Positions 1-64,000 of a stretch of 64,000 nt of DNA are shown one piece after another (positions within the stretch are counted from its first letter, which is position 1; every line of letters starts with the position of its first letter). Location: NCBI RefSeq assembly GCF_009193175.1, contig NZ_VUKE01000021.1, forward strand, positions 1 to 64,000, written 5' to 3'. A program made the translations under genes and the position numbers. The DNA comes from Georgenia ruanii (GTDB lineage Bacteria; Actinomycetota; Actinomycetes; Actinomycetales; Actinomycetaceae). Below the pieces are notes generated by a model. The model saw only the letters and a program-made list of their open reading frames with translations. It was not told where the DNA came from and made no database searches.

Positions 1-2
1 CC

Positions 3-608
3 ACCGTCACGTACGGCATCCCGGCGACCGTGCTGACCGACAACGGGCTCGTCTACACCACCCGGTCCCTGGGCGCCCGCAACGCCTTCCAGCGCCTGCT
101 CATCGCCCTGGGGGTCCATCAGAAGAACGGCGCCCCGCACCACCCCCAGACCCAGGGCAAGGTCGAACGCTTCCAGCAGACCCTCAAGAAGCACCTCGCC
201 ACCCGCGAGCGTGCCACCACGCTCGAGCAACTGCAGGCCCAGCTCGACGCCTTCGTCGCCTACTACAACCACACCCGCCCCCACCGGGCCCTGGAGCACA
301 CCACCCCCGCGGCCGCCTACGCCGCCACCCCCAGGGCCGTCCCGCTCGGCTCGCCGCACGGACGCGACAACAGAGTCCGCACCGACCGCATCGACGCCTT
401 CGGCAAGGTGACCCTGCGCCACAGCGGGCGCCTCTACAAGATCGGCGTCGGCCGCCCCCACGCCCGCACCGCCGTCGTGATGGTCATCCAGGACCTGCAC
501 ATCACCATCGCCGCGGCCGCCACCGGCGAGATCCTCCGCCAGCTCACCCTCCACACCAGCCGCACCTACCAGCCCCAGACAACGACAAAGCCCGAACCCT
601 CAAACTGA
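3..608 (+). mobile_element. IS481-type transposase, C-terminal part (cut by window edge)
   Basis: This is the C-terminal part of a DDE transposase with an integrase-like catalytic core; the reading frame is open to the left edge, so the N-terminal helix-turn-helix and the first catalytic Asp lie outside the window. Visible are the second Asp in LTDNG and the Glu in the HPQTQGKVERF segment about 40 residues later, then the YYNHTRPHRAL motif typical of IS481/IS3-like enzymes. A C-terminal beta-rich tail follows (RHSGRLYKIGVG), as in actinobacterial IS481 members. The stop codon lies inside a perfect hairpin. Family assignment is by motif reading only; whether the element is intact cannot be judged from here. 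Confidence 0.85.
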
Positions 609-619
609 GGGTTCGGGCT
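589..619 (+). terminator. Hairpin at the 3' end of the transposase gene
   Basis: A perfect 14-bp stem (589-602 with 606-619) has a 3-base loop and overlaps the transposase stop codon. It has no U-tract, which is usual in high-GC genomes, and probably acts as a terminator or shields the transposase gene from readthrough. Confidence 0.6.
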
Positions 620-644
620 GTCGCGGATGTCTTGCGACATCACA
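619..644. repeat. Probable right terminal inverted repeat of the IS element
   Basis: The segment starts TGTCG and ends CATCACA, so read on the minus strand it begins TGTGATGTC, like many IS481 ends with a terminal TGT. It contains the small palindrome GATGTC-TTGC-GACATC (626-641). The left end is outside the window, so the terminal repeat cannot be verified. Confidence 0.45.
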
Positions 645-647
645 ACG

Positions 648-721
<74 letters not shown>

Positions 722-745
722 TTGCCCGCCGAAGCGGACTCCGAA

Positions 746-751
746 AGGTTA
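746..751 (-). promoter_or_regulatory. -10 element for tRNA-Pro
   Basis: TAACCT on the minus strand sits 24 bases upstream of the tRNA 5' end, a normal distance for a short processed leader. No clear -35 was recognised. Confidence 0.4.
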
Positions 752-825
752 CCCCAGCGCACCCGGTGGGACCGAATCCGTCCGCCTGTGACGGTCGCCT
801 CATCCGCCCCGGGAACCCGCAAGAC

Positions 826-1002
826 CTACTTGTCGGCCGCCGTGTCGGCGTCCTCCTCGCCCTCGAAGGTGCTGCTCTCGCCGGCACCGAGGCCGGCGCC
901 CGTCGCCGGGTTCGGCACGCCGCCGTCCTCCTTGACGTGCCGGCCGTGCTTGCGCGGCTCCTCGCCGCCCGGGCGTTGGCCTCGCTGGTCCTGCTCGCTC
1001 AC
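826..1002 (-). CDS. Small acidic/Gly-rich hypothetical protein
   Basis: A 58-residue protein begins with GTG; the start was chosen because AGGAGG stands 8 bases upstream on the mRNA, while longer readings lack a site. The protein (VSEQDQRGQRPGGEEPRK...) is hydrophilic, with basic residues in the first half and an acidic C-terminal tail (FEGEEDADTAADK); no membrane segment, cysteine or known motif is visible. It resembles small disordered proteins often left as conserved hypotheticals in actinobacteria. No function is assigned. Confidence 0.6.
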   Translation of the reverse strand: MSEQDQRGQRPGGEEPRKHGRHVKEDGGVPNPATGAGLGAGESSTFEGEEDADTAADK

Positions 1003-1089
1003 AGTCGCTCCTCCTGGTCGACGAATTCCCAGTCTGGGACCGGCCGCCGGAGGCGGCAACGCCAACCAGCGCAGCGGAACCCGATGTCG

Positions 1090-2280
1090 CTACGCCGGCG
1101 CACCCGCGACCCGCTGCAGCCGCCGCAGCTCCGCCCCTGTCACACCCAGCGCCGCGACCGCCAGCAGCAGCCCGGCGGAGGCCAACCACGGCTCCACCCG
1201 GTAGAGCGCCACCTGGGTGACGAGCAGCGTCACCAGCACCGCCCCACGCAGCCAGCGGAAGGCGCCGTACCGGTCCGTCGGCAGCAGCAGCCACCCGCGC
1301 GCCGCGACGACGAGCGTCAGCGCCGTCGCTCCCAGCACCCCGGCCTCGACCCAGCCCGGCGACGTCTGCCCCTGGGCGCGGTGCACCATGAGCGTGGCCG
1401 GCGCCCCGGCGAGCAGCACGAGGAGCAGCGCGCCGGTCAGCGCCGTCGTCCACCGCCGGCGCACCACGCCGCGCATCAGCGCCCGCAGCCGCTGCCGGGC
1501 GGCGTCGACGGGGTCGAGGACCTCTTCCTCGTCGTCGGGGATGGCGCGCAGGAGCGCGGCCGTCTCCGCCCAGCCGCGCGCGCCCCGCCCGCGCGCGAGC
1601 AGGCCCTCCGCGACGGCGCGGCGCCGCTGGCTCAGCCCGCCGACGAGGCCGGAGACCGCGTGGTCGGCGGCCGCGGCGAGGTGCTCGCGGCGGTGGTGCG
1701 CGCGCCGGCCGTGCAGCACGTCCGCCCAGACCGTGAGCAGCACGAGGGTGACGTACATGATCATCGGCGCGGGCGCGTAGAAGTAGTCGTTGTCCTGGGT
1801 GAGGAACTTGCCCACCTCGTCGATGAACAGGCCGAAGCCGATGCCGCCGATGAACGCCACGAGCGGGCGCACGACCGGCCCGGCGAAGGACAGCGCGAGC
1901 ACGACCGCCACCGCCAGGAGCAGTCCGCCCCACAGCACGTGGGCGACGTGCAGCCCGCCGCCGCCCACCTGCGGGAAACCGGCCAGCTGGAGGAACGCGC
2001 GGGTGACCACCACGGTGAGCACCGCGGTGACCACGAACCCGGTGACGTGCGCCGTCGCCTCGGGGTCCCGCGGCAGCCCCCACCGCAGCAGCCGTCCGGG
2101 GCGCTCGGGCGCGCGCCCCCGCTGCGAGGGGGCGCGCTGTGCGCGATCGTGCTCGCGCCCCCGCTGATCGGGCTCCTGCCCCCGCCGAGCACGCGACTGG
2201 CCCGGCCGCCCGCGCACAGTCCCCTCGGGGGCGGCGGCCACCGGCCGCTCCCCCGCCGCGCGGCGCCGGGGCCTGGGCAT
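1090..2280 (-). CDS. Polytopic membrane protein of unknown function
   Basis: This 396-residue protein has an Arg-rich, low-complexity N-terminal stretch of about 75 residues followed by hydrophobic segments: a group of four in the first half (TGFVVTAVLTVVVTRAFLQL, then LLLAVAVVLALSF, PLVAFIGGIGFGLFIDEVG, MIMYVTLVLLTVWADVL), a charged cytosolic loop containing IPDDEEEVLDP, and three or four more at the C terminus. The conserved FGLFIDEVGKF patch in the third helix would be the place to look for function. Its ATG overlaps the der stop codon by one base (TGATG), so it is probably translated by coupling to der. I do not recognise the family. Confidence 0.75.
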   Translation of the reverse strand: MPRPRRRAAGERPVAAAPEGTVRGRPGQSRARRGQEPDQRGREHDRAQRAPSQRGRAPERPGRLLRWGLPRDPEATAHVTGFVVTAVLTVVVTRAFLQLAGFPQVGGGGLHVAHVLWGGLLLAVAVVLALSFAGPVVRPLVAFIGGIGFGLFIDEVGKFLTQDNDYFYAPAPMIMYVTLVLLTVWADVLHGRRAHHRREHLAAAADHAVSGLVGGLSQRRRAVAEGLLARGRGARGWAETAALLRAIPDDEEEVLDPVDAARQRLRALMRGVVRRRWTTALTGALLLVLLAGAPATLMVHRAQGQTSPGWVEAGVLGATALTLVVAARGWLLLPTDRYGAFRWLRGAVLVTLLVTQVALYRVEPWLASAGLLLAVAALGVTGAELRRLQRVAGAPA

Positions 2281-3815
2281 CAGCGCCGCCGCTTCTCCCG
2301 CACCCGCACGCTGATCTCGATCGGGGAGCCGGCGAACCCGAAGCTCTGCCGCAGCCGGTTCTCGATGAACCGCCGGTACCCCGCCTCGATGAACCCGGTG
2401 GCGAAGATGACGAACCGCGGCGGGCGGTTGGAGACCTGGGTGGCGAAGAGGATGCGCGGCTGCTTCCCGCCGCGCACCGGGTGGGGGTGGGCCGCCGTCA
2501 GCTCGCCCAGGAAGGCGTTGAGCCGCCCGGTGGGGATGCGGGTGTCCCACGAGTCCAGCGCCGTCTCCAGCGCCCGGACCAGCCGGTTGGTGTGCCAGCC
2601 GGTCTTGGCCGAGAAGTTGACCCGCGGCGCCCACTGCACCTGGACCAGGTCCAGCTCGATCTCGCGCTCGAGGAAGGGCCGGCGGTCCTCGTCCATGAGG
2701 TCCCACTTGTTGTAGGCGATGATCAGCGCCCGGCCGGAGTCGATGACCTGCTGGACGACCCGGGTGTCCTGCTCGGTCATCGGCACCGAGGCGTCGACGA
2801 GGACGACGGCGACCTCGGCCTTCTCCAGCGCGGCCTGGGTGCGCAACGAGGCGTAGAAGTCCGCCCCGGAGGTCTGGTGCACCCGGCGGCGGATCCCGGC
2901 GGTGTCGACGAACCACCACGGCTTGCCGCCGAGCTCGATGAGCTCGTCGACCGGGTCGCGGGTGGTCCCGGCAGTCTCGTGCACGACGACGCGCTCGGTC
3001 CCGGCGAGCATGTTGAGCAGCGAGGACTTGCCCACGTTGGGCCGGCCGACCAGCGCCACCCGGCGCGGCCCGCCCTCGGGGAGCTTGCCGGCGACGGCGG
3101 AGACCTCGGGCAGCACGGCCATGGCGGCGTCGAGCACGTCGCCCGAGCCGCGCCCGTGCAGCGCGGAGACCGGGTAGGGCTCGCCCAGGCCCAGCGACCA
3201 CAGCATGGCCGCGTCGGCCTCCTGCATCGGGGAGTCGACCTTGTTCGCCACCAGCACCACCGGCTTGCCCGAGCGGCGCAGCAGGCGCACCACGCGCTCG
3301 TCGGTGTCGGTGGGCCCGACGGTGGCGTCGACGACGAACATCACCGCGTCGGCGAGCTCGACGGCCGCCTCGGCCTGCTCGGCCACCCGGGCGTCGATGC
3401 CGGCGACGTCGACCTCCCAGCCGCCGGTGTCGACGAGGGTGAAGTGGCGCCCGGCCCACTCCGCCGGGTAGCTGACCCGGTCGCGGGTGACGCCGGGGGT
3501 GTCCTGGACGACGGCCTCGCGCCGGCCGAGGATGCGGTTGACCAGGGTCGACTTGCCCACGTTGGGCCGGCCGACGACGGCGAGGACGGGCAGCCCGGCC
3601 CGCCCCCCCGGCGCCTCGGCAACCTCGGCGCCCTCGAGGACGGCGAGGTCCTCCTCCTCCAGGACGTAGTCGGCCAGGCCGGCACGCAGCGCCTCGGCGC
3701 GGCGGTTCTCCTCGGCCTCCTCCGCGGCGATCTGCTCGGCGGTGCGCAGGTCCTCCGCCTCGGCGGGGTCGGCCAGGTGCGGCTCGCGCGCGGGATCGGT
3801 GCTCATAAGTCTCAT
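2280..3815 (-). CDS. der: GTPase Der (EngA), ribosome assembly
   Basis: Der is an essential tandem-domain GTPase acting in 50S subunit maturation. The 511-residue protein shows two P-loops, GRPNVGKS at about residues 82-89 and 257-264, with DTPG/DTGG and NKVD in the first domain and ETAG/DTAG and NKWD in the second, then a C-terminal KH-like domain. An acidic N-terminal extension of about 75 residues, not found in E. coli Der, is common in actinobacteria. The ATG at 3815 overlaps the plsC stop (ATGA); an alternative ATG nine bases downstream (3806) is possible. It belongs to the operon cmk-plsC-der-membrane protein. Confidence 0.95.
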
Positions 3816-4552
3816 TCTTCCTTGTCGGTGGCCGTGGGGCCGACCGGGTCCTGGGCGGAGGCCGGCAGCGACACCCCGGTGAGGGCGACGGCGGCGGCGA
3901 CGTGGGCCGCGAGCCCGGCGCCGATGCCGTCCATGGCGCGGGCCAGGCGCTCGCGCCGGCTGGCGCCGTCGGGCAGCGCGAGGTCGAGCGGCTTGCCGAG
4001 GACGACGTGGAGCTTCGCGCGCGGCGGGGGGACGTAGCCGCGCCGGTCGCCGGTGCGGCGGGTGCCCAGGACCGCGGCGGGCACGACCGGGGCGCCGGAG
4101 TTGACCGCGAGCCAGGCGACGCCGGCGCGGACCTCGGCGACGTCGCCGCGCCCGCGGGTGCCCTCGGGGAAGATGCCGACGACGCGGCCCTCGTCGAGCA
4201 GCGCCCTGCCAACGGCCAGCGCGGCCCGGCCCGAGGCGCGGTCCACCGGGATCTGCCCGGCCCAGGTCATGAGGAAGCCGATCGTGGAGTCGAAGAACTC
4301 CTGCTTGACGAGCACGTGGGAGCCGCGCGGCAGGGCGCCGTGCAGCACCGGCCCGTCGACGATGCCGGTGTGGTTGGAGGCGATGATCACCGGGCCGGTG
4401 GCCGGGACGTTCTCGGCGCCGTGCACGGTGGTGTTCCACCAGACGTGGTCGAGCACCCAGCCGACGCGCCGGGACCACGTCGGCCCCCAGCGGTAGATGT
4501 CCTCCGGGCGCACCCGCTGCCCGCGGGTCGCGCCCGCGGCGTCCGCGCCCAT
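3812..4552 (-). CDS. plsC: 1-acyl-sn-glycerol-3-phosphate acyltransferase (PlsC family)
   Basis: A 246-residue PlsC-type acyltransferase that would esterify lysophosphatidate or a related acceptor at the membrane. The HX4D catalytic motif (NHTGIVD, His61-Asp66) and the glycerol-phosphate binding FPEGTR motif (residues 128-133) are both intact, followed by VVPAAVLGT. It starts by one-base overlap with the cmk stop and ends by overlap with der, so translation is coupled along the operon. The cmk-plsC-der order is common in actinobacteria. The exact acyl acceptor cannot be told from sequence. Confidence 0.9.
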
Positions 4553-5286
4553 CAGCGCGCCCCGCTCACCGCGCGGACGACGCCGAGCACCGCGCGGAAG
4601 GTGCCCTCGACGTCGAACGCCGAGGTGTCCACGGTGGTGACGCCGTCGGCGGCGGTCATGAAGGTCGAGACGGTGGAGTCCTGCGCGTCGCGGCGCACCA
4701 CCTCGTCGCGGGTGGCGGCGATGGCGGCGGCGTCGGCGCTGCCGTGGCGCTCCCGGGCGCGGCGGGCCAGGCGGGCGGCCTCGTCGGCGGTGAGGAGGAT
4801 GCGCACGTCGGCGTCGGGGGCGACGACGGTGGTGATGTCGCGGCCCTCGGCGACGATGCCGCGCCCGGCCGAGCGGGCGCCCGGGGCGCCGGACGCCTCG
4901 GCGTCGATCTCGGCGCGCTGGCGGCGGCACAGCTCGGCGCGCACGGCGAGGTTGGTGGCGACGGTGGACACGACGGCGGTCAGCGCCGCCTCCCGGATGG
5001 CGGCGGTGATGTCGGTCCCGGCGCACACCACCCGCGGGTCGGCGGGGTCGGTGACCATCTGCAGCGGCATGGCCTCGACGGCGGCGGCGACCCGGTCGGT
5101 GTCGCTCAGGTCGACGCCCTCGTGCTGGCACCACCAGGTGGCGGCGCGATACATGGCCCCGGTGTCCAGGTAGGCCAGCTCGAGCTCGGCGGCCAGGCGC
5201 TTGGAGACGGTGGACTTGCCGGTCCCCGAGGGCCCGTCGATCGCCACCACGAGCCCGCGCCCGTCGGGCCTGCCTGCCTGCTCCAC
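4552..5286 (-). CDS. cmk: Cytidylate kinase
   Basis: Cmk phosphorylates CMP and dCMP with ATP to feed the CTP/dCTP pools. The 244-residue protein has the P-loop GPSGTGKS (about 18-25), the conserved LDTGAMYRA motif, and the EGRDI(T)T nucleotide-binding segment near residue 145, as in bacterial cytidylate kinases of this length. The GTG start has GAGGAGG nine bases upstream. It is the first gene of the cmk-plsC-der set and lies downstream of tyrA on the same strand, about 160 bases away. Confidence 0.95.
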
Positions 5287-5408
5287 CGTGTCCTCCTCAG
5301 AAAGTGTGATGAGACGTCGCCCGGTGCGCGCGACGTCGATGAGCGCGTGAGGCGTCAGCTCCTGCGCGCGCCGTGGATTCGTGCCCGGCCCGCTGACCTC
5401 CCGCCGGC

Positions 5409-5444
5409 GGTGGCGCGCTCGCGGGCGGTGGCGCGCTCGCGCGG
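5409..5444. repeat. Two tandem 18-bp repeats between tyrA and cmk
   Basis: GGTGGCGCGCTCGCG plus three bases occurs twice in direct succession (5409-5426 and 5427-5444). The spacer carries no gene. It is one of several short intergenic tandem repeats in this window. Confidence 0.7.
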
Positions 5445-5446
5445 CC

Positions 5447-6589
5447 TCAAGCCTCGGCCCGCCCGCCGGCCACCAGGCGCCAGCCGCGCCGGTCGAGCTC
5501 GGCCTCCAGCCGGGTCGCGGCGGCGGGGTCGACGGACAGGATCGCCAGGCCCACCGGCTGCCCGGCGGAGTGCTCCAGGTGCAGGTCCTCGATGTTGACC
5601 CCGGCCTCGCCCACCTCGCCGAAGAGCCGGCCGAGCTCGCCGGGCTGGTCGGGCACGAGCACGCTGACCTCGGCGTAGCGCCGGGGCGCCCCGCCGTGCT
5701 TGCCGGGGATGCGCGCGACGCCGGTGTTGCCGGCCGCGACGACCCGGGCGAGCGGCCCGGCCGCCCCCTCGGTGAGCGGCCCGTCCGCGGCGGCCCGCCG
5801 CAGGGCGGCCAGGGCGGTGTCGACGTCGTCGCGCAGCGCCTGCAGCGCCCGGGCCACCGGCCCGGCGTTGCCCACGAGGATCGCGGCCCACAGCTGCGGG
5901 TCGGAGGCGGCGATGCGGGTGACGTCGCGCAGCCCCTGCCCGGCCAGGCCCAGTGCCGTCTCCGGGGCCTCGCGCAGCCGCGCGGCCACCATCGAGGCGG
6001 CGAGCTGGGGCAGGTGGGAGACGAGGGCCACGGCGTCGTCGTGCTCCTGGGCGCCGAGGGTGGTGGGGGCGGCGCCGACGTCGACGGCGAGCGAGCGCAC
6101 CGTCAGGACGGCGTCCGGCGTCGAGCGCGGGCCCGGGACGATCACCCAGGGGCGGCCGACGAACAGGTCGGCGTCCGCGGCGGCGGCGCCGGACCGCTCG
6201 CGGCCGGCCATCGGGTGGGAGCCGACGTACCGGGCGGCGTCGTCCCCGCCGTGGCGCTCGACGTAGGCGGCCACCCGGGCCTTGACCGAGGCGACGTCGG
6301 TGACGACGGCGCCGGGGTGGGCGCGCAGCTGGGCCAGCACGGTGGGGCCGGCGACGTCGGGCGGGGTCGCGACGACGACGAGGCGGGGCGCCGGGCTCTC
6401 CGCGGTGACCGGGCGCCCGGCGCCTATGTCGCGGCCGAGGGCGACGGCCGACGGCGAGACGTCCTCGAGCTGGACGTCGACGCCGGCGGCGCTCAGCGCC
6501 AGGCCGAGGCTCGCGCCGAGGAGCCCGGTGCCGACCACCCGGACCGGGCCGACCGTGGCCACGGCGGGGCGAGGCATGTTCTCGGGCAC
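5447..6589 (-). CDS. tyrA: Prephenate dehydrogenase with ACT domain
   Basis: TyrA oxidatively decarboxylates prephenate to 4-hydroxyphenylpyruvate with NAD(P)+ in tyrosine synthesis. The 380-residue protein begins with a Rossmann motif (VVGTGLLGASLGLAL, about 18-32), carries the HPMAG substrate-site motif near residue 126 and SHLPQL near 191, and ends with an ACT-like domain from about residue 307 (EVSVLVPDQPGELGRLF) that would sense tyrosine. The GTG start is six bases after a TAGTCT hexamer and has no ribosome-binding site, so the mRNA is probably leaderless. In related genomes tyrA sits next to cmk, as here. Confidence 0.93.
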   Translation of the reverse strand: MPENMPRPAVATVGPVRVVGTGLLGASLGLALSAAGVDVQLEDVSPSAVALGRDIGAGRPVTAESPAPRLVVVATPPDVAGPTVLAQLRAHPGAVVTDVASVKARVAAYVERHGGDDAARYVGSHPMAGRERSGAAAADADLFVGRPWVIVPGPRSTPDAVLTVRSLAVDVGAAPTTLGAQEHDDAVALVSHLPQLAASMVAARLREAPETALGLAGQGLRDVTRIAASDPQLWAAILVGNAGPVARALQALRDDVDTALAALRRAAADGPLTEGAAGPLARVVAAGNTGVARIPGKHGGAPRRYAEVSVLVPDQPGELGRLFGEVGEAGVNIEDLHLEHSAGQPVGLAILSVDPAAATRLEAELDRRGWRLVAGGRAEA

Positions 6590-6595
6590 CCGGGC

Positions 6596-6601
6596 AGACT
6601 A
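6596..6601 (-). promoter_or_regulatory. -10 element of tyrA, leaderless start
   Basis: TAGTCT on the minus strand ends six bases before the tyrA GTG (6589), placing the predicted transcription start on or next to the start codon. Confidence 0.55.
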
Positions 6602-6728
6602 CCGCCCGGCGCCCTCGCGCCTTGCCCGGGGGTGGCGTCGCGGCGCGTGACGTGCCCCGCACCCCCATCCCCCGGGAGGAGATGTCGCCTCGGGCCTCAG
6701 GGGCTCAGGGGCTCAGGCGCTGAGGGGC

Positions 6729-7481
6729 TCAGAGGCCGACCTCGCGCATGAGCTGGCCGAGCTCGGCGCCCGCGATCACCCGGGTGCGGCCGGGCTTGAG
6801 GGTGCCGAGCCGGACCGGCCCGATGCGGGTGCGCACCAGCCGCGTGACCGGGTGGCCGACGGCGTCCATGAGCCGGCGCACGATCCGGTTGCGCCCCTCG
6901 TGCAGCACGACCTCCACCAGCGAGGCGTCCGCCGTCGTCTCCTTGACCGTGAAGGAGTCCACCCGGACCGGCCCGTCGTCGAGCTCGACGCCCTGCTTGA
7001 GCTTCTGCCCCAGCGACCGCGGCACGCGGCCCTCGACGGTGGCCAGGTAGGTCTTGAGCACCTCGTAGGAGGGGTGCGCGAGACGGTGGGCCAGCTCGCC
7101 GTCGTTCGTCAGCAGGATCAGGCCCTCGGTGTCGGCGTCGAGGCGCCCGACGTGGAAGAGCCGCTCGGGCCGGTCGGCGACGAACTGGGCCAGGCTGGGG
7201 CGGCCGCGGTCGTCGTCCATGGTGGAGACCACGCCGCGGGGCTTGTTGAGCGCGAGGGTGACGATGGAGTCGTCGAGCTGCACGCGCAGCCCGTCGACGT
7301 GGATGACGGCGCGGGTCGGGTCGACCCGCACGCCCAGCTCGCGCACCACCTGCCCGTCCACGGTCACCCGCCCGGCGGCGATGATCTCCTCGCAGGCCCG
7401 CCGCGATCCCAGGCCGGCCCCGGCGAGCACCTTCTGCAGTCGCACGCCGCTCGGGTCGTGCACGTCCGTGTCGTTGTTCAT
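6729..7481 (-). CDS. rluB: 23S rRNA pseudouridine synthase (RluB/RsuA family)
   Basis: This 250-residue enzyme of the RsuA/RluB family isomerises a uridine of large-subunit rRNA. An S4 RNA-binding domain occupies roughly residues 12-65, and the catalytic motif GRLDADTEGLILLTN follows with the nucleophilic Asp at about 115. The C-terminal part contains RNRIVRRLMDAVGHPVTRLVR, the usual family ending. Its ATG overlaps the scpB stop (ATGA), and the scpA-scpB-rluB order is widely conserved. The precise rRNA position (RluB versus RluE or RsuA type) is inferred from gene context. Confidence 0.9.
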   Translation of the reverse strand: MNNDTDVHDPSGVRLQKVLAGAGLGSRRACEEIIAAGRVTVDGQVVRELGVRVDPTRAVIHVDGLRVQLDDSIVTLALNKPRGVVSTMDDDRGRPSLAQFVADRPERLFHVGRLDADTEGLILLTNDGELAHRLAHPSYEVLKTYLATVEGRVPRSLGQKLKQGVELDDGPVRVDSFTVKETTADASLVEVVLHEGRNRIVRRLMDAVGHPVTRLVRTRIGPVRLGTLKPGRTRVIAGAELGQLMREVGL

Positions 7482-8080
7482 CGCATCTCTCCGTCGACGT
7501 CGTCCAGCGCGTCCACCTCCGGCAGGTAGGGCGCCAGCGGGGGCAGGTCTGCCAGGGAGTCCAGGCCCATCCGCTCCAGGAAGTACGAGGACGTGCGATA
7601 CAGCATCGCACCGCCCTCGGGGTCGTGGCCCGCCTCCTCCACCAGGCCCCGGGCCACCAGGGTGCGCACGACGCCGTCGACGTTGACCCCGCGGATGGCG
7701 GCGATGCGTCCGCGGGAGACGGGCTGGCGGTAGGCGATGACGGCGAGGGTCTCCAGGGAGGCCTGGGTGAGGCGGGCGGTCTGCCCGTCGAGCACGAAGC
7801 GGCCGACGACGTCGGCGTGGGCGGGGCTGGAGTAGACCCGCCAGCCGCCGCTGACCTGGCGCAGCTCGAAGCCGCGGGCCCGGGCGCCGCGCTCGCCGCG
7901 ATACTCCGCGGCCAGCTCCTCGAGCAGCTCGACGACCTGCCCGGTGGGCAGCCCCAGGATCGAGGCGAGCTGGGCGGCCGGGACCGGCTCGTCGACCACC
8001 ATGAGGACCGCCTCGAGGGCGGCCAGGTGGGTCTCGGGCAGGGCGTCGTCGGGGACGGGCTCGTATTCGGTGTCGCTCAT
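7478..8080 (-). CDS. scpB: Segregation and condensation protein B
   Basis: ScpB is the winged-helix dimer that, with ScpA, closes the SMC ring and compacts the chromosome. The 200-residue protein has two predicted winged-helix modules; recognisable segments are HLAALEAVLMV, GGWRVYSS, LTQASLETLAVIAYRQPVSRGRIAAIRGVNVDGVVRTL and the closing YRTSSYFLERMGLDSLADLPPL. The ATG at 8080 overlaps the scpA stop and its own stop overlaps rluB, so the three genes are translationally coupled. Confidence 0.95.
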   Translation of the reverse strand: MSDTEYEPVPDDALPETHLAALEAVLMVVDEPVPAAQLASILGLPTGQVVELLEELAAEYRGERGARARGFELRQVSGGWRVYSSPAHADVVGRFVLDGQTARLTQASLETLAVIAYRQPVSRGRIAAIRGVNVDGVVRTLVARGLVEEAGHDPEGGAMLYRTSSYFLERMGLDSLADLPPLAPYLPEVDALDDVDGEMR

Positions 8081-9033
8081 GCGGGGTCCTCGGCGGGCTC
8101 GGTGGGGGCGAACGGCGCGGCGACGGTGGTGGCCGGGGCGATGGCGGGCGCCGGGGCGGCGGCGTCGGCCGGGGCGGCAGCGGCCCTGGCGCCGGCGTCG
8201 GCCGGGGCTGCGTCGTCGTCGTACTCGTCCCCCACGGCCACCTCGCCCTCCTCGGCGCCCGACCAGCGGATGGTCAGCTCCCCCAGCGGCTCGGGCTGGT
8301 CGAAGGAGACCGCCCGCTCGCGGAACAGCTCCAGCAGCGCCAGGAAGCGCGCGACCACCACCGCGGTGGACGTCGCGTCGGCGGTGAGCGCGCGGAAGGT
8401 GCTGGCGCGCAGCCGGCGCAGCCGCTCGACGAGGACCGCGGCCTGCTCGCGCACCGGCACGACCGGGTCGTGCACGTGGGCGATGTCGACCTGGGGCGCG
8501 CCGGGCTTGGGCGCGAGGGCGCCGGCGGCCAGCCTGGCGAGCTCGTCGGGCCCGACCTGCATGACGAGCTCGGGCAGCAGCGCCGCCAGGTGGGGTTCGA
8601 GCGGCACGCTGCGCGGGTAGCTCTTGCCCTGCGCGGCCCACCGTTCCTCGAGGTGCTCGGCGACCTCCTTGTAGGCCCGGTACTGCAGCAGCCGGGCGAA
8701 GAGCAGGTCGCGGGCCTCGAGCAGCTCGAGGTCGTCCTCGTCGTCGACCGTGCCGCGCGGCAGCAGGCGGGCGGCCTTGAGGTCGAGCAGGGTCGCAGCG
8801 ATGACGAGGAACTCGCTCGCCTGCCCCAGGTCCCACTCGCTCTGGGCGGAGATGTGGGCGATGAACTCGTCGGTCACCTGCGCCAGCGCCACCTCGGTGA
8901 TGTCGAGGCGGTGCTTGGCGATGAGGGAGAGCAGGAGGTCGAACGGTCCGGAGAAGTTCTCCAGCTGGAGCTCGAAGGCGCGGGCACCGGTGGGGGCGGG
9001 CGCCGTCGTCGTCGCGTCAGGCCGCGTCGCCAC
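8077..9033 (-). CDS. scpA: Segregation and condensation protein A (kleisin)
   Basis: ScpA is the kleisin that bridges the two SMC heads. The N-terminal FELQLENFSGPFDLLLSLIAKHRLDITEVALAQVTDEF is the family hallmark, followed by the FLVIAATLLDLKAARLLP segment and a C-terminal winged helix. At 318 residues it is longer than average because of an Ala/Asp-rich C-terminal tail of about 50 residues (DEYDDDAAPADAGARAAAA...), probably disordered. The GTG start lies 17 bases inside the 3' end of the upstream ParA gene. Confidence 0.94.
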   Translation of the reverse strand: MATRPDATTTAPAPTGARAFELQLENFSGPFDLLLSLIAKHRLDITEVALAQVTDEFIAHISAQSEWDLGQASEFLVIAATLLDLKAARLLPRGTVDDEDDLELLEARDLLFARLLQYRAYKEVAEHLEERWAAQGKSYPRSVPLEPHLAALLPELVMQVGPDELARLAAGALAPKPGAPQVDIAHVHDPVVPVREQAAVLVERLRRLRASTFRALTADATSTAVVVARFLALLELFRERAVSFDQPEPLGELTIRWSGAEEGEVAVGDEYDDDAAPADAGARAAAAPADAAAPAPAIAPATTVAAPFAPTEPAEDPA

Positions 9034-9895
9034 GGGCGATGAGCTCGCGGGCGAGGCGGCGGTACGCCTCGGCGCCGGCGTGCGTCGGCGCGTAGGTGGT
9101 GATCGGCTCGTTGGCGACGGAGGCGTCGGGGAACTTCACGGTGCGGGAGATCATCGTGGTGTAGACCTTCTCGCCGAAGGCCTCGCGCACCCGCTCGATG
9201 ACCTCGCGGGAGTGCAGGGTGCGCAGGTCGACCATGGTGGCGAGGATGCCGTCGATGCGCAGGCGCGGGTTGATGCGGTCCTGGACCTTCTCGATGGTCT
9301 CGACGAGCAGCGCGACGCCGCGCAGCGCGAAGAACTCGGCCTCGAGCGGGATGATCACGCCGTGCGCGGCGGCCAGCGCGTTGACGGTGAGCAGGCCGAG
9401 GGAGGGCTGGCAGTCGATGAGGATGACGTCGTAGTCGTCCTGGACCGGCCGCAGCACCCGGGCGAGGGCCTGCTCGCGGGCCACCTCGTTGACCAGCTGG
9501 ACCTCGGCGGCGGACAGGTCGATGTTGGCGGGCACGACGTCGAGCCCCTCGACCTCGGTGTGCTCGATGATCTCGCGCACGTCCGAGCGGGGGGTCATGA
9601 GCAGGGTGTAGATCGTCTCGTCGAGCTCGTGGGCGTTGATGCCCAGCCCGGCGGACGCCGCGCCCTGGGGGTCGAAGTCGACGATGAGGGTGCGCCGGCC
9701 GTACTCGGCCAGCGCGGCGGCGAGGTTGATCGTCGAGGTGGTCTTGCCCACCCCGCCCTTCTGGTTCGCCATGGCGATGATCCGGGCGGGCCCGTGGGTG
9801 CGGAGCGGGGCGGGCACCGGGAAGTCCTCGGCCGCGCCGTCGGGGCTCGCGCCCGTTGCGGTCTGGGAGATCAGTCCTGGTTGCTCGATGCTCAC
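9017..9895 (-). CDS. parA: ParA/Soj-family chromosome partitioning ATPase
   Basis: A 292-residue ParA-type ATPase heads the scpAB-rluB operon. The deviant Walker A motif KGGVGKTT is at about residues 46-53, Walker A' is DFDPQG, and Walker B is DVILIDCQPSL. It is probably involved in chromosome or nucleoid positioning, working near but not in the SMC complex; no parB is adjacent, so this need not be the canonical origin-segregation ParA. The GTG start at 9895 is six bases downstream of TACCGT with no ribosome-binding site, suggesting a leaderless message; this defines the start among longer readings. Confidence 0.9.
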   Translation of the reverse strand: MSIEQPGLISQTATGASPDGAAEDFPVPAPLRTHGPARIIAMANQKGGVGKTTSTINLAAALAEYGRRTLIVDFDPQGAASAGLGINAHELDETIYTLLMTPRSDVREIIEHTEVEGLDVVPANIDLSAAEVQLVNEVAREQALARVLRPVQDDYDVILIDCQPSLGLLTVNALAAAHGVIIPLEAEFFALRGVALLVETIEKVQDRINPRLRIDGILATMVDLRTLHSREVIERVREAFGEKVYTTMISRTVKFPDASVANEPITTYAPTHAGAEAYRRLARELIARGDAA

Positions 9896-9901
9896 CCCGC
9901 C

Positions 9902-9907
9902 ACGGTA
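9902..9907 (-). promoter_or_regulatory. -10 element of the parA-scpAB-rluB operon
   Basis: TACCGT (minus strand) ends exactly six bases before the parA GTG, consistent with transcription starting at the start codon. Confidence 0.55.
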
Positions 9908-10300
9908 GTCGACGCTTCGGGGGCTCCCGGGCCAAAAACGCCCGCGCGTCGTCAGACGGCGACCAGGCCGCTTCCCTCGCCCGCCGGAGCGGGGACGGGC
10001 CGCGAACCAGCGCACACCGGCCTCGACCCAGCACCGGCGGGCCGCGAACCAGCCGACACCCGGCATGCCCCAGCACCGTTGCGCGAGCCAGCAGCGCAGA
10101 ACCAGCTAGTCGCCGCCGAACTGCTGTCTTGGGCCGCGAATCCGCTGAGTCACGGAGGACACCGCTGCGCCGAGGCACGAAACCGCCGAATCGATGCCTC
10201 CGCGTTCGCCGGCGCCCCTTCCGCCGGGCGCCCTGGTGGCCTAGCGTCGCCACACCCGTATGTGGGGCACATGTTCTCAGGGCACGCGATGGGAGGTGCT
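9908..10300. other. Intergenic region with imperfect 40-46 bp repeats
   Basis: No credible gene was seen in this spacer between the divergent parA and membrane-protein genes. From about 10006 to 10095 it contains imperfect repeats built around GGCCGCGAACCAGC and CCCAGCACCG, at least two full copies and a partial third. A TAGCGT hexamer at 10242-10247 (plus strand) is a candidate -10 for the downstream gene. Confidence 0.5.
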
Positions 10301-11527
10301 GTGGCTCCGAGCGACGTCTCCACCGTGAAGCGGCGCCTGGTGGGCGTCGATGCGACCCGCGGCCTGGCGCTGGTGGGCATCATGTCGATGCACACCCTCC
10401 CCACCACCGACGCCGCCGGCCACGTGACCTGGACGGCCGCCCTGGCCGGTGGGCGCATGGCCGCCACCTTCGCTCTGCTGGCCGGGGTCGGCATCGCCTT
10501 CCTGAGCGGCAGGCGCCCGGTGCCGCCGCCCGAACGGCGGGGCGTGGCGGCGGCCCTCGCCACGCGGGCGCTGCTCATCGGCGGCATCGGGCTGGCGCTC
10601 GGCTTCGCGGACCCCGACAACATCGAGGTGATCCTCCCCTACTACGGACTGCTGTTCCTGCTCGCCATCCCCCTCACGTACCTGTCCACCCGGGCGGTGG
10701 CCGTCACCGGCGCGGTCGTGGCCGTGGGGGTGCCGGTGCTCAGCCACGTCGCTCGCTCCCACCTGCCGCCGTTCTCCGGGGCCAACCCCACGTTCGCGCA
10801 CCTGGTGGGCGATCCCGTCGGCCAGGTGATCGAGCTGCTGCTGACCGGGGCCTACCCGGTGCTGAGCTGGATGACCTATATCTGCGCGGGCCTGGTGGTC
10901 GGCCGGCTCCCGCTGTCCTCCCCCCGGGTGGCCGCCCGTCTCCTCGGCTGGGGGCTGGGGCTGGCACTGATCGGGACCCTCGTCTCGAGAGTGGCGCTCG
11001 GGCCGCTGGGCGGCCGGCACGCCCTGTATGCCGCGGCGGCAGCGTCCGGCCTGCCCGGCAGCGACGTGTCCTACATGCTCAACGTGGAGGCGGACGGCAC
11101 CACGCCGACCTCGACGTGGTGGTGGCTGGTCACCGACGCCGCCCACACCAACACCCCGGTGAACCTGCTGCACTCCACCGGGGTGGCCGTCGCCCTCCTG
11201 GGCGCCTTCCTGCTGCTCACCGATCGCGTGGCGCCGCGCGGCGCCGCCGTCCGGGCCGGGGTCGGGGTGCTCGCCGCCGCGGGCAGCATGACCCTGACAC
11301 TCTACAGCGCGCACGTGGTCGCCACGAACGCCCTGGGCGCGACGGATCTCGACCCCGCCGTCGACTACCTCGGGCAGGTGGCCGTCGCCCTCCTCTTCGC
11401 CCTCGTCTGGCGCCGCAGGGTCGGGCAGGGCCCGCTCGAGGCCCAGGTCAGCCGGGCCGCGCGCGCCGCGCGGCGGGCGGTCGCCCCGCCTGTGCGCCTG
11501 GCATCGGGGGGACCGAACGGGCCATAG
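10301..11527 (+). CDS. Membrane protein, HGSNAT/DUF1624-like acyltransferase family
   Basis: A 408-residue polytopic membrane protein. It opens with RLVGVDATRGLALVGIMSMHTLP, the signature of the heparan-alpha-glucosaminide N-acetyltransferase-like (DUF1624/DUF418-related) families, including the conserved Asp-x-x-Arg-Gly and a His in the first helix. About nine to ten hydrophobic segments follow, and another conserved-looking His is in TLYSAHVV near the C terminus. Substrate is unknown; relatives transfer acetyl groups across the membrane. The GTG at 10301 was preferred because GGGAGG lies four bases upstream; ATGs at 10271 and 10289 are alternatives without a site. Confidence 0.75.
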   Translation: MAPSDVSTVKRRLVGVDATRGLALVGIMSMHTLPTTDAAGHVTWTAALAGGRMAATFALLAGVGIAFLSGRRPVPPPERRGVAAALATRALLIGGIGLALGFADPDNIEVILPYYGLLFLLAIPLTYLSTRAVAVTGAVVAVGVPVLSHVARSHLPPFSGANPTFAHLVGDPVGQVIELLLTGAYPVLSWMTYICAGLVVGRLPLSSPRVAARLLGWGLGLALIGTLVSRVALGPLGGRHALYAAAAASGLPGSDVSYMLNVEADGTTPTSTWWWLVTDAAHTNTPVNLLHSTGVAVALLGAFLLLTDRVAPRGAAVRAGVGVLAAAGSMTLTLYSAHVVATNALGATDLDPAVDYLGQVAVALLFALVWRRRVGQGPLEAQVSRAARAARRAVAPPVRLASGGPNGP

Positions 11528-11572
11528 CGGGCGGAGGCAGGCACCGACCGGGCCGTAGCGAGCGCCGACGGG

Positions 11573-12586
11573 TTAGCCGCGGGCGCGGGGGTGGGCCGCG
11601 GCGTAGACCTCCCGCATCGTCTGGACCGTCACCTGGGTGTAGATCTGCGTGGTGGTCACCGACGCGTGCCCGAGCAGCTCCTGGACCACGCGGACGTCCG
11701 CGCCGCCGGCGAGCAGGTGGGTCGCGAAGGAGTGGCGCAGCGTGTGCGGGGAGATCCGCTGGTCCAGCCCGGCGCGCCCGGCCGCCTGCTGGAGCACCGC
11801 CCACGCGCTCTGCCGGCTCAGCGGGTTGCCTCGCGTGTTGAGGAACACCAGCGGCGTGCCGCGCCCGGCACGCGCCAACGCCGGCCGGGCCCGCACCAGG
11901 TACGCCTCGAGCGCCTCGACGGCGTAGTGGCCCGCCGGCACCACCCGCTCCTTGCGGCCCTTGCCGAACAGCCGCAGCGTGGCGACGTCGCCGTCGAGGG
12001 CGAGGTCGTCGACGGCGAGGCCCACCGCCTCGCTGATGCGCGCCCCTGTGCCGTAGAGCACCTCGAGCAGCGCCCGGTCGCGCAGCGGCACCGGCCCCTC
12101 CCCCAGCGATGCCGCCTCCAGCAGCCGCTCGACCTCCTCGACGCTGATCGCCTTGGGCAGCCGCTTGCCCGCCGCGGGCGGGCGGACGGCGGCGCTGGGG
12201 TCCTCGGCGGTGGTCCCCTCCTCGAGGGCGAACTTGTGCCAGCCGCGCACCGCCGTCACCGCCCGCCCGGCGGAGGAGGCGGCGAGCGCGCTGCGCCCGT
12301 CCGCGCCCGTGCGGATGACCTCGACGTAACCGGCGACGTCGGCCTCGCGCACCTCGCCCAACGCGTGCACGCCGCGGGTGGCGAGGTAGGCGGTGTAGCG
12401 CTCGAGGTCGCGGCGGTAGGCGGCGACGGTGTGCTCGCTCATGCCGCGCTCGACGGTGAGGTGGGCGAGGTAGTCGGCGAGCGCGCGGCCGAGCGTTCCG
12501 GCGCCCGCCTGGGCCTGCGCCGCCGCAGCGTCGGCGCCCGCCTGGGCCTGCGCCGGCGCGGCGCCGGCCCGGGGCTGCGCCGTCAC
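11573..12586 (-). CDS. xerD: Site-specific tyrosine recombinase XerD
   Basis: XerD with XerC resolves chromosome dimers at dif under FtsK control. The 337-residue protein has an N-terminal SAM-like DNA-binding domain ([29 protein letters not shown]) and the catalytic domain with the Arg of [20 protein letters not shown] (His and Arg), [16 protein letters not shown] (His and the nucleophilic Tyr). An Ala/Gln-rich N-terminal tail of about 30 residues contains two copies of AQAQAGA and is unusual. The start is uncertain: GTG at 12586 gives a sensible length, but longer forms are open. Convergent with the preceding membrane gene. Confidence 0.92.
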
Positions 12587-12632
12587 GGCGCCGCCGTCCT
12601 CACGCCCGCCCTCACCGCACGCCAACCAGGGC

Positions 12633-13679
12633 CTAGTACGGCAGCATGGGATCAACGGCCACGGCGACGAAGACGATCGTGAGGTACGTGATCGACCCGT
12701 GGAAGACCTTCATGGCGGCGAGCTTGCCCCGCTCCGGGTGCAGCGCCCGGCGATAGAGCCGCACGCAGATGCCCAGGAACCACGCCGCGGCGACCCCCGC
12801 GGCGGCGGTGTAGACCCAGCCCATCCCGGCCACGGGCACCAGCGCCAGGGTGGCGGCCACCATGGCGACGGCGTAGGCCAGGATGTGCCGGGCCACCCGG
12901 ACGTCGTCGGCCACCACGGGGAGCATGGGCACCCCGGCGCGGGCGTAGTCCTTCTTGAACTTCATCGACAGCGGCCAGTAGTGCGGCGGCGTCCAGAAGA
13001 AGATGACGAGGAAGAGGATCAGGGCCGCCCAGTCCAGCGACCCGGTCACCGCGGACCAGCCGATGAGCACCGGCATGCACCCGGCCGCGCCGCCCCAGAC
13101 GATGTTCTGCGCCGTCCGCCGCTTGAGGACGAGCGTGTAGAAGACCACGTAGAGCAGGATCGCGGCCAGCGTGAGCCCGGCGGCGACGGCGTTGACGAGC
13201 ACCGCGAACCAGGCGATGGACACCACCCCGAGGACTGTGGCAAACACCACGCCCTGCCGGTCGGTGAGCTCGCCGGTCACCAGCGGCCGCTGCTTGGTGC
13301 GGTTCATCAGCCGGTCGATGTCCCGGTCGATGTACATGTTGAACGCGTTGGCCGACCCCGCGGCGAACGCGCCGCCCACCAGGGTCAGCAGCGTCAGCCA
13401 GGTGCCCGGCCAGCCGCCCGCGGCGACGATCATCGTCGGGACGGTGGTGATGAGCAGCAGCTCGATGATCCGGGGCTTGGTCAGCGCCAGGTAGGCCCAG
13501 AACTTCGCCCGGGCCGGCCGGGCCTGCGGGTGCAGCGGGCCGGCGGAAGCCGGAGAACCGGCGACGGGTGGTGCGCCCGCCGCGACGTCGGCACCCTGGG
13601 GCGCACCCTCGGCGTCCGCCACACGGGCGGGCCGCTCGGCGGCTGGCTGGGCACTGTGCACGCGATCCCTGCTTCCCAT
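12633..13679 (-). CDS. ctaB: Protoheme IX farnesyltransferase (heme O synthase)
   Basis: This UbiA-family prenyltransferase adds farnesyl to heme b to make heme O for terminal oxidases. The 348-residue protein has about nine membrane segments, the first Asp-rich motif [18 protein letters not shown], and the conserved [28 protein letters not shown] segment of cytochrome oxidase assembly enzymes. The first 50 residues are Ala/Pro-rich and poorly conserved; the ATG at 13679 is used, but the GTG at 13661, preceded by AGGGATC, is equally possible. It is divergent from tkt, an arrangement typical of actinobacteria. Confidence 0.93.
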
Positions 13680-13943
13680 CTGCCCGGTCCGGGCGCGACG
13701 AGGGCGGAATATTGCTCCGCCCCTGGTGCTTCCATCGTACGTGGCCCCCCGGCGGCGCTCGTGCCGCCCCGCGGACCGTTCGCGAACGGGCCGTGAGCGG
13801 CGCAACACCTGGGGTCGGCGTTCCACCCCCACGCCGCGCCGGTAGGGTCGCAAACGTACAGACATCGGCGCCACGGGTGCTCCCGCGGGCGCCCTCACAG
13901 GCCGAGCCCCGGACCCGACGTCCGGATGAGGAATCGAGGATTT

Positions 13944-16139
13944 GTGAACGCAACGCCAGCCGCCACCGACCAGAGCACCGACCTGGAGTGGTCGGACCTC
14001 GACCAGCGCGCGGTCGACACCGTCCGGGTGCTCGCCGCCGACGCGGTCCAGACGGTCGGCAACGGCCACCCCGGCACCGCGATGTCGCTCGCGCCCGCCG
14101 CCTACCTGCTGTACCAGAAGGTCATGCGGCTGGACCCCGCGGACGAGCACTGGCTCGGTCGTGACCGCTTCGTCCTCTCCGCCGGCCACTCCTCCCTCAC
14201 CCAGTACATCCAGCTCTACCTCGCCGGGATCGGCCTGGAGCTGGAGGACCTGCAGGCGCTGCGCACCTGGGGCTCGAAGACCCCCGGTCACCCGGAGTAC
14301 CGCCACACCACCGGCGTGGAGATCACCACCGGCCCGCTGGGCCAGGGCATCGCCTCCTCCGTCGGCATGGCCATGGCCGCCCGCCGCGAGCGGGGCCTGC
14401 TCGACCCCGACGCCGCCCCCGGCACCAGCCCGTTCGACCACCACATCTTCGTCATCGCCTCCGACGGCGACCTCGAGGAGGGCGTGAGCGGCGAGGCGTC
14501 CTCCCTCGCCGGCACCCAGCGGCTGGGCAACCTCGTCGTCATCTATGACGACAACCACATCTCGATCGAGGACGACACCAACGTCGCCTTCACCGAGGAC
14601 GTGCTCGGCCGCTACGCCGCGTACGGCTGGCACACCCAGCGCGTGGACTGGACCCACGGCGGCACCGAGTACGCCGAGGACGTCCCGGCGCTCTGGAACG
14701 CCATCCAGGCCGCCAAGGCGGAGACCGGCCGCCCGTCCATCATCGCGCTGCGCACCATCATCGGCTGGCCCGCCCCGACCAAGCAGAACACCGGCGCCGT
14801 TCACGGCTCGGCGCTCGGCGCCGACGAGGTCGCGGCCGTCAAGAAGGTCCTCGGCTTCGACCCCGAGAAGTCCTTCGAGGTCGCCGACGACGTCATCGCC
14901 CATACCAGGGGCAACGCCACCGCCCGCGCCGCGGCCGCCCACGAGCCCTGGGACGCCGCCTACGCCGCCTGGCGCGAGCAGCACCCCGACACCGCAGCGC
15001 TGCTCGACCGTCTCCAGGCCCACACCCTGCCCGAGGGCTGGGAGGCCGACCTGCCCGCCTTCGAGGCGGGCAAGGCCGTGAGCACCCGCAAGGCCTCCGG
15101 CGAGGTCCTCTCCGCCCTGGCCGGCACCCTGCCCGAGCTGTGGGGCGGCTCCGCCGACCTGGCCGGCTCGAACAACACCACGATGAAGGGCGAGCCGTCC
15201 TTCCTGCCCGAGGACCGCGCCACCAAGATGTTCCCGGGCAACCCCTACGGCCGCACGCTGCACTTCGGCGTCCGCGAGCACGCCATGGGGTCGATCCTCA
15301 ACGGCATCGTGCTGCACGGGCTGACCCGCCCCTACGGTGGGACGTTCCTCACCTTCTCCGACTACATGCGCCCCGCGGTGCGTCTGGCCGCCCTCATGGG
15401 CATCCCGTCGACGTTCGTGTGGACGCACGACTCCATCGGCCTGGGCGAGGACGGCCCGACCCACCAGCCGGTCGAGCACCTCTCCGCCCTGCGCGCCATC
15501 CCCGGCCTCGACGTCGTCCGCCCGGCCGACGCCGCCGAGGTCGCCTGGGCCTGGCGCGGCATCCTCGAGCGCACCGACCGCCCGGCCGGCATCGTCCTGA
15601 CCCGCCAGGACGTGCCCAACCCCGAGCGCGGCGAGGGCGCGGCCACCGCCGAGACCCTGGCCAGCGCCGAGGGCACGCTGCGCGGGGCCTACGTCCTCGC
15701 CGAGGCCGAGGGCGGCACCCCCGACGTCATCCTCATGGGCACCGGCTCGGAGGTGCAGCTGGCCCTGGCGGCCCGCGAGCAGCTCGCCGCCGAGGGCATC
15801 CACGCCCGCGTGGTGTCCGTGCCCAGCCAGGAGTGGTTCGCCGAGCAGGACGCCGCCTACCGCGAGGAGGTGCTGCCCGCGGCGGTGCGCGCCCGCGTCT
15901 CCGTCGAGGCCGGCATCGCCATGAGCTGGCGCCACCTGGTCGGCGACGCCGGCCGCTCGGTCTCCCTCGAGCACTACGGCGCCTCGGCCGACTACAAGGT
16001 GATCTACGAGAAGTTCGGGATCACCGCCGACGCCGTCGCCGCCGCCGCGAAGGAGTCCATCGCGGCCGCCAAGGGCGACGCCGCGCCGTCCGGCACGACC
16101 ACCCCCACCACGGCAGGCACGGGCGACCTGCCCAAGTGA
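13944..16139 (+). CDS. tkt: Transketolase
   Basis: Transketolase moves two-carbon units in the non-oxidative pentose phosphate pathway. The 731-residue protein contains [10 protein letters not shown] near the N terminus, the thiamine-diphosphate motif [19 protein letters not shown] with a downstream [13 protein letters not shown], and in the pyrimidine domain [19 protein letters not shown] and [18 protein letters not shown]. The GTG start at 13944 was chosen because GAGGA is a few bases upstream; an in-frame ATG at 13926 lacks a site. It is the first gene of tkt-tal-pgi-zwf-opcA. Confidence 0.97.
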
Positions 16140-16193
16140 CCGCGGCGGTCACGCCCACCACACCTCACCATCACGGAGTCTGGAGCACACAAC

Positions 16194-17327
16194 ATGACCG
16201 AGAGCACGACTGACCGACTGGGCGAGCTGAGCAGCCAGGGCGTTTCCATCTGGCTCGACGACCTCTCCCGCGGCCGGCTCAACGACGGCGGCCTCGCCGA
16301 CCTCATCCGGACCAAGCACGTGGTGGGCGTGACCACCAACCCGACGATCTTCGCCGGCGCCCTGGCCAAGGCCCACGACTACGACGAGCAGGTGGCCACC
16401 CTCGCGGCCGCCGGCACCAGCCTGGACGACGCGGTGCTCACCATCACCACCGACGACGTCCGCTCCGCCGCCGACCTGTTCGCCGACGTCTACCGCGCCA
16501 CCGACGGGCAGGACGGGCGGGTGTCGATCGAGGTCGACCCGCGCCTGGCCAAGCAGACCGACGCCACCATCGAGCAGGCCCGCCTGCTGTGGCACACGGT
16601 CGACCGGCCCAACACCATGGTGAAGATCCCGGCGACCCTCGAGGGGCTGCCCGCCATCACCAAGGCCATCAGCGAGGGCATCAGCGTCAACGTCACGCTG
16701 ATCTTCTCCCTGGACCGCTACCGCGCCGTCGCCAACGCCTACCTCGACGGCCTCGAGCAGGCCCAGCGCGCCGGCATCGACCTGAGCACCGTCCGCTCGG
16801 TGGCGTCCTTCTTCGTCTCCCGGGTGGACACCGAGATCGACAAGCGCCTCGACGCCATCGGCACCGAGGAGGCCGCGGCCCTCAAGGGCAAGGCCGGCGT
16901 CGCCAACGCCCGCCTCGCCTTCGAGGCCTTCGAGGAGATCTTCTCCACCCCGCGCTGGGAGGAGCTGGCCGCGGCCGGCGCGCACCCGCAGCGCCCGCTG
17001 TGGGCCTCCACCGGCGTGAAGGACCCGGCCTACGCGGACACGATGTACGTCGACGAGCTCGTGGTCGACGGCGTCGTCAACACCATGCCGGAGAAGACCA
17101 TGAAGGCGGCCGCCGACCACGCGAACCTGCGCGGCGACACCGTCCACGGCACCTACGACGACGCCCGCGGCGTGCTCGACGAGCTCGAGCGGCTCGGGGT
17201 CTCCTACACCGACGTCACCGACGTGCTGGAGGCCGAGGGCGTCGAGAAGTTCGAGAAGAGCTGGGCCGAGCTCCTCGACACCGTCACCGCCGCCCTCGAC
17301 CGTGCGGGGCAGGCGGTCGCGAAGTGA
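16194..17327 (+). CDS. tal: Transaldolase
   Basis: Transaldolase exchanges dihydroxyacetone units between sugar phosphates. The 377-residue enzyme has TTNPTIF (about 48-54) and the Schiff-base lysine in TMVKIPAT (Lys144), with the [15 protein letters not shown] segment of the long actinobacterial/plant-type subfamily. Its ATG follows GGAG by eight bases, 54 bases after tkt. The stop codon overlaps the GTG of pgi. Confidence 0.97.
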
Positions 17328-19009
17328 GCGCCCCCGCCGCCACGGTGGCGTGGGCGGGGCCGGACGGCGGTGCCCTCATCGAGGTCACCGCCACCGGCGA
17401 CGCCGCCCACGCCGTCGCGGCGCACGTGCCGGGCCTGGTGGCCGAGCGGGTCGCGAGCCGGCTCGCCGCCCAGGACCCCACCCTGTGGGGTCCGGCCGCC
17501 GAGGCCGAGGCGCGGGTCCGCCTGGCCTGGACGGGCCTGCACGAGACCTCCCGGCCGCTGCTCGCGCGGCTGGCCGCCCTGCGGGCCGAGCTGGCCGCCG
17601 AGGGGATCGACCGGGTGGTCCTGGCCGGGATGGGCGGGTCCTCCCTGGCGCCGGAGGTGCTCGCCGGCACCGCCGGCGCCCAGCTGACGGTGCTCGACTC
17701 CACCGACCCCGACCAGGTCCACCGCGCCCTGGAGGGCGACCTGCGCGCCACCGTGCTCGTGGTCTCCTCGAAGTCGGGGACGACGGTGGAGACCGACTCC
17801 CAGCGCCGCACCATCGAGGCGGCGTTCACCGCCGCCGGGCTGGACGCGGCCCGCCACGTCGTCGTCGTCACCGACCCGGGCTCCCCGCTCGAGGCGGCGG
17901 CGACCGCCGCCGGCTACCGCGCCGTCTTCACCGCCGACCCGCACGTGGGCGGCCGGTTCTCGGCGCTGACCGCGTTCGGGCTGGTGCCCGCGGCGCTGGC
18001 CGGGGTCGACGTCGAGCAGGTGCTCGACGACGCCGCCGCCGTCGCCCCGTTCTTCGCCGAGGACTCCGACGCCAACCCCGCGCTCGTCCTCGGCGCGGCC
18101 CTGGGCGGCACCGCCCCGCTGCGCGGCAAGGTCGTCATCCGTGACGCCGGCTCGGGACTGTTCCACCTCGGGGACTGGGCCGAGCAGCTGCTCGCGGAGT
18201 CGACCGGCAAGGACGGCACCGGCCTGCTGCCGGTCGTCGTCGGCGCCGACGCCCCCGAGCTCGCCGCGCCCGCCGCGGACGTGCTGCCCGTGGTGCTCGT
18301 CCCGCTGACCGACGAGACGGACGAGGGCGGGGAGGACGCCGCGGGCGCCGCGCGCACCGAGGTCACCGTCGGCGGCACGCTCGGCGGCACCCTGCTGCTG
18401 TGGGAGCACGCGGTGGCCGTGGCCGGGCGCCTGCTCGGCATCGACCCCTTCGACCAGCCCGACGTCGAGTCCGCCAAGGCGGCCGCCCGCGGCCTGCTCG
18501 AGCAGACCCCGGCGCCCGAGCCGCCGGCGTTCACCGACTCCGGCGTGGAGGTCCGCGGCCCCGCGGACCTGCTGGCCGGCGCCACCACGGTGGCCGAGGC
18601 GGTCGGGAACCTCCTGGGCCGGCTCGGCCCGGACGGCTACCTCGCCGTCATGGCCTACCTCGACCGGGAGGGCCGGGCCGGTGACACCCTCGCCGGGGTG
18701 CGCGCCGCCCTCGCCGCCCGCACCCGCCGGCCGGTCACCTTCGGCTGGGGCCCGCGGTTCCTGCACTCCACCGGGCAGCTGCACAAGGGCGGCCCGGCGG
18801 TCGGCGCCTTCCTGCAGCTGACCGGGACCGCCCGGCACCAGGTGCAGATCCCCGGCCGCGACTTCGACTTCGCCACCCTCATCTCCGCCCAGGCCGCGGG
18901 CGACGCCGCCGTGCTCACCGAGCGCGGGCGCCCCGTGCTGCGCCTGCACGTGACCAACGCTGACGCGCTCGCCTGGCTGGCGGGCGTCCTGGAAGGGCCT
19001 GCAGCATGA
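17324..19009 (+). CDS. pgi: Glucose-6-phosphate isomerase
   Basis: Pgi interconverts glucose 6-phosphate and fructose 6-phosphate, linking glycolysis to the pentose phosphate genes around it. The 561-residue protein shows [11 protein letters not shown] and [12 protein letters not shown] sugar-phosphate binding loops, [13 protein letters not shown] and the late [10 protein letters not shown] motif with the active-site Lys. The GTG start overlaps the tal stop (GTGA). It belongs to the SIS-fold isomerases; a bifunctional role cannot be excluded, but the position between tal and zwf supports Pgi. Confidence 0.92.
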
Positions 19010-20553
19010 CCACCATCCGCACCACCACCCCCGCCGTCGGCAACCCGCTGCGCGACCCGCGCGACCGCCGGCTGCCCCGCATCGCCGGCCCGTCCGGCCT
19101 GGTGATCTTCGGGATCACCGGCGACCTGGCCCGCCGCAAGCTCATGCCGGCGATCTACGACCTGGCCAACCGCGGGCTGCTGCCGCCGTCGTTCGCGCTG
19201 ACCGGCTTCGGCCGCCGGCACTGGAGCACGGACGACTTCGCCCAGGTGGTCCACGACGCCGTCAGCGAGCACTCCCGCACCCCGTTCAACGAGCGCACCT
19301 GGAACCAGCTGGCGTCCGGGTTCCGGTTCGTCCAGGGCGAGTTCGACGACGACGCCGCGTTCGACCGGCTCGCCCAGACCGTCCACGAGCTCGACACCGA
19401 GCGCGGCACCGGCGGCAACCACGCCTTCTACCTGTCCGTGCCGCCGGACTCCTTCCCGGTGGTGCTGCGCCAGCTGGCCCGCTCGGGCCTGTCCGGCCGC
19501 GACGCGACCGGGTGGCGCCGGGTGGTCATCGAGAAGCCGTTCGGGCACGACCTGGCCTCCGCGCAGGACCTGGACAAGGTGGTCTCGGAGGTGTTCCCGC
19601 CCGACTCCGTCTTCCGGATCGACCACTACCTCGGCAAGGAGACCGTCCAGAACATCCTGGCGCTGCGCTTCGCCAACCAGATGTTCGAGCCGGTGTGGAA
19701 CGCCCACTACGTCGACCACGTCCAGATCACCATGGCCGAGGACATCGGCATCGGCACCCGGGCCGGGTACTACGACGGGATCGGCGCCGCCCGCGACGTC
19801 ATCCAGAACCACCTGCTCCAGCTGCTCGCGCTGACCGCCATGGAGGAGCCGGTCTCCTTCGGCCCCGAGGCGCTGCGCGCCGAGAAGGAGAAGGTGCTCT
19901 CCGCCGTCAAGCTCCCCGAGGATCTGTCCCTGCACACCGCGCGGGGCCAGTACGCCGCCGGGTGGCAGGGCGGGGTGCAGGTGCGCGGCTACCTCGACGA
20001 GGACGGCATCCCGCCGACCTCGATCACCGAGACCTACGCCGCCATGCGCCTCGACGTCGACACCCGCCGCTGGGCCGGGGTGCCGTTCTACCTGCGGGCC
20101 GGCAAGCGGCTGGGCCGGCGGGTGACGGAGATCGCCGTCGTCTTCAAGCGGGCGCCGCACCTGCCCTTCGACAGCACCGCCACCCAGGAGCTCGGGCAGA
20201 ACGCCCTGGTGATCCGGGTCCAGCCGGACGAGGGCGTGACGATCCGGTTCGGCTCGAAGGTGCCGGGCACCGCCATGGAGGTCCGGGACGTCACGATGGA
20301 CTTCGGGTACGGCCACGCCTTCACCGAGAACTCCCCCGAGGCCTACGAGCGGCTCATCCTCGACGTGCTGCTCGGCGACCCGCCGCTGTTCCCGCGCCAG
20401 AAGGAGGTCGAGCTCTCCTGGCAGATCCTCGACCCGATCATCGACCACTGGTCGCGCAGCGGGCAGCCGGAGCCGTACGCGCCCGGCTCGTGGGGCCCCG
20501 CGGGCGGCGACGACATGCTCGCGATCGACGGCCGCACCTGGCGGCGGCCGTGA
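19006..20553 (+). CDS. zwf: Glucose-6-phosphate 1-dehydrogenase
   Basis: Zwf catalyses the first oxidative step of the pentose phosphate pathway, making 6-phosphogluconolactone and NADPH. The 515-residue protein has the coenzyme motif FGITGDLARRK (about 35-45), the substrate motif RIDHYLGKE (Asp206-Glu212) and EKPFGHDL. The ATG overlaps the pgi stop by four bases. In actinobacteria Zwf works with OpcA, encoded next. Confidence 0.97.
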   Translation: MTTIRTTTPAVGNPLRDPRDRRLPRIAGPSGLVIFGITGDLARRKLMPAIYDLANRGLLPPSFALTGFGRRHWSTDDFAQVVHDAVSEHSRTPFNERTWNQLASGFRFVQGEFDDDAAFDRLAQTVHELDTERGTGGNHAFYLSVPPDSFPVVLRQLARSGLSGRDATGWRRVVIEKPFGHDLASAQDLDKVVSEVFPPDSVFRIDHYLGKETVQNILALRFANQMFEPVWNAHYVDHVQITMAEDIGIGTRAGYYDGIGAARDVIQNHLLQLLALTAMEEPVSFGPEALRAEKEKVLSAVKLPEDLSLHTARGQYAAGWQGGVQVRGYLDEDGIPPTSITETYAAMRLDVDTRRWAGVPFYLRAGKRLGRRVTEIAVVFKRAPHLPFDSTATQELGQNALVIRVQPDEGVTIRFGSKVPGTAMEVRDVTMDFGYGHAFTENSPEAYERLILDVLLGDPPLFPRQKEVELSWQILDPIIDHWSRSGQPEPYAPGSWGPAGGDDMLAIDGRTWRRP

Positions 20554-20629
20554 CCCGCCCCGCCCCCGTGCCGTCCGTGCTCCCGACGCCGCCCGCCGCG
20601 CCGTCGCCCCTCACTGGGAAGGTCCGCCG

Positions 20630-21559
20630 ATGATCGTCACCCTGAACGACACCACCTCCGCCGCCGTCGGTAACCGGCTCGTCTCGCTGCGCGAGGAGGG
20701 CGGCGCCGTCGCCCTGGGCCGCGTGCTGACCCTCGTGATCCTCGCCGAGGACGAGGCGTCCGCCGAGGCCGGCATCCGCTCGTCCAACGTCGCCTCGCAC
20801 GAGCACCCCTCCCGGGTGCTCGTCGTGCTGCCCGACGGCGACGCCCAGGGGCGCGCCGGGCTGGACGCGGAGATCCGGGTCGGGCGCGACGCGGGCGCCT
20901 CCGAGGTCGTGGTGCTGCGCCCGTACGGCGGCGCCGGCACCCGGCCCGACACGCTGATCATGCCGCTGCTGCTGCCCGACGCCCCGATCGTCGCCTGGTG
21001 GGTGAACACACCCCCGGCGGCGCCCTCGCAGCACCCGATCGGGCGGATGGCGCAGCGGCGCATCACCAACTCCATGCACTGCCCGGACCCCGGCCTGGTC
21101 ATGGCCGAGCTGCGCGAGCAGTACGCCCCCGGCGACACCGACCTGTCCTGGGCCGGGCTCACCATGTGGCGCAGCGTGCTCGCGGCGGCGCTGGACGAGC
21201 CGCCCATGGAGGCGGTGACGGCGGCGACCGTGACCGGCTCCCCGTACCACCCCTCCATCGCCCTGCTCGCGGGCTGGCTGGCCGAGCGGCTGCAGGTGCC
21301 GGTGACCATGGAGGGGGTGGACGGCGACGACGCCATCAGCGGCGTCGTGCTGCAGCGCGAGTCCGGGCCGGTGAGCCTGACCCGCGCGAACGGCTCCACG
21401 GTGGCCGTGCTCAGCCGGCCGGGCCGCCCCGACCAGCGGGTGAACCTGCCCCAGCGGGACATCGAGAACTGCCTCATCGAGGAGCTGCGCCGGCTCGACC
21501 CGGACCCCACCTACGGCGACGTCCTCACCCGGGGGCTGCCGCTGGTCGAGCTCGCCTGA
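20630..21559 (+). CDS. opcA: Glucose-6-phosphate dehydrogenase assembly protein OpcA
   Basis: OpcA is needed for full glucose-6-phosphate dehydrogenase activity in actinobacteria and cyanobacteria. The 309-residue protein contains the family segments RVLTLVI, SNVASHEHPSRVLVVLP, APIVAWWVNTPPAAPSQHPIG and LTMWRSVLAAALDEPP. GGAAGG precedes the ATG by seven bases, 76 bases after zwf. It ends the operon and is followed directly by a strong hairpin; the usual next gene, pgl, is absent. Confidence 0.93.
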   Translation: MIVTLNDTTSAAVGNRLVSLREEGGAVALGRVLTLVILAEDEASAEAGIRSSNVASHEHPSRVLVVLPDGDAQGRAGLDAEIRVGRDAGASEVVVLRPYGGAGTRPDTLIMPLLLPDAPIVAWWVNTPPAAPSQHPIGRMAQRRITNSMHCPDPGLVMAELREQYAPGDTDLSWAGLTMWRSVLAAALDEPPMEAVTAATVTGSPYHPSIALLAGWLAERLQVPVTMEGVDGDDAISGVVLQRESGPVSLTRANGSTVAVLSRPGRPDQRVNLPQRDIENCLIEELRRLDPDPTYGDVLTRGLPLVELA

Positions 21560-21578
21560 GAAGGGGCACGCACGACGA

Positions 21579-21612
21579 AGGGCGGGCGACGCACGAATGC
21601 GTCGCCCGCCCT
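21579..21612. terminator. Bidirectional terminator between opcA and rbpA
   Basis: A perfect 15-bp GC-rich stem (21579-21593 with 21598-21612) encloses a CGAA tetraloop midway between the convergent opcA and rbpA genes, so it can end transcription from both sides. Confidence 0.85.
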
Positions 21613-21638
21613 CTGTCGTCCCGTCGCGGGGACGCCCG

Positions 21639-21986
21639 TCAGCCGCCCCGGCGCTCGCGCAGCGCGGCGAGGGCCTCCTCGAGGAGCTGGGCGCCGTCCT
21701 CGTCGGAGCGGCGCTCCTTGACGTAGGCGAGGTGGGTCTTGTACGGCTCGTTCTTCGGCGGCACCGGCGGGTTCTCCTTGTCCTGCCCGGCCGGCAGCCC
21801 GCAGCGGGGGCAGTCCCAGGTCTCCGGGATCACGATGTCGGGCTCCTTGGCGAAGCTGGGCCGCACCTCGTGCCCCTGGGAGCACCAGTACGAGACCCAC
21901 ACCCGCGGCGCGGCCTCGCCGCGCTCGGACTCGCCCATGGGCCCAGCGCCGACGCGTGAGCCGCGGATCGCACTACCACCTGCCAC
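21639..21986 (-). CDS. rbpA: RNA polymerase-binding protein RbpA
   Basis: RbpA binds RNA polymerase and the principal sigma factor and stabilises the open complex; it is restricted to actinobacteria. The 115-residue protein starts GGSAIRGSRVGAGPMGESERGE, closely following the Streptomyces-type N terminus, then has a zinc-ribbon-like set WCSQGHE / WDCPRCG, and the C-terminal sigma-interaction helix region HLAYVKERRSDEDGAQLLEEAL. The GTG start is set by AAGGAG six bases upstream; a shorter ATG inside would lose the conserved N terminus. Confidence 0.96.
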   Translation of the reverse strand: MAGGSAIRGSRVGAGPMGESERGEAAPRVWVSYWCSQGHEVRPSFAKEPDIVIPETWDCPRCGLPAGQDKENPPVPPKNEPYKTHLAYVKERRSDEDGAQLLEEALAALRERRGG

Positions 21987-21997
21987 GTCAGTCTCCT

Positions 21998-22243
21998 TTA
22001 CAGCGCGAACTTCTGGATGAGCCCGATGAGCACGATGCACGTAACCCAGATCAGCGAGATGCCGATCGTGAGCCGGTTGAGGTTGCGCTCGGCCACACCG
22101 GAGGACCCGACGCTGCTCGAGAACCCGCCCCCGAACATGTCGGAGACGCCGCCGCCCTTGCCCTTGTGCATGAGGATGGTCAGGATCAGGAAGAAGCTGG
22201 TCAGCACCAGCAGCACCTGCAGGATGATCCGCAGTACATCCAC
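21998..22243 (-). CDS. secG: Preprotein translocase subunit SecG
   Basis: SecG is the small auxiliary subunit of the SecYEG channel. The 81-residue protein has two membrane helices (about 2-24 and 55-78) around a cytosolic Gly/Ser-rich loop with LMHKGKGGGVSDMFGG, the family signature. The GTG start is inferred from length; the ribosome-binding site is weak. It lies 11 bases upstream of rbpA on the same strand and downstream of tpiA. Confidence 0.92.
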   Translation of the reverse strand: MDVLRIILQVLLVLTSFFLILTILMHKGKGGGVSDMFGGGFSSSVGSSGVAERNLNRLTIGISLIWVTCIVLIGLIQKFAL

Positions 22244-22416
22244 GGGGCATAGTCCGTTCGTCGTCGTCAGTTCTCGTCGGCGCACCGGGCGCCGCACTCA
22301 GGATAAGCGATCTGCGTGTCGGTAAGGGGCAACCGGGCTCCGGTCACCTGGCATCTTCCGGGCCGCCGCGCCCGCCGGCCCGCCGCGCCCCCCGGGGCGA
22401 CGACGTCGGCCGGGTC

Positions 22417-22445
22417 GGGCCGGGTGTCGCGCGGACACCCGGCCC
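22417..22445 (-). terminator. Hairpin downstream of tpiA
   Basis: A 12-bp perfect stem (22417-22428 with 22434-22445) and a 5-base loop lie 22 bases after the tpiA stop, on the way to secG; a likely terminator or attenuator. Confidence 0.6.
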
Positions 22446-22466
22446 GCCCCGGCCCGGTGCGGCGGC

Positions 22467-23258
<792 letters not shown>

Positions 23259-24449
23259 TCAGTCCTCCAGGACGGCGATACCGGGGAGGGTCTTGCCCTC
23301 CAGGAACTCCAGGGAGGCCCCGCCGCCCGTGGAGATGTGGGAGAAGGTGGACTCGTCGAAGCCCAGCGTGCGCACGGCCGCGGCCGAGTCGCCGCCGCCG
23401 ACGATGGTGAAGCCGGCGGCGTCGCTCATCGCCTGCGCCACGGCCTTGGTGCCCGCGGCGAAGGCGGGGAACTCGAAGACGCCCATCGGGCCGTTCCACA
23501 CGACGGTCTTGGCGTCGGCGATCTTCGCCGCGAACGCCTGGGCCGACTCGGGCCCGATGTCCAGGCCCATCTGGTTGTCGGGGATGGCGTCGGCCGCCGC
23601 GACGGCGGACGGGGCGTCGGCCTTGAACTCCGGCGCGACGACGATGTCGGTGGGCAGGACGATCTCCACGCCGTTCGCCTCCGCCTGGGTCAGGTAGCCC
23701 TTGACGGTCTCGACCTGGTCCCGCTCGAGCAGGGAGGTGCCCACGCCGTAGCCCTTGGCGGCCAGGAACGTGAAGACCATGCCGCCGCCGATGAGCAGCC
23801 GGTCGGCCTTGCCGAGCAGGTTGGCGATGACCCCGAGCTTGTCGGAGACCTTCGACCCGCCGAGGACGACGACGTAGGGCCGCTCGGGGTTCTCGGTCGC
23901 CCGGGACAGGGACGCGATCTCCGTGAAGACGAGCTTGCCGGCCGCGTGCGGGAGCTTCTTGGCGACGTCGTAGACGCTGGCCTGCTTGCGGTGCACCACG
24001 CCGAAGCCGTCGGAGACGTAGGCGTCGGCCAGCGCGGCGAGGTCGGCGGCGAGGGACTCGCGCTCGGCGTCGTCCTTGGAGGTCTCCCGGGCGTCGAAGC
24101 GGATGTTCTCCAGCAGGGCCACGTCGCCCTCGCCGAGGCCGTCGACGACGCGCCGGGCGTCCTCGCCGACGGTGTCCTTGGCCAGGGTGACGTCCTTGCC
24201 CAGCAGCTCGCCCAGGCGCGCGGCGACCGGGGCGAGGGAATACTTCGGGTCCGGGGCGCCCTTGGGACGACCCAGGTGGGCGGTGAGGACGACCTTCGCG
24301 CCCTGGGCGACCAGCGCCTCGATGGTGGGCAGCGCGGCGCGGATGCGGCCGTCGTCGGTGATGGTGGTCCCGTCCAGGGGGACGTTGAAGTCGGAGCGGA
24401 CGAGCACGCGCTTGCCGCGCAGGTCGCCGAGGTCCTCGATGGTCTTCAC
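23259..24449 (-). CDS. pgk: Phosphoglycerate kinase
   Basis: Pgk makes ATP from 1,3-bisphosphoglycerate in glycolysis. The 396-residue protein shows the substrate motif [13 protein letters not shown], the LGRPKG Arg loop, [14 protein letters not shown], and the nucleotide motifs GPMGVFEF and GGGDSAAAV. The GTG start has AAGGAG six to seven bases upstream. It is separated from gap by a 129-base spacer with a long hairpin. Confidence 0.98.
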
Positions 24450-24504
24450 GAGCTTCTCCTTACGTCGTCGGCGGAGCGCCCGGGGCGCGAGGGCCCCGGA
24501 CGCG

Positions 24505-24549
24505 CGGACGTCCGCGTGCGCGAGCGGGAGCTGCGCACGCGGACGTCCG
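24505..24549 (-). terminator. Long hairpin in the gap-pgk spacer
   Basis: A 17-bp perfect inverted repeat (24505-24521 with 24533-24549) with an 11-base loop lies in the mRNA between gap and pgk. It could be a partial terminator or a stabiliser at the gap mRNA 3' end that lowers pgk-tpiA expression relative to gap. Confidence 0.7.
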
Positions 24550-24578
24550 TCACTGCTGCTGTGGCCTGGGGCCGAGGG

Positions 24579-25634
<1,056 letters not shown>

Positions 25635-25710
25635 TCAGCACCGCTAGTGGGTGCTCCTGGCGGAAGACCCGCGCGCGGGGCGCCCGGAATGTTCCCTTGC
25701 CAGCGGTTCG

Positions 25711-25716
25711 AGTCTA
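25711..25716 (-). promoter_or_regulatory. -10 element of the gap-pgk-tpiA operon
   Basis: TAGACT on the minus strand matches the actinobacterial TANNNT consensus, 125 bases before the gap ATG. No good -35 hexamer was recognised. Confidence 0.45.
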
Positions 25717-25865
25717 GCCATTCCGGGGCGAAACCTCGCGGGGACCATGGTCCGGCGGGCCCGGTGAGGCGGCTCACAGTGCGCCGGCGGTGCTCGCTCA
25801 CGGCCGGCCGGGGGGGTCGACGACGGCGCACCGGTCGCCCGTCCGGTCGCGACCCGCACGCCACG

Positions 25866-25996
25866 CCGGCTGCGACCGGAATGACCTGCCGGCTGCGACC
25901 GGAATGACCTGCCGGCTGCGACCGGGATGACCTGCCGGCTGCGACCGGAATGACCTGCTGGCTGCGGCCAGGATGACCTGCTGGCTGCGGCCCGAA
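25866..25996. repeat. 23-bp tandem repeat array, five full copies and one partial
   Basis: The unit reads CCGGCTGCGACCGGAATGAC followed by CTG; copies begin at 25866, 25889, 25912, 25935 and 25958, with a partial sixth at 25981. The first four differ at one position, the last two carry several changes (CTGGCTGCGGCCAGG...), so the array decays toward whiA. It lies between the whiA 3' end and the gap promoter; there are no spacers, so it is not a CRISPR array. Confidence 0.92.
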
Positions 25997-26008
25997 GGGC
26001 GCTGCGGC

Positions 26009-27010
26009 TCAGAGGTCGAGCATGTCCGGGGTGAGCGTGGCCTCGGTGTCCGGGATGCCCTGCTCGTGCGCCCGCTTGTCCGCCATGGCCAGGAGCCGCC
26101 GGATGCGGCCGGCGACGGCGTCCTTGGTCAGCGGCGGGCTGGATAGCTGCCCGAGCTCCTCCAGGCTCGCCTGCTTGTGCTCCAGGCGCAGCCGGCCGGC
26201 CTGGACGAGATGCTCGGGGATGTCCTCGCCGAGGATCTCGAAGGCGCGCTCCACGCGCGCGCCGGCGGCCACCGCGGCGCGGGCCGAGCGGCGCAGGTTG
26301 GCGTCGTCGAAGTTGGCGAGCCGGTTGGCGGTGCCGCGCACCTCCCGGCGCATGCGCCGCTCCTCCCACACGAGCACGGCGTCGTGCGCCCCCATCCGGG
26401 TGAGCATCGCCGAGATCGCGTCGCCGTCGCGGATGACCACCCGGTCCACGCCGCGCACCTCGCGGGCCTTGGCGATGATGTTCATCCGGCGCGCGGCGCC
26501 CACCAGCGCCAGCGCGGCCTCGGGCCCGGGGCAGGTCACCTCCAGCGAGCTGGACCGGCCCGGCTCCGTCAGCGACCCGTGCGCCAGGAACGCCCCGCGC
26601 CAGGCCGCCGTCGCCTCCGCGACGCCGGCCGAGACCACCTGGGGCGGCAGCCCGCGCACCGGCCGGCCCCGGTTGTCCAGCAGCCCGGTCTGCCGGGCCA
26701 GCGACTCGCCCTCCTTCACCACGCGCACCACGTAGCGGTTGCCCCGGCGCAGGCCACCGGCGGAGACGACGATGATGTCGCTCGAGTGGCCGTACACCTC
26801 CTGCATGGTCTGGCGCAGGCGGCGGGCTGCGATACCGGTGTCCAGCTCGGCCTCGACGACGATGCGGCCGGAGATGATGTGCAGGCCCCCGGCGAACCGC
26901 AGGGTGGCGGCCACCTCCGCCTTGCGGGCGGAGACCTTGTCCACCCGCAGCCGGGCGAGCTCGTCCTTCACGGCAGAGGTCAACGACATGCCGGTCATCT
27001 TCGCACTCAT
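26009..27010 (-). CDS. whiA: Sporulation/cell-division regulator WhiA
   Basis: WhiA is a DNA-binding protein with a LAGLIDADG homing-endonuclease-like N-terminal domain and a C-terminal helix-turn-helix, controlling division and differentiation genes in actinobacteria. The 333-residue protein has VKDELARL at the start, [41 protein letters not shown] and the C-terminal [29 protein letters not shown]. The ATG overlaps the yvcK stop (ATGA), so it is the distal gene of the conserved uvrC-rapZ-yvcK-whiA set. Confidence 0.96.
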
Positions 27011-28083
27011 CGGGCAGTGGTTCCGTCCGGACCCGGGCCCACGTCGCCAAGAACACCCTCAAAGGCGTCCCGGAAGGCCGCCGCGAGGCGGAGGGAGTCG
27101 TGGCGGGCGCTGCCGTCGCCGATGCCCACCTGGCGCAGCAGCAGCTCGGCGCCGGCGCCGGCCGCGGCGTCGGCGAGGTCGTCGAGGTCCTCCACCGCCG
27201 CGGGGTCGGCGACGACGACGTCGAGCCGGAAGCCGGGGGCGTGGTCGCGCAGGGTGCGCACGTGGTCGGCGGCCGTCATGCCCTCGGTCTCCCCGGTCTG
27301 CGGGGAGAGGTTGAGGGTGAGCGCGCGGCGGGCCGGGGTGGTGTGCAGCGCCTCGGCCAGCTCGGGGACCATGAGGTGCGGGATGACCGAGGTGTACCAG
27401 GAGCCCGGGCCGAGCACGACCCAGTCGGCCGCCCGCACGGCGGCGACCGCCTCGGGGCACGCCGGCGGGTCCGCCGGGACCAGCTGGACGTGGTCCACGC
27501 GCCCCTCGGTGACCGCCACCCGAGACTGGCCGCGCACCGTGTGCCGCCCGGCCGCGTCCACCACGGTCGCCTCGATCTCCAGCGGCACCGCCGCCATGGG
27601 CAGCACCCGCCCGCGCACGCCGAGCAGCCGGCCCACCCAGTCCAGGCCGGCGACCTCGTCGCCGAGCAGCTCCCACAGCGCCACGATGAGGAGGTTGCCG
27701 ACCGCGTGGTTGTTCAGCGGCCCGTCCGAGTCGAACCGGTGCTGCAGCACGTCCCGCCAGGTCAGGCCCCACTCGCCGTCGTCGCACAGGGCGGACAGGG
27801 CCATGCGCAGGTCCCCGGGCGGCAGCACCCCGAGCTCCTGGCGCAGCCGGCCGGAGGAGCCGCCGTCGTCGGCGACGGTGACGACGGCGGTGAGGTTGTC
27901 GGAGATGTGCCGCAGCGCGCCGAGGGTGGCCGCCAGGCCGTGCCCGCCGCCCAGCGCGACGACGGCCGGGCCGCGGGCGCCCGGCTGCAGCCGCGGGCGC
28001 AGCGGCGCGGGCAGCGGCCGGTTGCCGAGCATCGCGGCGAGCGCGGGCTCGGGGGGCGTGGCGGCGCCGGGCCGGGCGGTCAC
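27007..28083 (-). CDS. yvcK: YvcK/CofD-like gluconeogenesis factor
   Basis: YvcK-family proteins bind UDP-sugars (UDP-GlcNAc in Bacillus) and affect carbon use and cell-wall synthesis. The 358-residue protein has [37 protein letters not shown] with the conserved [21 protein letters not shown] and [17 protein letters not shown]. The GTG start overlaps the rapZ stop. In mycobacteria the orthologue (CuvA) influences the cell-pole envelope; that role here is inference. Confidence 0.93.
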
Positions 28084-29024
28084 TCGCGCCCCAGGTCCCG
28101 GTGCAGGGTGCGCACCGACTGGCCGCGCTCGCGCAGGCGCTGGGCGATGGCCTCGGCCATCGCGACCGAGCGGTGCTTGCCGCCGGTGCAGCCCACGGCG
28201 ATCGTGACGAACGGCTTGAGCTCGTTGATGTACCCGTCGAGCACCGGGGCGATGGCCTCGACGTACCGGTCGGCGAAGGCGCTGGCCCCGTCCTGACCGA
28301 GCACGTAGTCCCGCACCGCCTCGTCCTGCCCGGTGAGGTGGCGCAGCTCGCTGACCCAGTAGGGGTTGGTGAGGAAGCGCACGTCCACCACGTGGTCGGC
28401 GTCCAGCGGGAGGCCGTACTTGAAGCCGAAGGAGACCACCGTCAGCCGCAGCGGCCGCTCGCTCTCCCCCGCGACGAGCTCGCGGACCTTGCGGGCGAGG
28501 TCGTGCACGGACAGGTCGGTGGTGTCGATGAGGACGTCGGCGCGGCGCCGCAGGTGGGCGAGGAGCTGACGCTCGGCGGTGATGCCGTCGAGGAGCCGGC
28601 CGTCGCCCTGCAGCGGGTGCGGGCGGCGCACCGACTCGTAGCGCCGGACCAGCTCGTCGTCGGTGGCGTCGAGGAAGACGATGCGGTAGTCGGTGCCCTG
28701 CAGGCGCAGCTCGTCGAGCACCGCGACGAGCTCGGTGAAGAACTCCCGGCTGCGCACGTCCACGACGGCGGCCAGGCGGTGCACCCCGCCGCCGGTGGGC
28801 GTCATCATGCGGGCCAGGGCGGCGAGCATGCGCGGCGGGAGGTTGTCGACGACGTACCAGTCCAGGTCCTCCAGCGCCGCGGCGGTGCGCGAGCGCCCCG
28901 CGCCGGACATGCCGGTGATGATGAGGAGCTCGGGCGGGTCCGCCTCGGGCAGCCGGGCCTCGGCGTCGAGCTGCGGGATGCCCTCGGGCACCGTGGGAGG
29001 CCGGTGGTCGCTGCCTGCAGTCAT
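28080..29024 (-). CDS. rapZ: RNase adapter protein RapZ family nucleotide-binding protein
   Basis: RapZ-family P-loop protein of 314 residues. The Walker A reads GMSGAGRS, with Arg instead of Lys before the Ser, a variant often seen in actinobacterial members. Also visible are [45 protein letters not shown]-type segment (here RFLTNPYW) and the C-terminal [16 protein letters not shown] that in RapZ binds regulatory metabolites and RNA. The ATG is preceded by a weak GAGGG. It starts four bases after the uvrC stop. Confidence 0.92.
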   Translation of the reverse strand: [314 protein letters not shown]

Positions 29025-29028
29025 GCCC

Positions 29029-31323
29029 TCAGGATGCCAGGTGCGCGTCGCGCCCCGCGGTGACGTCCGTCGGCTCCTCGGCGGCGGGGCCCGACGACGC
29101 GGCCTCCGCCCGGGTCGCGGCCGACGCGGCACCGTCCCCCGGGGTCGCGGCCTGCGCGACATCGCCCGCCGGGGTGGCGGCCGACGGCGAGGCGACCTCC
29201 GCCGGCACCGCCCCACCGAGCGCCTCGAGGACGGCGCGCGCGGTGCGCGGGCCGACGCCCTTGACCGCCGCGATCTCCTCGACGCTCGCCGCGCGGATGT
29301 TCTTCACCGACCCGAACGCCTTGAGCAGCGCGGCCTGGCGGGTGGGACCGAGGCCGGCGACGCCGTCGAGCACCGAGCGGGTCATGGCCTTGGCGCGCCG
29401 GGACCGGTGGTGGGTGATGGCGAACCGGTGGGACTCGTCGCGCAGGTGCTGGAGCAGGTAGAGCGCCGGGCTGGTGCGCGGCAGCACCACGGGGAACTCG
29501 TCGCCGGGCACCCACACCTCCTCCAGCCGCTTGGCCAGGCCCACGAGGGCGACGTCGTCGATGCCGAGGTCGTCGAGCACCCGCTGCGCGGCGGCCACCT
29601 GGGGCGGGCCGCCGTCGACCACCACGAGGTTGGGCGGGTAGGCGAACTTGCGGGCCCGGCCGGTGGCGGGGTCGACGGGGCCGGAGCGCAGCGGCACGCC
29701 GTCGTCGTCCAGCGCGTCGAGGTCGGGGCCGGCGTGGTCGGGGTCGTCGCCCTCCAGGGCGGCGGCGACCGGGTCGGTGCCGCGCGCGGCGGCCGGGCCC
29801 GCCTCCAGGGCCTCTCGCTCGGCGACGTAGCGCTTGAACCGGCGGCGGAGCACCTCGTCCATGGCGGCGGTGTCGTCGCGGGCACCCTCGCCGTTCTCGC
29901 CGCGCACCACGAAATGGCGGTACTCGGACTTCTTGGGCAGGCCGTCCTCGAAGACCACCATGGACCCCACCTGGTGGGTGCCCTGGGTGTGCGAGATGTC
30001 GTAGCACTCGATACGCAGCGGCGGCTCGGCCAGCTCGAGCGCCTCCTGGAGCTCGGTGAGCGACTTCGAGCGCGACGTGAGGTCGCCGGCACGGCGGGCC
30101 TTGTGCAGGGCGAGCGCCTGCTCGGCGTTGGTGTGCACCGTGTCGGCCAGGGCCTTCTTGTCCCCGCGCTGGGGCACCCGGATGCGCACCCGCGCCCCGC
30201 GCAGGCCGGTGAGCCAGTCCTCCATGCCGGCGGCGTCGGTGGGCAGCACCGGCACGAGGATCTCCCGGGGCACGGCCGTGGTGGGGGTGTGCGCCCGGTC
30301 GTCCACGCTGGTGGCCTGTCCGTCCACGGCCCGGGCCCGGGCCTTGCCCACGGACTGCTGGTCCCTGGGCGCGATGGGTTCGCGCTCGGCGTCGCCGTAG
30401 ACCTGCTGGAGCAAGTGCTCGACCAGTCCGGCGTCGTCGAGCTCCTCGACCCGCTCGACCACCCAGCCCCGCTGGCCGCGGATGCGCCCGCCGCGCACGT
30501 GGAAGACCTGGATGCTGGCCTCGAGCTCGTCGGCGGCGAGGGCGAAGATGTCGGCATCGGTGCCGTCGGGCAGCACGACGGCGTTCTTCTCCACCACCTT
30601 GCGCAGCGCGCCGATGTCGTCGCGCAGCCGGGCGGCGCGCTCGTAGTCCATCGCCGCGGCGGCCTCGCGCATCTCGTTCTCCAGCCGCCGCAGGTGCGGG
30701 CCCGTCTCGCCCTCCATGAACCGGCAGAACTCCTCGGCCAGCGCCCGGTGGTCCTCCTTGGAGATGCGCCCCACGCACGGCGCAGAGCACTTGTCGATGT
30801 ATCCCAGCAGGCACGGCCGGCCGGAGGCCTCGGCGCGCCGGTAGACCCCCGCCGAGCAGGTCCGCACGGGGAAGACCCGGAGCAGGAGGTCGACGGTCTC
30901 GCGGATCGCCCAGGCGTGGGTGTAGGGGCCGAAGTAGCGGGTGCCCTTGCGCTTGGCGCCGCGCATGACCTGCACCCGCGGCACCTCCTCCCCCATCGTC
31001 ACAGCGAGGTAGGGGTAGGACTTGTCGTCGCGGTACTTGACGTTGAACCGCGGGTCGAACTCCTTGATCCAGGCGTACTCGAGCGCGAGGGACTCGACCT
31101 CGGTGCCCACCACGGTCCACTCCACCGACGCGGCGGTGGTGACCATCTGCTGGGTCCGCGGGTGCAGCGCGGAGAGGTCCTGGAAGTAGTTGGCCAGGCG
31201 GTTGCGCAGGCTCTTCGCCTTGCCGACGTAGATCACGCGCCCGTACGGGTCGCGGAAGCGGTAGACGCCCGGGGAGTCGGGCACCTCACCCGGCCGTGGA
31301 CGATAGGTGGACGGGTCGGCCAT
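29029..31323 (-). CDS. uvrC: UvrABC system protein C
   Basis: UvrC makes both incisions in nucleotide excision repair. The 764-residue protein has the GIY-YIG nuclease at the N terminus ([27 protein letters not shown]), a Cys-containing [16 protein letters not shown] segment, a UVR motif ([16 protein letters not shown]), the RNase H-like endonuclease region ([27 protein letters not shown]) and tandem helix-hairpin-helix near residues 650-700. An Ala-rich tail of about 60 residues follows and is not typical. The ATG lies eight bases after TAGGCT with no ribosome-binding site. Confidence 0.97.
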
Positions 31324-31331
31324 GATCGCCA

Positions 31332-31337
31332 AGCCTA
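31332..31337 (-). promoter_or_regulatory. -10 element of uvrC
   Basis: TAGGCT (minus strand) ends eight bases before the uvrC ATG; this predicts a leaderless or nearly leaderless uvrC message. Confidence 0.5.
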
Positions 31338-31375
31338 CGTCAGGGCACCGACACCGCCGGGAGCCGAGCGGGCCT

Positions 31376-31424
31376 GGCGGCGTCACCTGCCGGCCGACGC
31401 GCCCGGCGGCGTCACCTGCCGGCC
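31376..31424. repeat. Direct 20-bp repeat, period 29, between osmC-like gene and uvrC
   Basis: GGCGGCGTCACCTGCCGGCC occurs at 31376-31395 and again unchanged at 31405-31424; a third, shortened copy may follow. It lies between the two genes and outside both reading frames. Confidence 0.8.
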
Positions 31425-31440
31425 GGCGCCCCCCGCGCCG

Positions 31441-31935
31441 TCACTCGACGGCGGGTACCGGCGCCGGACGGGCCGGCACCGTGGGCTCCACGCGGACCGG
31501 GAAGTGGACCGAGCGGGCGATGTGGTTGTGCTCGCGGGCCTCGTGGTGCAGCCGGGCGGCCAGCTCCTCGCCGACCTCCCCGGCGTAGGTCACCCGCGGA
31601 CGCAGCACCACCTCGACGAACGGGCCGGAACCCGCCGCCTCGACCCGCTGGGTGCCGGTGGCCTTGTCCGCGTAGCCGAGCACGACGACGTCGTGGCGGG
31701 CGGCGGTGCGCAGGAACCAGAGCATCTGCGCCTGGGAGATGGCGCCGACGAAGAGCTCCTCGGCGCGGTAGCGGCTGACGTCGGTGCGCACCTTGAGGTC
31801 CGAGGTGGCCAGCAGCGTCGGCTTGCCCTCCACCCGCACCTCGTGGTCGCGCGAGTAGCTGGTGTAGCTCGCGGTGCCGCGCTCGTCCGCGCCGGTCCAG
31901 TCGACGGTCACGTGGTACGTCTGGAGTGCTCCCAT
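31441..31935 (-). CDS. OsmC-family protein
   Basis: A 164-residue OsmC/Ohr-superfamily protein. Fold cues are the N-terminal beta sheet (YHVTVDWTGADERGTASY), LLATSDLKVRTDVSRYRAEELFVGAISQAQMLWFLRTAARHDVVVLGYADKATG and the C-terminal AREHNHIARSVHFPVRVEP. The two redox cysteines of catalytic OsmC/Ohr proteins are missing: the helix reads GAISQAQMLW, with no Cys. It therefore belongs to the Cys-less branch and its activity is unknown. The ATG is six bases after TAGCGT, a leaderless arrangement. Confidence 0.8.
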   Translation of the reverse strand: MGALQTYHVTVDWTGADERGTASYTSYSRDHEVRVEGKPTLLATSDLKVRTDVSRYRAEELFVGAISQAQMLWFLRTAARHDVVVLGYADKATGTQRVEAAGSGPFVEVVLRPRVTYAGEVGEELAARLHHEAREHNHIARSVHFPVRVEPTVPARPAPVPAVE

Positions 31936-31941
31936 GGAGCC

Positions 31942-31947
31942 ACGCTA
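31942..31947 (-). promoter_or_regulatory. -10 element of the OsmC-family gene
   Basis: TAGCGT (minus strand) is followed after six bases by the ATG at 31935, consistent with leaderless transcription. Confidence 0.5.
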
Positions 31948-32057
31948 CCGGCGGACCACAGCCCCGGCGAGGCCTTCCGGCCCACGTGCACCGGCGACAG
32001 GTCCCCCGGCCGCTCGGTCGGAGCCGGGCGCGCACCTGGGCCGCCGTCGAGCGGCCG

Positions 32058-34919
<2,862 letters not shown>

Positions 34920-34924
34920 CCGCC

Positions 34925-34930
34925 GATGAT
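34925..34930 (-). promoter_or_regulatory. -10 element of uvrA
   Basis: TATCAT (minus strand) ends five bases before the uvrA GTG; it implies a leaderless message and places the LexA-like box over the -35 region. Confidence 0.5.
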
Positions 34931-34949
34931 AAGACGACGCGCCGACATC

Positions 34950-34965
34950 CCGCACATGTGTTCGA
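34950..34965 (-). promoter_or_regulatory. Candidate LexA (SOS) box upstream of uvrA
   Basis: The minus strand reads TCGAAC-ACAT-GTGCGG. The left half matches the actinobacterial SOS consensus TCGAAC-N4-GTTCGA perfectly and the right half at four of six positions. Position at the -35 region of uvrA, a classic SOS gene, supports it. Confidence 0.5.
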
Positions 34966-35036
34966 TCACACGTGCAGAGCCGACGGCGTGGCGGAGCCCC
35001 GCCCCCTCCCCCGGCGCGCGCGAACAGGCGCCGGGC

Positions 35037-35405
35037 TCACGCCGTCATGAGGGCGCCGCGCACCAGGTCGAGGATCCCGTCGTCGTCCAGGCCGGCGGCG
35101 CGCGCCCCGCGGACGAAGTCGCGGGCCCGCCCCTGCACGGCCGCCGCGGCGCCGCCGCCGGCACCCATGGCGACGACGGTCCCGGCACGACGGCGCGACC
35201 GCACCACCCCCCGCGCCTCCAGCTCGCGGTACGCCCGCTGCACCGTGCCGGGGGCGATCCCCAGGTCGGCGGCCAGGTCCCGGACGGTGGGCAGCCGCGC
35301 GCCCTCGATGAGCGTCCCCGCGGCGACGAGCGCGCTGACCTGGGCGCGGATCTGCTCGTAGGGCGGCACCCCCGACGACAGGTCGAGCGTGATCCCGGCG
35401 CTCAC
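35037..35405 (-). CDS. GntR-family transcriptional regulator (short, YtrA-like)
   Basis: A 122-residue regulator with a GntR winged helix at residues about 10-80: VPPYEQIRAQVSALVAAGTLIEGARLPTVRDLAADLGIAPGTVQRAYRELEARGVV, followed by only a short helical tail, as in the YtrA group, which usually controls neighbouring transport or membrane genes. The GTG start overlaps the stop of the upstream membrane-protein gene (GTGA), so the two are co-expressed and this protein probably autoregulates the pair. Confidence 0.88.
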   Translation of the reverse strand: MSAGITLDLSSGVPPYEQIRAQVSALVAAGTLIEGARLPTVRDLAADLGIAPGTVQRAYRELEARGVVRSRRRAGTVVAMGAGGGAAAAVQGRARDFVRGARAAGLDDDGILDLVRGALMTA

Positions 35406-36334
35406 GCCGGCGACCCGGCGGCGGGCGGCACGGCGGCGGGCGGCACGGCGGCGGGCGACCCGGCGGCGGGCGGCCCCGGCGGCGGCACGATCGCCGTGCC
35501 GGCGGCCACCAGCGAGGCGGTCCCCACCACCAGCGCGAGACCGCCGGCGCCCCAGGCGGCCGGCGCCCACCCGGCGTTGCCGAGCGCGGCGGCCGCGACG
35601 AGCAGGACAGCCGCCAGCGTCCCGCCGACGACCAGCTGGACCGCGGCCAGGACGCGCCGGGCGCTGGTGCGCCGCAGCGCGAGGTCGTCCGCCTCCCGCG
35701 TGCCGGCCACCGCCGGGCGACGCACCACCAGGCGCAGCACGCCGGCGCCGACGGCGAGCACGACGGTGAGCGCCGCGAGCAACGGCAGGCCGTAGGCCCA
35801 GCCGGGGTACGGGCCGGAGGCGCCGCTGACGTACCCCTCGCCCGCGGCGAGGGGCGTGACGGGATGGGGCACGGCCCGGCCGGTCGCGTCGGCGGTGAGA
35901 CCGAAGACCACGAGGGCGAGGGCCGCGAGCGCGGCGGTGGCCCCGGCCAGCGCGACGCGGCGGCCGCCGATCGCCCGCATCGTGCGGCGGCGCAGCGAGG
36001 CATGGCGCACCACCCCCACCGGGCGCGGCCAGGTCAGCTCGCCCACGGCGTGCACGAGGAGGGCGGCCAGCCCGGCACCGAGGAGGCTCACCGCGGTCAG
36101 CCCCCCGGGCGGCCCCGGCAGCGCGGCCGCGTCCGCCGTCAGGAGGAGGACGGCGACGGCCAGCCCGCCCGCGAGCGCGAGCGCCGAGGTGAGGTTCTCG
36201 TGCCGGCGGGCGGCCAGCAGGGTGGCGACAGGGGTGTTCTGCGGGCGGGCACGGCGCCCGACGCCCACCACGACGGCGAGCACCACCACGAGGACGGCCC
36301 AGGGGGCCAGCAGCAGCACGAGAGCGACAGCCAC
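35402..36334 (-). CDS. Membrane protein co-transcribed with a GntR regulator
   Basis: A 310-residue membrane protein with about eight hydrophobic segments, the first at the extreme N terminus (VAVALVLLLAPWAVLVVVLAVVVG). A C-terminal Pro/Ala-rich tail (PPPGPPAAGSPAAVPPAAVPPAAGSPA) is encoded by tandem 15-base units. The GTG at 36334 was chosen because GAGGAG is four bases upstream; the ATG four codons earlier (36346) lacks a site. It resembles the DUF1648-type membrane partners often paired with YtrA-like regulators, but I cannot name a family with confidence. Confidence 0.65.
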   Translation of the reverse strand: MAVALVLLLAPWAVLVVVLAVVVGVGRRARPQNTPVATLLAARRHENLTSALALAGGLAVAVLLLTADAAALPGPPGGLTAVSLLGAGLAALLVHAVGELTWPRPVGVVRHASLRRRTMRAIGGRRVALAGATAALAALALVVFGLTADATGRAVPHPVTPLAAGEGYVSGASGPYPGWAYGLPLLAALTVVLAVGAGVLRLVVRRPAVAGTREADDLALRRTSARRVLAAVQLVVGGTLAAVLLVAAAALGNAGWAPAAWGAGGLALVVGTASLVAAGTAIVPPPGPPAAGSPAAVPPAAVPPAAGSPA

Positions 36335-36343
36335 GACTCTCCT

Positions 36344-36368
36344 CATTGATTCAATACAGTGATACAAA
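36344..36368. promoter_or_regulatory. AT-rich operator-like element upstream of the GntR operon
   Basis: On the minus strand TTGTATCA and TTGAATCA form direct repeats 13 bases apart, and ATTGAATCAAT is itself a palindrome. This is a rare AT-rich patch in the surrounding GC-rich DNA and sits at the expected operator position of an autoregulated YtrA-type gene pair. Confidence 0.45.
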
Positions 36369-36600
36369 CCTGCCAGGCGAGGCGCTCCGGTGTCAACGCC
36401 GGCACTCGGTATCGCCTCCCCTCCGGGCGGCCGCCCCAGCGCCGTCGCCCCCGGCACCCCGGGCACCTCCTCCCCCGCCGTTTCCGGCTCGTCGGGCGGG
36501 CCGGCCGCATGGGCCACGAGGCGGCCGGCAGCATCGACATGCCCGCCGCCTTCGCGCTGCCGGACGGCACGACCGGGCGCCGTGCGACGAGCCCGGGGCC

Positions 36601-36768
36601 CGCCCGCTGTTCGAGGGCGTCGTCGTCGACCAGGAGACCGACCGGCGCCGACGCCGGCGTCGGCGTGAGCTCCTCACGGCCGACGCCGAGGGGGTCGACA
36701 TCGTCTGGGGCCCCGGCGACACGGGCTACCTCGTCGCCTCCTCGCAGGGCGACTCGACCTTCGCCGGG
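36601..36768 (+). pseudogene. Remnant of a beta-propeller phytase gene
   Basis: One frame encodes LFEGVVVDQETD, then an Arg run, then LLTADAEGVDIVWGPGDTGYLVASSQGDSTFA. The latter closely follows the beta-propeller phytase pattern (LTADxEGLTIYYGxxGxGYLIASSQGDxSYA), and FEGVVVDQET resembles the preceding EGCVVDDETG blade. The Arg run replaces the expected GVLYVGEEDVG segment; read in the next frame it gives TGADAGVGV, which suggests a deletion with compensating frameshifts. No start, no signal peptide and no downstream blades remain. The region 36370-36600 holds nothing else recognisable. Confidence 0.6.
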
Positions 36769-36801
36769 GCAACTACCCGCGGCTGGGCTGACTCCCGCGG
36801 C

Positions 36802-37407
36802 TCAGGCGTCCCACCCCTCCGGCCGGCGCTTCTGGGGGTGGGGCGTCACCCCGCGCGCCAGGTCGGCCACCATCGCGGCGATCTTGCGGGCGCGGGTCTC
36901 CGGCCGCCTCACCGAGGTCACCCGGTAGATGAGCGCGAACCGGTTCGTGCTGGTGAGGACGTCGAACATGGCCTGCGCCTCCGGGTCGGCGGCGAGGGCG
37001 GCGGCCAGGTCCTCGGGCACCGCGGCGGTCGTGGACGAGCCGTACGCCTGCTCCCAGCGTCCGTCCGCCTGCGCCGCGCGGACCTGCGCCCGGCCGGCCT
37101 CGTGCATCCGGCCCTCGCGCTCGAGGCGCGCGGCGTGGTCGACGTTGCGGGCGGACCACCGGCTCCGCGGCCGGCGCGGCGTCATCCGCTGCCGGTAGGA
37201 CTCGCCGTCGCGGGTGGCCACCTGGCCGTCGATCCAGCCGAAGCACAGGGCCTCGTCCAGGGCCGCGTCGTAGGTGAGCGCGGTGGTGTTGCCGCCCTTC
37301 TTGTGCAGGACCAGCCACACCCCCGGCGAGGTGGCGTGGTGCTCGGCGAGCCAGGCGCGCCAGGCGGCGGCGTCGGGCACGAGGAGCTCCTCCAGCTTGT
37401 CGGCCAC
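36802..37407 (-). CDS. YdeI/OmpD-associated family protein
   Basis: A 201-residue protein of the YdeI/OmpD-associated family (annotated in some genomes as bacteriocin-protection protein). It has the family segments WRAWLAEHHATSPGVWLVLHKKG, LTYDAALDEALCFGWIDGQ, YRQRMTPRRPRSRWSARNVDHAARLEREGRM and a C-terminal basic helix. GGAGG stands five bases before the GTG at 37407, which fixes the start. Function is not established. It is divergent from the GH15 gene, with 168 bases between them. Confidence 0.85.
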   Translation of the reverse strand: MADKLEELLVPDAAAWRAWLAEHHATSPGVWLVLHKKGGNTTALTYDAALDEALCFGWIDGQVATRDGESYRQRMTPRRPRSRWSARNVDHAARLEREGRMHEAGRAQVRAAQADGRWEQAYGSSTTAAVPEDLAAALAADPEAQAMFDVLTSTNRFALIYRVTSVRRPETRARKIAAMVADLARGVTPHPQKRRPEGWDA

Positions 37408-37575
37408 GCCTACCTCCCCGTCCGGCCCGCGTGCGGCGCCCGGCCGGTGGCCGCCACGCCGCGCCCGCGGGCGCCGTCTTCTGGTGGCGGCGAGCGTACC
37501 GGCGGGCCGCGGCAGCAGTGCGCCGGCGCGCGGCCCCATCCGCGGACGGGCGACCCACGTACCTGTGGTGGGAGG

Positions 37576-39465
37576 ATGACGCAGGTGACCGCCAGCGACG
37601 GCGCGTGGGCACCGCCCGGGCCGACGCCCATCGAGGACTACGCCGTGCTCGGGGACTCCCGCTCGGTCGCCGTCGTCTCCCGGCACGGCTCGATCGACTG
37701 GCTGTGCCTGCCGTGGCTGGACTCCGACGCCTGCTTCGCCGCGCTGCTCGGCACCCCGGAGAACGGCCGCTGGCTGCTCACGGCGGACCCCGACGCCGGC
37801 GAGGCGGAGGTGCGGCGGCGCTACCTCGGGGACAGCTTCGTCCTGGAGACCACCTACACGACGCCGACCGGCCGGGCGCGGGTGGTGGAGGCGATGCCGC
37901 TGACCGAGGGCCGGTCGGACATCATCCGCCGGGTCGAGGGGCTCGAGGGGCAGGTGGTCTTCGTCCACGAGTGGGTGGTCCGGTTCGGCTACGGCCGCAC
38001 CCGGCCCTGGGTCCACCGCGACGTCGACCCCGACGGCCGCGCGATCATCCGAGCCATCGCCGGCCCGGACGCGCTCACGCTGCACGGTGACCGGCTCCCC
38101 GCGGGCGCCGAGGGGCGCCACCGCGACCGCTTCGCCGTCGGCCCCGGCGACCACGTCGATCTCGTGCTCACCTGGAACCACTCGTGGGAGCCGGTCCCGG
38201 GCGCCCCGGACGTCAGCACCGAGCTGGTGCGCACGATGCGGCTGTGGGCGCGGTGGTGCCGGACGAGCACCTTCGAGGGCGAGTTCGACGAGCGGGTCGT
38301 CCGGTCCTTGCTCGCGCTGCGGGTGCTCACCCAGCACCCGACCGGCGGGATCGCCGCGGCGGCCACCACCTCCCTGCCCGAGGAGGCCGGCGGCGAGCGG
38401 AACTGGGACTACCGCTTCTGCTGGCTGCGCGACGCCGCCCAGACCCTCGAGGCCCTGCTGGAGCTGGGCTTTCGCCGCGAGGCCGACACGTGGCGCAGCT
38501 GGCTGCTGCGCGCGGTGGCCGGCGACCCGGAGAACCTGCAGATCATGTACCGCCTCGACGGGTCGCGAGACCTGCCCGAGCGGGAGCTCCCGCACCTGGC
38601 CGGGTACGGCGGGGCCCGGCCGGTGCGCACCGGCAACGGTGCCGTCGCCCAGCACCAGAACGACGTGCTCGGCGAGGTCATGCTCGCCCTCGACCTGGCC
38701 CGCCGCGTCGGCCTGCCCGCCAGCGACGACGGCTGGGCCCTGCAGCGGCACCTGGTCGACAACCTCCTGGACCGCTGGCGCTCGCCGGACCACGGCATCT
38801 GGGAGGTGCGCGGGCCGCTGCGGCACTTCACCCACTCCAAGGTCATGTGCTGGGCGGCGCTGGACTGCGCCATCCGGGCCGTGGAGGACTACGGCTGCGA
38901 CGGGCCGGTGAAGGACTGGCGGGTGGCGCGGGCGGAGATCCACGCCGACGTCCTCGCCCACGGCTGGGACCCCGGGCTCGGCTCGTTCGTGCAGTACTAC
39001 GGCGCCCGGCACACCGACGCCGCGCTCCTCCAGATGGTCCAGGTGGGCTTCCTGCCCCCGGACGATCCCCGCCTGCTCGGCACGATCGCCCGGGTGCGCG
39101 CCGAGCTGGCGGACGGGCCGTGGGTGCGCCGCTACCGGGCCGGCACGGGGGTGGACGGCGTGCGCGGGGACGAGCACCCGTTCCTCGCGTGCTGCTTCTG
39201 GCTCGTGGGGGCCCTCGCCCGCACCGGCGACGTGGTCACCGCGACGAACCACATGCGCGCGCTGTGCGCCGCCATGAACGACGTCGGCCTGCTCGCCGAG
39301 GAGTACGACCCGGTGCGGCGGCGATACATGGGCAACTACCCCCAGGCCTTCTCCCACCTCGCGCTCGCGCGCGCCGCCCACGCCCTGCGCGCCGCCCGTG
39401 CCAGTGTGGAGCCGGTCGGCCCGCACGCCCCGGTGGGGGCGGCGGGCGAGCCCACCACGTACTGA
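37576..39465 (+). CDS. Glycoside hydrolase family 15 protein (glucoamylase/trehalase-like)
   Basis: A 629-residue GH15 protein: N-terminal TPIEDYAVLGDSRSVAVVSRHGSIDWLCLPWLDSDACFAALLG, a beta-sandwich linker, then the (alpha/alpha)6 barrel with NWDYRFCWLRDAAQTLEALLELG, HQNDVLGEVMLALDLARR, HFTHSKVMCWAALDCA and NYPQAFSHLALARAA. Actinobacterial members with this architecture include a trehalase, so trehalose or maltodextrin are candidate substrates. No signal peptide, so it is cytosolic. GGGAGG directly abuts the ATG, so the GTG three codons later (37585) may be the true start. Confidence 0.9.
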   Translation: MTQVTASDGAWAPPGPTPIEDYAVLGDSRSVAVVSRHGSIDWLCLPWLDSDACFAALLGTPENGRWLLTADPDAGEAEVRRRYLGDSFVLETTYTTPTGRARVVEAMPLTEGRSDIIRRVEGLEGQVVFVHEWVVRFGYGRTRPWVHRDVDPDGRAIIRAIAGPDALTLHGDRLPAGAEGRHRDRFAVGPGDHVDLVLTWNHSWEPVPGAPDVSTELVRTMRLWARWCRTSTFEGEFDERVVRSLLALRVLTQHPTGGIAAAATTSLPEEAGGERNWDYRFCWLRDAAQTLEALLELGFRREADTWRSWLLRAVAGDPENLQIMYRLDGSRDLPERELPHLAGYGGARPVRTGNGAVAQHQNDVLGEVMLALDLARRVGLPASDDGWALQRHLVDNLLDRWRSPDHGIWEVRGPLRHFTHSKVMCWAALDCAIRAVEDYGCDGPVKDWRVARAEIHADVLAHGWDPGLGSFVQYYGARHTDAALLQMVQVGFLPPDDPRLLGTIARVRAELADGPWVRRYRAGTGVDGVRGDEHPFLACCFWLVGALARTGDVVTATNHMRALCAAMNDVGLLAEEYDPVRRRYMGNYPQAFSHLALARAAHALRAARASVEPVGPHAPVGAAGEPTTY

Positions 39466-39495
39466 CGTCCGCGCCTAGGAGGAGCACAGCCCCCC

Positions 39496-40212
39496 ATGAC
39501 CGACCACCACCCCGCCGAGGACTCGGCCGACGACGCCGGCGCCCTGCCCGGCGGCCACGTCACCCATGGCGGACCCACCGCCGTCCACGAGCTCGGGCCG
39601 GTGACGGTGCGCAAGGCCAGCGTCTCGGCCGAGGACAACAACGCCTACCTCGTCACCGCCCCGGACGGCGCCCAGCTGCTGATCGATGCCGCCGACGACG
39701 CCGACCGGGTGCTCGGGCTGGTCGCCGAGGGCTCCGGGCGCCTGGACGCCGTCGTGACCACGCACCGGCACTGGGACCACCACCGGGCCCTGCCGAGGGT
39801 GCTCGCCGCCACCGGGGCCGTGGCCCTCGCCGGCGCGCCGGACGCGCCCGAGCTGCCCGCGCCCACCGACCGCCCGCTGGCCCACGGCGACCGCATCGCC
39901 CTCGGCCCGCTCAGCCTCGAGGTCATCGCCCTGCGCGGGCACACCCCCGGGTCGGTGACGCTCGCCCTGACCGAGCCCGACGGAGCCCCCTCCCCCGGCC
40001 GGGTGCACCTGTTCACCGGTGACTCGCTCTTCCCCGGCGGGCCGGGGCGCACCTGGTCGCCGGCGGACTTCGAGTCCCTCATGGACGACCTCGAGGCGCG
40101 GGTCTTCGACCGCTTCCCCGACGACACCCGGGTCTACCCCGGGCACGGCGACGACACCACCCTCGGCCGCGAGCGCCCGCACCTGGCCGAGTGGCGCGCC
40201 CGGGGCTGGTGA
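39496..40212 (+). CDS. MBL-fold metallo-hydrolase
   Basis: A 238-residue metallo-beta-lactamase-fold enzyme. The metal motif THRHWDHH (HxHxDH) is intact, with GHTPGSVTLAL, FTGDSLFPGGPGRT and YPGHGDDTT giving the remaining His/Asp ligands. The pattern resembles glyoxalase II-like hydrolases, but the substrate cannot be told. AGGAGG is 13 bases upstream of the ATG, rather far. It starts 30 bases after the GH15 gene. Confidence 0.88.
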   Translation: MTDHHPAEDSADDAGALPGGHVTHGGPTAVHELGPVTVRKASVSAEDNNAYLVTAPDGAQLLIDAADDADRVLGLVAEGSGRLDAVVTTHRHWDHHRALPRVLAATGAVALAGAPDAPELPAPTDRPLAHGDRIALGPLSLEVIALRGHTPGSVTLALTEPDGAPSPGRVHLFTGDSLFPGGPGRTWSPADFESLMDDLEARVFDRFPDDTRVYPGHGDDTTLGRERPHLAEWRARGW

Positions 40213-40299
40213 GCCCGGCACGCCCGGCCGCGTGAGGTCTGGCGCGGTGCGGTGGTCGAGCGCGGGCCCAGGTGAGTCCCGCCGTCGCGGCGGGGCCAC

Positions 40300-40305
40300 T
40301 ACCCT
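40300..40305 (+). promoter_or_regulatory. -10 element of the YciI-family gene
   Basis: TACCCT lies seven bases before the ATG at 40313, with only Cs and Ts between, so there is no ribosome-binding site; a leaderless start is likely. Confidence 0.45.
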
Positions 40306-40312
40306 CCCCCTT

Positions 40313-40600
40313 ATGACGCTCTTCGCCGTGGAGTACCACTACGACATCGCGCGCACGTCGGACATCGAGACCCTCCGGCCGCAGCACCGCGCGTTCCTCC
40401 GCGAGCTGCACGAGTCCGGTGTGCTGGTGGCCTCCGGGCCCTGGCTCGACGCCGCCGCGCCGGGGGCGCTGCTGCTGCTGCGGGCGGACAACCACGACGC
40501 CGCGCTGAAGCTGCTCGACCCCGACCCGTTCCACCGGGCGCACCTCATCGTCCGCCGGCACGCCCGTGCGTGGCAGCCGGTCATCGGCACCATCGGGTGA
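40313..40600 (+). CDS. YciI family protein
   Basis: A 95-residue YCII-domain protein: FAVEYHYD, RPQHRAFLRELHESGVLVASGPWLD with the conserved His, and DPFHRAHLIV. The fold is a ferredoxin-like dimer; some relatives dehydrochlorinate chloromuconate derivatives, most have no known role. The stop overlaps the ATG of the transporter gene by one base, so the two genes are coupled. Confidence 0.85.
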   Translation: MTLFAVEYHYDIARTSDIETLRPQHRAFLRELHESGVLVASGPWLDAAAPGALLLLRADNHDAALKLLDPDPFHRAHLIVRRHARAWQPVIGTIG

Positions 40601-41559
40601 TGCTGCGGTTCCTCCGGACCTGGATCGACCCCTTCGTCGTCGCGCTCCTCGCGACCCTCGCCCTCGGCCTCCTCGTCCCCTTCCCGAAGGCGGTGCTCGG
40701 CGTCGTCTCGGGCGCCGGCGACGTCGCCGTCACCATGCTCTTCCTCGTCTACGGCATGCGGCTGTCCACCACGGAGGTGGTCGCCGGCCTGCGCAACATG
40801 CGGCTGCAGGGCGCCATCCTCGCGGCGACCTACGTGCTCTTCCCGGCGATCGGGCTGCTGGTCCACGCCGTCGCCACGCCGTGGCTCGGCACCGCGCTGG
40901 CGGCCGGCCTGCTCTACCTCACGCTGCTGCCCTCCACGGTGCAGTCCTCGGTGGCGTTCACCTCCATCGCCCGCGGCAACGTGGCCGGGGCGATCTGCGC
41001 CGCCACGGTGTCCAACGTGGCGGGCATGTTCCTCACGCCGCTGCTCGTGCTCTGGCTCATGGGCCGGGCCGGCAGCACCGGGACGGGCGGGCTGCGCGAC
41101 GTTCTGCTGCAGCTGCTCGTCCCGTTCCTCGTCGGTCAGCTCCTGCAGCCGTTCGTCGGCCGGTGGGTCCGGGCGCGACGGTGGATCAGCCGCACCGTCG
41201 ACCGTGGCACCATCCTGCTGGTCGTGCTCGGCGCGGTGGCCTCGGCGACGGCCGGGGGCGTGTGGGCCGGGGTCACCTGGGGCATGGTGGCGGCGCTGCT
41301 CGTGCTCAGCGCCGTCGTCCTCGCCGTCGTGCTCGCGGTCAACTGGTACGGCGGGGCGGCGCTGCGGCTCGACGTCGCCGACCGCGTGGCCCTGCTCATG
41401 TGCGGCTCGAAGAAGTCCCTGGCGACCGGCCTGCCCATGGCGGCCGTCCTCTTCGCGCCGGCGGCGGCCGCGACGGTGGCGGTGCCGGTCATCGTGTTCC
41501 ACCAGCTGCAGCTGGTGGTGTGCGCCGTGCTCGCCCGGCACCTCGCGCGGCGCCGCTGA
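40600..41559 (+). CDS. Bile acid:sodium symporter (BASS) family transporter
   Basis: A 319-residue transporter of the BASS superfamily, bacterial putative Na+-dependent group. It has nine to ten membrane segments, MLFLVYGMRLSTTEV, LLPSTVQSSVAFTSIARGNVAGAICAATVSN (the discontinuous helix with sodium-site residues) and a late MCGSKKSLATGLPMA. The substrate is probably an organic acid; location just before pca genes raises the possibility of an aromatic or keto acid, but this is inference. The ATG (40600) or the preceding GTG (40597) may be used. Confidence 0.85.
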   Translation: MLRFLRTWIDPFVVALLATLALGLLVPFPKAVLGVVSGAGDVAVTMLFLVYGMRLSTTEVVAGLRNMRLQGAILAATYVLFPAIGLLVHAVATPWLGTALAAGLLYLTLLPSTVQSSVAFTSIARGNVAGAICAATVSNVAGMFLTPLLVLWLMGRAGSTGTGGLRDVLLQLLVPFLVGQLLQPFVGRWVRARRWISRTVDRGTILLVVLGAVASATAGGVWAGVTWGMVAALLVLSAVVLAVVLAVNWYGGAALRLDVADRVALLMCGSKKSLATGLPMAAVLFAPAAAATVAVPVIVFHQLQLVVCAVLARHLARRR

Positions 41560-41779
41560 GCCGGCGCCCGGTCACGGAGAGCACGGCCCGCGAGCGGGTG
41601 CGCTCCCGGCCGGCCACAAGCGCGAGCGCGGGTCGACGCGAACAGCAGCCCTTCGAGCAGAGCGGCCGCGGGAGGACCAGCGCTCGGCGGCGCCCGCCGC
41701 TGGGTGGCCACACCGAGGGCTGTCAACCCGCCGCCGCGGGCCGCTTCCTTGACACCCCGCCCGCCGCCACCCATCATTC

Positions 41780-41815
41780 TGTTCATTACACGCGCAGTCG
41801 TACGCATACCGAACA
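41780..41815. promoter_or_regulatory. Pca operator region: inverted pair of a 17-base motif upstream of pcaI
   Basis: The plus strand has TGTTCATTACACGCGCA (41780-41796) and, inverted, TGTTCGGTATGCGTACG (minus strand of 41799-41815). The second matches TGTTCGTTAGGCGTACA upstream of pcaB at 14 of 17 positions. This fits an IclR-type operator; the regulator gene lies in the cluster. Confidence 0.6.
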
Positions 41816-41837
41816 CACGAAGGGGTGGCCGGCACCG

Positions 41838-42527
41838 ATGCTGCAGATCACCGACGACATCGCCCAGGCGGTCGAGGGCATACCGGACGGGGCCACCGTC
41901 ATGATCGGAGGCTTCGGGACCGCCGGGCAGCCGGTCGAGCTCATCGACGCACTCATCGCCCAGGGCGCCACCGACCTCACCGTCGTCAACAACAACGCCG
42001 GCAACGGCGACGTCGGCCTGGCCGAGCTGATCCGCCTGGGCCGGGTCCGCAAGATCATCTGCTCCTTCCCCCGGCAGAAGGACTCCTGGCACTTCGACGC
42101 CAAGTACCTCGCCGGCGAGATCGAGCTCGAGGTGGTCCCGCAGGGCAACCTCGCCGAGCGCATCCGCGCCGCCGGCGCCGGCATCGGCGCCTTCTACACG
42201 CCCACCGGCTTCGGCACCCTGCTCGCCGAGGGCAAGGAGACCCGCCGCATCGACGGGCGCGACTACGTCCTCGAATACCCCATCCGCGCCGACTACGCCC
42301 TCATCAAGGCGCTGCGCGCGGACCGGGTGGGCAACCTCGTCTACCGCAAGACCGCCCGCAACTTCGCACCCGTCATGGCGACCGCGGCGACCACCACCAT
42401 CGCCCAGGTCGGCGAGGTCGTCGAGACCGGCGCCCTGGACCCCGAGACCGTGGTCACCCCCGGCATCTACGTCAACCGCATCGTGCCCGTCGCGCCCGCG
42501 CCGGCGAAGGAGGAGGTCGGACAGTGA
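41838..42527 (+). CDS. pcaI: 3-oxoadipate CoA-transferase subunit A
   Basis: Subunit A of the enzyme that moves CoA from succinyl-CoA to 3-oxoadipate in the beta-ketoadipate pathway. The 229-residue protein has the IGGFGTAGQPVELIDAL motif and VVPQGNLAERIRAAGAGIGAFYTPTGFGT of family I CoA-transferases. By sequence alone it could also be a succinyl-CoA:3-ketoacid transferase (ScoA); adjacent pcaF, pcaB and pcaL favour PcaI. The ATG is preceded by AAGGGG 14 bases away. The stop overlaps the pcaJ GTG. Confidence 0.88.
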   Translation: MLQITDDIAQAVEGIPDGATVMIGGFGTAGQPVELIDALIAQGATDLTVVNNNAGNGDVGLAELIRLGRVRKIICSFPRQKDSWHFDAKYLAGEIELEVVPQGNLAERIRAAGAGIGAFYTPTGFGTLLAEGKETRRIDGRDYVLEYPIRADYALIKALRADRVGNLVYRKTARNFAPVMATAATTTIAQVGEVVETGALDPETVVTPGIYVNRIVPVAPAPAKEEVGQ

Positions 42528-43180
42528 GCGAGCCGCTGACCCGCGACCAGATCGCCCAGCGCGTGGCCCGGGACATCCCGGTCGGCGCCTACGTCAACCT
42601 CGGCATCGGCATGCCCACCAAGGTCTCCGACTACCTCGAGGCCGAGCGGCGCGTCACCCTGCACACCGAGAACGGCATGCTCGGCATGGGCCCCGAGGCG
42701 CACGGGGACCAGATCGACCCCGACCTCATCAACGCCGGCAAGATCCCCGTCACCGAGCTGCCCGGCGCCGCCTACTTCCACCACGCCGACTCCTTCGCCA
42801 TGATGCGCGGCGGCCACCTCGACCTGTGCGTCCTGGGCGCCTTCCAGGTCTCCACCACCGGCGACCTCGCCAACTGGCACACCGGCAAGCCCGACGCCAT
42901 CCCCGCCGTCGGCGGCGCCATGGACCTGGCCATCGGCGCCAAGCGGACCTACGTGATGATGGAGCTGCTCACCAAGAAGGGCGAGTCCAAGCTCGTCGAG
43001 CAGTGCACCTACCCACTCACCGGCATCGGCTGCGTCAGCCGCGTCTACACCGACGTCGCCGTCTTCGACATCACCCCCGACGGCGTCGCCGTCCTGGAGA
43101 CCTTCGGGAACGACACCATCGACACCCTGCGCGAGACCACCGGCCTCGCGCTCATCGACCAGACCGCCCCGGTGCGGTGA
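42524..43180 (+). CDS. pcaJ: 3-oxoadipate CoA-transferase subunit B
   Basis: Subunit B of the same transferase; 218 residues. It carries the catalytic glutamate in HTENGMLGMGP (Glu49) that forms the CoA thioester, GAYVNLGIGMPTKVSDYL near the start, and the GGHLDLCVLGAFQVS segment. The GTG start overlaps the pcaI stop (GTGA), ensuring equal subunit production. Confidence 0.9.
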   Translation: MSEPLTRDQIAQRVARDIPVGAYVNLGIGMPTKVSDYLEAERRVTLHTENGMLGMGPEAHGDQIDPDLINAGKIPVTELPGAAYFHHADSFAMMRGGHLDLCVLGAFQVSTTGDLANWHTGKPDAIPAVGGAMDLAIGAKRTYVMMELLTKKGESKLVEQCTYPLTGIGCVSRVYTDVAVFDITPDGVAVLETFGNDTIDTLRETTGLALIDQTAPVR

Positions 43181-43191
43181 GGAGACAGCCC

Positions 43192-44361
43192 ATGTCCGCG
43201 TTCGTCTACGACGCCGTCCGCACCCCGTTCGGCCGCTACGGCAAGGCCCTGGCCGGGGTGCGCCCCGACGACCTCGGCGCCGTCGTCATCAAGGCCGTGC
43301 TCGAGCGCAACCCGGGCCTGGACCCCGAGCGCATCGACGACGTCATCTTCGGCAACGCCAACGGCGCCGGGGAGGAGAACCGCGACGTCGCGCGGATGTC
43401 CTCCCTCCTCGCCGGGCTGCCCACCGCGGTGCCCGGGGTGACGGTCAACCGCCTGTGCGGCTCCGGCGTCGAGGCCGTCATCCAGGGCTCGCGCGCCATC
43501 GAGACCGGTGACGCCGACGTCATCCTCGCCGGCGGCGTGGAGTCGATGTCCCGCGCGCCGTGGGTGCTGCCCAAGACCGAGCGGCCCTTCCCCGCCGGCG
43601 ACCAGACCCTCGTGTCCACCACCCTGGGCTGGCGCCTGGTCAACCCGAAGATGCCCACGGAGTGGACGGTCGCCCTCGGCGAGGGCGCCGAGATCCTCGC
43701 CGACCAGCACGCCATCTCCCGCGAGGAGCAGGACGAGTTCGCTCTGCGCAGCCACCGGCTGGCGGCCGAGGCTTGGGACGCTGGGCGCTACGACGGCGAG
43801 ATCGTCGCCGTCCCGGGCGTGGACCTCGCCCGCGACGAGAACATCCGCCCGGACAGCTCCCTGGAGGCCCTCGGCAAGCTCAGGCCCGCCTTCCGGCCCG
43901 CCGACACCGGCACGGTGACCGCCGGCAACGCCTCCCCGCTCAACGACGGCGCCTCGGCGGTGCTGCTCGCCGGGGAGGACTTCGACGGCGAGCCGCTGGC
44001 CCGGGTGGTCGCACGCGGGGTCTCGGCGGTCGAGCCGCAGGTGTTCGGCATCGGCCCGGTCGAGGCCGCCAACTTCGCGCTGCGCCGCGCGGGCAAGACG
44101 TGGGACGACGTCGACCTGGTCGAGCTCAACGAGGCCTTTGCGTCCCAGTCGCTCGCCTGCCTCAAGCTGTGGCCCGAGCTCGACCCGGCGAAGGTCAACG
44201 TCGACGGCGGCGCGATCGCCATCGGCCACCCGCTGGGCGCCTCCGGCGGGCGGATCATCGGCCACCTCGCCCATGCCCTCAAGGCCCGCGGCGGCGGCAT
44301 CGGCGTGGCCGCCATCTGCATCGGCGTCGGCCAGGGCCTGGCGGTCGTGCTGGAGGCATGA
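43192..44361 (+). CDS. pcaF: Beta-ketoadipyl-CoA thiolase
   Basis: Thiolase that cleaves 3-oxoadipyl-CoA to succinyl-CoA and acetyl-CoA, the last pathway step. The 389-residue protein has Cys89 in NRLCGSGVEAV, GHPLGASGGRI with the catalytic His, and the second Cys in AAICIGVGQGLA. Family members include acetoacetyl-CoA thiolases; context with pcaIJ makes the ketoadipyl function likely. GAGGAG is upstream of the ATG; it ends the operon. Confidence 0.9.
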   Translation: MSAFVYDAVRTPFGRYGKALAGVRPDDLGAVVIKAVLERNPGLDPERIDDVIFGNANGAGEENRDVARMSSLLAGLPTAVPGVTVNRLCGSGVEAVIQGSRAIETGDADVILAGGVESMSRAPWVLPKTERPFPAGDQTLVSTTLGWRLVNPKMPTEWTVALGEGAEILADQHAISREEQDEFALRSHRLAAEAWDAGRYDGEIVAVPGVDLARDENIRPDSSLEALGKLRPAFRPADTGTVTAGNASPLNDGASAVLLAGEDFDGEPLARVVARGVSAVEPQVFGIGPVEAANFALRRAGKTWDDVDLVELNEAFASQSLACLKLWPELDPAKVNVDGGAIAIGHPLGASGGRIIGHLAHALKARGGGIGVAAICIGVGQGLAVVLEA

Positions 44362-44380
44362 GCACCGCAGACCCGAGCTG

Positions 44381-44419
44381 AAGCGGCGGGACGGCAGGTC
44401 CGACGCTGTCCCGCCGCTT
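44381..44419. terminator. Terminator between convergent pcaF and pcaR
   Basis: A 12-bp perfect stem (44381-44392 with 44408-44419) and a 15-base loop lie 20 bases after the pcaF stop and 40 before the pcaR stop; it can serve both operons. Confidence 0.75.
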
Positions 44420-44458
44420 CGCTGTCTCGGGGCCCGGGCAAGCCGCGCCCGAAGCCGC

Positions 44459-45256
44459 TCAGCCGCCCAGGCCGGCCGCGGCCGCCGCGTCCGTGATCTT
44501 CTGCGCCGTCGCGAGCAGCGCGGCGAGGTACTCCTCGGGCACACGCCCCTCGGGCAGGGTGTAGCTGCTCAGCGGCAGGTTGATCGCGGCCACGACCGTG
44601 CCGGCGGCGTCCCGCACGGGGGCGCCGAGCGTGGTCAGCCCGCGCTCGAACTCCTGCTCGATGAGGCTGTAGCCCCGCTCGCGCACCCGGGCCAGCTCGG
44701 CGCGCAGCGCGTCGGGGTCGGTGACCGTCCGCTCGGTCAGCCCGGCGAGCCGCCCGGTCCCGAGCGCGTCCTCCAGCGCGGCGTCGTCCAGGGCGGCGAG
44801 CAGCACCCGGCCCATGGCGGTGGCGTGGGCCGGCAGCCGGGTGCCGACGTGAATGACCGCGTCGATGATCCGGGAGCCGGGCACCCGCTGGACGTAGACG
44901 ATCTCGTCGCCGTCGAGCACCGCCATGGAGCAGGACTGCCCGGTGGTGGCGACCAGCTCCGCCATCGCCGCCTCCCCCAGGGCCGGCAGCCGCAAGCTGG
45001 TGCGGTAGGCCTGGCCCAGCTCGAGCACCCGCGGGCGCAGGCTGAACTCCCGCCCGCGGGCCAGGACGTAGCCCACCTCGACCAGGGTGAGCAGCACCCG
45101 GCGGGTCACCGCCCGGTTGAGCCCGGCGGCCTGGGCCACCTGGGCCAGCGTGCGCGGCTCGCCTTCGGCGGCCAGGGCCCGGATGACGGCGAGCCCGCGG
45201 GCGAGGGACTGCAGGCCCTCGGCGGGCGCGTCCTCATCCCCGGCGTCGCCGGCCAC
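44459..45256 (-). CDS. pcaR: IclR-family regulator of the pca genes
   Basis: A 265-residue IclR regulator: winged helix at about residues 15-75 (LQSLARGLAVIRALAAEGEPRTLAQVAQAAGLNRAVTRRVLLTLVEVGYV) and the effector domain with SCSMAVLDGDEIVYVQRVP, GTRLPAHATAMGRVLLA, RGYSLIEQEFERGLTTLGAPVRD and VVAAINLP. It matches the PcaR/PcaU/CatR subfamily, which respond to protocatechuate or beta-ketoadipate. The GTG starts right after the pcaL stop, so it is the last gene of pcaB-pcaL-pcaR. Confidence 0.88.
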   Translation of the reverse strand: MAGDAGDEDAPAEGLQSLARGLAVIRALAAEGEPRTLAQVAQAAGLNRAVTRRVLLTLVEVGYVLARGREFSLRPRVLELGQAYRTSLRLPALGEAAMAELVATTGQSCSMAVLDGDEIVYVQRVPGSRIIDAVIHVGTRLPAHATAMGRVLLAALDDAALEDALGTGRLAGLTERTVTDPDALRAELARVRERGYSLIEQEFERGLTTLGAPVRDAAGTVVAAINLPLSSYTLPEGRVPEEYLAALLATAQKITDAAAAAGLGG

Positions 45257-46426
45257 TCAGACCAGCCCCTCGGCGCGCAGCACCTCGGTGGCCAGCGCGT
45301 AGGCGTGGTTGGCCACCGGCACGCCGGAGTAGACCGCCACGTGCAGCAGCACCTCGCGGATCTCGTCGACGCTCAGGCCGTTGCGCAGCGCCGCCCGCAC
45401 GTGCATCTGGAACTCGCCGTCGTGCCCCAGCGTCATGAGCAGCGCCAGGGTGATGGCGCTGCGGGTGCGCCGGTCCAGGCCCGGGCGGGTCCACACGTCG
45501 CCCCAGGCGTAGCGGGTGATGAAGTCCTGGAAGTCGGCGTTCAGCGGCGTGGTGGCCTCCTGCGCGCGGTCGACGTGGGCGTCGCCGAGCACCTCCCGGC
45601 GCACCCGCATCCCGGCCGCGTGGCCGGGCCGGTCGGCGTCGAGGTGGTCGAGCAGGAGGCGGGTGACGGTGGCGGGGCGCTGGACCGCGGCGATGTGGGC
45701 GGCGTCGTCGACCAGCTCGAGGCGCGCCTCGGCGCCGCCGACGCGCACGCCGTCGACGAGCTCCTCGGCCATCGTCGGCGGGGTGGCCGGGTCCTGCCGG
45801 CCGGCCAGCACCAGCACGGGTCCGGCGACGGACGCGAGGTCGGGGCGCAGGTCCATGCCGGCGATGGCCTCGCAGCACTGGGCGTAGCCCTCGGGCTCGA
45901 CGGCGAGGAAGGTCTGGTGCATCCGCTCGCGGGCGGCGTCGTCGGCGAAGGTGCCGGTGAACCAGCCGGCCACGACGCCGTCCCAGATCGCGCCCATGCC
46001 CTGCGCGCGCACGGTGGCGGCGCGGGTCAGCCACTTCTCCGCGGGCGGCAGGAACGCGGCGCTGCACACGATGCCGACGCGGCGCACCCGGTCCGGGCGG
46101 TGCTCGGCGAGCCACAGGGCGATCATGCCGCCGATGGACAGCCCCACCTGGTGGGCGCGGTCGACGCCGAGGTGGTCCATGAGCCGCAGGACGTCCTCGC
46201 CGAGGTCGGCGATCGTCGTCGGGGCGTCGGTGTGCGGCGAGGCGGACCGGCCGTGGCCGCGCAGCTCGTAGCGCACCACCCGGTAGCGCCGCTCGAGCAG
46301 GCGCGCCTGGGCGTCCCACATGTGCCGGTCGGTGCCCAGGGACGAGCCCATGACGACGACGGGGGCGTCGGCGGGGCCGCTGACCTCGTGGGCGGGCAGG
46401 TAGGGGGTGGGGGCGGTGCTGGCCAA
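45257..46426 (-). CDS. pcaL: PcaDC fusion: 3-oxoadipate enol-lactonase / 4-carboxymuconolactone decarboxylase
   Basis: Two enzymes fused in 389 residues, as in PcaL of other actinobacteria. Residues 1 to about 255 form an alpha/beta hydrolase with the nucleophile Ser97 in VGLSIGGM, Asp in LAGRQDPATPP and His in DDAAHIAAVQRP (enol-lactonase, PcaD). Residues about 270-389 form the carboxymuconolactone decarboxylase domain (GDVWTRPGLDRRTRSAITLALLMTLGHDGEFQMHVRAALRNGLS...). The start is probably TTG at 46426, with AAGGA six bases upstream; no ATG or GTG gives a full hydrolase domain. It follows pcaB by 98 bases. Confidence 0.92.
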   Translation of the reverse strand: MASTAPTPYLPAHEVSGPADAPVVVMGSSLGTDRHMWDAQARLLERRYRVVRYELRGHGRSASPHTDAPTTIADLGEDVLRLMDHLGVDRAHQVGLSIGGMIALWLAEHRPDRVRRVGIVCSAAFLPPAEKWLTRAATVRAQGMGAIWDGVVAGWFTGTFADDAARERMHQTFLAVEPEGYAQCCEAIAGMDLRPDLASVAGPVLVLAGRQDPATPPTMAEELVDGVRVGGAEARLELVDDAAHIAAVQRPATVTRLLLDHLDADRPGHAAGMRVRREVLGDAHVDRAQEATTPLNADFQDFITRYAWGDVWTRPGLDRRTRSAITLALLMTLGHDGEFQMHVRAALRNGLSVDEIREVLLHVAVYSGVPVANHAYALATEVLRAEGLV

Positions 46427-46524
46427 GGAGGGTCCTTCCTCGTGGGCGGTCGGCTGGTCGGGGCTGGCGTGGCGGCCCGGGGCGATCGCCGCCCGGGCGC
46501 CGCGGGCGGGCGCGGTGGCGGCTG

Positions 46525-47880
46525 TCAGGCGGTGCCCGGGGCGCCGCCGCCGAGGGCGCGCAGGGCGTGGTCGAGGAGGGGCCCGGCGCCGGCCAGGGCC
46601 GCGCGGGGGTCGAGCGTGGCGGCGGGCAGGTCGTCCGCCGCCGGGCTCTGACGGGCCAGGGCGGCGAGGACCTCCCGGTCCGTGGGGTGGGCGCCGGCGT
46701 CCTGCAGCGCCGCCTTGACCACCCGCTGCGCCTCGCCGCGGCCGAGCCGCGGGCCCAGCCGGGTGGCCAGGGCCTCCGCCATGACGAACGGGCGGGCGGC
46801 GTCGAGGTTGGCGGCCATGCGCGCGGCGTCGACGCCGAGGGCGTCGAGCAGCGCGGCGACCCGCTGGGCGGACCCACGCGCCAGGCCCATGAGCTCCTCC
46901 AGCGCCTGCCACTCGGCGTGCCAGTGGCCCATGGCGCGCTCGTGCTCCTGCAGGCTCGCGGCGAAGACGGTGCCGAGGAGGCCCGGGGCGCGCACGGCGG
47001 CCGCGCGGAGCAGGACGCAGGTGACCGGGTTCTGCTTGTGGGGCATGGCCGAGGAGCCGCCGTGACCGGCGCCGCCACCCTCGTGCGCCTCGCCGACCTC
47101 GGACATCGCCATGAGCGCGACGTCGGTGGCGATCTTGCCCGGGGCGGCGACGGCCCCGGCGAGGGCGGCGGCGAGCTCGCGGACCCGGGAACGCTCGGTG
47201 TGCCAGGGCGCCGCGGGTGCCGCCAGGCCCAGCTCGGCGGCGAAGGCGGCGACCACGGCCGGGGCCTGGGCGCCGTAGCCGGCGAGGGTGCCGGCGGCGC
47301 CGGCGAGCTGGACGGCGAGCCGGTCGCGGCCGACCCGCTCCACCTCGGCCGCCGCCGCGGCCAGCCCGGCCGCCCACCCGGCCGCCTTGAGCCCGAAGGT
47401 GGTGGGCACGGCGACCTGGCCGAGGGTCCGCCCGGCCATGACGGTGCCGCGGTGGGCGTCGGCCAGCGCGGCCGCCGCGCGGGCGGCGCGGCGCAGGTCC
47501 GCGGCGACGGCGGCGGTGGCGTCCCGGGCGAGCAGCATGAGGGCCGTGTCGACGATGTCCTGGCTCGTCGCGCCGTAGTGGACCCACGGGCGGGCCGCCT
47601 CGGGCACCGCCGCCAGCAGGGTCTTCACCAGCGGCACGACGGCGTTGCCGGCGCCGCGGGCGCGCAGCCCGAGGTCGGCGGGGTCGATGGCGAGGCCGGC
47701 GGTGGCGCGCTCCAGCGCGGCGGCCGGACCGCCGTCGTCGGCGGGCACCAGCCCGCAGGCCTCCAGGGCGCGGAGCAGGGCCACCTCGGCGCGCACCATG
47801 GCGGCGACGACCGCGGCGTCGTCCACCGCCCGGGTCGCCCCGTGGTCGTCGGTGTCCCCGAACAGCTCCGCGTCGAACAT
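46525..47880 (-). CDS. pcaB: 3-carboxy-cis,cis-muconate cycloisomerase
   Basis: PcaB lactonises 3-carboxymuconate to 4-carboxymuconolactone, the substrate of PcaL. The 451-residue protein is of the fumarase/aspartase fold: YGATSQDIVDTALML, TLGQVAVPTTFGLKAAGW and the signature GGSSAMPHKQNPV. AAGGAGG stands seven bases before the ATG. Upstream sequence contains the motif shared with the pcaI promoter. The protocatechuate dioxygenase genes that normally precede pcaB are missing. Confidence 0.94.
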   Translation of the reverse strand: MFDAELFGDTDDHGATRAVDDAAVVAAMVRAEVALLRALEACGLVPADDGGPAAALERATAGLAIDPADLGLRARGAGNAVVPLVKTLLAAVPEAARPWVHYGATSQDIVDTALMLLARDATAAVAADLRRAARAAAALADAHRGTVMAGRTLGQVAVPTTFGLKAAGWAAGLAAAAAEVERVGRDRLAVQLAGAAGTLAGYGAQAPAVVAAFAAELGLAAPAAPWHTERSRVRELAAALAGAVAAPGKIATDVALMAMSEVGEAHEGGGAGHGGSSAMPHKQNPVTCVLLRAAAVRAPGLLGTVFAASLQEHERAMGHWHAEWQALEELMGLARGSAQRVAALLDALGVDAARMAANLDAARPFVMAEALATRLGPRLGRGEAQRVVKAALQDAGAHPTDREVLAALARQSPAADDLPAATLDPRAALAGAGPLLDHALRALGGGAPGTA

Positions 47881-48009
47881 GACAGCCTCCTTCGTCGCCG
47901 GCGTCCTGGGTGAGGCCCCCCGCCGGCCACCCTGCGCCGGTCCTGAGCGCCTTCCTGCATCGCCCGGGCGTCGGGTCGACGACGCCCGGAGGCCATTGTG
48001 CCCGACGGC

Positions 48010-48026
48010 TGTTCGTTAGGCGTACA
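48010..48026 (+). promoter_or_regulatory. Candidate Pca regulator site upstream of pcaB
   Basis: TGTTCGTTAGGCGTACA, 130 bases before the pcaB ATG, matches one half of the pcaI operator pair at 14 of 17 positions. The rest of the 271-base spacer between pcaB and the upstream IclR gene shows no gene. Confidence 0.55.
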
Positions 48027-48151
48027 TAAAGGCCGGATGGCGGACGGGCTGGTGTGAGGCGTGCGGGTGCCGGCGTCGCGGCCGCCGCCGACACGGGGGC
48101 CGCATTGCGCGCCCGCGGGCCGCGGTCTGATCGTTGGTGCGGCGGGGCCGG

Positions 48152-48994
48152 TCAGACCTCGAGGTGGCCCAGCGGGCGCAGGTCGGCCTCGATCGCTGCG
48201 GCGGCCCGGCGCAGCTCGGGCAGCACACGGGCGACGAGGTCGTCCGGGCGCCCGGGGACCACCGCGGTCGCGACGTTGATGGCGGCGACGACGACGCCGT
48301 CCCCGTCGCGCACCGGCACGGCCAGCGACCGCAGCCCCTCCTCGAGCTCCTGGTCCACCAGCGCGTACCCCTGCCGGCGGGTCTGGGCGAGGATCGCGCG
48401 GAGCTGACCGGTGTCGGTGGTGGTGTACGCCGAGCGGCGCTCGACGCGGACGGAGGCCACGAACCCCGCGATCCAGTCGTCGGAGCGCGAGGCCAGCAGG
48501 ACCCGGCCCATCGAGGTCGACTCCGCGGGGAAGCGGGTGCCGGTACGGATGCGCACCCGCATGATGCGGCGGGTGGCCACCCGTGCGATGTAGACGATCT
48601 GGCCCGCGTCGAGCACGGAGGCCGACGCCGACTCCCCCACCCGCTCGGACAGGGCCTGCAGGTGCGGGGCGATGACCTCGGCCAGGGTGACGTCGGCGAG
48701 CTGCTCGAAACCGAGGTCGAGGACCTTGGGCCGCAGGTAGAACTCGCGGCCCGTCTGCCCGGCGTAGCCGAGCTCGACGAGGGTGTTCAGGGCCCGGCGC
48801 GCCCCGGCCCGCGGCAGCCCCGAGCGCACCGCGGCCTCGCTCAGGGTCAGCCGCGGGTGCTCGGCGTCGAAGATACGCATGACGGACAGCCCGCGCTCGA
48901 GGGAGCGGATCGTCTCCGACGCGCGGGCGGTCTCGGTCGTGAGGTCGGCGCCCGCGCCGGGGTCCTGACGGTGCGCGCCGTCGCCTGCGCTCAT
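48152..48994 (-). CDS. Second IclR-family regulator (PcaR/PcaU-like)
   Basis: A 280-residue IclR regulator similar in layout to the pcaR product: winged helix (IRSLERGLSVMRIFDAEHPRLTLSEAAVRSGLPRAGARRALNTLVELGYAGQ), effector domain with ASASVLDAGQIVYIARV, GTRFPAESTSMGRVLLASR, QGYALVDQELEEGLRSLAVPVRD and VVAAINVAT. It lies upstream of pcaB on the same strand with its own promoter. The ATG at 48994 is seven bases after TAGCAT and is preferred over upstream starts at 49003 and 49015. Whether it or pcaR controls the pca operons is open. Confidence 0.87.
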   Translation of the reverse strand: MSAGDGAHRQDPGAGADLTTETARASETIRSLERGLSVMRIFDAEHPRLTLSEAAVRSGLPRAGARRALNTLVELGYAGQTGREFYLRPKVLDLGFEQLADVTLAEVIAPHLQALSERVGESASASVLDAGQIVYIARVATRRIMRVRIRTGTRFPAESTSMGRVLLASRSDDWIAGFVASVRVERRSAYTTTDTGQLRAILAQTRRQGYALVDQELEEGLRSLAVPVRDGDGVVVAAINVATAVVPGRPDDLVARVLPELRRAAAAIEADLRPLGHLEV

Positions 48995-49001
48995 TCCCGG
49001 C

Positions 49002-49007
49002 ATGCTA
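49002..49007 (-). promoter_or_regulatory. -10 element of the second IclR gene
   Basis: TAGCAT (minus strand) ends seven bases before the ATG at 48994 with no ribosome-binding site, a leaderless arrangement that also decides the start. Confidence 0.5.
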
Positions 49008-50273
49008 CCGGGCACGCCGCTGTCCCCGTGCTGGGTCGGCTCCAGGACCCCCGCCCCGTGCCGGGCCCGCTCCCGGACCCCCGCCCCGGGGCCGGGCCCA
49101 CTCCCGGGCGCTGGTGCCCTCGTCCACCGGGGTCTCGGTCGCGGCGGGCGTCTCGACCGTCGTGTCCGGGCTGGACGCCGCGGCGGGGGCGGCGTCGCCG
49201 GCGGGCCGGCGATCGGCCGGGGCCTCGGGGATGACGTGACGCTCGTGAGCGGCCCGGGCCTCCGCCACGGAGCGCTCGGCGGCGGCGATGCGCGCGTCCT
49301 TGCGGTTCTTGGCGAGGCTCGTGAGGACGGTGATCGTCAGCACGCCGACGATCCAGGCCAGCGAGACGAGGATGGTCGGCTCGGGGACGACGTCCCAGTG
49401 CTCGCCGCCGTTGACGAAGGGCAGCTCGTTCTCGTGCAGGGCGTGGATGACGAGCTTGACGCCGATGAAGCCCAGGATCGCGGCCAGCCCGTAGTGCAGG
49501 TACACGAGCCGGTCGAGCAGGCCGTCGATGAGGAAGTACAGCTGGCGCAGCCCCAGGAGCGCGAAGGCGTTCGCGGCGAAGACGATGTACGGCTCCTTGG
49601 TCAGGCCGAACACCGCCGGGATGGAGTCGACGGCGAACATCAGGTCGGCCGTGCCGAGCGCGAAGATGCAGATGAGCAGCGGGGTGATGAACGTCTTGCC
49701 GTGGGCGCGGTGGAGCATCTTGTCCCCGACGAAGCCCTCGCTGACTGGCATGATGCGCCGGATCATCCGGACGACGGCGTTCTCGTGGTAGCCCTCCTCC
49801 TCCTCGGACGGCCCGCCGGAGCCCTCGCGCGCCTGGGAGTAGGCGGTGTAGAGGAGGAAGGCGCCGAAGAGGTAGAAGACCCAGGAGAAGTTCTGGATCA
49901 CCGCGGCGCCGACGAGGATGAAGATCAGCCGCAGCACCAGCGCGATGATGATGCCGGAGAGCAGCACCTTCTGCTGGAACTCCCGGGGCACCCGGAAGGC
50001 GCCGATGATGATGATGAAGACGAAGAGGTTGTCCACCGAGAGGCTGTACTCGGTGATGTAGCCGGCGAAGTACTCGCCGGCGTACTGGGCGCCGTAGATC
50101 CCCCAGAGGATCAGGCCGAACACCACGGCCAGCGACACGTAGAACGCCGTCCAGCGCGCCGCCTCCCGCATCGACGGGGCGTGCGGGGTGCGCACGTGGC
50201 CGAGGATGTCGATGGTGATCAGGATGACGACGACCAGCCCGAGGCCGGCCCATCCGAGGGCGTGGACGTCCAC
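49005..50273 (-). CDS. TerC/Alx-family integral membrane protein
   Basis: A 422-residue TerC-family protein; members export or buffer manganese and support metal loading of secreted proteins. It has seven to nine helices with the family motifs FAGYITEYSLSVDNLFVFIIIIGAF and ALGTADLMFAVDSIPAVFGLTKEPYIVFAANAFALLGLRQLYF, whose membrane aspartates (DN, DS) are intact. The C-terminal 80 residues are Ala/Pro/Gly-rich and not conserved. GGAGG stands five bases before the GTG at 50273; this Shine-Dalgarno is complementary to an upstream strand of the riboswitch-like leader, indicating metal-controlled translation. Confidence 0.92.
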   Translation of the reverse strand: MDVHALGWAGLGLVVVILITIDILGHVRTPHAPSMREAARWTAFYVSLAVVFGLILWGIYGAQYAGEYFAGYITEYSLSVDNLFVFIIIIGAFRVPREFQQKVLLSGIIIALVLRLIFILVGAAVIQNFSWVFYLFGAFLLYTAYSQAREGSGGPSEEEEGYHENAVVRMIRRIMPVSEGFVGDKMLHRAHGKTFITPLLICIFALGTADLMFAVDSIPAVFGLTKEPYIVFAANAFALLGLRQLYFLIDGLLDRLVYLHYGLAAILGFIGVKLVIHALHENELPFVNGGEHWDVVPEPTILVSLAWIVGVLTITVLTSLAKNRKDARIAAAERSVAEARAAHERHVIPEAPADRRPAGDAAPAAASSPDTTVETPAATETPVDEGTSAREWARPRGGGPGAGPARGGGPGADPARGQRRAR

Positions 50274-50278
50274 AACTT

Positions 50279-50322
50279 CCTCCGGTACGTAGGGATGTGC
50301 GAGCAGCACGAGGTACCGGAGG
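50279..50322 (-). promoter_or_regulatory. Expression platform: anti-Shine-Dalgarno pairing
   Basis: The ribosome-binding strand GTACCGGAGG (minus strand of 50279-50288) is perfectly complementary to CCTCCGGTAC (minus strand of 50313-50322) across a 24-base loop. The latter also forms the 3' strand of the aptamer basal helix, so ligand binding would free the ribosome-binding site. Confidence 0.75.
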
Positions 50323-50433
50323 TCTCTTCCGCCGCGCCCGCCGGCTTCCCGGCGCGGGCCCGGCCGGTGGCACCGAGCAGGCGCGACGCCTGCCGTGATG
50401 ACGGCACCACCGTTGCGGGAATACTCCCCTCCG
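50317..50433 (-). ncRNA. Putative yybP-ykoY (manganese) riboswitch upstream of the TerC gene
   Basis: The leader starts CGGAGG-GGAGTA and ends GAAGAGA-CCTCCG; the two hexamers pair as the basal helix, and GGGGAGTA with AGACC are the conserved aptamer elements of the yybP-ykoY class. Between them are GCCGT/ACGGC, GCAGGCG/CGCCTGC and GGTGG/CCACC helices and a long GCCGGC-rich arm. The class senses Mn2+ and typically precedes Alx/TerC or MntP genes, as here. Confidence 0.78.
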
Positions 50434-50440
50434 CCGTCCC

Positions 50441-50446
50441 AGGATA
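50441..50446 (-). promoter_or_regulatory. -10 element of the TerC transcript
   Basis: TATCCT (minus strand) lies just before the aptamer, predicting transcription start at about 50434 and an RNA beginning at the basal helix. Confidence 0.5.
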
Positions 50447-50593
50447 CCGTCCAGCCTCCTGGCCCGGTGCACCGGACCACGCCGGGACGTCGCGGGCGGC
50501 GCCCCCAGGGGTGACTCGCCGGCAGGCCGGGGGCCGATCAGGCGCCGACCCTCACCGCGGTCCGGTCGGTTGGCGCCCCGGGCCGGCGGCCGG

Positions 50594-52690
50594 TCAGGCG
50601 TTGGCCGCCGTCATCTGTCGGAGCTCCTTCTTGAGGTCGCCGATCTCGTCGCGCAGCCGGGCGGCGAGCTCGAACTGCAGCTCCTCGGCGGCGCCGTGCA
50701 TCTGGTCGGAGAGATCCTGGATGAGCTGGGCGAGGTCGCTGGCCGCGGCCCCGGCGAGCTTCTCCCGCGCCGACGTGCCGGCCTTCTTCTTCTCCTTGCC
50801 GCCCGGTCCCTTGCCCGCCCCGCGGTAGCCGCCCTCGAGGAGCTCGGCGGTGTCGATGTCCTCGCGGGCGAGCATGTCGGTGACGTCGGCGATCTTCTTC
50901 CGCAGCGCCTGCGGCTCCACCCCGTGCTCGGTGTTGTAGGCCACCTGCTTCTCGCGCCGGCGGGTGGTCTCCTCGATCGCCTGCGCCATCGACGGGGTGA
51001 TGGTGTCGGCGTACATGTGCACCTGGCCCGAGACGTTGCGGGCCGCGCGGCCGATGGTCTGGATGAGCGAGGTCGAGGACCGGAGGAAGCCCTCCTTGTC
51101 CGCGTCGAGGATGGCCACGAGGGAGACCTCGGGCAGGTCCAGGCCCTCGCGGAGGAGGTTGATGCCGACGAGGACGTCGAACTGGCCCATCCGCAGCTCG
51201 CGCAGCAGCTCGACGCGGCGCAGGGTGTCGACGTCGGAGTGCAGGTAGCGCACCCGGACGTCGCGCTCGAGCAGGTAGTCGGTGAGGTCCTCGGCCATCT
51301 TCTTCGTCAGGGTGGTGACCAGGACGCGCTCGTCGCGCGCCACCCGCTCGCGGATCTCGCCGAGCAGGTCGTCGATCTGGCCCTTGGTCGGCTTGACCAC
51401 GACCTCGGGGTCGACCAGCCCGGTCGGCCGGATGATCTGCTCGACGACGCCGTCGGACTGGCTGAGCTCGTAGGGACCGGGGGTCGCGGAGAGGTAGACG
51501 GTCTGGCCGATCCGCTCGAGGAACTCCTCCCAGCGCAGCGGCCGGTTGTCCATGGCCGAGGGCAGACGGAACCCGAAGTCGACGAGGGTGCGCTTGCGGG
51601 ACATGTCCCCCTCGTACATGGCCCCGATCTGCGGCACGGTCACGTGAGACTCGTCGATGACGAGGAGGAAGTCCTCCGGGAAGTAGTCGAGCAGGGTGTT
51701 CGGCGCGCTGCCGGGCTCGCGGCCGTCGATGTGCCGGGAGTAGTTCTCGATGCCCGAGCACGTGCCGATCTGGCGCATCATCTCGACGTCGTAGGTGGTG
51801 CGCATGCGCAGGCGCTGGGCCTCGAGGAGCTTGTTCTGCCGCTCGAGCTCGTCCAGCCGCTCGGCGAGCTCGGCCTCGATGCCCCCGATCGCCCGCTCCA
51901 TCCGCTCCGGGCCGGCGACGTAGTGCGTGGCCGGGAACAGGTGCACGGACTCCTCGGTGCGCACCACGTCGCCGGTGAGCGGGTGCAGCGTGCTGAGGGA
52001 GTCGATCTCGTCGCCGAAGAGCTCGATGCGGATGGCCAGCTCCTCGTACACCGGGATGATCTCGATGGTGTCGCCGCGCACCCGGAAGGTGCCGCGGGTG
52101 AAGGCCATGTCGTTGCGGGTGTACTGCATCGCGACGAACTGGCGGAGCAGGTCGTCGCGCTCGACCTGCTGCCCCACGTGGAGCTGGACCATCCGGTCGA
52201 CGTACTCCTGGGGGGTGCCCAGGCCGTAGATGCACGACACGGAGGCGACGACGACGACGTCGCGGCGGGTGAGCAGCGAGTTGGTGGCGCTGTGGCGCAG
52301 CCGCTCCACCTCGTCGTTGATCGAGGAGTCCTTCTCGATGTAGGTGTCCGTCTGCGGGACGTACGCCTCGGGCTGGTAGTAGTCGTAGTAGGAGACGAAG
52401 TACTCCACGGCGTTGTTGGGCAGCAGCTCGCGGAACTCCGTCGCCAGCTGGGCGGCGAGGGTCTTGTTCGGCGCCATGACGAGCGTGGGGCGCTGCACCT
52501 GCTCGATGAGCCACGCCGTCGTGGCGGACTTGCCGGTGCCGGTGGCACCGAGGAGCACGATGTCCTTCTCCCCCGCCCGCAGCCGCTCGGTCAGCTCGGC
52601 GATCGCCGTGGGCTGGTCGCCCGAGGGCTGGTACTCCGAGACGACCTGGAACGGGGCCACCGCACGCTGGAGGTCGGTCACTGGACGCAT
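50594..52690 (-). CDS. uvrB: UvrABC system protein B
   Basis: UvrB is the helicase-like damage-verification subunit of excision repair. The 698-residue protein has Walker [12 protein letters not shown], the beta-hairpin region [30 protein letters not shown] (Walker B), helicase motifs [13 protein letters not shown] and QTIGRAARN, and the C-terminal UVR domain [13 protein letters not shown] that binds UvrC. The ATG is six bases after TACCGT with no ribosome-binding site. No LexA box was found upstream. Confidence 0.98.
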
Positions 52691-52696
52691 GAGGCA

Positions 52697-52702
52697 ACGG
52701 TA
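52697..52702 (-). promoter_or_regulatory. -10 element of uvrB, leaderless start
   Basis: TACCGT (minus strand) ends six bases before the uvrB ATG (52690). Confidence 0.55.
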
Positions 52703-52782
52703 CGTCGCGGCACCGACATCGGGTCGGTCGCGTACGCCACCGGCGGACGACGCCACCGGGGCCGCGGCGCCAAAGGGGCCGG

Positions 52783-53346
52783 TCAGTCGCGAGGGGCGTC
52801 CCGCGGGGCCATCCCGGGCCGCCCGACGCCATGGCCGAGAGCCTCTCCCCTCTCGGCCTGCTCGACGGTCGCGACGAACCGGGTGAGCAGCTCGGCGAGG
52901 GCCCGCCGGTCGGTGTCGTCCCAGGAGGCGAGGGACTGCGCGAGCGCCTGCCCGCCGGCCGCGCGGACGCGCTCCCGGACCTCCCGCCCGTGAGCGGACA
53001 GGGTGAGGAGGGACGCCCGGCCGTCCTCGGGGTCGGGGCGCCGGTCCACCAGGCCCGCCCGCTCCAGGCGCCGCACCTGCGGGGTGACGGTGGACTTGTC
53101 CACGCCCTGCCAACCGGCGAGCGTGGTGACCCGCATGGGCCCGTGCGCGGCAAGGGCGTCGATGAGCCAGGCGTCCGTGGGCGTGAGCTCCACGCCGTCG
53201 CCGGTCCACAGGCGGGTGCGGACCGCCGAGCGGCTCGTCCACCGCAGCAGCGCGAGAAAGGCGGAGTGGAGCTGCTCGTCAGCGTCGCCGGGCCGGGGGG
53301 CCTCGTCCACCACCGCGGGGCCGGGCCGAGTCCTGACCTTCTCCAT
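52783..53346 (-). CDS. MarR-family transcriptional regulator
   Basis: A 187-residue MarR regulator with helical dimerisation ends and a central winged helix ([67 protein letters not shown]), including the DxR wing motif. It is divergent from the FtsH gene with 102 bases between them, and a palindrome in that spacer overlaps the FtsH promoter, so it probably represses ftsH and possibly itself. The ATG lies eight bases after TAGCCT. Confidence 0.88.
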
Positions 53347-53354
53347 GTTAGGGA

Positions 53355-53360
53355 GGCTAC
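53355..53360 (-). promoter_or_regulatory. -10 element of the MarR gene
   Basis: TAGCCT (minus strand) ends eight bases before the marR-type ATG at 53346. A half-operator CCAACCA (53362-53368) lies immediately upstream. Confidence 0.45.
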
Positions 53361-53369
53361 ACCAACCAA

Positions 53370-53398
53370 TTGACGGCGTCCCGGCCCGTCCGTAGCCT
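53370..53398 (+). promoter_or_regulatory. Promoter of the ftsH-type gene
   Basis: -35 TTGACG (53370-53375) and -10 TAGCCT (53393-53398) are separated by 17 bases, a near-consensus housekeeping promoter, with predicted start near 53405. Confidence 0.7.
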
Positions 53399-53418
53399 GG
53401 TTGGGAAGGTCCAACCAG
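53397..53418. promoter_or_regulatory. Palindromic operator, probably for the MarR regulator
   Basis: CTGGTTGG, six bases, CCAACCAG: perfect 8-bp arms overlapping the -10 and the start site of the ftsH promoter. The half-site CCAACCA recurs at 53362-53368 near the marR promoter. Confidence 0.65.
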
Positions 53419-53448
53419 TCGCGGGGCCAGCGCGCGAAGGAGTACCCG

Positions 53449-55578
53449 ATGCCCGACCCGCAGGACGCCCGCGAGCCGCGGGACGAGCGCCACCCGCAGG
53501 ACGTTCGCCACCAGCACGGCGCCCGGCGTCCCCGGGACGGCCGCCGCGACCGCAAGGACGAGGCTCCCGCCCCGCCGTCGTCGCCCAACCGCCCGTGGCG
53601 CACCGAGGGGCTGCCGGAGAAGAAGCCGCCGCAGCGGCCCAGGTGGACCAAGATCCTGCTGTGGGTGGCGATCGGCTGGCTCGCGCTCTTCGCGATCACG
53701 ACGTTCCAGGACCTCAGCACCATCCGCACCACGCCGATCTCCTACACCGCGTTCACCGAGCAGGTCGACGCGGGCAACGTCAAGGAGGTCTTCGCCCGCG
53801 GCCAGACGATCCAGGGCGTCCTCAAGACCGCCGCGCCCGACCCGGCCGGCAAGGGCACCTACACCGAGTTCGCCACGGAACGGCCGGTCTTCGCCCAGGA
53901 CGACCTGCTCGCCGCGCTGGAGAAGTCCGACACCGTCGTGCGCGCCACCCCCGTGACCCAGCAGCGCGGCATCCTGTCCAACCTCCTGATCTCCCTGCTG
54001 CCCATCGCGCTGCTCATCGGCTTCTACGTGTGGTTCTTCCGCCGTCAGACCCAGGGCCTGGGCGGGATGCTCGGCCGGGGCCGGAAGCCCAAGCGGGTGG
54101 AGCCGGGCGACGTGCGGGTGACCTTCGCCGACGTCGCCGGCATCGACGAGGTCAAGAGCGAGATCTCCGAGATCGTCGACTTCCTCCAGCACCCCGACAA
54201 GTACCGCCGGCTGGGCGCCCGCGTCCCCAAGGGCGTGCTGCTCGAGGGCGCCCCGGGCACCGGCAAGACGCTGCTGGCCCGCGCCACCGCCGGCGAGGCC
54301 GGCGTGCCCTTCTTCTCGGCCAGCGCCTCGGAGTTCATCGAGATGATCGTCGGGGTCGGCGCCTCGCGCGTGCGCGAGCTGTTCGAGGAGGCCCGCAAGG
54401 TCGCGCCGGCCATCGTCTTCATCGACGAGATCGACACCATCGGCCGGGCGCGGACGGGCGCACGGTCGATGGGCGGCAACGACGAGCGCGAGCAGACCCT
54501 CAACCAGATCCTCACCGAGATGGACGGCTTCTCCGGGGAGGAGGGCGTCGTCGTTCTCGCCGCCACCAACCGCGCCGACGTGCTCGACCCGGCGCTGACC
54601 CGGCCGGGCCGCTTCGACCGCAAGGTCACCGTGTCCACCCCGGACCAGAAGGGCCGCCAGCAGATCCTGGCGGTGCACACGAAGAAGGTGCCGCTGGCCC
54701 CGGACGTCGACCTCGCGGTGGTGGCCCGCTCGACGCCGGGCATGACCGGCGCCGACCTGGCCAACCTCGTCAACGAGGCGGCGCTGACGGCCGCCCGCCG
54801 GGGCGAGGAGCAGGTGCACGCCCGGGACTTCGCGGACGCGCTGGAGAAGATCCAGCTGGGGGCCGAGCGCGGCGTGGTGCTGCCGGAGGAGGAGCGCCTG
54901 CGCACCGCCTACCACGAGGCCGGGCACGCCCTGCTGGGCATGCTGCAGCCCGGCGCGGACCCGGTGCGCAAGATCTCGATCATCCCGCGCGGGCGCGCCC
55001 TCGGCGTGACCCTCTCCACCCCGGAGGCCGACCGGTACGGCTACGACGTCGCCTACCTCAAGGGCCGCATCATCGGCGCCCTCGGCGGGATGGCCGCCGA
55101 GCAGGAAATCTTCGGCGTGGTCACCACCGGCGCGGAGTCGGACCTGCAGAGCGCCACCGGCATCGCCCGGCAGATGATCGGCCGCTGGGGCATGTCCCCC
55201 ACGATCGGCCCGGTCCAGGTCTACCCGCCCGACGGGGACCCGCGCGGGGCGGGCGCCTCGGAGGGGCTGCTCGAGGCCGTCGACGACGAGGTGCGCCGGC
55301 TCATCGACGAGTGCTACGCCGAGGCCCGGCGCCTGCTGCGCGAGCACCGCGACCAGCTCGAGGCGATCGTCCGGGCGCTCATGGAGCACGAGACGCTCGA
55401 CGAGGAGGAGGCGTACGCCGTCGCGGGCATCGAACGCACCCCGGCCCCGCCGCAGCTGGTGGGCGCCACGCCGGGCTCGCCGGGCCACCAGGGCACGGAC
55501 GCGGTCGGCGCGCCGGCCCCCAGCCGTACCGGGGGCAGCCTGGGCGCCGCCGGTCGGACGGCGCCGTCGTCCCCCTGA
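53449..55578 (+). CDS. ftsH: ATP-dependent zinc metalloprotease FtsH (MarR-linked paralogue)
   Basis: Membrane-anchored AAA protease of 709 residues that unfolds and degrades membrane and soluble proteins. Membrane helices at about 69-85 and 179-197 flank a periplasmic domain; Walker A GAPGTGKT (267-274), Walker [12 protein letters not shown] with [19 protein letters not shown], and the zinc site HEAGH (489-493). The 65-residue charged N-terminal extension before the first helix is unusual. AAGGAG lies six bases before the ATG. Its MarR-controlled setting suggests a specialised paralogue; a housekeeping ftsH would be expected elsewhere. Confidence 0.93.
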
Positions 55579-55683
55579 CGCTGCCCCAACGGGCGGCCCC
55601 CGACGCTGCCCCCATGTGGCGGGACACGAGACCCGCGCCCATCCTCGAAGAGGCACGACTGCCGCCGCACGAGGAGACCTGAC

Positions 55684-57513
55684 ATGAGCACCACCGCGTC
55701 CGGCCCCGAGCATCCGCCGGCCGAGCCGTCCACGAGCCACCAGGCCGAGGTCGGCGGCATCCCGGCCGGCGCGGTGGCGCTGAAGAACGTGACGACGAGG
55801 CCCCGGCCGGTGACGATCCGGCACGGCGTCTCCCGGGCGGTCTTCTACCCCTCGGCCGGAATCGTGCTGGTCTTCGTCGCCACGGCGCTCCTCTTCCCCA
55901 GCTGGCTCAGCGGGGTGATCACCGCGGCCAACGACGTCGTCGTGAAGTCGCTGGGCTGGTACTACGTGCTCATCGTCACCGGGTTCGTCATCTTCGCGCT
56001 GTTCCTGGCGCTCTCCCGGCTGGGCGACATCCGGCTGGGCCGGGACGAGGAGGCGCCGCAGTACGGGCTCTTCACCTGGTTCGCCATGCTGTTCGCCGCC
56101 GGCATGGGGATCGGGCTGGTGTTCTGGGGCGTGGCGGAGCCGCTCAACCACTACGCGACACCGCCACCCCAGGTGCAGGGCGCCCCCGACGTCCGCGCCC
56201 AGGCGGCGATGACCTACACCTTCCTGCACTGGGGGTTGCACGCCTGGGCCATCTACATCGTGGTGGGGCTCTCGGTGGCCTACGTCGTGCACCGGCGCCG
56301 CCGGCCGGTGTCGCTGCGGTGGACGCTCGAGCCCGTGCTGGGCACCCGCCGGGTCCAGGGCGGGTGGGGCCATCTGGTCGACGTCGTCGCCGTCGTCGGA
56401 ACGATCTTCGGCGTGGCGACCTCCCTGGGGTTCGGCGTCGCGCAGGTGGGCGCCGGCCTCGACTTCCTCGGCATCCTCACGCTCACGCGGACGACGCTCG
56501 TCGTCCTCATCGTGGTCATCGCCGGCATGGCGGCGGTCTCGGTGGCCACCGGTCTCGACGCGGGCATCAAGTGGCTCTCGAACATCAACCTCGTGCTCGC
56601 GGCCTTGATGATGCTCCTGGTGCTCAGCTTCGGCCCGACGCTCTTCGTGCTGCGGGAGTTCGTCCAGTCGATCGGCTCCTACCTGGGCAGCATCGTCCGG
56701 CTGTCCTTCGCGACCCTGCCCTACCAGGGGGTCAAGGGCGAGACCTGGCTGGCGAGCTGGACGACGTACTACTGGGGCTGGTGGATGAGCTGGTCCCCCT
56801 TCGTCGGCATCTTCATCGCCCGCATCTCCCGGGGACGGACGGTGCGGGAGTTCATCGTCGGCGTGCTGCTCGTGCCCACGCTGGTCACGTTCGCCTGGTT
56901 CTCGGTCATGGGCGGCACCGCGCTGTACCGCGAGATCTTCGGCTCCGGCGGGCTGATCGGGCCGGACGGGACGGTGGACAACAGCACCGCCCTGTTCCAG
57001 ATGCTTTCCGGGCTGCCGGGCGGCCCGGCGCTCTCCGGCCTGGGCATCCTGCTCGTCGTCATCTTCTTCGTGACGAGCTCGGACTCCGGCTCCTACGTCA
57101 TGGCGATGCTGTCCGCCGGCGGCAACCCGAACCCGCCGCTGTGGACCCGGCTCTCGTGGGCCGCCCTGTCGGGCGCCATCGCCGCGGTCCTTCTCGGCGC
57201 CGGCGGCACCACGGGCGGCCTCGCCTCGCTGCAGACGATGGCGATCCTCGTCGCCGCACCCTTCAGCGTCGTGATGCTCCTGATGTGCGCGGGCCTGTTC
57301 CGCTCCCTGCGCGCGGACCATGAACGGTCCGAGGAGATTCGTCGGTCGCTCGTGCGCGAACGCCTGGTCACCGCCGTGGTCGGCGAGCTGGGCGGCACCG
57401 ACACGCCGCCCAACTGGCCGATCGAGTCCGCCACGACGGCGCGCCAGCTGCGCGAGCGGCTGACCCGTCGTCCCGGCCCGGCGAGCCGTCGCCCCGGGTC
57501 CGCCGGGAAGTGA
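55684..57513 (+). CDS. BCCT family (betaine/carnitine/choline) transporter
   Basis: A 609-residue secondary transporter of the BCCT family, probably importing glycine betaine or a related osmolyte with Na+ or H+. About twelve membrane helices; key segments are GMGIGLVFWGVAEPLNHYATPP, the glycine-rich unwound helix, and the signature TTYYWGWWMSWSPFVGIFIARISRGRTVREFI with the Trp box. A soluble N-terminal tail of 55 residues and a C-terminal tail of about 60 could be osmosensing. GAGGAG is upstream. It is 105 bases after the ftsH gene on the same strand. Confidence 0.94.
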   Translation: MSTTASGPEHPPAEPSTSHQAEVGGIPAGAVALKNVTTRPRPVTIRHGVSRAVFYPSAGIVLVFVATALLFPSWLSGVITAANDVVVKSLGWYYVLIVTGFVIFALFLALSRLGDIRLGRDEEAPQYGLFTWFAMLFAAGMGIGLVFWGVAEPLNHYATPPPQVQGAPDVRAQAAMTYTFLHWGLHAWAIYIVVGLSVAYVVHRRRRPVSLRWTLEPVLGTRRVQGGWGHLVDVVAVVGTIFGVATSLGFGVAQVGAGLDFLGILTLTRTTLVVLIVVIAGMAAVSVATGLDAGIKWLSNINLVLAALMMLLVLSFGPTLFVLREFVQSIGSYLGSIVRLSFATLPYQGVKGETWLASWTTYYWGWWMSWSPFVGIFIARISRGRTVREFIVGVLLVPTLVTFAWFSVMGGTALYREIFGSGGLIGPDGTVDNSTALFQMLSGLPGGPALSGLGILLVVIFFVTSSDSGSYVMAMLSAGGNPNPPLWTRLSWAALSGAIAAVLLGAGGTTGGLASLQTMAILVAAPFSVVMLLMCAGLFRSLRADHERSEEIRRSLVRERLVTAVVGELGGTDTPPNWPIESATTARQLRERLTRRPGPASRRPGSAGK

Positions 57514-57529
57514 CGGTCCCGCCGGCGCC

Positions 57530-58186
57530 TCAGGGCCCGGCAGCGCCGTGCGGGGTGCGCGGCCGGCGGGGCTCGCCCGCCCGCAGCCGGTCGTTCGCCG
57601 GCACGACCCGCTCCCGCCACACCGTGCGCACCGCCCGGAGCAGATCGTCGATCGTGCCCGAGTTGTCCAGCCACACGTCGGCGACGGCGCGCCGCTCCGG
57701 GTCCGTGGCCTGGGCCCGGATGCGGGCCAGCGCGTCCTGCGGGGTCATGCCGCGCTCCCGGGTCAGCCGGTCGAGCCGGACGTCCTCGCTGGCCCCCACC
57801 ACGACGACGAGGTCGTAGGCGTCGGCCAGCCGGTTCTCGACGATGAGCGGGACGTCGTGGACGACGATCGCGTCCGCCGGCGCCGCGGCCTGGCGCCGGG
57901 CGGTCTCTTCCTTGATCAGCGGGTGGGTGATCTCGCCGAGGCGGCGCAGCGCCGCCGGGTCGGCGAAGACCCGACGCCCCAGCGCCGGCCGGTCGAGGGT
58001 GCCGTCCGGCCGGAGGACGTCGGCGCCGAAGGCCTCGACCACGGCGGCGAGGCCGGGGGTGCCCGGGGCGACGACGTCGCGGGCGATCCGGTCGGCGTCG
58101 ATGACGACGGCGCCCAGCCGCGCCAGCTCGGCCGAGACGGTGCTCTTGCCCGAGCCGATCCCGCCCGTCAGGCCGATGGTCAGCAC
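57530..58186 (-). CDS. coaE: Dephospho-CoA kinase
   Basis: CoaE phosphorylates dephospho-CoA in the last step of CoA synthesis. The 218-residue protein has the P-loop [11 protein letters not shown] near the start, [10 protein letters not shown], the LIKEETARR and HDVPLIVEN segments and the C-terminal [18 protein letters not shown]. The GTG at 58186 gives the normal N terminus and lies eight bases after TAGGGT. In actinobacteria coaE usually neighbours rpsA; here they are separated by five kilobases of accessory genes. Confidence 0.94.
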
Positions 58187-58194
58187 GCCGCCGA

Positions 58195-58200
58195 CCCTAT
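58195..58200 (-). promoter_or_regulatory. -10 element of coaE
   Basis: TAGGGT (minus strand) ends eight bases before the coaE GTG. Confidence 0.45.
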
Positions 58201-58282
58201 CGCCGCCCAGCCCGCGTCCCGGCACGGGCGGCGCACGGGAGTGCCGCCGCCCGCGACGTGCTCGGCACCGACGGGGCCCCCG

Positions 58283-59128
58283 TCAGTCGACGTCCTGCGG
58301 GTCGACGGGGGCGTGGTGGTCGAGGGCGACGACGCCGCGGCGCCAGTAGCCGTCCACCTTGACGTTCGCCCGGGCAAATGTTGACTCGTGCCGCAGCCAC
58401 CGGCGCACCGCCACCAGCGAGCCGGCCTCGCCGGCGAACCAGGCGTAGCCCGTGCCGGGGCGGGCGGGCAGGCTTCGCACGGCGTCGGCGAGCAGCGTCG
58501 TCGTGCCCGGGGCCGCGTCGCCGCGGTCGCGCAGGTGCAGGGTGTGCTCGGGCCGGGCGACCACGGCGAGGTAGTCGACGTCGGCCGGGTCGGACAGCTC
58601 GACGAGCACGTCCACCGGCAGCCCGGCGGGCGCCTGCTCGAGCCAGCGGGCCAGGGCGGGCAGCGCCGTCTCGTCCCCGCCGAGGAGCAGGTGGTCGGCC
58701 GCGGGCAGGAGCTGGGAGCCGCGGGGCCCGGCGATCGCCACCGGGTCGCCGGGCACGGCCCGCGCGGCCCAGGCCGAGACCGGGCCGGGGTGGGCGTGCA
58801 GGACGACGTCGATGTCGAGGCCCTCGTCGTGCAGGGCGCGGGGGGTGTAGTCGCGGACCGTCGGGGCCACCGCGGGACGCTCGAGCCCGTCGCCGACCGC
58901 GCGCGGGGCGTGGAGCTCGCCGGTGGCCGGGTCCGGGACGAAGAGCTTGACGTGGTCGGCGGGCCCGTCGGCGGTGAAGCCGGCGAGCTCCTCCCCGCCG
59001 AGGGTCAGCCGGAGCATGCGGGCGCTGAGCTGCCGGCGGCCCACCACCGTGAGGCGGCGGACGGCGAGGGGGTGGCGCACCCGCTCCCGGCGCAGGACGG
59101 ATGCGGTGGCGGCGAGGTCGTCGGTCAC
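58283..59128 (-). CDS. Siderophore-interacting protein (FAD-linked ferric-siderophore reductase family)
   Basis: A 281-residue SIP-family flavoprotein that would reduce ferric siderophores in the cytosol using NAD(P)H. It has the FAD motif RDYTPR, GDPVAIAGPRGS, LLLGGDETALPALARWLE and the closing AWFAGEAGSLVAVRRWLR / GYWRRG of the family. The GTG start at 59128 is six bases after TAGGGT and lacks a ribosome-binding site. No siderophore uptake genes are adjacent and no iron-regulator box was recognised. Confidence 0.9.
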   Translation of the reverse strand: MTDDLAATASVLRRERVRHPLAVRRLTVVGRRQLSARMLRLTLGGEELAGFTADGPADHVKLFVPDPATGELHAPRAVGDGLERPAVAPTVRDYTPRALHDEGLDIDVVLHAHPGPVSAWAARAVPGDPVAIAGPRGSQLLPAADHLLLGGDETALPALARWLEQAPAGLPVDVLVELSDPADVDYLAVVARPEHTLHLRDRGDAAPGTTTLLADAVRSLPARPGTGYAWFAGEAGSLVAVRRWLRHESTFARANVKVDGYWRRGVVALDHHAPVDPQDVD

Positions 59129-59134
59129 CCCCCG

Positions 59135-59140
59135 ACCCTA
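59135..59140 (-). promoter_or_regulatory. -10 element of the SIP gene, leaderless start
   Basis: TAGGGT (minus strand) ends six bases before the GTG at 59128. Confidence 0.55.
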
Positions 59141-59243
59141 TCCCGGGCACACCGGGCGCCCTGCGGTTGCGCCCCCGGCGGCCGGGCAGGGCAGGATGGG
59201 CCCGCCGGTGCCCGGAGGGTCCGGGCGCCCGAAGGAGGAGACC

Positions 59244-59675
59244 ATGCCAACACCGATCGTGAGCAAGGGCAGCACCACCTGGAACGGCGACCTGTTCTCC
59301 GGCAAGGGGCGCACGTCGCTGGACACCTCGGGCCTCGCCAGCTTCGACGTCAACTGGAAGGCCCGCGCCGAGGAGGCCGGTGGCACCACCTCTCCCGAGG
59401 AGCTCATCGCCGCGGCGCACGCCACCTGCTTCTCGATGGCCCTGTCCAACGGGCTCGCCCAGAACGACACGGCCCCGAACGAGCTGCGCACCTCCGCGGA
59501 GGTGACCTTCGTGGCCGGCGAGGGGATCAAGGGCGTCCACCTCACGGTCGAGGCCGACGTCCCCGGACTCTCCGAGGCGGACTTCCAGCGCATCGCGGAC
59601 GAGGCCAAGGCGGGCTGCCCGGTCAGCCAGGCGCTCAAGGGCACCGAGATCACCCTGACCGCCAAGCTGGCCTGA
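59244..59675 (+). CDS. OsmC-family peroxiredoxin
   Basis: A 143-residue OsmC protein that reduces organic hydroperoxides. Both catalytic cysteines are present, in AAHATCFSMALSN and KAGCPVSQALKG, unlike the Cys-less relative at 31441-31935. The start is fixed by GAAGGAGG shortly before the ATG. It stands alone between the SIP gene and the convergent asparaginase gene. Confidence 0.93.
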   Translation: MPTPIVSKGSTTWNGDLFSGKGRTSLDTSGLASFDVNWKARAEEAGGTTSPEELIAAAHATCFSMALSNGLAQNDTAPNELRTSAEVTFVAGEGIKGVHLTVEADVPGLSEADFQRIADEAKAGCPVSQALKGTEITLTAKLA

Positions 59676-59683
59676 GCGTCGCC

Positions 59684-59709
59684 GGGCCCGCCGCCCCGGC
59701 GGCGGGCCC
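59684..59709. terminator. Terminator between osmC and asparaginase genes
   Basis: A 12-bp perfect GC stem (59684-59695 with 59698-59709) follows the osmC stop by eight bases; convergent with the asparaginase gene. The formal two-base loop would open to a tetraloop. Confidence 0.7.
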
Positions 59710-59769
59710 CGCGCGTGCCCGGCCACCACCCGCCCGGCTCCCGTCAGTGCCCCGCCTGACCCCGGCCCG

Positions 59770-60771
59770 TCAGTCCCCGGCGAGGCCCCCGCGCCGGGCG
59801 ACCTCCCGCCGCACGGTCGCGGCGTCCGCGCCGCCGGCCAGCAGCGCCCAGAGCAGGAGCCGGGCCTTGCGCCCGGTCAGCGAGCCGGCCAGCTGCGCCC
59901 CGCGGCGCACGAGGTCGGTCTCGGACCCGGGGTAGCCGTAGGTGCGGGTCGCCGTCGGGCCGCTGCCGGTCCGCGAGGCGATGAGCACCGGCATCCGCTC
60001 GGCGGCGCAGGAGACCGCCTCGGCGGCCGTCGGGGAGACGTGGCCGGCCCCGGCGCCGGCGACGACCACGCCGTCGAACCCGGCGCCGCCGAGGAGCCGC
60101 AGCAGCGCGCCGTCGTCGCCGAGGGTGAACTCCAGCAGGGCGACCTGCGCCGCGCCCGCGGGGACCGGCAGCGGGGCGGCCCGCCGCGCGGGCCGCAGCG
60201 TGAGGACCAGCGCGCCCTCCACCACCCGGCCGACCGGCCCGGCGCCGGGCGAGGCGAAGGCGCCGACGCCGGCGGTGCGGGTCTTGGTCACCCACCGCGC
60301 CAGGTGCACCTCGTCGTCGAGGACGACGACGGCGCCGAGATCGCGGGCGGCAGGGGCGGCGGCCACCACCACGGCCGCGTAGAGGTTCGCGGGCCCGTCC
60401 GGGCCGGGGCTGCGGGGCGGGCGCATCGCCCCGGTCAGGACGAGCGGGGCGGGCCGGTCCCACAGCAGGTCGAGCAGGAACGCGGACTCCTCGAGGGTGT
60501 CCGTGCCGTGGGTGAGCACGACCCCGGCCGCGCCGTCGTCGACCTGCGCGCGGGCCCAGGCCAGGGCGTCGAGGACGTCGGCGGTGGTCAGCGCGGGCGA
60601 GGGGAGGTTGCGCAGGGACGTGGCCGCCACGTGCGCGACGGCTTCGAGGCCCCGCACCGTCCGGATCAGCTGCGCGGCGCTCAGCTCCGGCGCGACGGGC
60701 TCGCCCGGGTGCGCGGGCGTCATGGCGATGGTGCCGCCGAGCGCGCCGACGGCGACGGTCGGCAGAGTCAT
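59770..60771 (-). CDS. L-asparaginase (type I/II fold)
   Basis: Asparaginase converts asparagine to aspartate and ammonia. The 333-residue protein has the first catalytic Thr in GALGGTIAM (Thr14) and the second site LTHGTDTLEE (Thr87 and Asp91), then AMRPPRSPGPDGPANLYAA. There is no signal peptide, so it is cytosolic. The ATG is six bases after TACCGT with no ribosome-binding site. Confidence 0.92.
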   Translation of the reverse strand: MTLPTVAVGALGGTIAMTPAHPGEPVAPELSAAQLIRTVRGLEAVAHVAATSLRNLPSPALTTADVLDALAWARAQVDDGAAGVVLTHGTDTLEESAFLLDLLWDRPAPLVLTGAMRPPRSPGPDGPANLYAAVVVAAAPAARDLGAVVVLDDEVHLARWVTKTRTAGVGAFASPGAGPVGRVVEGALVLTLRPARRAAPLPVPAGAAQVALLEFTLGDDGALLRLLGGAGFDGVVVAGAGAGHVSPTAAEAVSCAAERMPVLIASRTGSGPTATRTYGYPGSETDLVRRGAQLAGSLTGRKARLLLWALLAGGADAATVRREVARRGGLAGD

Positions 60772-60777
60772 CGGGCC

Positions 60778-60783
60778 ACGGTA
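60778..60783 (-). promoter_or_regulatory. -10 element of the asparaginase gene, leaderless start
   Basis: TACCGT (minus strand) ends six bases before the ATG at 60771. Confidence 0.55.
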
Positions 60784-60878
60784 TCCCAGGCATCGGGGAT
60801 GTTCCGGGCGGGCCCGTCGGCATAGTGTCGCGCCACCGGCGCTCGGCCCGCGGGCGCCCGGGCCCGTCGGAGGTCGTC

Positions 60879-61328
60879 ATGCGTTCCGTGTACCGCGCCC
60901 TGGCCCTGCTGGTCGCGCTCGGGGTCCTGGTCCAGGCCGCCGCCATCGCGTTCGGCGTGTTCCACATGATCAACGACGTCGACGGCGGCGCGGTCATCGA
61001 CTCCACCTACGACAGCTCGACCAACCCCGGGCTGAGCGCCCACTCGATGGGGGCGCTGATCGTCGGCGCGCTCGCGATCCTGCTGCTGCTGGCGTCCTTC
61101 TTCGTCCGGTTCCCGGGCGCGAAGACGTGGGGGGTGTGGACCTTCGTCGCGGTGCTGGCGCAGTGGGCCTTCGGGCTCCTCGCCTTCGGCGCGCCGGTCG
61201 TCGGGCTGTTGCACGGGGCGAACGCCCTGGCCGTCTTCTCGCTGGCGTTGCTGGCCGCGCGGGCGGCCGGACGGGCGGGCGGCGCGGTACCGACGGCGGC
61301 GCGCCGGCCCGCGACCGCGGACGCCTGA
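60879..61328 (+). CDS. Small four-helix membrane protein (DUF6220-like)
   Basis: A 149-residue membrane protein with four helices (YRALALLVALGVLVQAAAIAFGVF, GALIVGALAILLLLASFF, VWTFVAVLAQWAFGLLAF, NALAVFSLALLAARAAG). Histidines in or next to the helices (HMIND, HSMGAL, LHGANAL) could bind heme or a metal. It resembles the DUF6220 family. GGAGG is upstream of the ATG. It lies 56 bases before the multicopper oxidase gene on the same strand and may cooperate with it; this is inference. Confidence 0.75.
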   Translation: MRSVYRALALLVALGVLVQAAAIAFGVFHMINDVDGGAVIDSTYDSSTNPGLSAHSMGALIVGALAILLLLASFFVRFPGAKTWGVWTFVAVLAQWAFGLLAFGAPVVGLLHGANALAVFSLALLAARAAGRAGGAVPTAARRPATADA

Positions 61329-61384
61329 TCCGCCGTGCCGAGCGCGGGGGGCGTCGCGGTGCGGGCGGCGCCGCCCCCGGCCTG

Positions 61385-63016
61385 ATGGCTCCGGGTCGGC
61401 GCGGGCGAAACCTGCTCCTGCGCCCGACCACGTGGGGCGTCCTGCTCCTCGCGCTGGCTCTGGGCGTGTTCGGCGCCGGCTGGTGGGTCTCGCTGGTGCC
61501 GTCGACCTACTCCGTCATGGACATGGGGTATCCCGACTACGGCGGCGGGTCCGCCGTCGGGCATGCGCACGCGCGGCCGCCGGCCACCCACCACGGGCAG
61601 GCGGCACCCCCGACGGCGGCCGAGGCGCCGGAGCCGGGCGCGGGGGCCCTCGGCGTCACCGACCTGACCGGCCCGCGCGACGGCGTCCCCGACGTCGCGG
61701 TGACCCTCACCGCCCGCGCGGAACGCTTCGCCCTCGCCTCCGGCGAGGAGGTGGACGGCTTCACGGTCAACGGCACCTCCCCCGGCCCCACGATCGAGGC
61801 GGTGCAGGGCGACCTGGTGGAGGTCACGCTCGTCAACGAGTCGGTGCGCGAGGGTGCGGCGCTGCACTGGCACGGGATCGCGGTGCCGAACGCCGAGGAC
61901 GGCGTGGCGGGCGTGACCCAGGACGCCGTGCCGGTCCACGGGCGCCACACCTACCGGTTCGTCGCCCGCGACGCCGGGACGTACTGGTACCACTCGCACC
62001 AGGTCTCGCACGAGCAGGTCGTCGGCGGGCTCTTCGGCGCGGTGGTCGTGCACCCGAACGGGGTGGCGCCGTCCGCCGTGGTTACGGCCACGGCCACCTC
62101 CATGGGCACGACCACGATCACGACCACGACCGTGGCCACGACCGCTGCCGCGGCGCCGCGCGACCTGGTCCTGCCCGTGCACACCTACGACGGCGTCCGC
62201 ACCGTCGCCGGGCGCTCGGGTCCCACCCGTCTCGCCGTGCCGGCCGGCACGCCGCTGCGGCTGCGCGTGCTCAACACCGACAGCGCGAACATGCGCGCGT
62301 GGCTCACCGGCGCCGCCTTCCGGGTGCTCGCCGTCGACGGCCGCGAGATCAACGCGCCGACCCCGGTCCACGGCGAGGCCGTGCACGTACCTGGCGGCGG
62401 CCGCGTCGACCTCGGTGTCGACGTCCCGGCCGGCGGCCTCATCCTCCACGTGGGCGGCCGGCCGACACTCAGCGTGGGCCCCGGCGAGCCGCCGACGGCG
62501 GAGCCGGGCACGGCGCCGACGCGGGAGCTGGACCTGCTCAGCTACGGCGCGCCCGCGCCGCTGCCGTTCGACGCCTCGGCCCCCGACCGCCGGTTCGAGT
62601 ACGCGGTGGGACGGCGCATCGGGTTCGTCGACGGCCGGCCCGGCCTGTGGTGGACCATCAACGGGCACCTCTACCCGGACGTGCCCATGTTCATGGTGGA
62701 GCAGGGCGACGTGGTCGTCATGACGCTCCGGAACTCCTCCGGCACCGTCCACCCCATGCACCTGCACGGCCACCACGTCGTGGTCCTGAGCCGCAACGGC
62801 GTGCCCGCGACGGGCAGTCCCTGGTGGGCGGACACCCTCGACGTCGCGTCCGGGGACAGCTACGAGGTGGCCTTCGTCGCCGACAACCCCGGCATCTGGC
62901 TCGACCACTGCCACAACCTGCAGCACGCGAGCGACGGCATGGTCGCCCACCTCGCCTACGGCGGGGTCACGACGCCCTACGTCATCGGCGGCGACGCCGC
63001 GAACCACCCGGAGTGA
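61385..63016 (+). CDS. Multicopper oxidase, membrane-anchored
   Basis: A 543-residue laccase-like oxidase with one N-terminal membrane anchor (about residues 17-38). The type 2/3 copper ligands are present: HWHG (161-164), HSH (203-205), HPMHLHGHH (456-464) and HCHNLQH with a later Met (508-519) supplying type 1 copper. Only two or three cupredoxin domains fit. A Thr/Ala-rich low-complexity insert (TATSMGTTTITTTTVATTAAAA) follows domain 1. Likely roles are copper tolerance or oxidation of organic or metal substrates outside the membrane. The ATG lacks a strong ribosome-binding site. Confidence 0.9.
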   Translation: MAPGRRGRNLLLRPTTWGVLLLALALGVFGAGWWVSLVPSTYSVMDMGYPDYGGGSAVGHAHARPPATHHGQAAPPTAAEAPEPGAGALGVTDLTGPRDGVPDVAVTLTARAERFALASGEEVDGFTVNGTSPGPTIEAVQGDLVEVTLVNESVREGAALHWHGIAVPNAEDGVAGVTQDAVPVHGRHTYRFVARDAGTYWYHSHQVSHEQVVGGLFGAVVVHPNGVAPSAVVTATATSMGTTTITTTTVATTAAAAPRDLVLPVHTYDGVRTVAGRSGPTRLAVPAGTPLRLRVLNTDSANMRAWLTGAAFRVLAVDGREINAPTPVHGEAVHVPGGGRVDLGVDVPAGGLILHVGGRPTLSVGPGEPPTAEPGTAPTRELDLLSYGAPAPLPFDASAPDRRFEYAVGRRIGFVDGRPGLWWTINGHLYPDVPMFMVEQGDVVVMTLRNSSGTVHPMHLHGHHVVVLSRNGVPATGSPWWADTLDVASGDSYEVAFVADNPGIWLDHCHNLQHASDGMVAHLAYGGVTTPYVIGGDAANHPE

Positions 63017-63020
63017 CCCT

Positions 63021-63080
63021 GGCTCGGGCGACCGACGTGCGGCTCGGGCGACCCACGTGCGGCTCGGGCGACCCACGTGC
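63021..63080. repeat. Three tandem 20-bp repeats after the multicopper oxidase gene
   Basis: GGCTCGGGCGACCCACGTGC occurs three times head to tail (63021, 63041, 63061); the first copy has one change (G for C). It begins four bases after the oxidase stop. Confidence 0.92.
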
Positions 63081-63082
63081 GG

Positions 63083-63119
63083 CGAGGCCCGCCGCCCCGG
63101 GAAGGGGCGACGGGCCTCG
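63083..63119. terminator. Terminator between the multicopper oxidase gene and rpsA
   Basis: CGAGGCCCG (63083-63091) pairs with CGGGCCTCG (63111-63119); after one mismatch CGCCCC/GGGGCG extends the stem, leaving a GGGAA loop. It serves both convergent genes. Confidence 0.8.
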
Positions 63120-63152
63120 TCGTTGCTCAGCGGGTGCGACCCGCCGGCCGGC

Positions 63153-64000
63153 TCAGTGGCCGGTGAGCTTCTCGCGCAGGGCGGCCAGGGCCTCGTCGGA
63201 GGCCAGGGTGCCGTGCGCCTCGGCCGGGGCCGAGGTGTAGGAGGTCGGACCGGCGTGGCCGGCGCCCGGGGTGCCCGCCTCGGCGGCCTCGGCGTCGGCC
63301 TCGATGGCCGCCGCGACCTGCTTCTTGTGCGCCTCCCAGCGGGCGTGCGCCTGGGCGTACTCGTTCTCCCAGGCCTCGCGCTGGGTGTCGTAACCCTCGA
63401 GCCACTCGTTGGTCTCCGGGTCGAAGCCCTCGGGGTACTTGTAGTTGCCCTGCTCGTCGTACTCCGCGGCCATGCCGTACAGCGACGGGTCGAAGTCCTC
63501 GCTGCTGGGGTCGACGCCCTCGTTGGCCTGCTTGAGGGACAGGGAGATGCGGCGACGGTCGAGGTCGATGTCGATGACCTTGACGAACACCTCGTCGCCG
63601 ACCTTGACGACCTGCTCGGGCACCTCGACGTGGCGCTGGGCCAGCTCGGAGATGTGCACCAGGCCCTCGATGCCGTCCTCGACGCGCACGAACGCGCCGA
63701 AGGGGACCAGCTTGGTGACCTTACCCGGCACGACCTGGCCGATGGCGTGGGTGCGGGCGAAGGCCTGCCACGGGTCTTCCTGGGTGGCCTTGAGGGACAG
63801 CGACACGCGCTCGCGGTCCATGTCCACGTCGAGGACCTCGACGGTGACCTCCTGGCCGACCTCGACGACCTCGTTCGGGTGGTCGATGTGCTTCCAGGAC
63901 AGCTCGGAGACGTGCACGAGGCCGTCGACGCCGCCCAGGTCCACGAACGCACCGAAGTTGACGATCGAGGAGACCACGCCGTGGCGGACCTGGCCCTTCT
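63153..64000 (-). CDS. rpsA: 30S ribosomal protein S1, C-terminal part (cut by window edge)
   Basis: The 3' part of rpsA; the frame continues past the right edge. S1 is an RNA-binding protein made of repeated S1 domains; here one is partly seen (VSSIVNFGAFVDLGGVDGLVHVSELSWKHI) and a full one follows (GKVTKLVPFGAFVRVEDGIEGLVHISELAQRHV). The C-terminal 120 residues are acidic and include FDPSLYGMAAEYDEQGNYKYPEGFDPETNEWLEG, a tail typical of actinobacterial S1. Confidence 0.96.
   Translation of the reverse strand, partial: KGQVRHGVVSSIVNFGAFVDLGGVDGLVHVSELSWKHIDHPNEVVEVGQEVTVEVLDVDMDRERVSLSLKATQEDPWQAFARTHAIGQVVPGKVTKLVPFGAFVRVEDGIEGLVHISELAQRHVEVPEQVVKVGDEVFVKVIDIDLDRRRISLSLKQANEGVDPSSEDFDPSLYGMAAEYDEQGNYKYPEGFDPETNEWLEGYDTQREAWENEYAQAHARWEAHKKQVAAAIEADAEAAEAGTPGAGHAGPTSYTSAPAEAHGTLASDEALAALREKLTGH

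Follow-up and report, generated by a model that had tools for sequence, protein, structure and literature searches.

The stretch of DNA analysed here, 64,000 nucleotides from Georgenia ruanii (hereafter the window), contains a structured leader in front of a TerC-family gene, and it raises the question of whether this leader is a riboswitch of the yybP-ykoY (Mn2+) class and how it would control the gene. We consider it very probable that this is an alx-type yybP-ykoY riboswitch and that it controls TerC translation. By analogy with known members of the class, from which we infer the binding of Mn2+, the docking and the direction of control, it is best read as a translational ON switch for Mn2+. 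The downstream gene (49005-50273, minus strand, GTG start at 50273-50271) encodes a TerC-family integral membrane protein (PF03741, E 3.6e-50). The leader lies between this gene and the one directly upstream of the riboswitch-TerC unit (50594-53242, also minus strand), which we take from its sequence to be uvrB. The order uvrB-leader-terC recurs in several relatives (e.g., L013, L017, and L027).

All elements of the leader lie on the minus strand. A -10 box, TATCCT (50441-50446), precedes the aptamer, which opens with the 5' strand of the basal helix P1.1, CGGAGG (50428-50433, partner 50317-50322), the L1 element GGGGAGUA (50422-50429) and the 5' strand of P1.2, UUCC (50418-50421, partner 50327-50330). 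The 5' strand of P3, GGUGGUGCCG (50402-50411), forms 10 of 10 pairs with CGGUGCCACC (50366-50375) and is followed by the 7-nt L3 bulge UCAUCAC (50395-50401), the predicted Mn2+ site, and by a distal stem-loop (50376-50394) that is predicted by folding and varies among relatives. After a predicted P4 hairpin (50331-50364), whose length differs among relatives, come the 3' strand of P1.2, GGAA (50327-50330), AGACC (50321-50325) and the 3' strand of P1.1, CCUCCG (50317-50322). The latter is common to the aptamer and to an anti-Shine-Dalgarno strand, CCUCCGGUAC (50313-50322), which is the exact complement (10/10 nt) of GUACCGGAGG (50279-50288). This last strand carries the Shine-Dalgarno (SD) sequence GGAGG (50283-50279), with five bases between it and the GTG start of TerC. 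The first-pass annotation, made from the sequence, had named the -10 hexamer, the basal helix, the conserved motifs and the two complementary strands, every one of them correctly placed to the base; it had overlooked the L3 bulge, which is the second core element, as well as helix P1.2 and the fact that another riboswitch-TerC unit exists elsewhere in the genome. The leader fold is more stable than that of shuffled sequences (z about -2.4 to -2.8). Within the window, no other exact 10-nt hairpin of the SD/anti-SD kind occurs, and the leader is the sole GGGGAGTA-N-GTCA site on either strand of the window.

To check the class assignment, the first-pass annotation had proposed a covariance-model search against RF00080 and had named a missing hit as grounds for rejecting it. 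This outcome occurred: neither cmscan at gathering and relaxed thresholds nor the genome search gave a match on the leader at any reported E-value, and no match above the cut-off was obtained in 59 genomes (its own and those of relatives). Weak matches elsewhere in the genomes were judged to be chance. The E. coli alx leader is an established member of the class. Used as a control, it had no RF00080 match either, up to an E-value of 1, and E. coli mntP scored 41.6 bits against a cut-off of 45. RF00080 also found none of 18 motif-bearing leaders located before TerC/Alx genes in Actinomycetota and Proteobacteria. A model that misses alx, underscores mntP and misses all these related leaders is uninformative as a refutation. 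In the printed RF00080 model, the P1 helix is absent and the model ends before AGACC (seen on L042:3462-3558 and L041:6300-6600), so that the failure to match corresponds to a limit of the model rather than to a defining biological feature; the absence of P2 from the leader and of P1 from the model probably both contribute to it. The link to the class, as read from the sequence, rests on shared motifs and architecture and not on a model score. The missing RF00080 match could also mean that this is a structured leader unrelated to yybP-ykoY in which similar words occur by chance. We regard this as extremely unlikely: the three core elements follow one another in the expected order, P3 has 10 bp and a 7-nt 5' bulge, the spacing is that of alx, the motif is linked to TerC, and RF00080 fails on alx too.

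The comparative data support the assignment. We selected 30 loci, including that of the window, by TerC protein similarity and not by the motif, and read the 29 distinct ones. The elements GGGGAGUA, CGUCA and AGAC(C/U) were present in this order within the TerC leader in 28 of them, the window's own included, and one locus had no such ordered leader. Covariation was examined on a loop-trimmed composite alignment of 27 loci; a MAFFT-based covariance-model alignment was poor in the middle and was set aside, and L008 was excluded because its automatically assigned P3 partner was wrong. Within the 27-locus alignment, L1 GGGGAGUA, the CGUCA of L3 and AGAC were invariant. The helices P1.1, P1.2 and the L3-bearing P3 had 93.2% of cells paired, against 78.6% in shuffles, and two-sided compensatory changes affected 15 of 23 aptamer pairs; no shuffle out of 500 scored as high. 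The covariation score of 0.48 exceeded both that of shuffles (0.20) and the values obtained on sliding (0.18 or less). The basal helix was 95% paired over the 27 loci, P1.2 covaried through compensatory UA/CG/AU changes, and P3, which in relatives has up to 10 pairs followed by the 7-nt 5' bulge, showed two-sided compensatory changes at most of its pairs. The comparative data bear out the yybP-ykoY identity put forward in the first-pass annotation, and its choice of TerC as the target.

The features used to recognise members of the class are present in the leader: L1 GGGGAGUA adjoins the basal P1.1 helix, the 7-nt L3 bulge on the 5' side of P3 starts with UCA and has an invariant A, the 3' AGACC runs into P1.1, and the whole forms the 5' leader of a gene of the TerC, MntP or cation-ATPase type. 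A four-way junction with P2 was not found, only 3-6 nt separating P1.2 from P3 in the leader and its relatives. The L1-L3 spacing (GGGGAGUA to GUCA) is 17-20 nt in 28/28 loci, compared to 19 nt in alx and 29 nt in mntP. The leader is thus of the alx type, with a three-way junction, because its spacing matches that of alx and leaves no room for P2. In its centroid fold, E. coli alx likewise forms no hairpin where P2 would stand, between P1 and P3; since alx shares both this spacing and this fold, membership does not depend on P2. The leader further resembles alx by GGGGAGUA, by CGUCAU(U/C)ACG on a P3 of 10 bp that bears a 7-nt bulge, by the P4 hairpin, by GAGACC, and by the TerC-family gene downstream. 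It differs from alx in the organism and the helix sequences, and in that the 3' strand of P1.1 also serves as the anti-SD, in direct pairing with an SD located 24 nt downstream. With mntP it shares L1 GGGGAGUA, P3 with the 7-nt L3 bulge, P4 and AGACC, whereas mntP and the RF00080 consensus have a four-way junction with an additional P2 between P1 and P3. It is unlikely, in our estimate, that the TerC leaders of Actinomycetota form a distinct P2-less, three-way-junction subclass tuned differently from the classic Mn2+ switch; such a subclass may, for example, be gated by pH or prefer another metal.

A yybP-ykoY leader before terC has also been annotated in another actinobacterium, in the cg2157 5'UTR of Corynebacterium glutamicum, where it reached 49 bits under an earlier version of RF00080 and where transcription start was mapped near the 5' edge of the aptamer (PMC3890552). 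The -10 hexamer proposed in the first-pass annotation was confirmed for our locus by its recurrence: a TANNNT box sits just upstream of the aptamer at a near-constant distance in 27 of 28 loci versus 8% of shuffles. Because of this constancy, the transcript should begin at the aptamer edge, with a predicted start about 6-7 nt downstream of the box.

Our own covariance model (R1), built from the composite alignment of relatives, gave 24 matches outside its training set in the 59 genomes, 20 of which sit 30-91 nt before a TerC match; the other four were weak. Since the alignment was loop-trimmed, R1 penalises real sequences for their inserts and, in some, puts part of P3 in the wrong place. It scored only 8.5 bits on E. 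coli alx and failed to recover the E. coli mntP aptamer as a whole, and we therefore argue the kinship to alx and mntP from motifs, topology and spacing. A second aptamer is present in the same genome (G000:C11:295275-295397, L192), before the second TerC gene of this genome. It also carries CCUCCGGUAC...GUACCGGAGG, but has UCAGCAC in place of UCAUCAC as its L3 bulge.

How would such an aptamer act on TerC? The 3' strand of P1.1 is part of the anti-SD, so that the two pairings are mutually exclusive, as claimed in the first-pass annotation, and this arrangement, by which we recognise a translational ON switch, is conserved. In most relatives the complement of the anti-SD is a Shine-Dalgarno sequence just before the start codon, and in the nearest relatives the helix is exact; 102 of 147 motif loci have the core complement and, 3-12 nt after it, a start codon. 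When anti-SD strands were swapped between species, with the core alone setting the register and species relatedness remaining in the comparison, the five outer pairs had an observed mean of 3.83 versus 3.09 (maximum 3.33), and none of 2000 permutations reached the observed value. Among 61 unique strand combinations, the corresponding values were 3.36 and 2.75. The strands themselves diverge, being CCUCCGGCAG/CUGCCGGAGG in Streptomyces loci and CUUUCGACGA/CCGUCGAAAG, with ACGAAGG as P1.1, in metagenome-assembled genomes (MAGs) labelled Bifidobacterium. Judged from these loci, the anti-SD helix is covarying across Actinomycetota, which bears out the exclusive pairings.

When folding of the growing chain was simulated, the aptamer, P1.1 included, formed at 121-150 nt, and the anti-SD hairpin appeared from about 155 nt onwards. 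With the choice of 3' end, the energy of the OFF fold came out about 7-12 kcal/mol below that of the ON fold, and enforcing P1.1 was predicted to make the SD only partially accessible. The switch would thus need ligand binding or kinetic control. Transcription termination is used by other members of the class, e.g., in Lactococcus lactis (PMC11087558), and the present leader might likewise act through termination or RNA decay rather than ribosome access. We find this very improbable here, since the alternative hairpin holds the Shine-Dalgarno sequence, the leader sequence has no U-run after it, and the anti-SD partner is an SD-like core followed by a start codon in the 102 loci mentioned above.

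We therefore retain ribosome access as the controlled step and propose the following course. Transcription would start at the 5' edge of the aptamer, and the nascent RNA would fold first as the aptamer, with P1.1, L1 GGGGAGUA, P1.2, P3 with its L3 bulge UCAUCAC, and P4. At high Mn2+, docking of L1 and L3 around the Mg2+ and Mn2+ ions would hold P1.1 in place, and this helix would keep CCUCCG off the ribosome-binding site so that TerC would be translated. At low Mn2+, CCUCCGGUAC would leave P1.1 and pair with GUACCGGAGG, hiding the Shine-Dalgarno sequence. This proposal follows the mechanism described for the class, in which L1 and L3 sandwich Mg2+ and Mn2+ and N7 of A41 confers selectivity (PMC11087558, PMC9190785). 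In L. lactis yoaB, the Mn2+ site lies in L1 and L3 and switching involves helix P1.1 (PMC11087558, PMC9190785), elements that our leader shares, although yoaB works by transcription antitermination. The Mn2+-site nucleotides of L. lactis (G9, U39, C40, A41, U44, and C45; PMC9190785) fit GGGGAGUA and UCA..AC of the leader, with the first A of the bulge as the counterpart of A41; U44 is replaced by A, as in alx.

In this lineage, the same aptamer fold might mainly report alkaline pH or another divalent metal instead of Mn2+ alone. In E. coli, the alx leader reacts not only to Mn2+ but also to alkaline shock, and mntP, under translational ON control by Mn2+ to which alkaline pH adds, requires both for full activation (PMC9603457). 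Against this, the aligned relatives retain the positions of the Mn2+ site (UCA and C in L3, GGGGAGUA in L1), and putative P-type cation ATPases are among the non-TerC genes behind the motif. We hold this explanation to be improbable and keep Mn2+ as the preferred ligand.

The riboswitch class was already known; what is new is an alx-type subtype conserved across Actinomycetota, its covarying three-strand switch, and a blind spot of Rfam. Because this widespread actinobacterial branch is invisible to the present Rfam model, automatic annotation is expected to under-report Mn2+ control of TerC in genera such as Cellulomonas, Streptomyces, Nonomuraea and Saccharopolyspora. As a mechanism, the conserved three-strand switch is simple and directly testable.

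A pattern scan of the genome contigs (genome_contigs) found at least 118 motif loci, and in 92 of the 118 listed, a homologue of TerC or Alx follows on the same strand. P-type cation ATPases are a known Mn2+ target type for the yybP-ykoY class. Judging from sequence, the motif presumably precedes large genes of this type at four loci (L043, L072, L075, and L140), found in Acidimicrobiia and other actinobacterial MAGs, and what we take to be further TerC-like proteins at L069 and L089. Six other loci (L059, L080, L095, L106, L122, and L156) carry the full motif before genes in which no metal-export role was obvious by eye, among them an acyl-CoA ligase-like and an HtpX-like protease gene; they could possibly be new targets, or short upstream ORFs may intervene. 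Finally, a Nonomuraea sp. contig (L049) has two motif matches pointing apart, at 1760-1860 on the minus strand and 1944-2047 on the plus strand, possibly a pair of divergent riboswitches.
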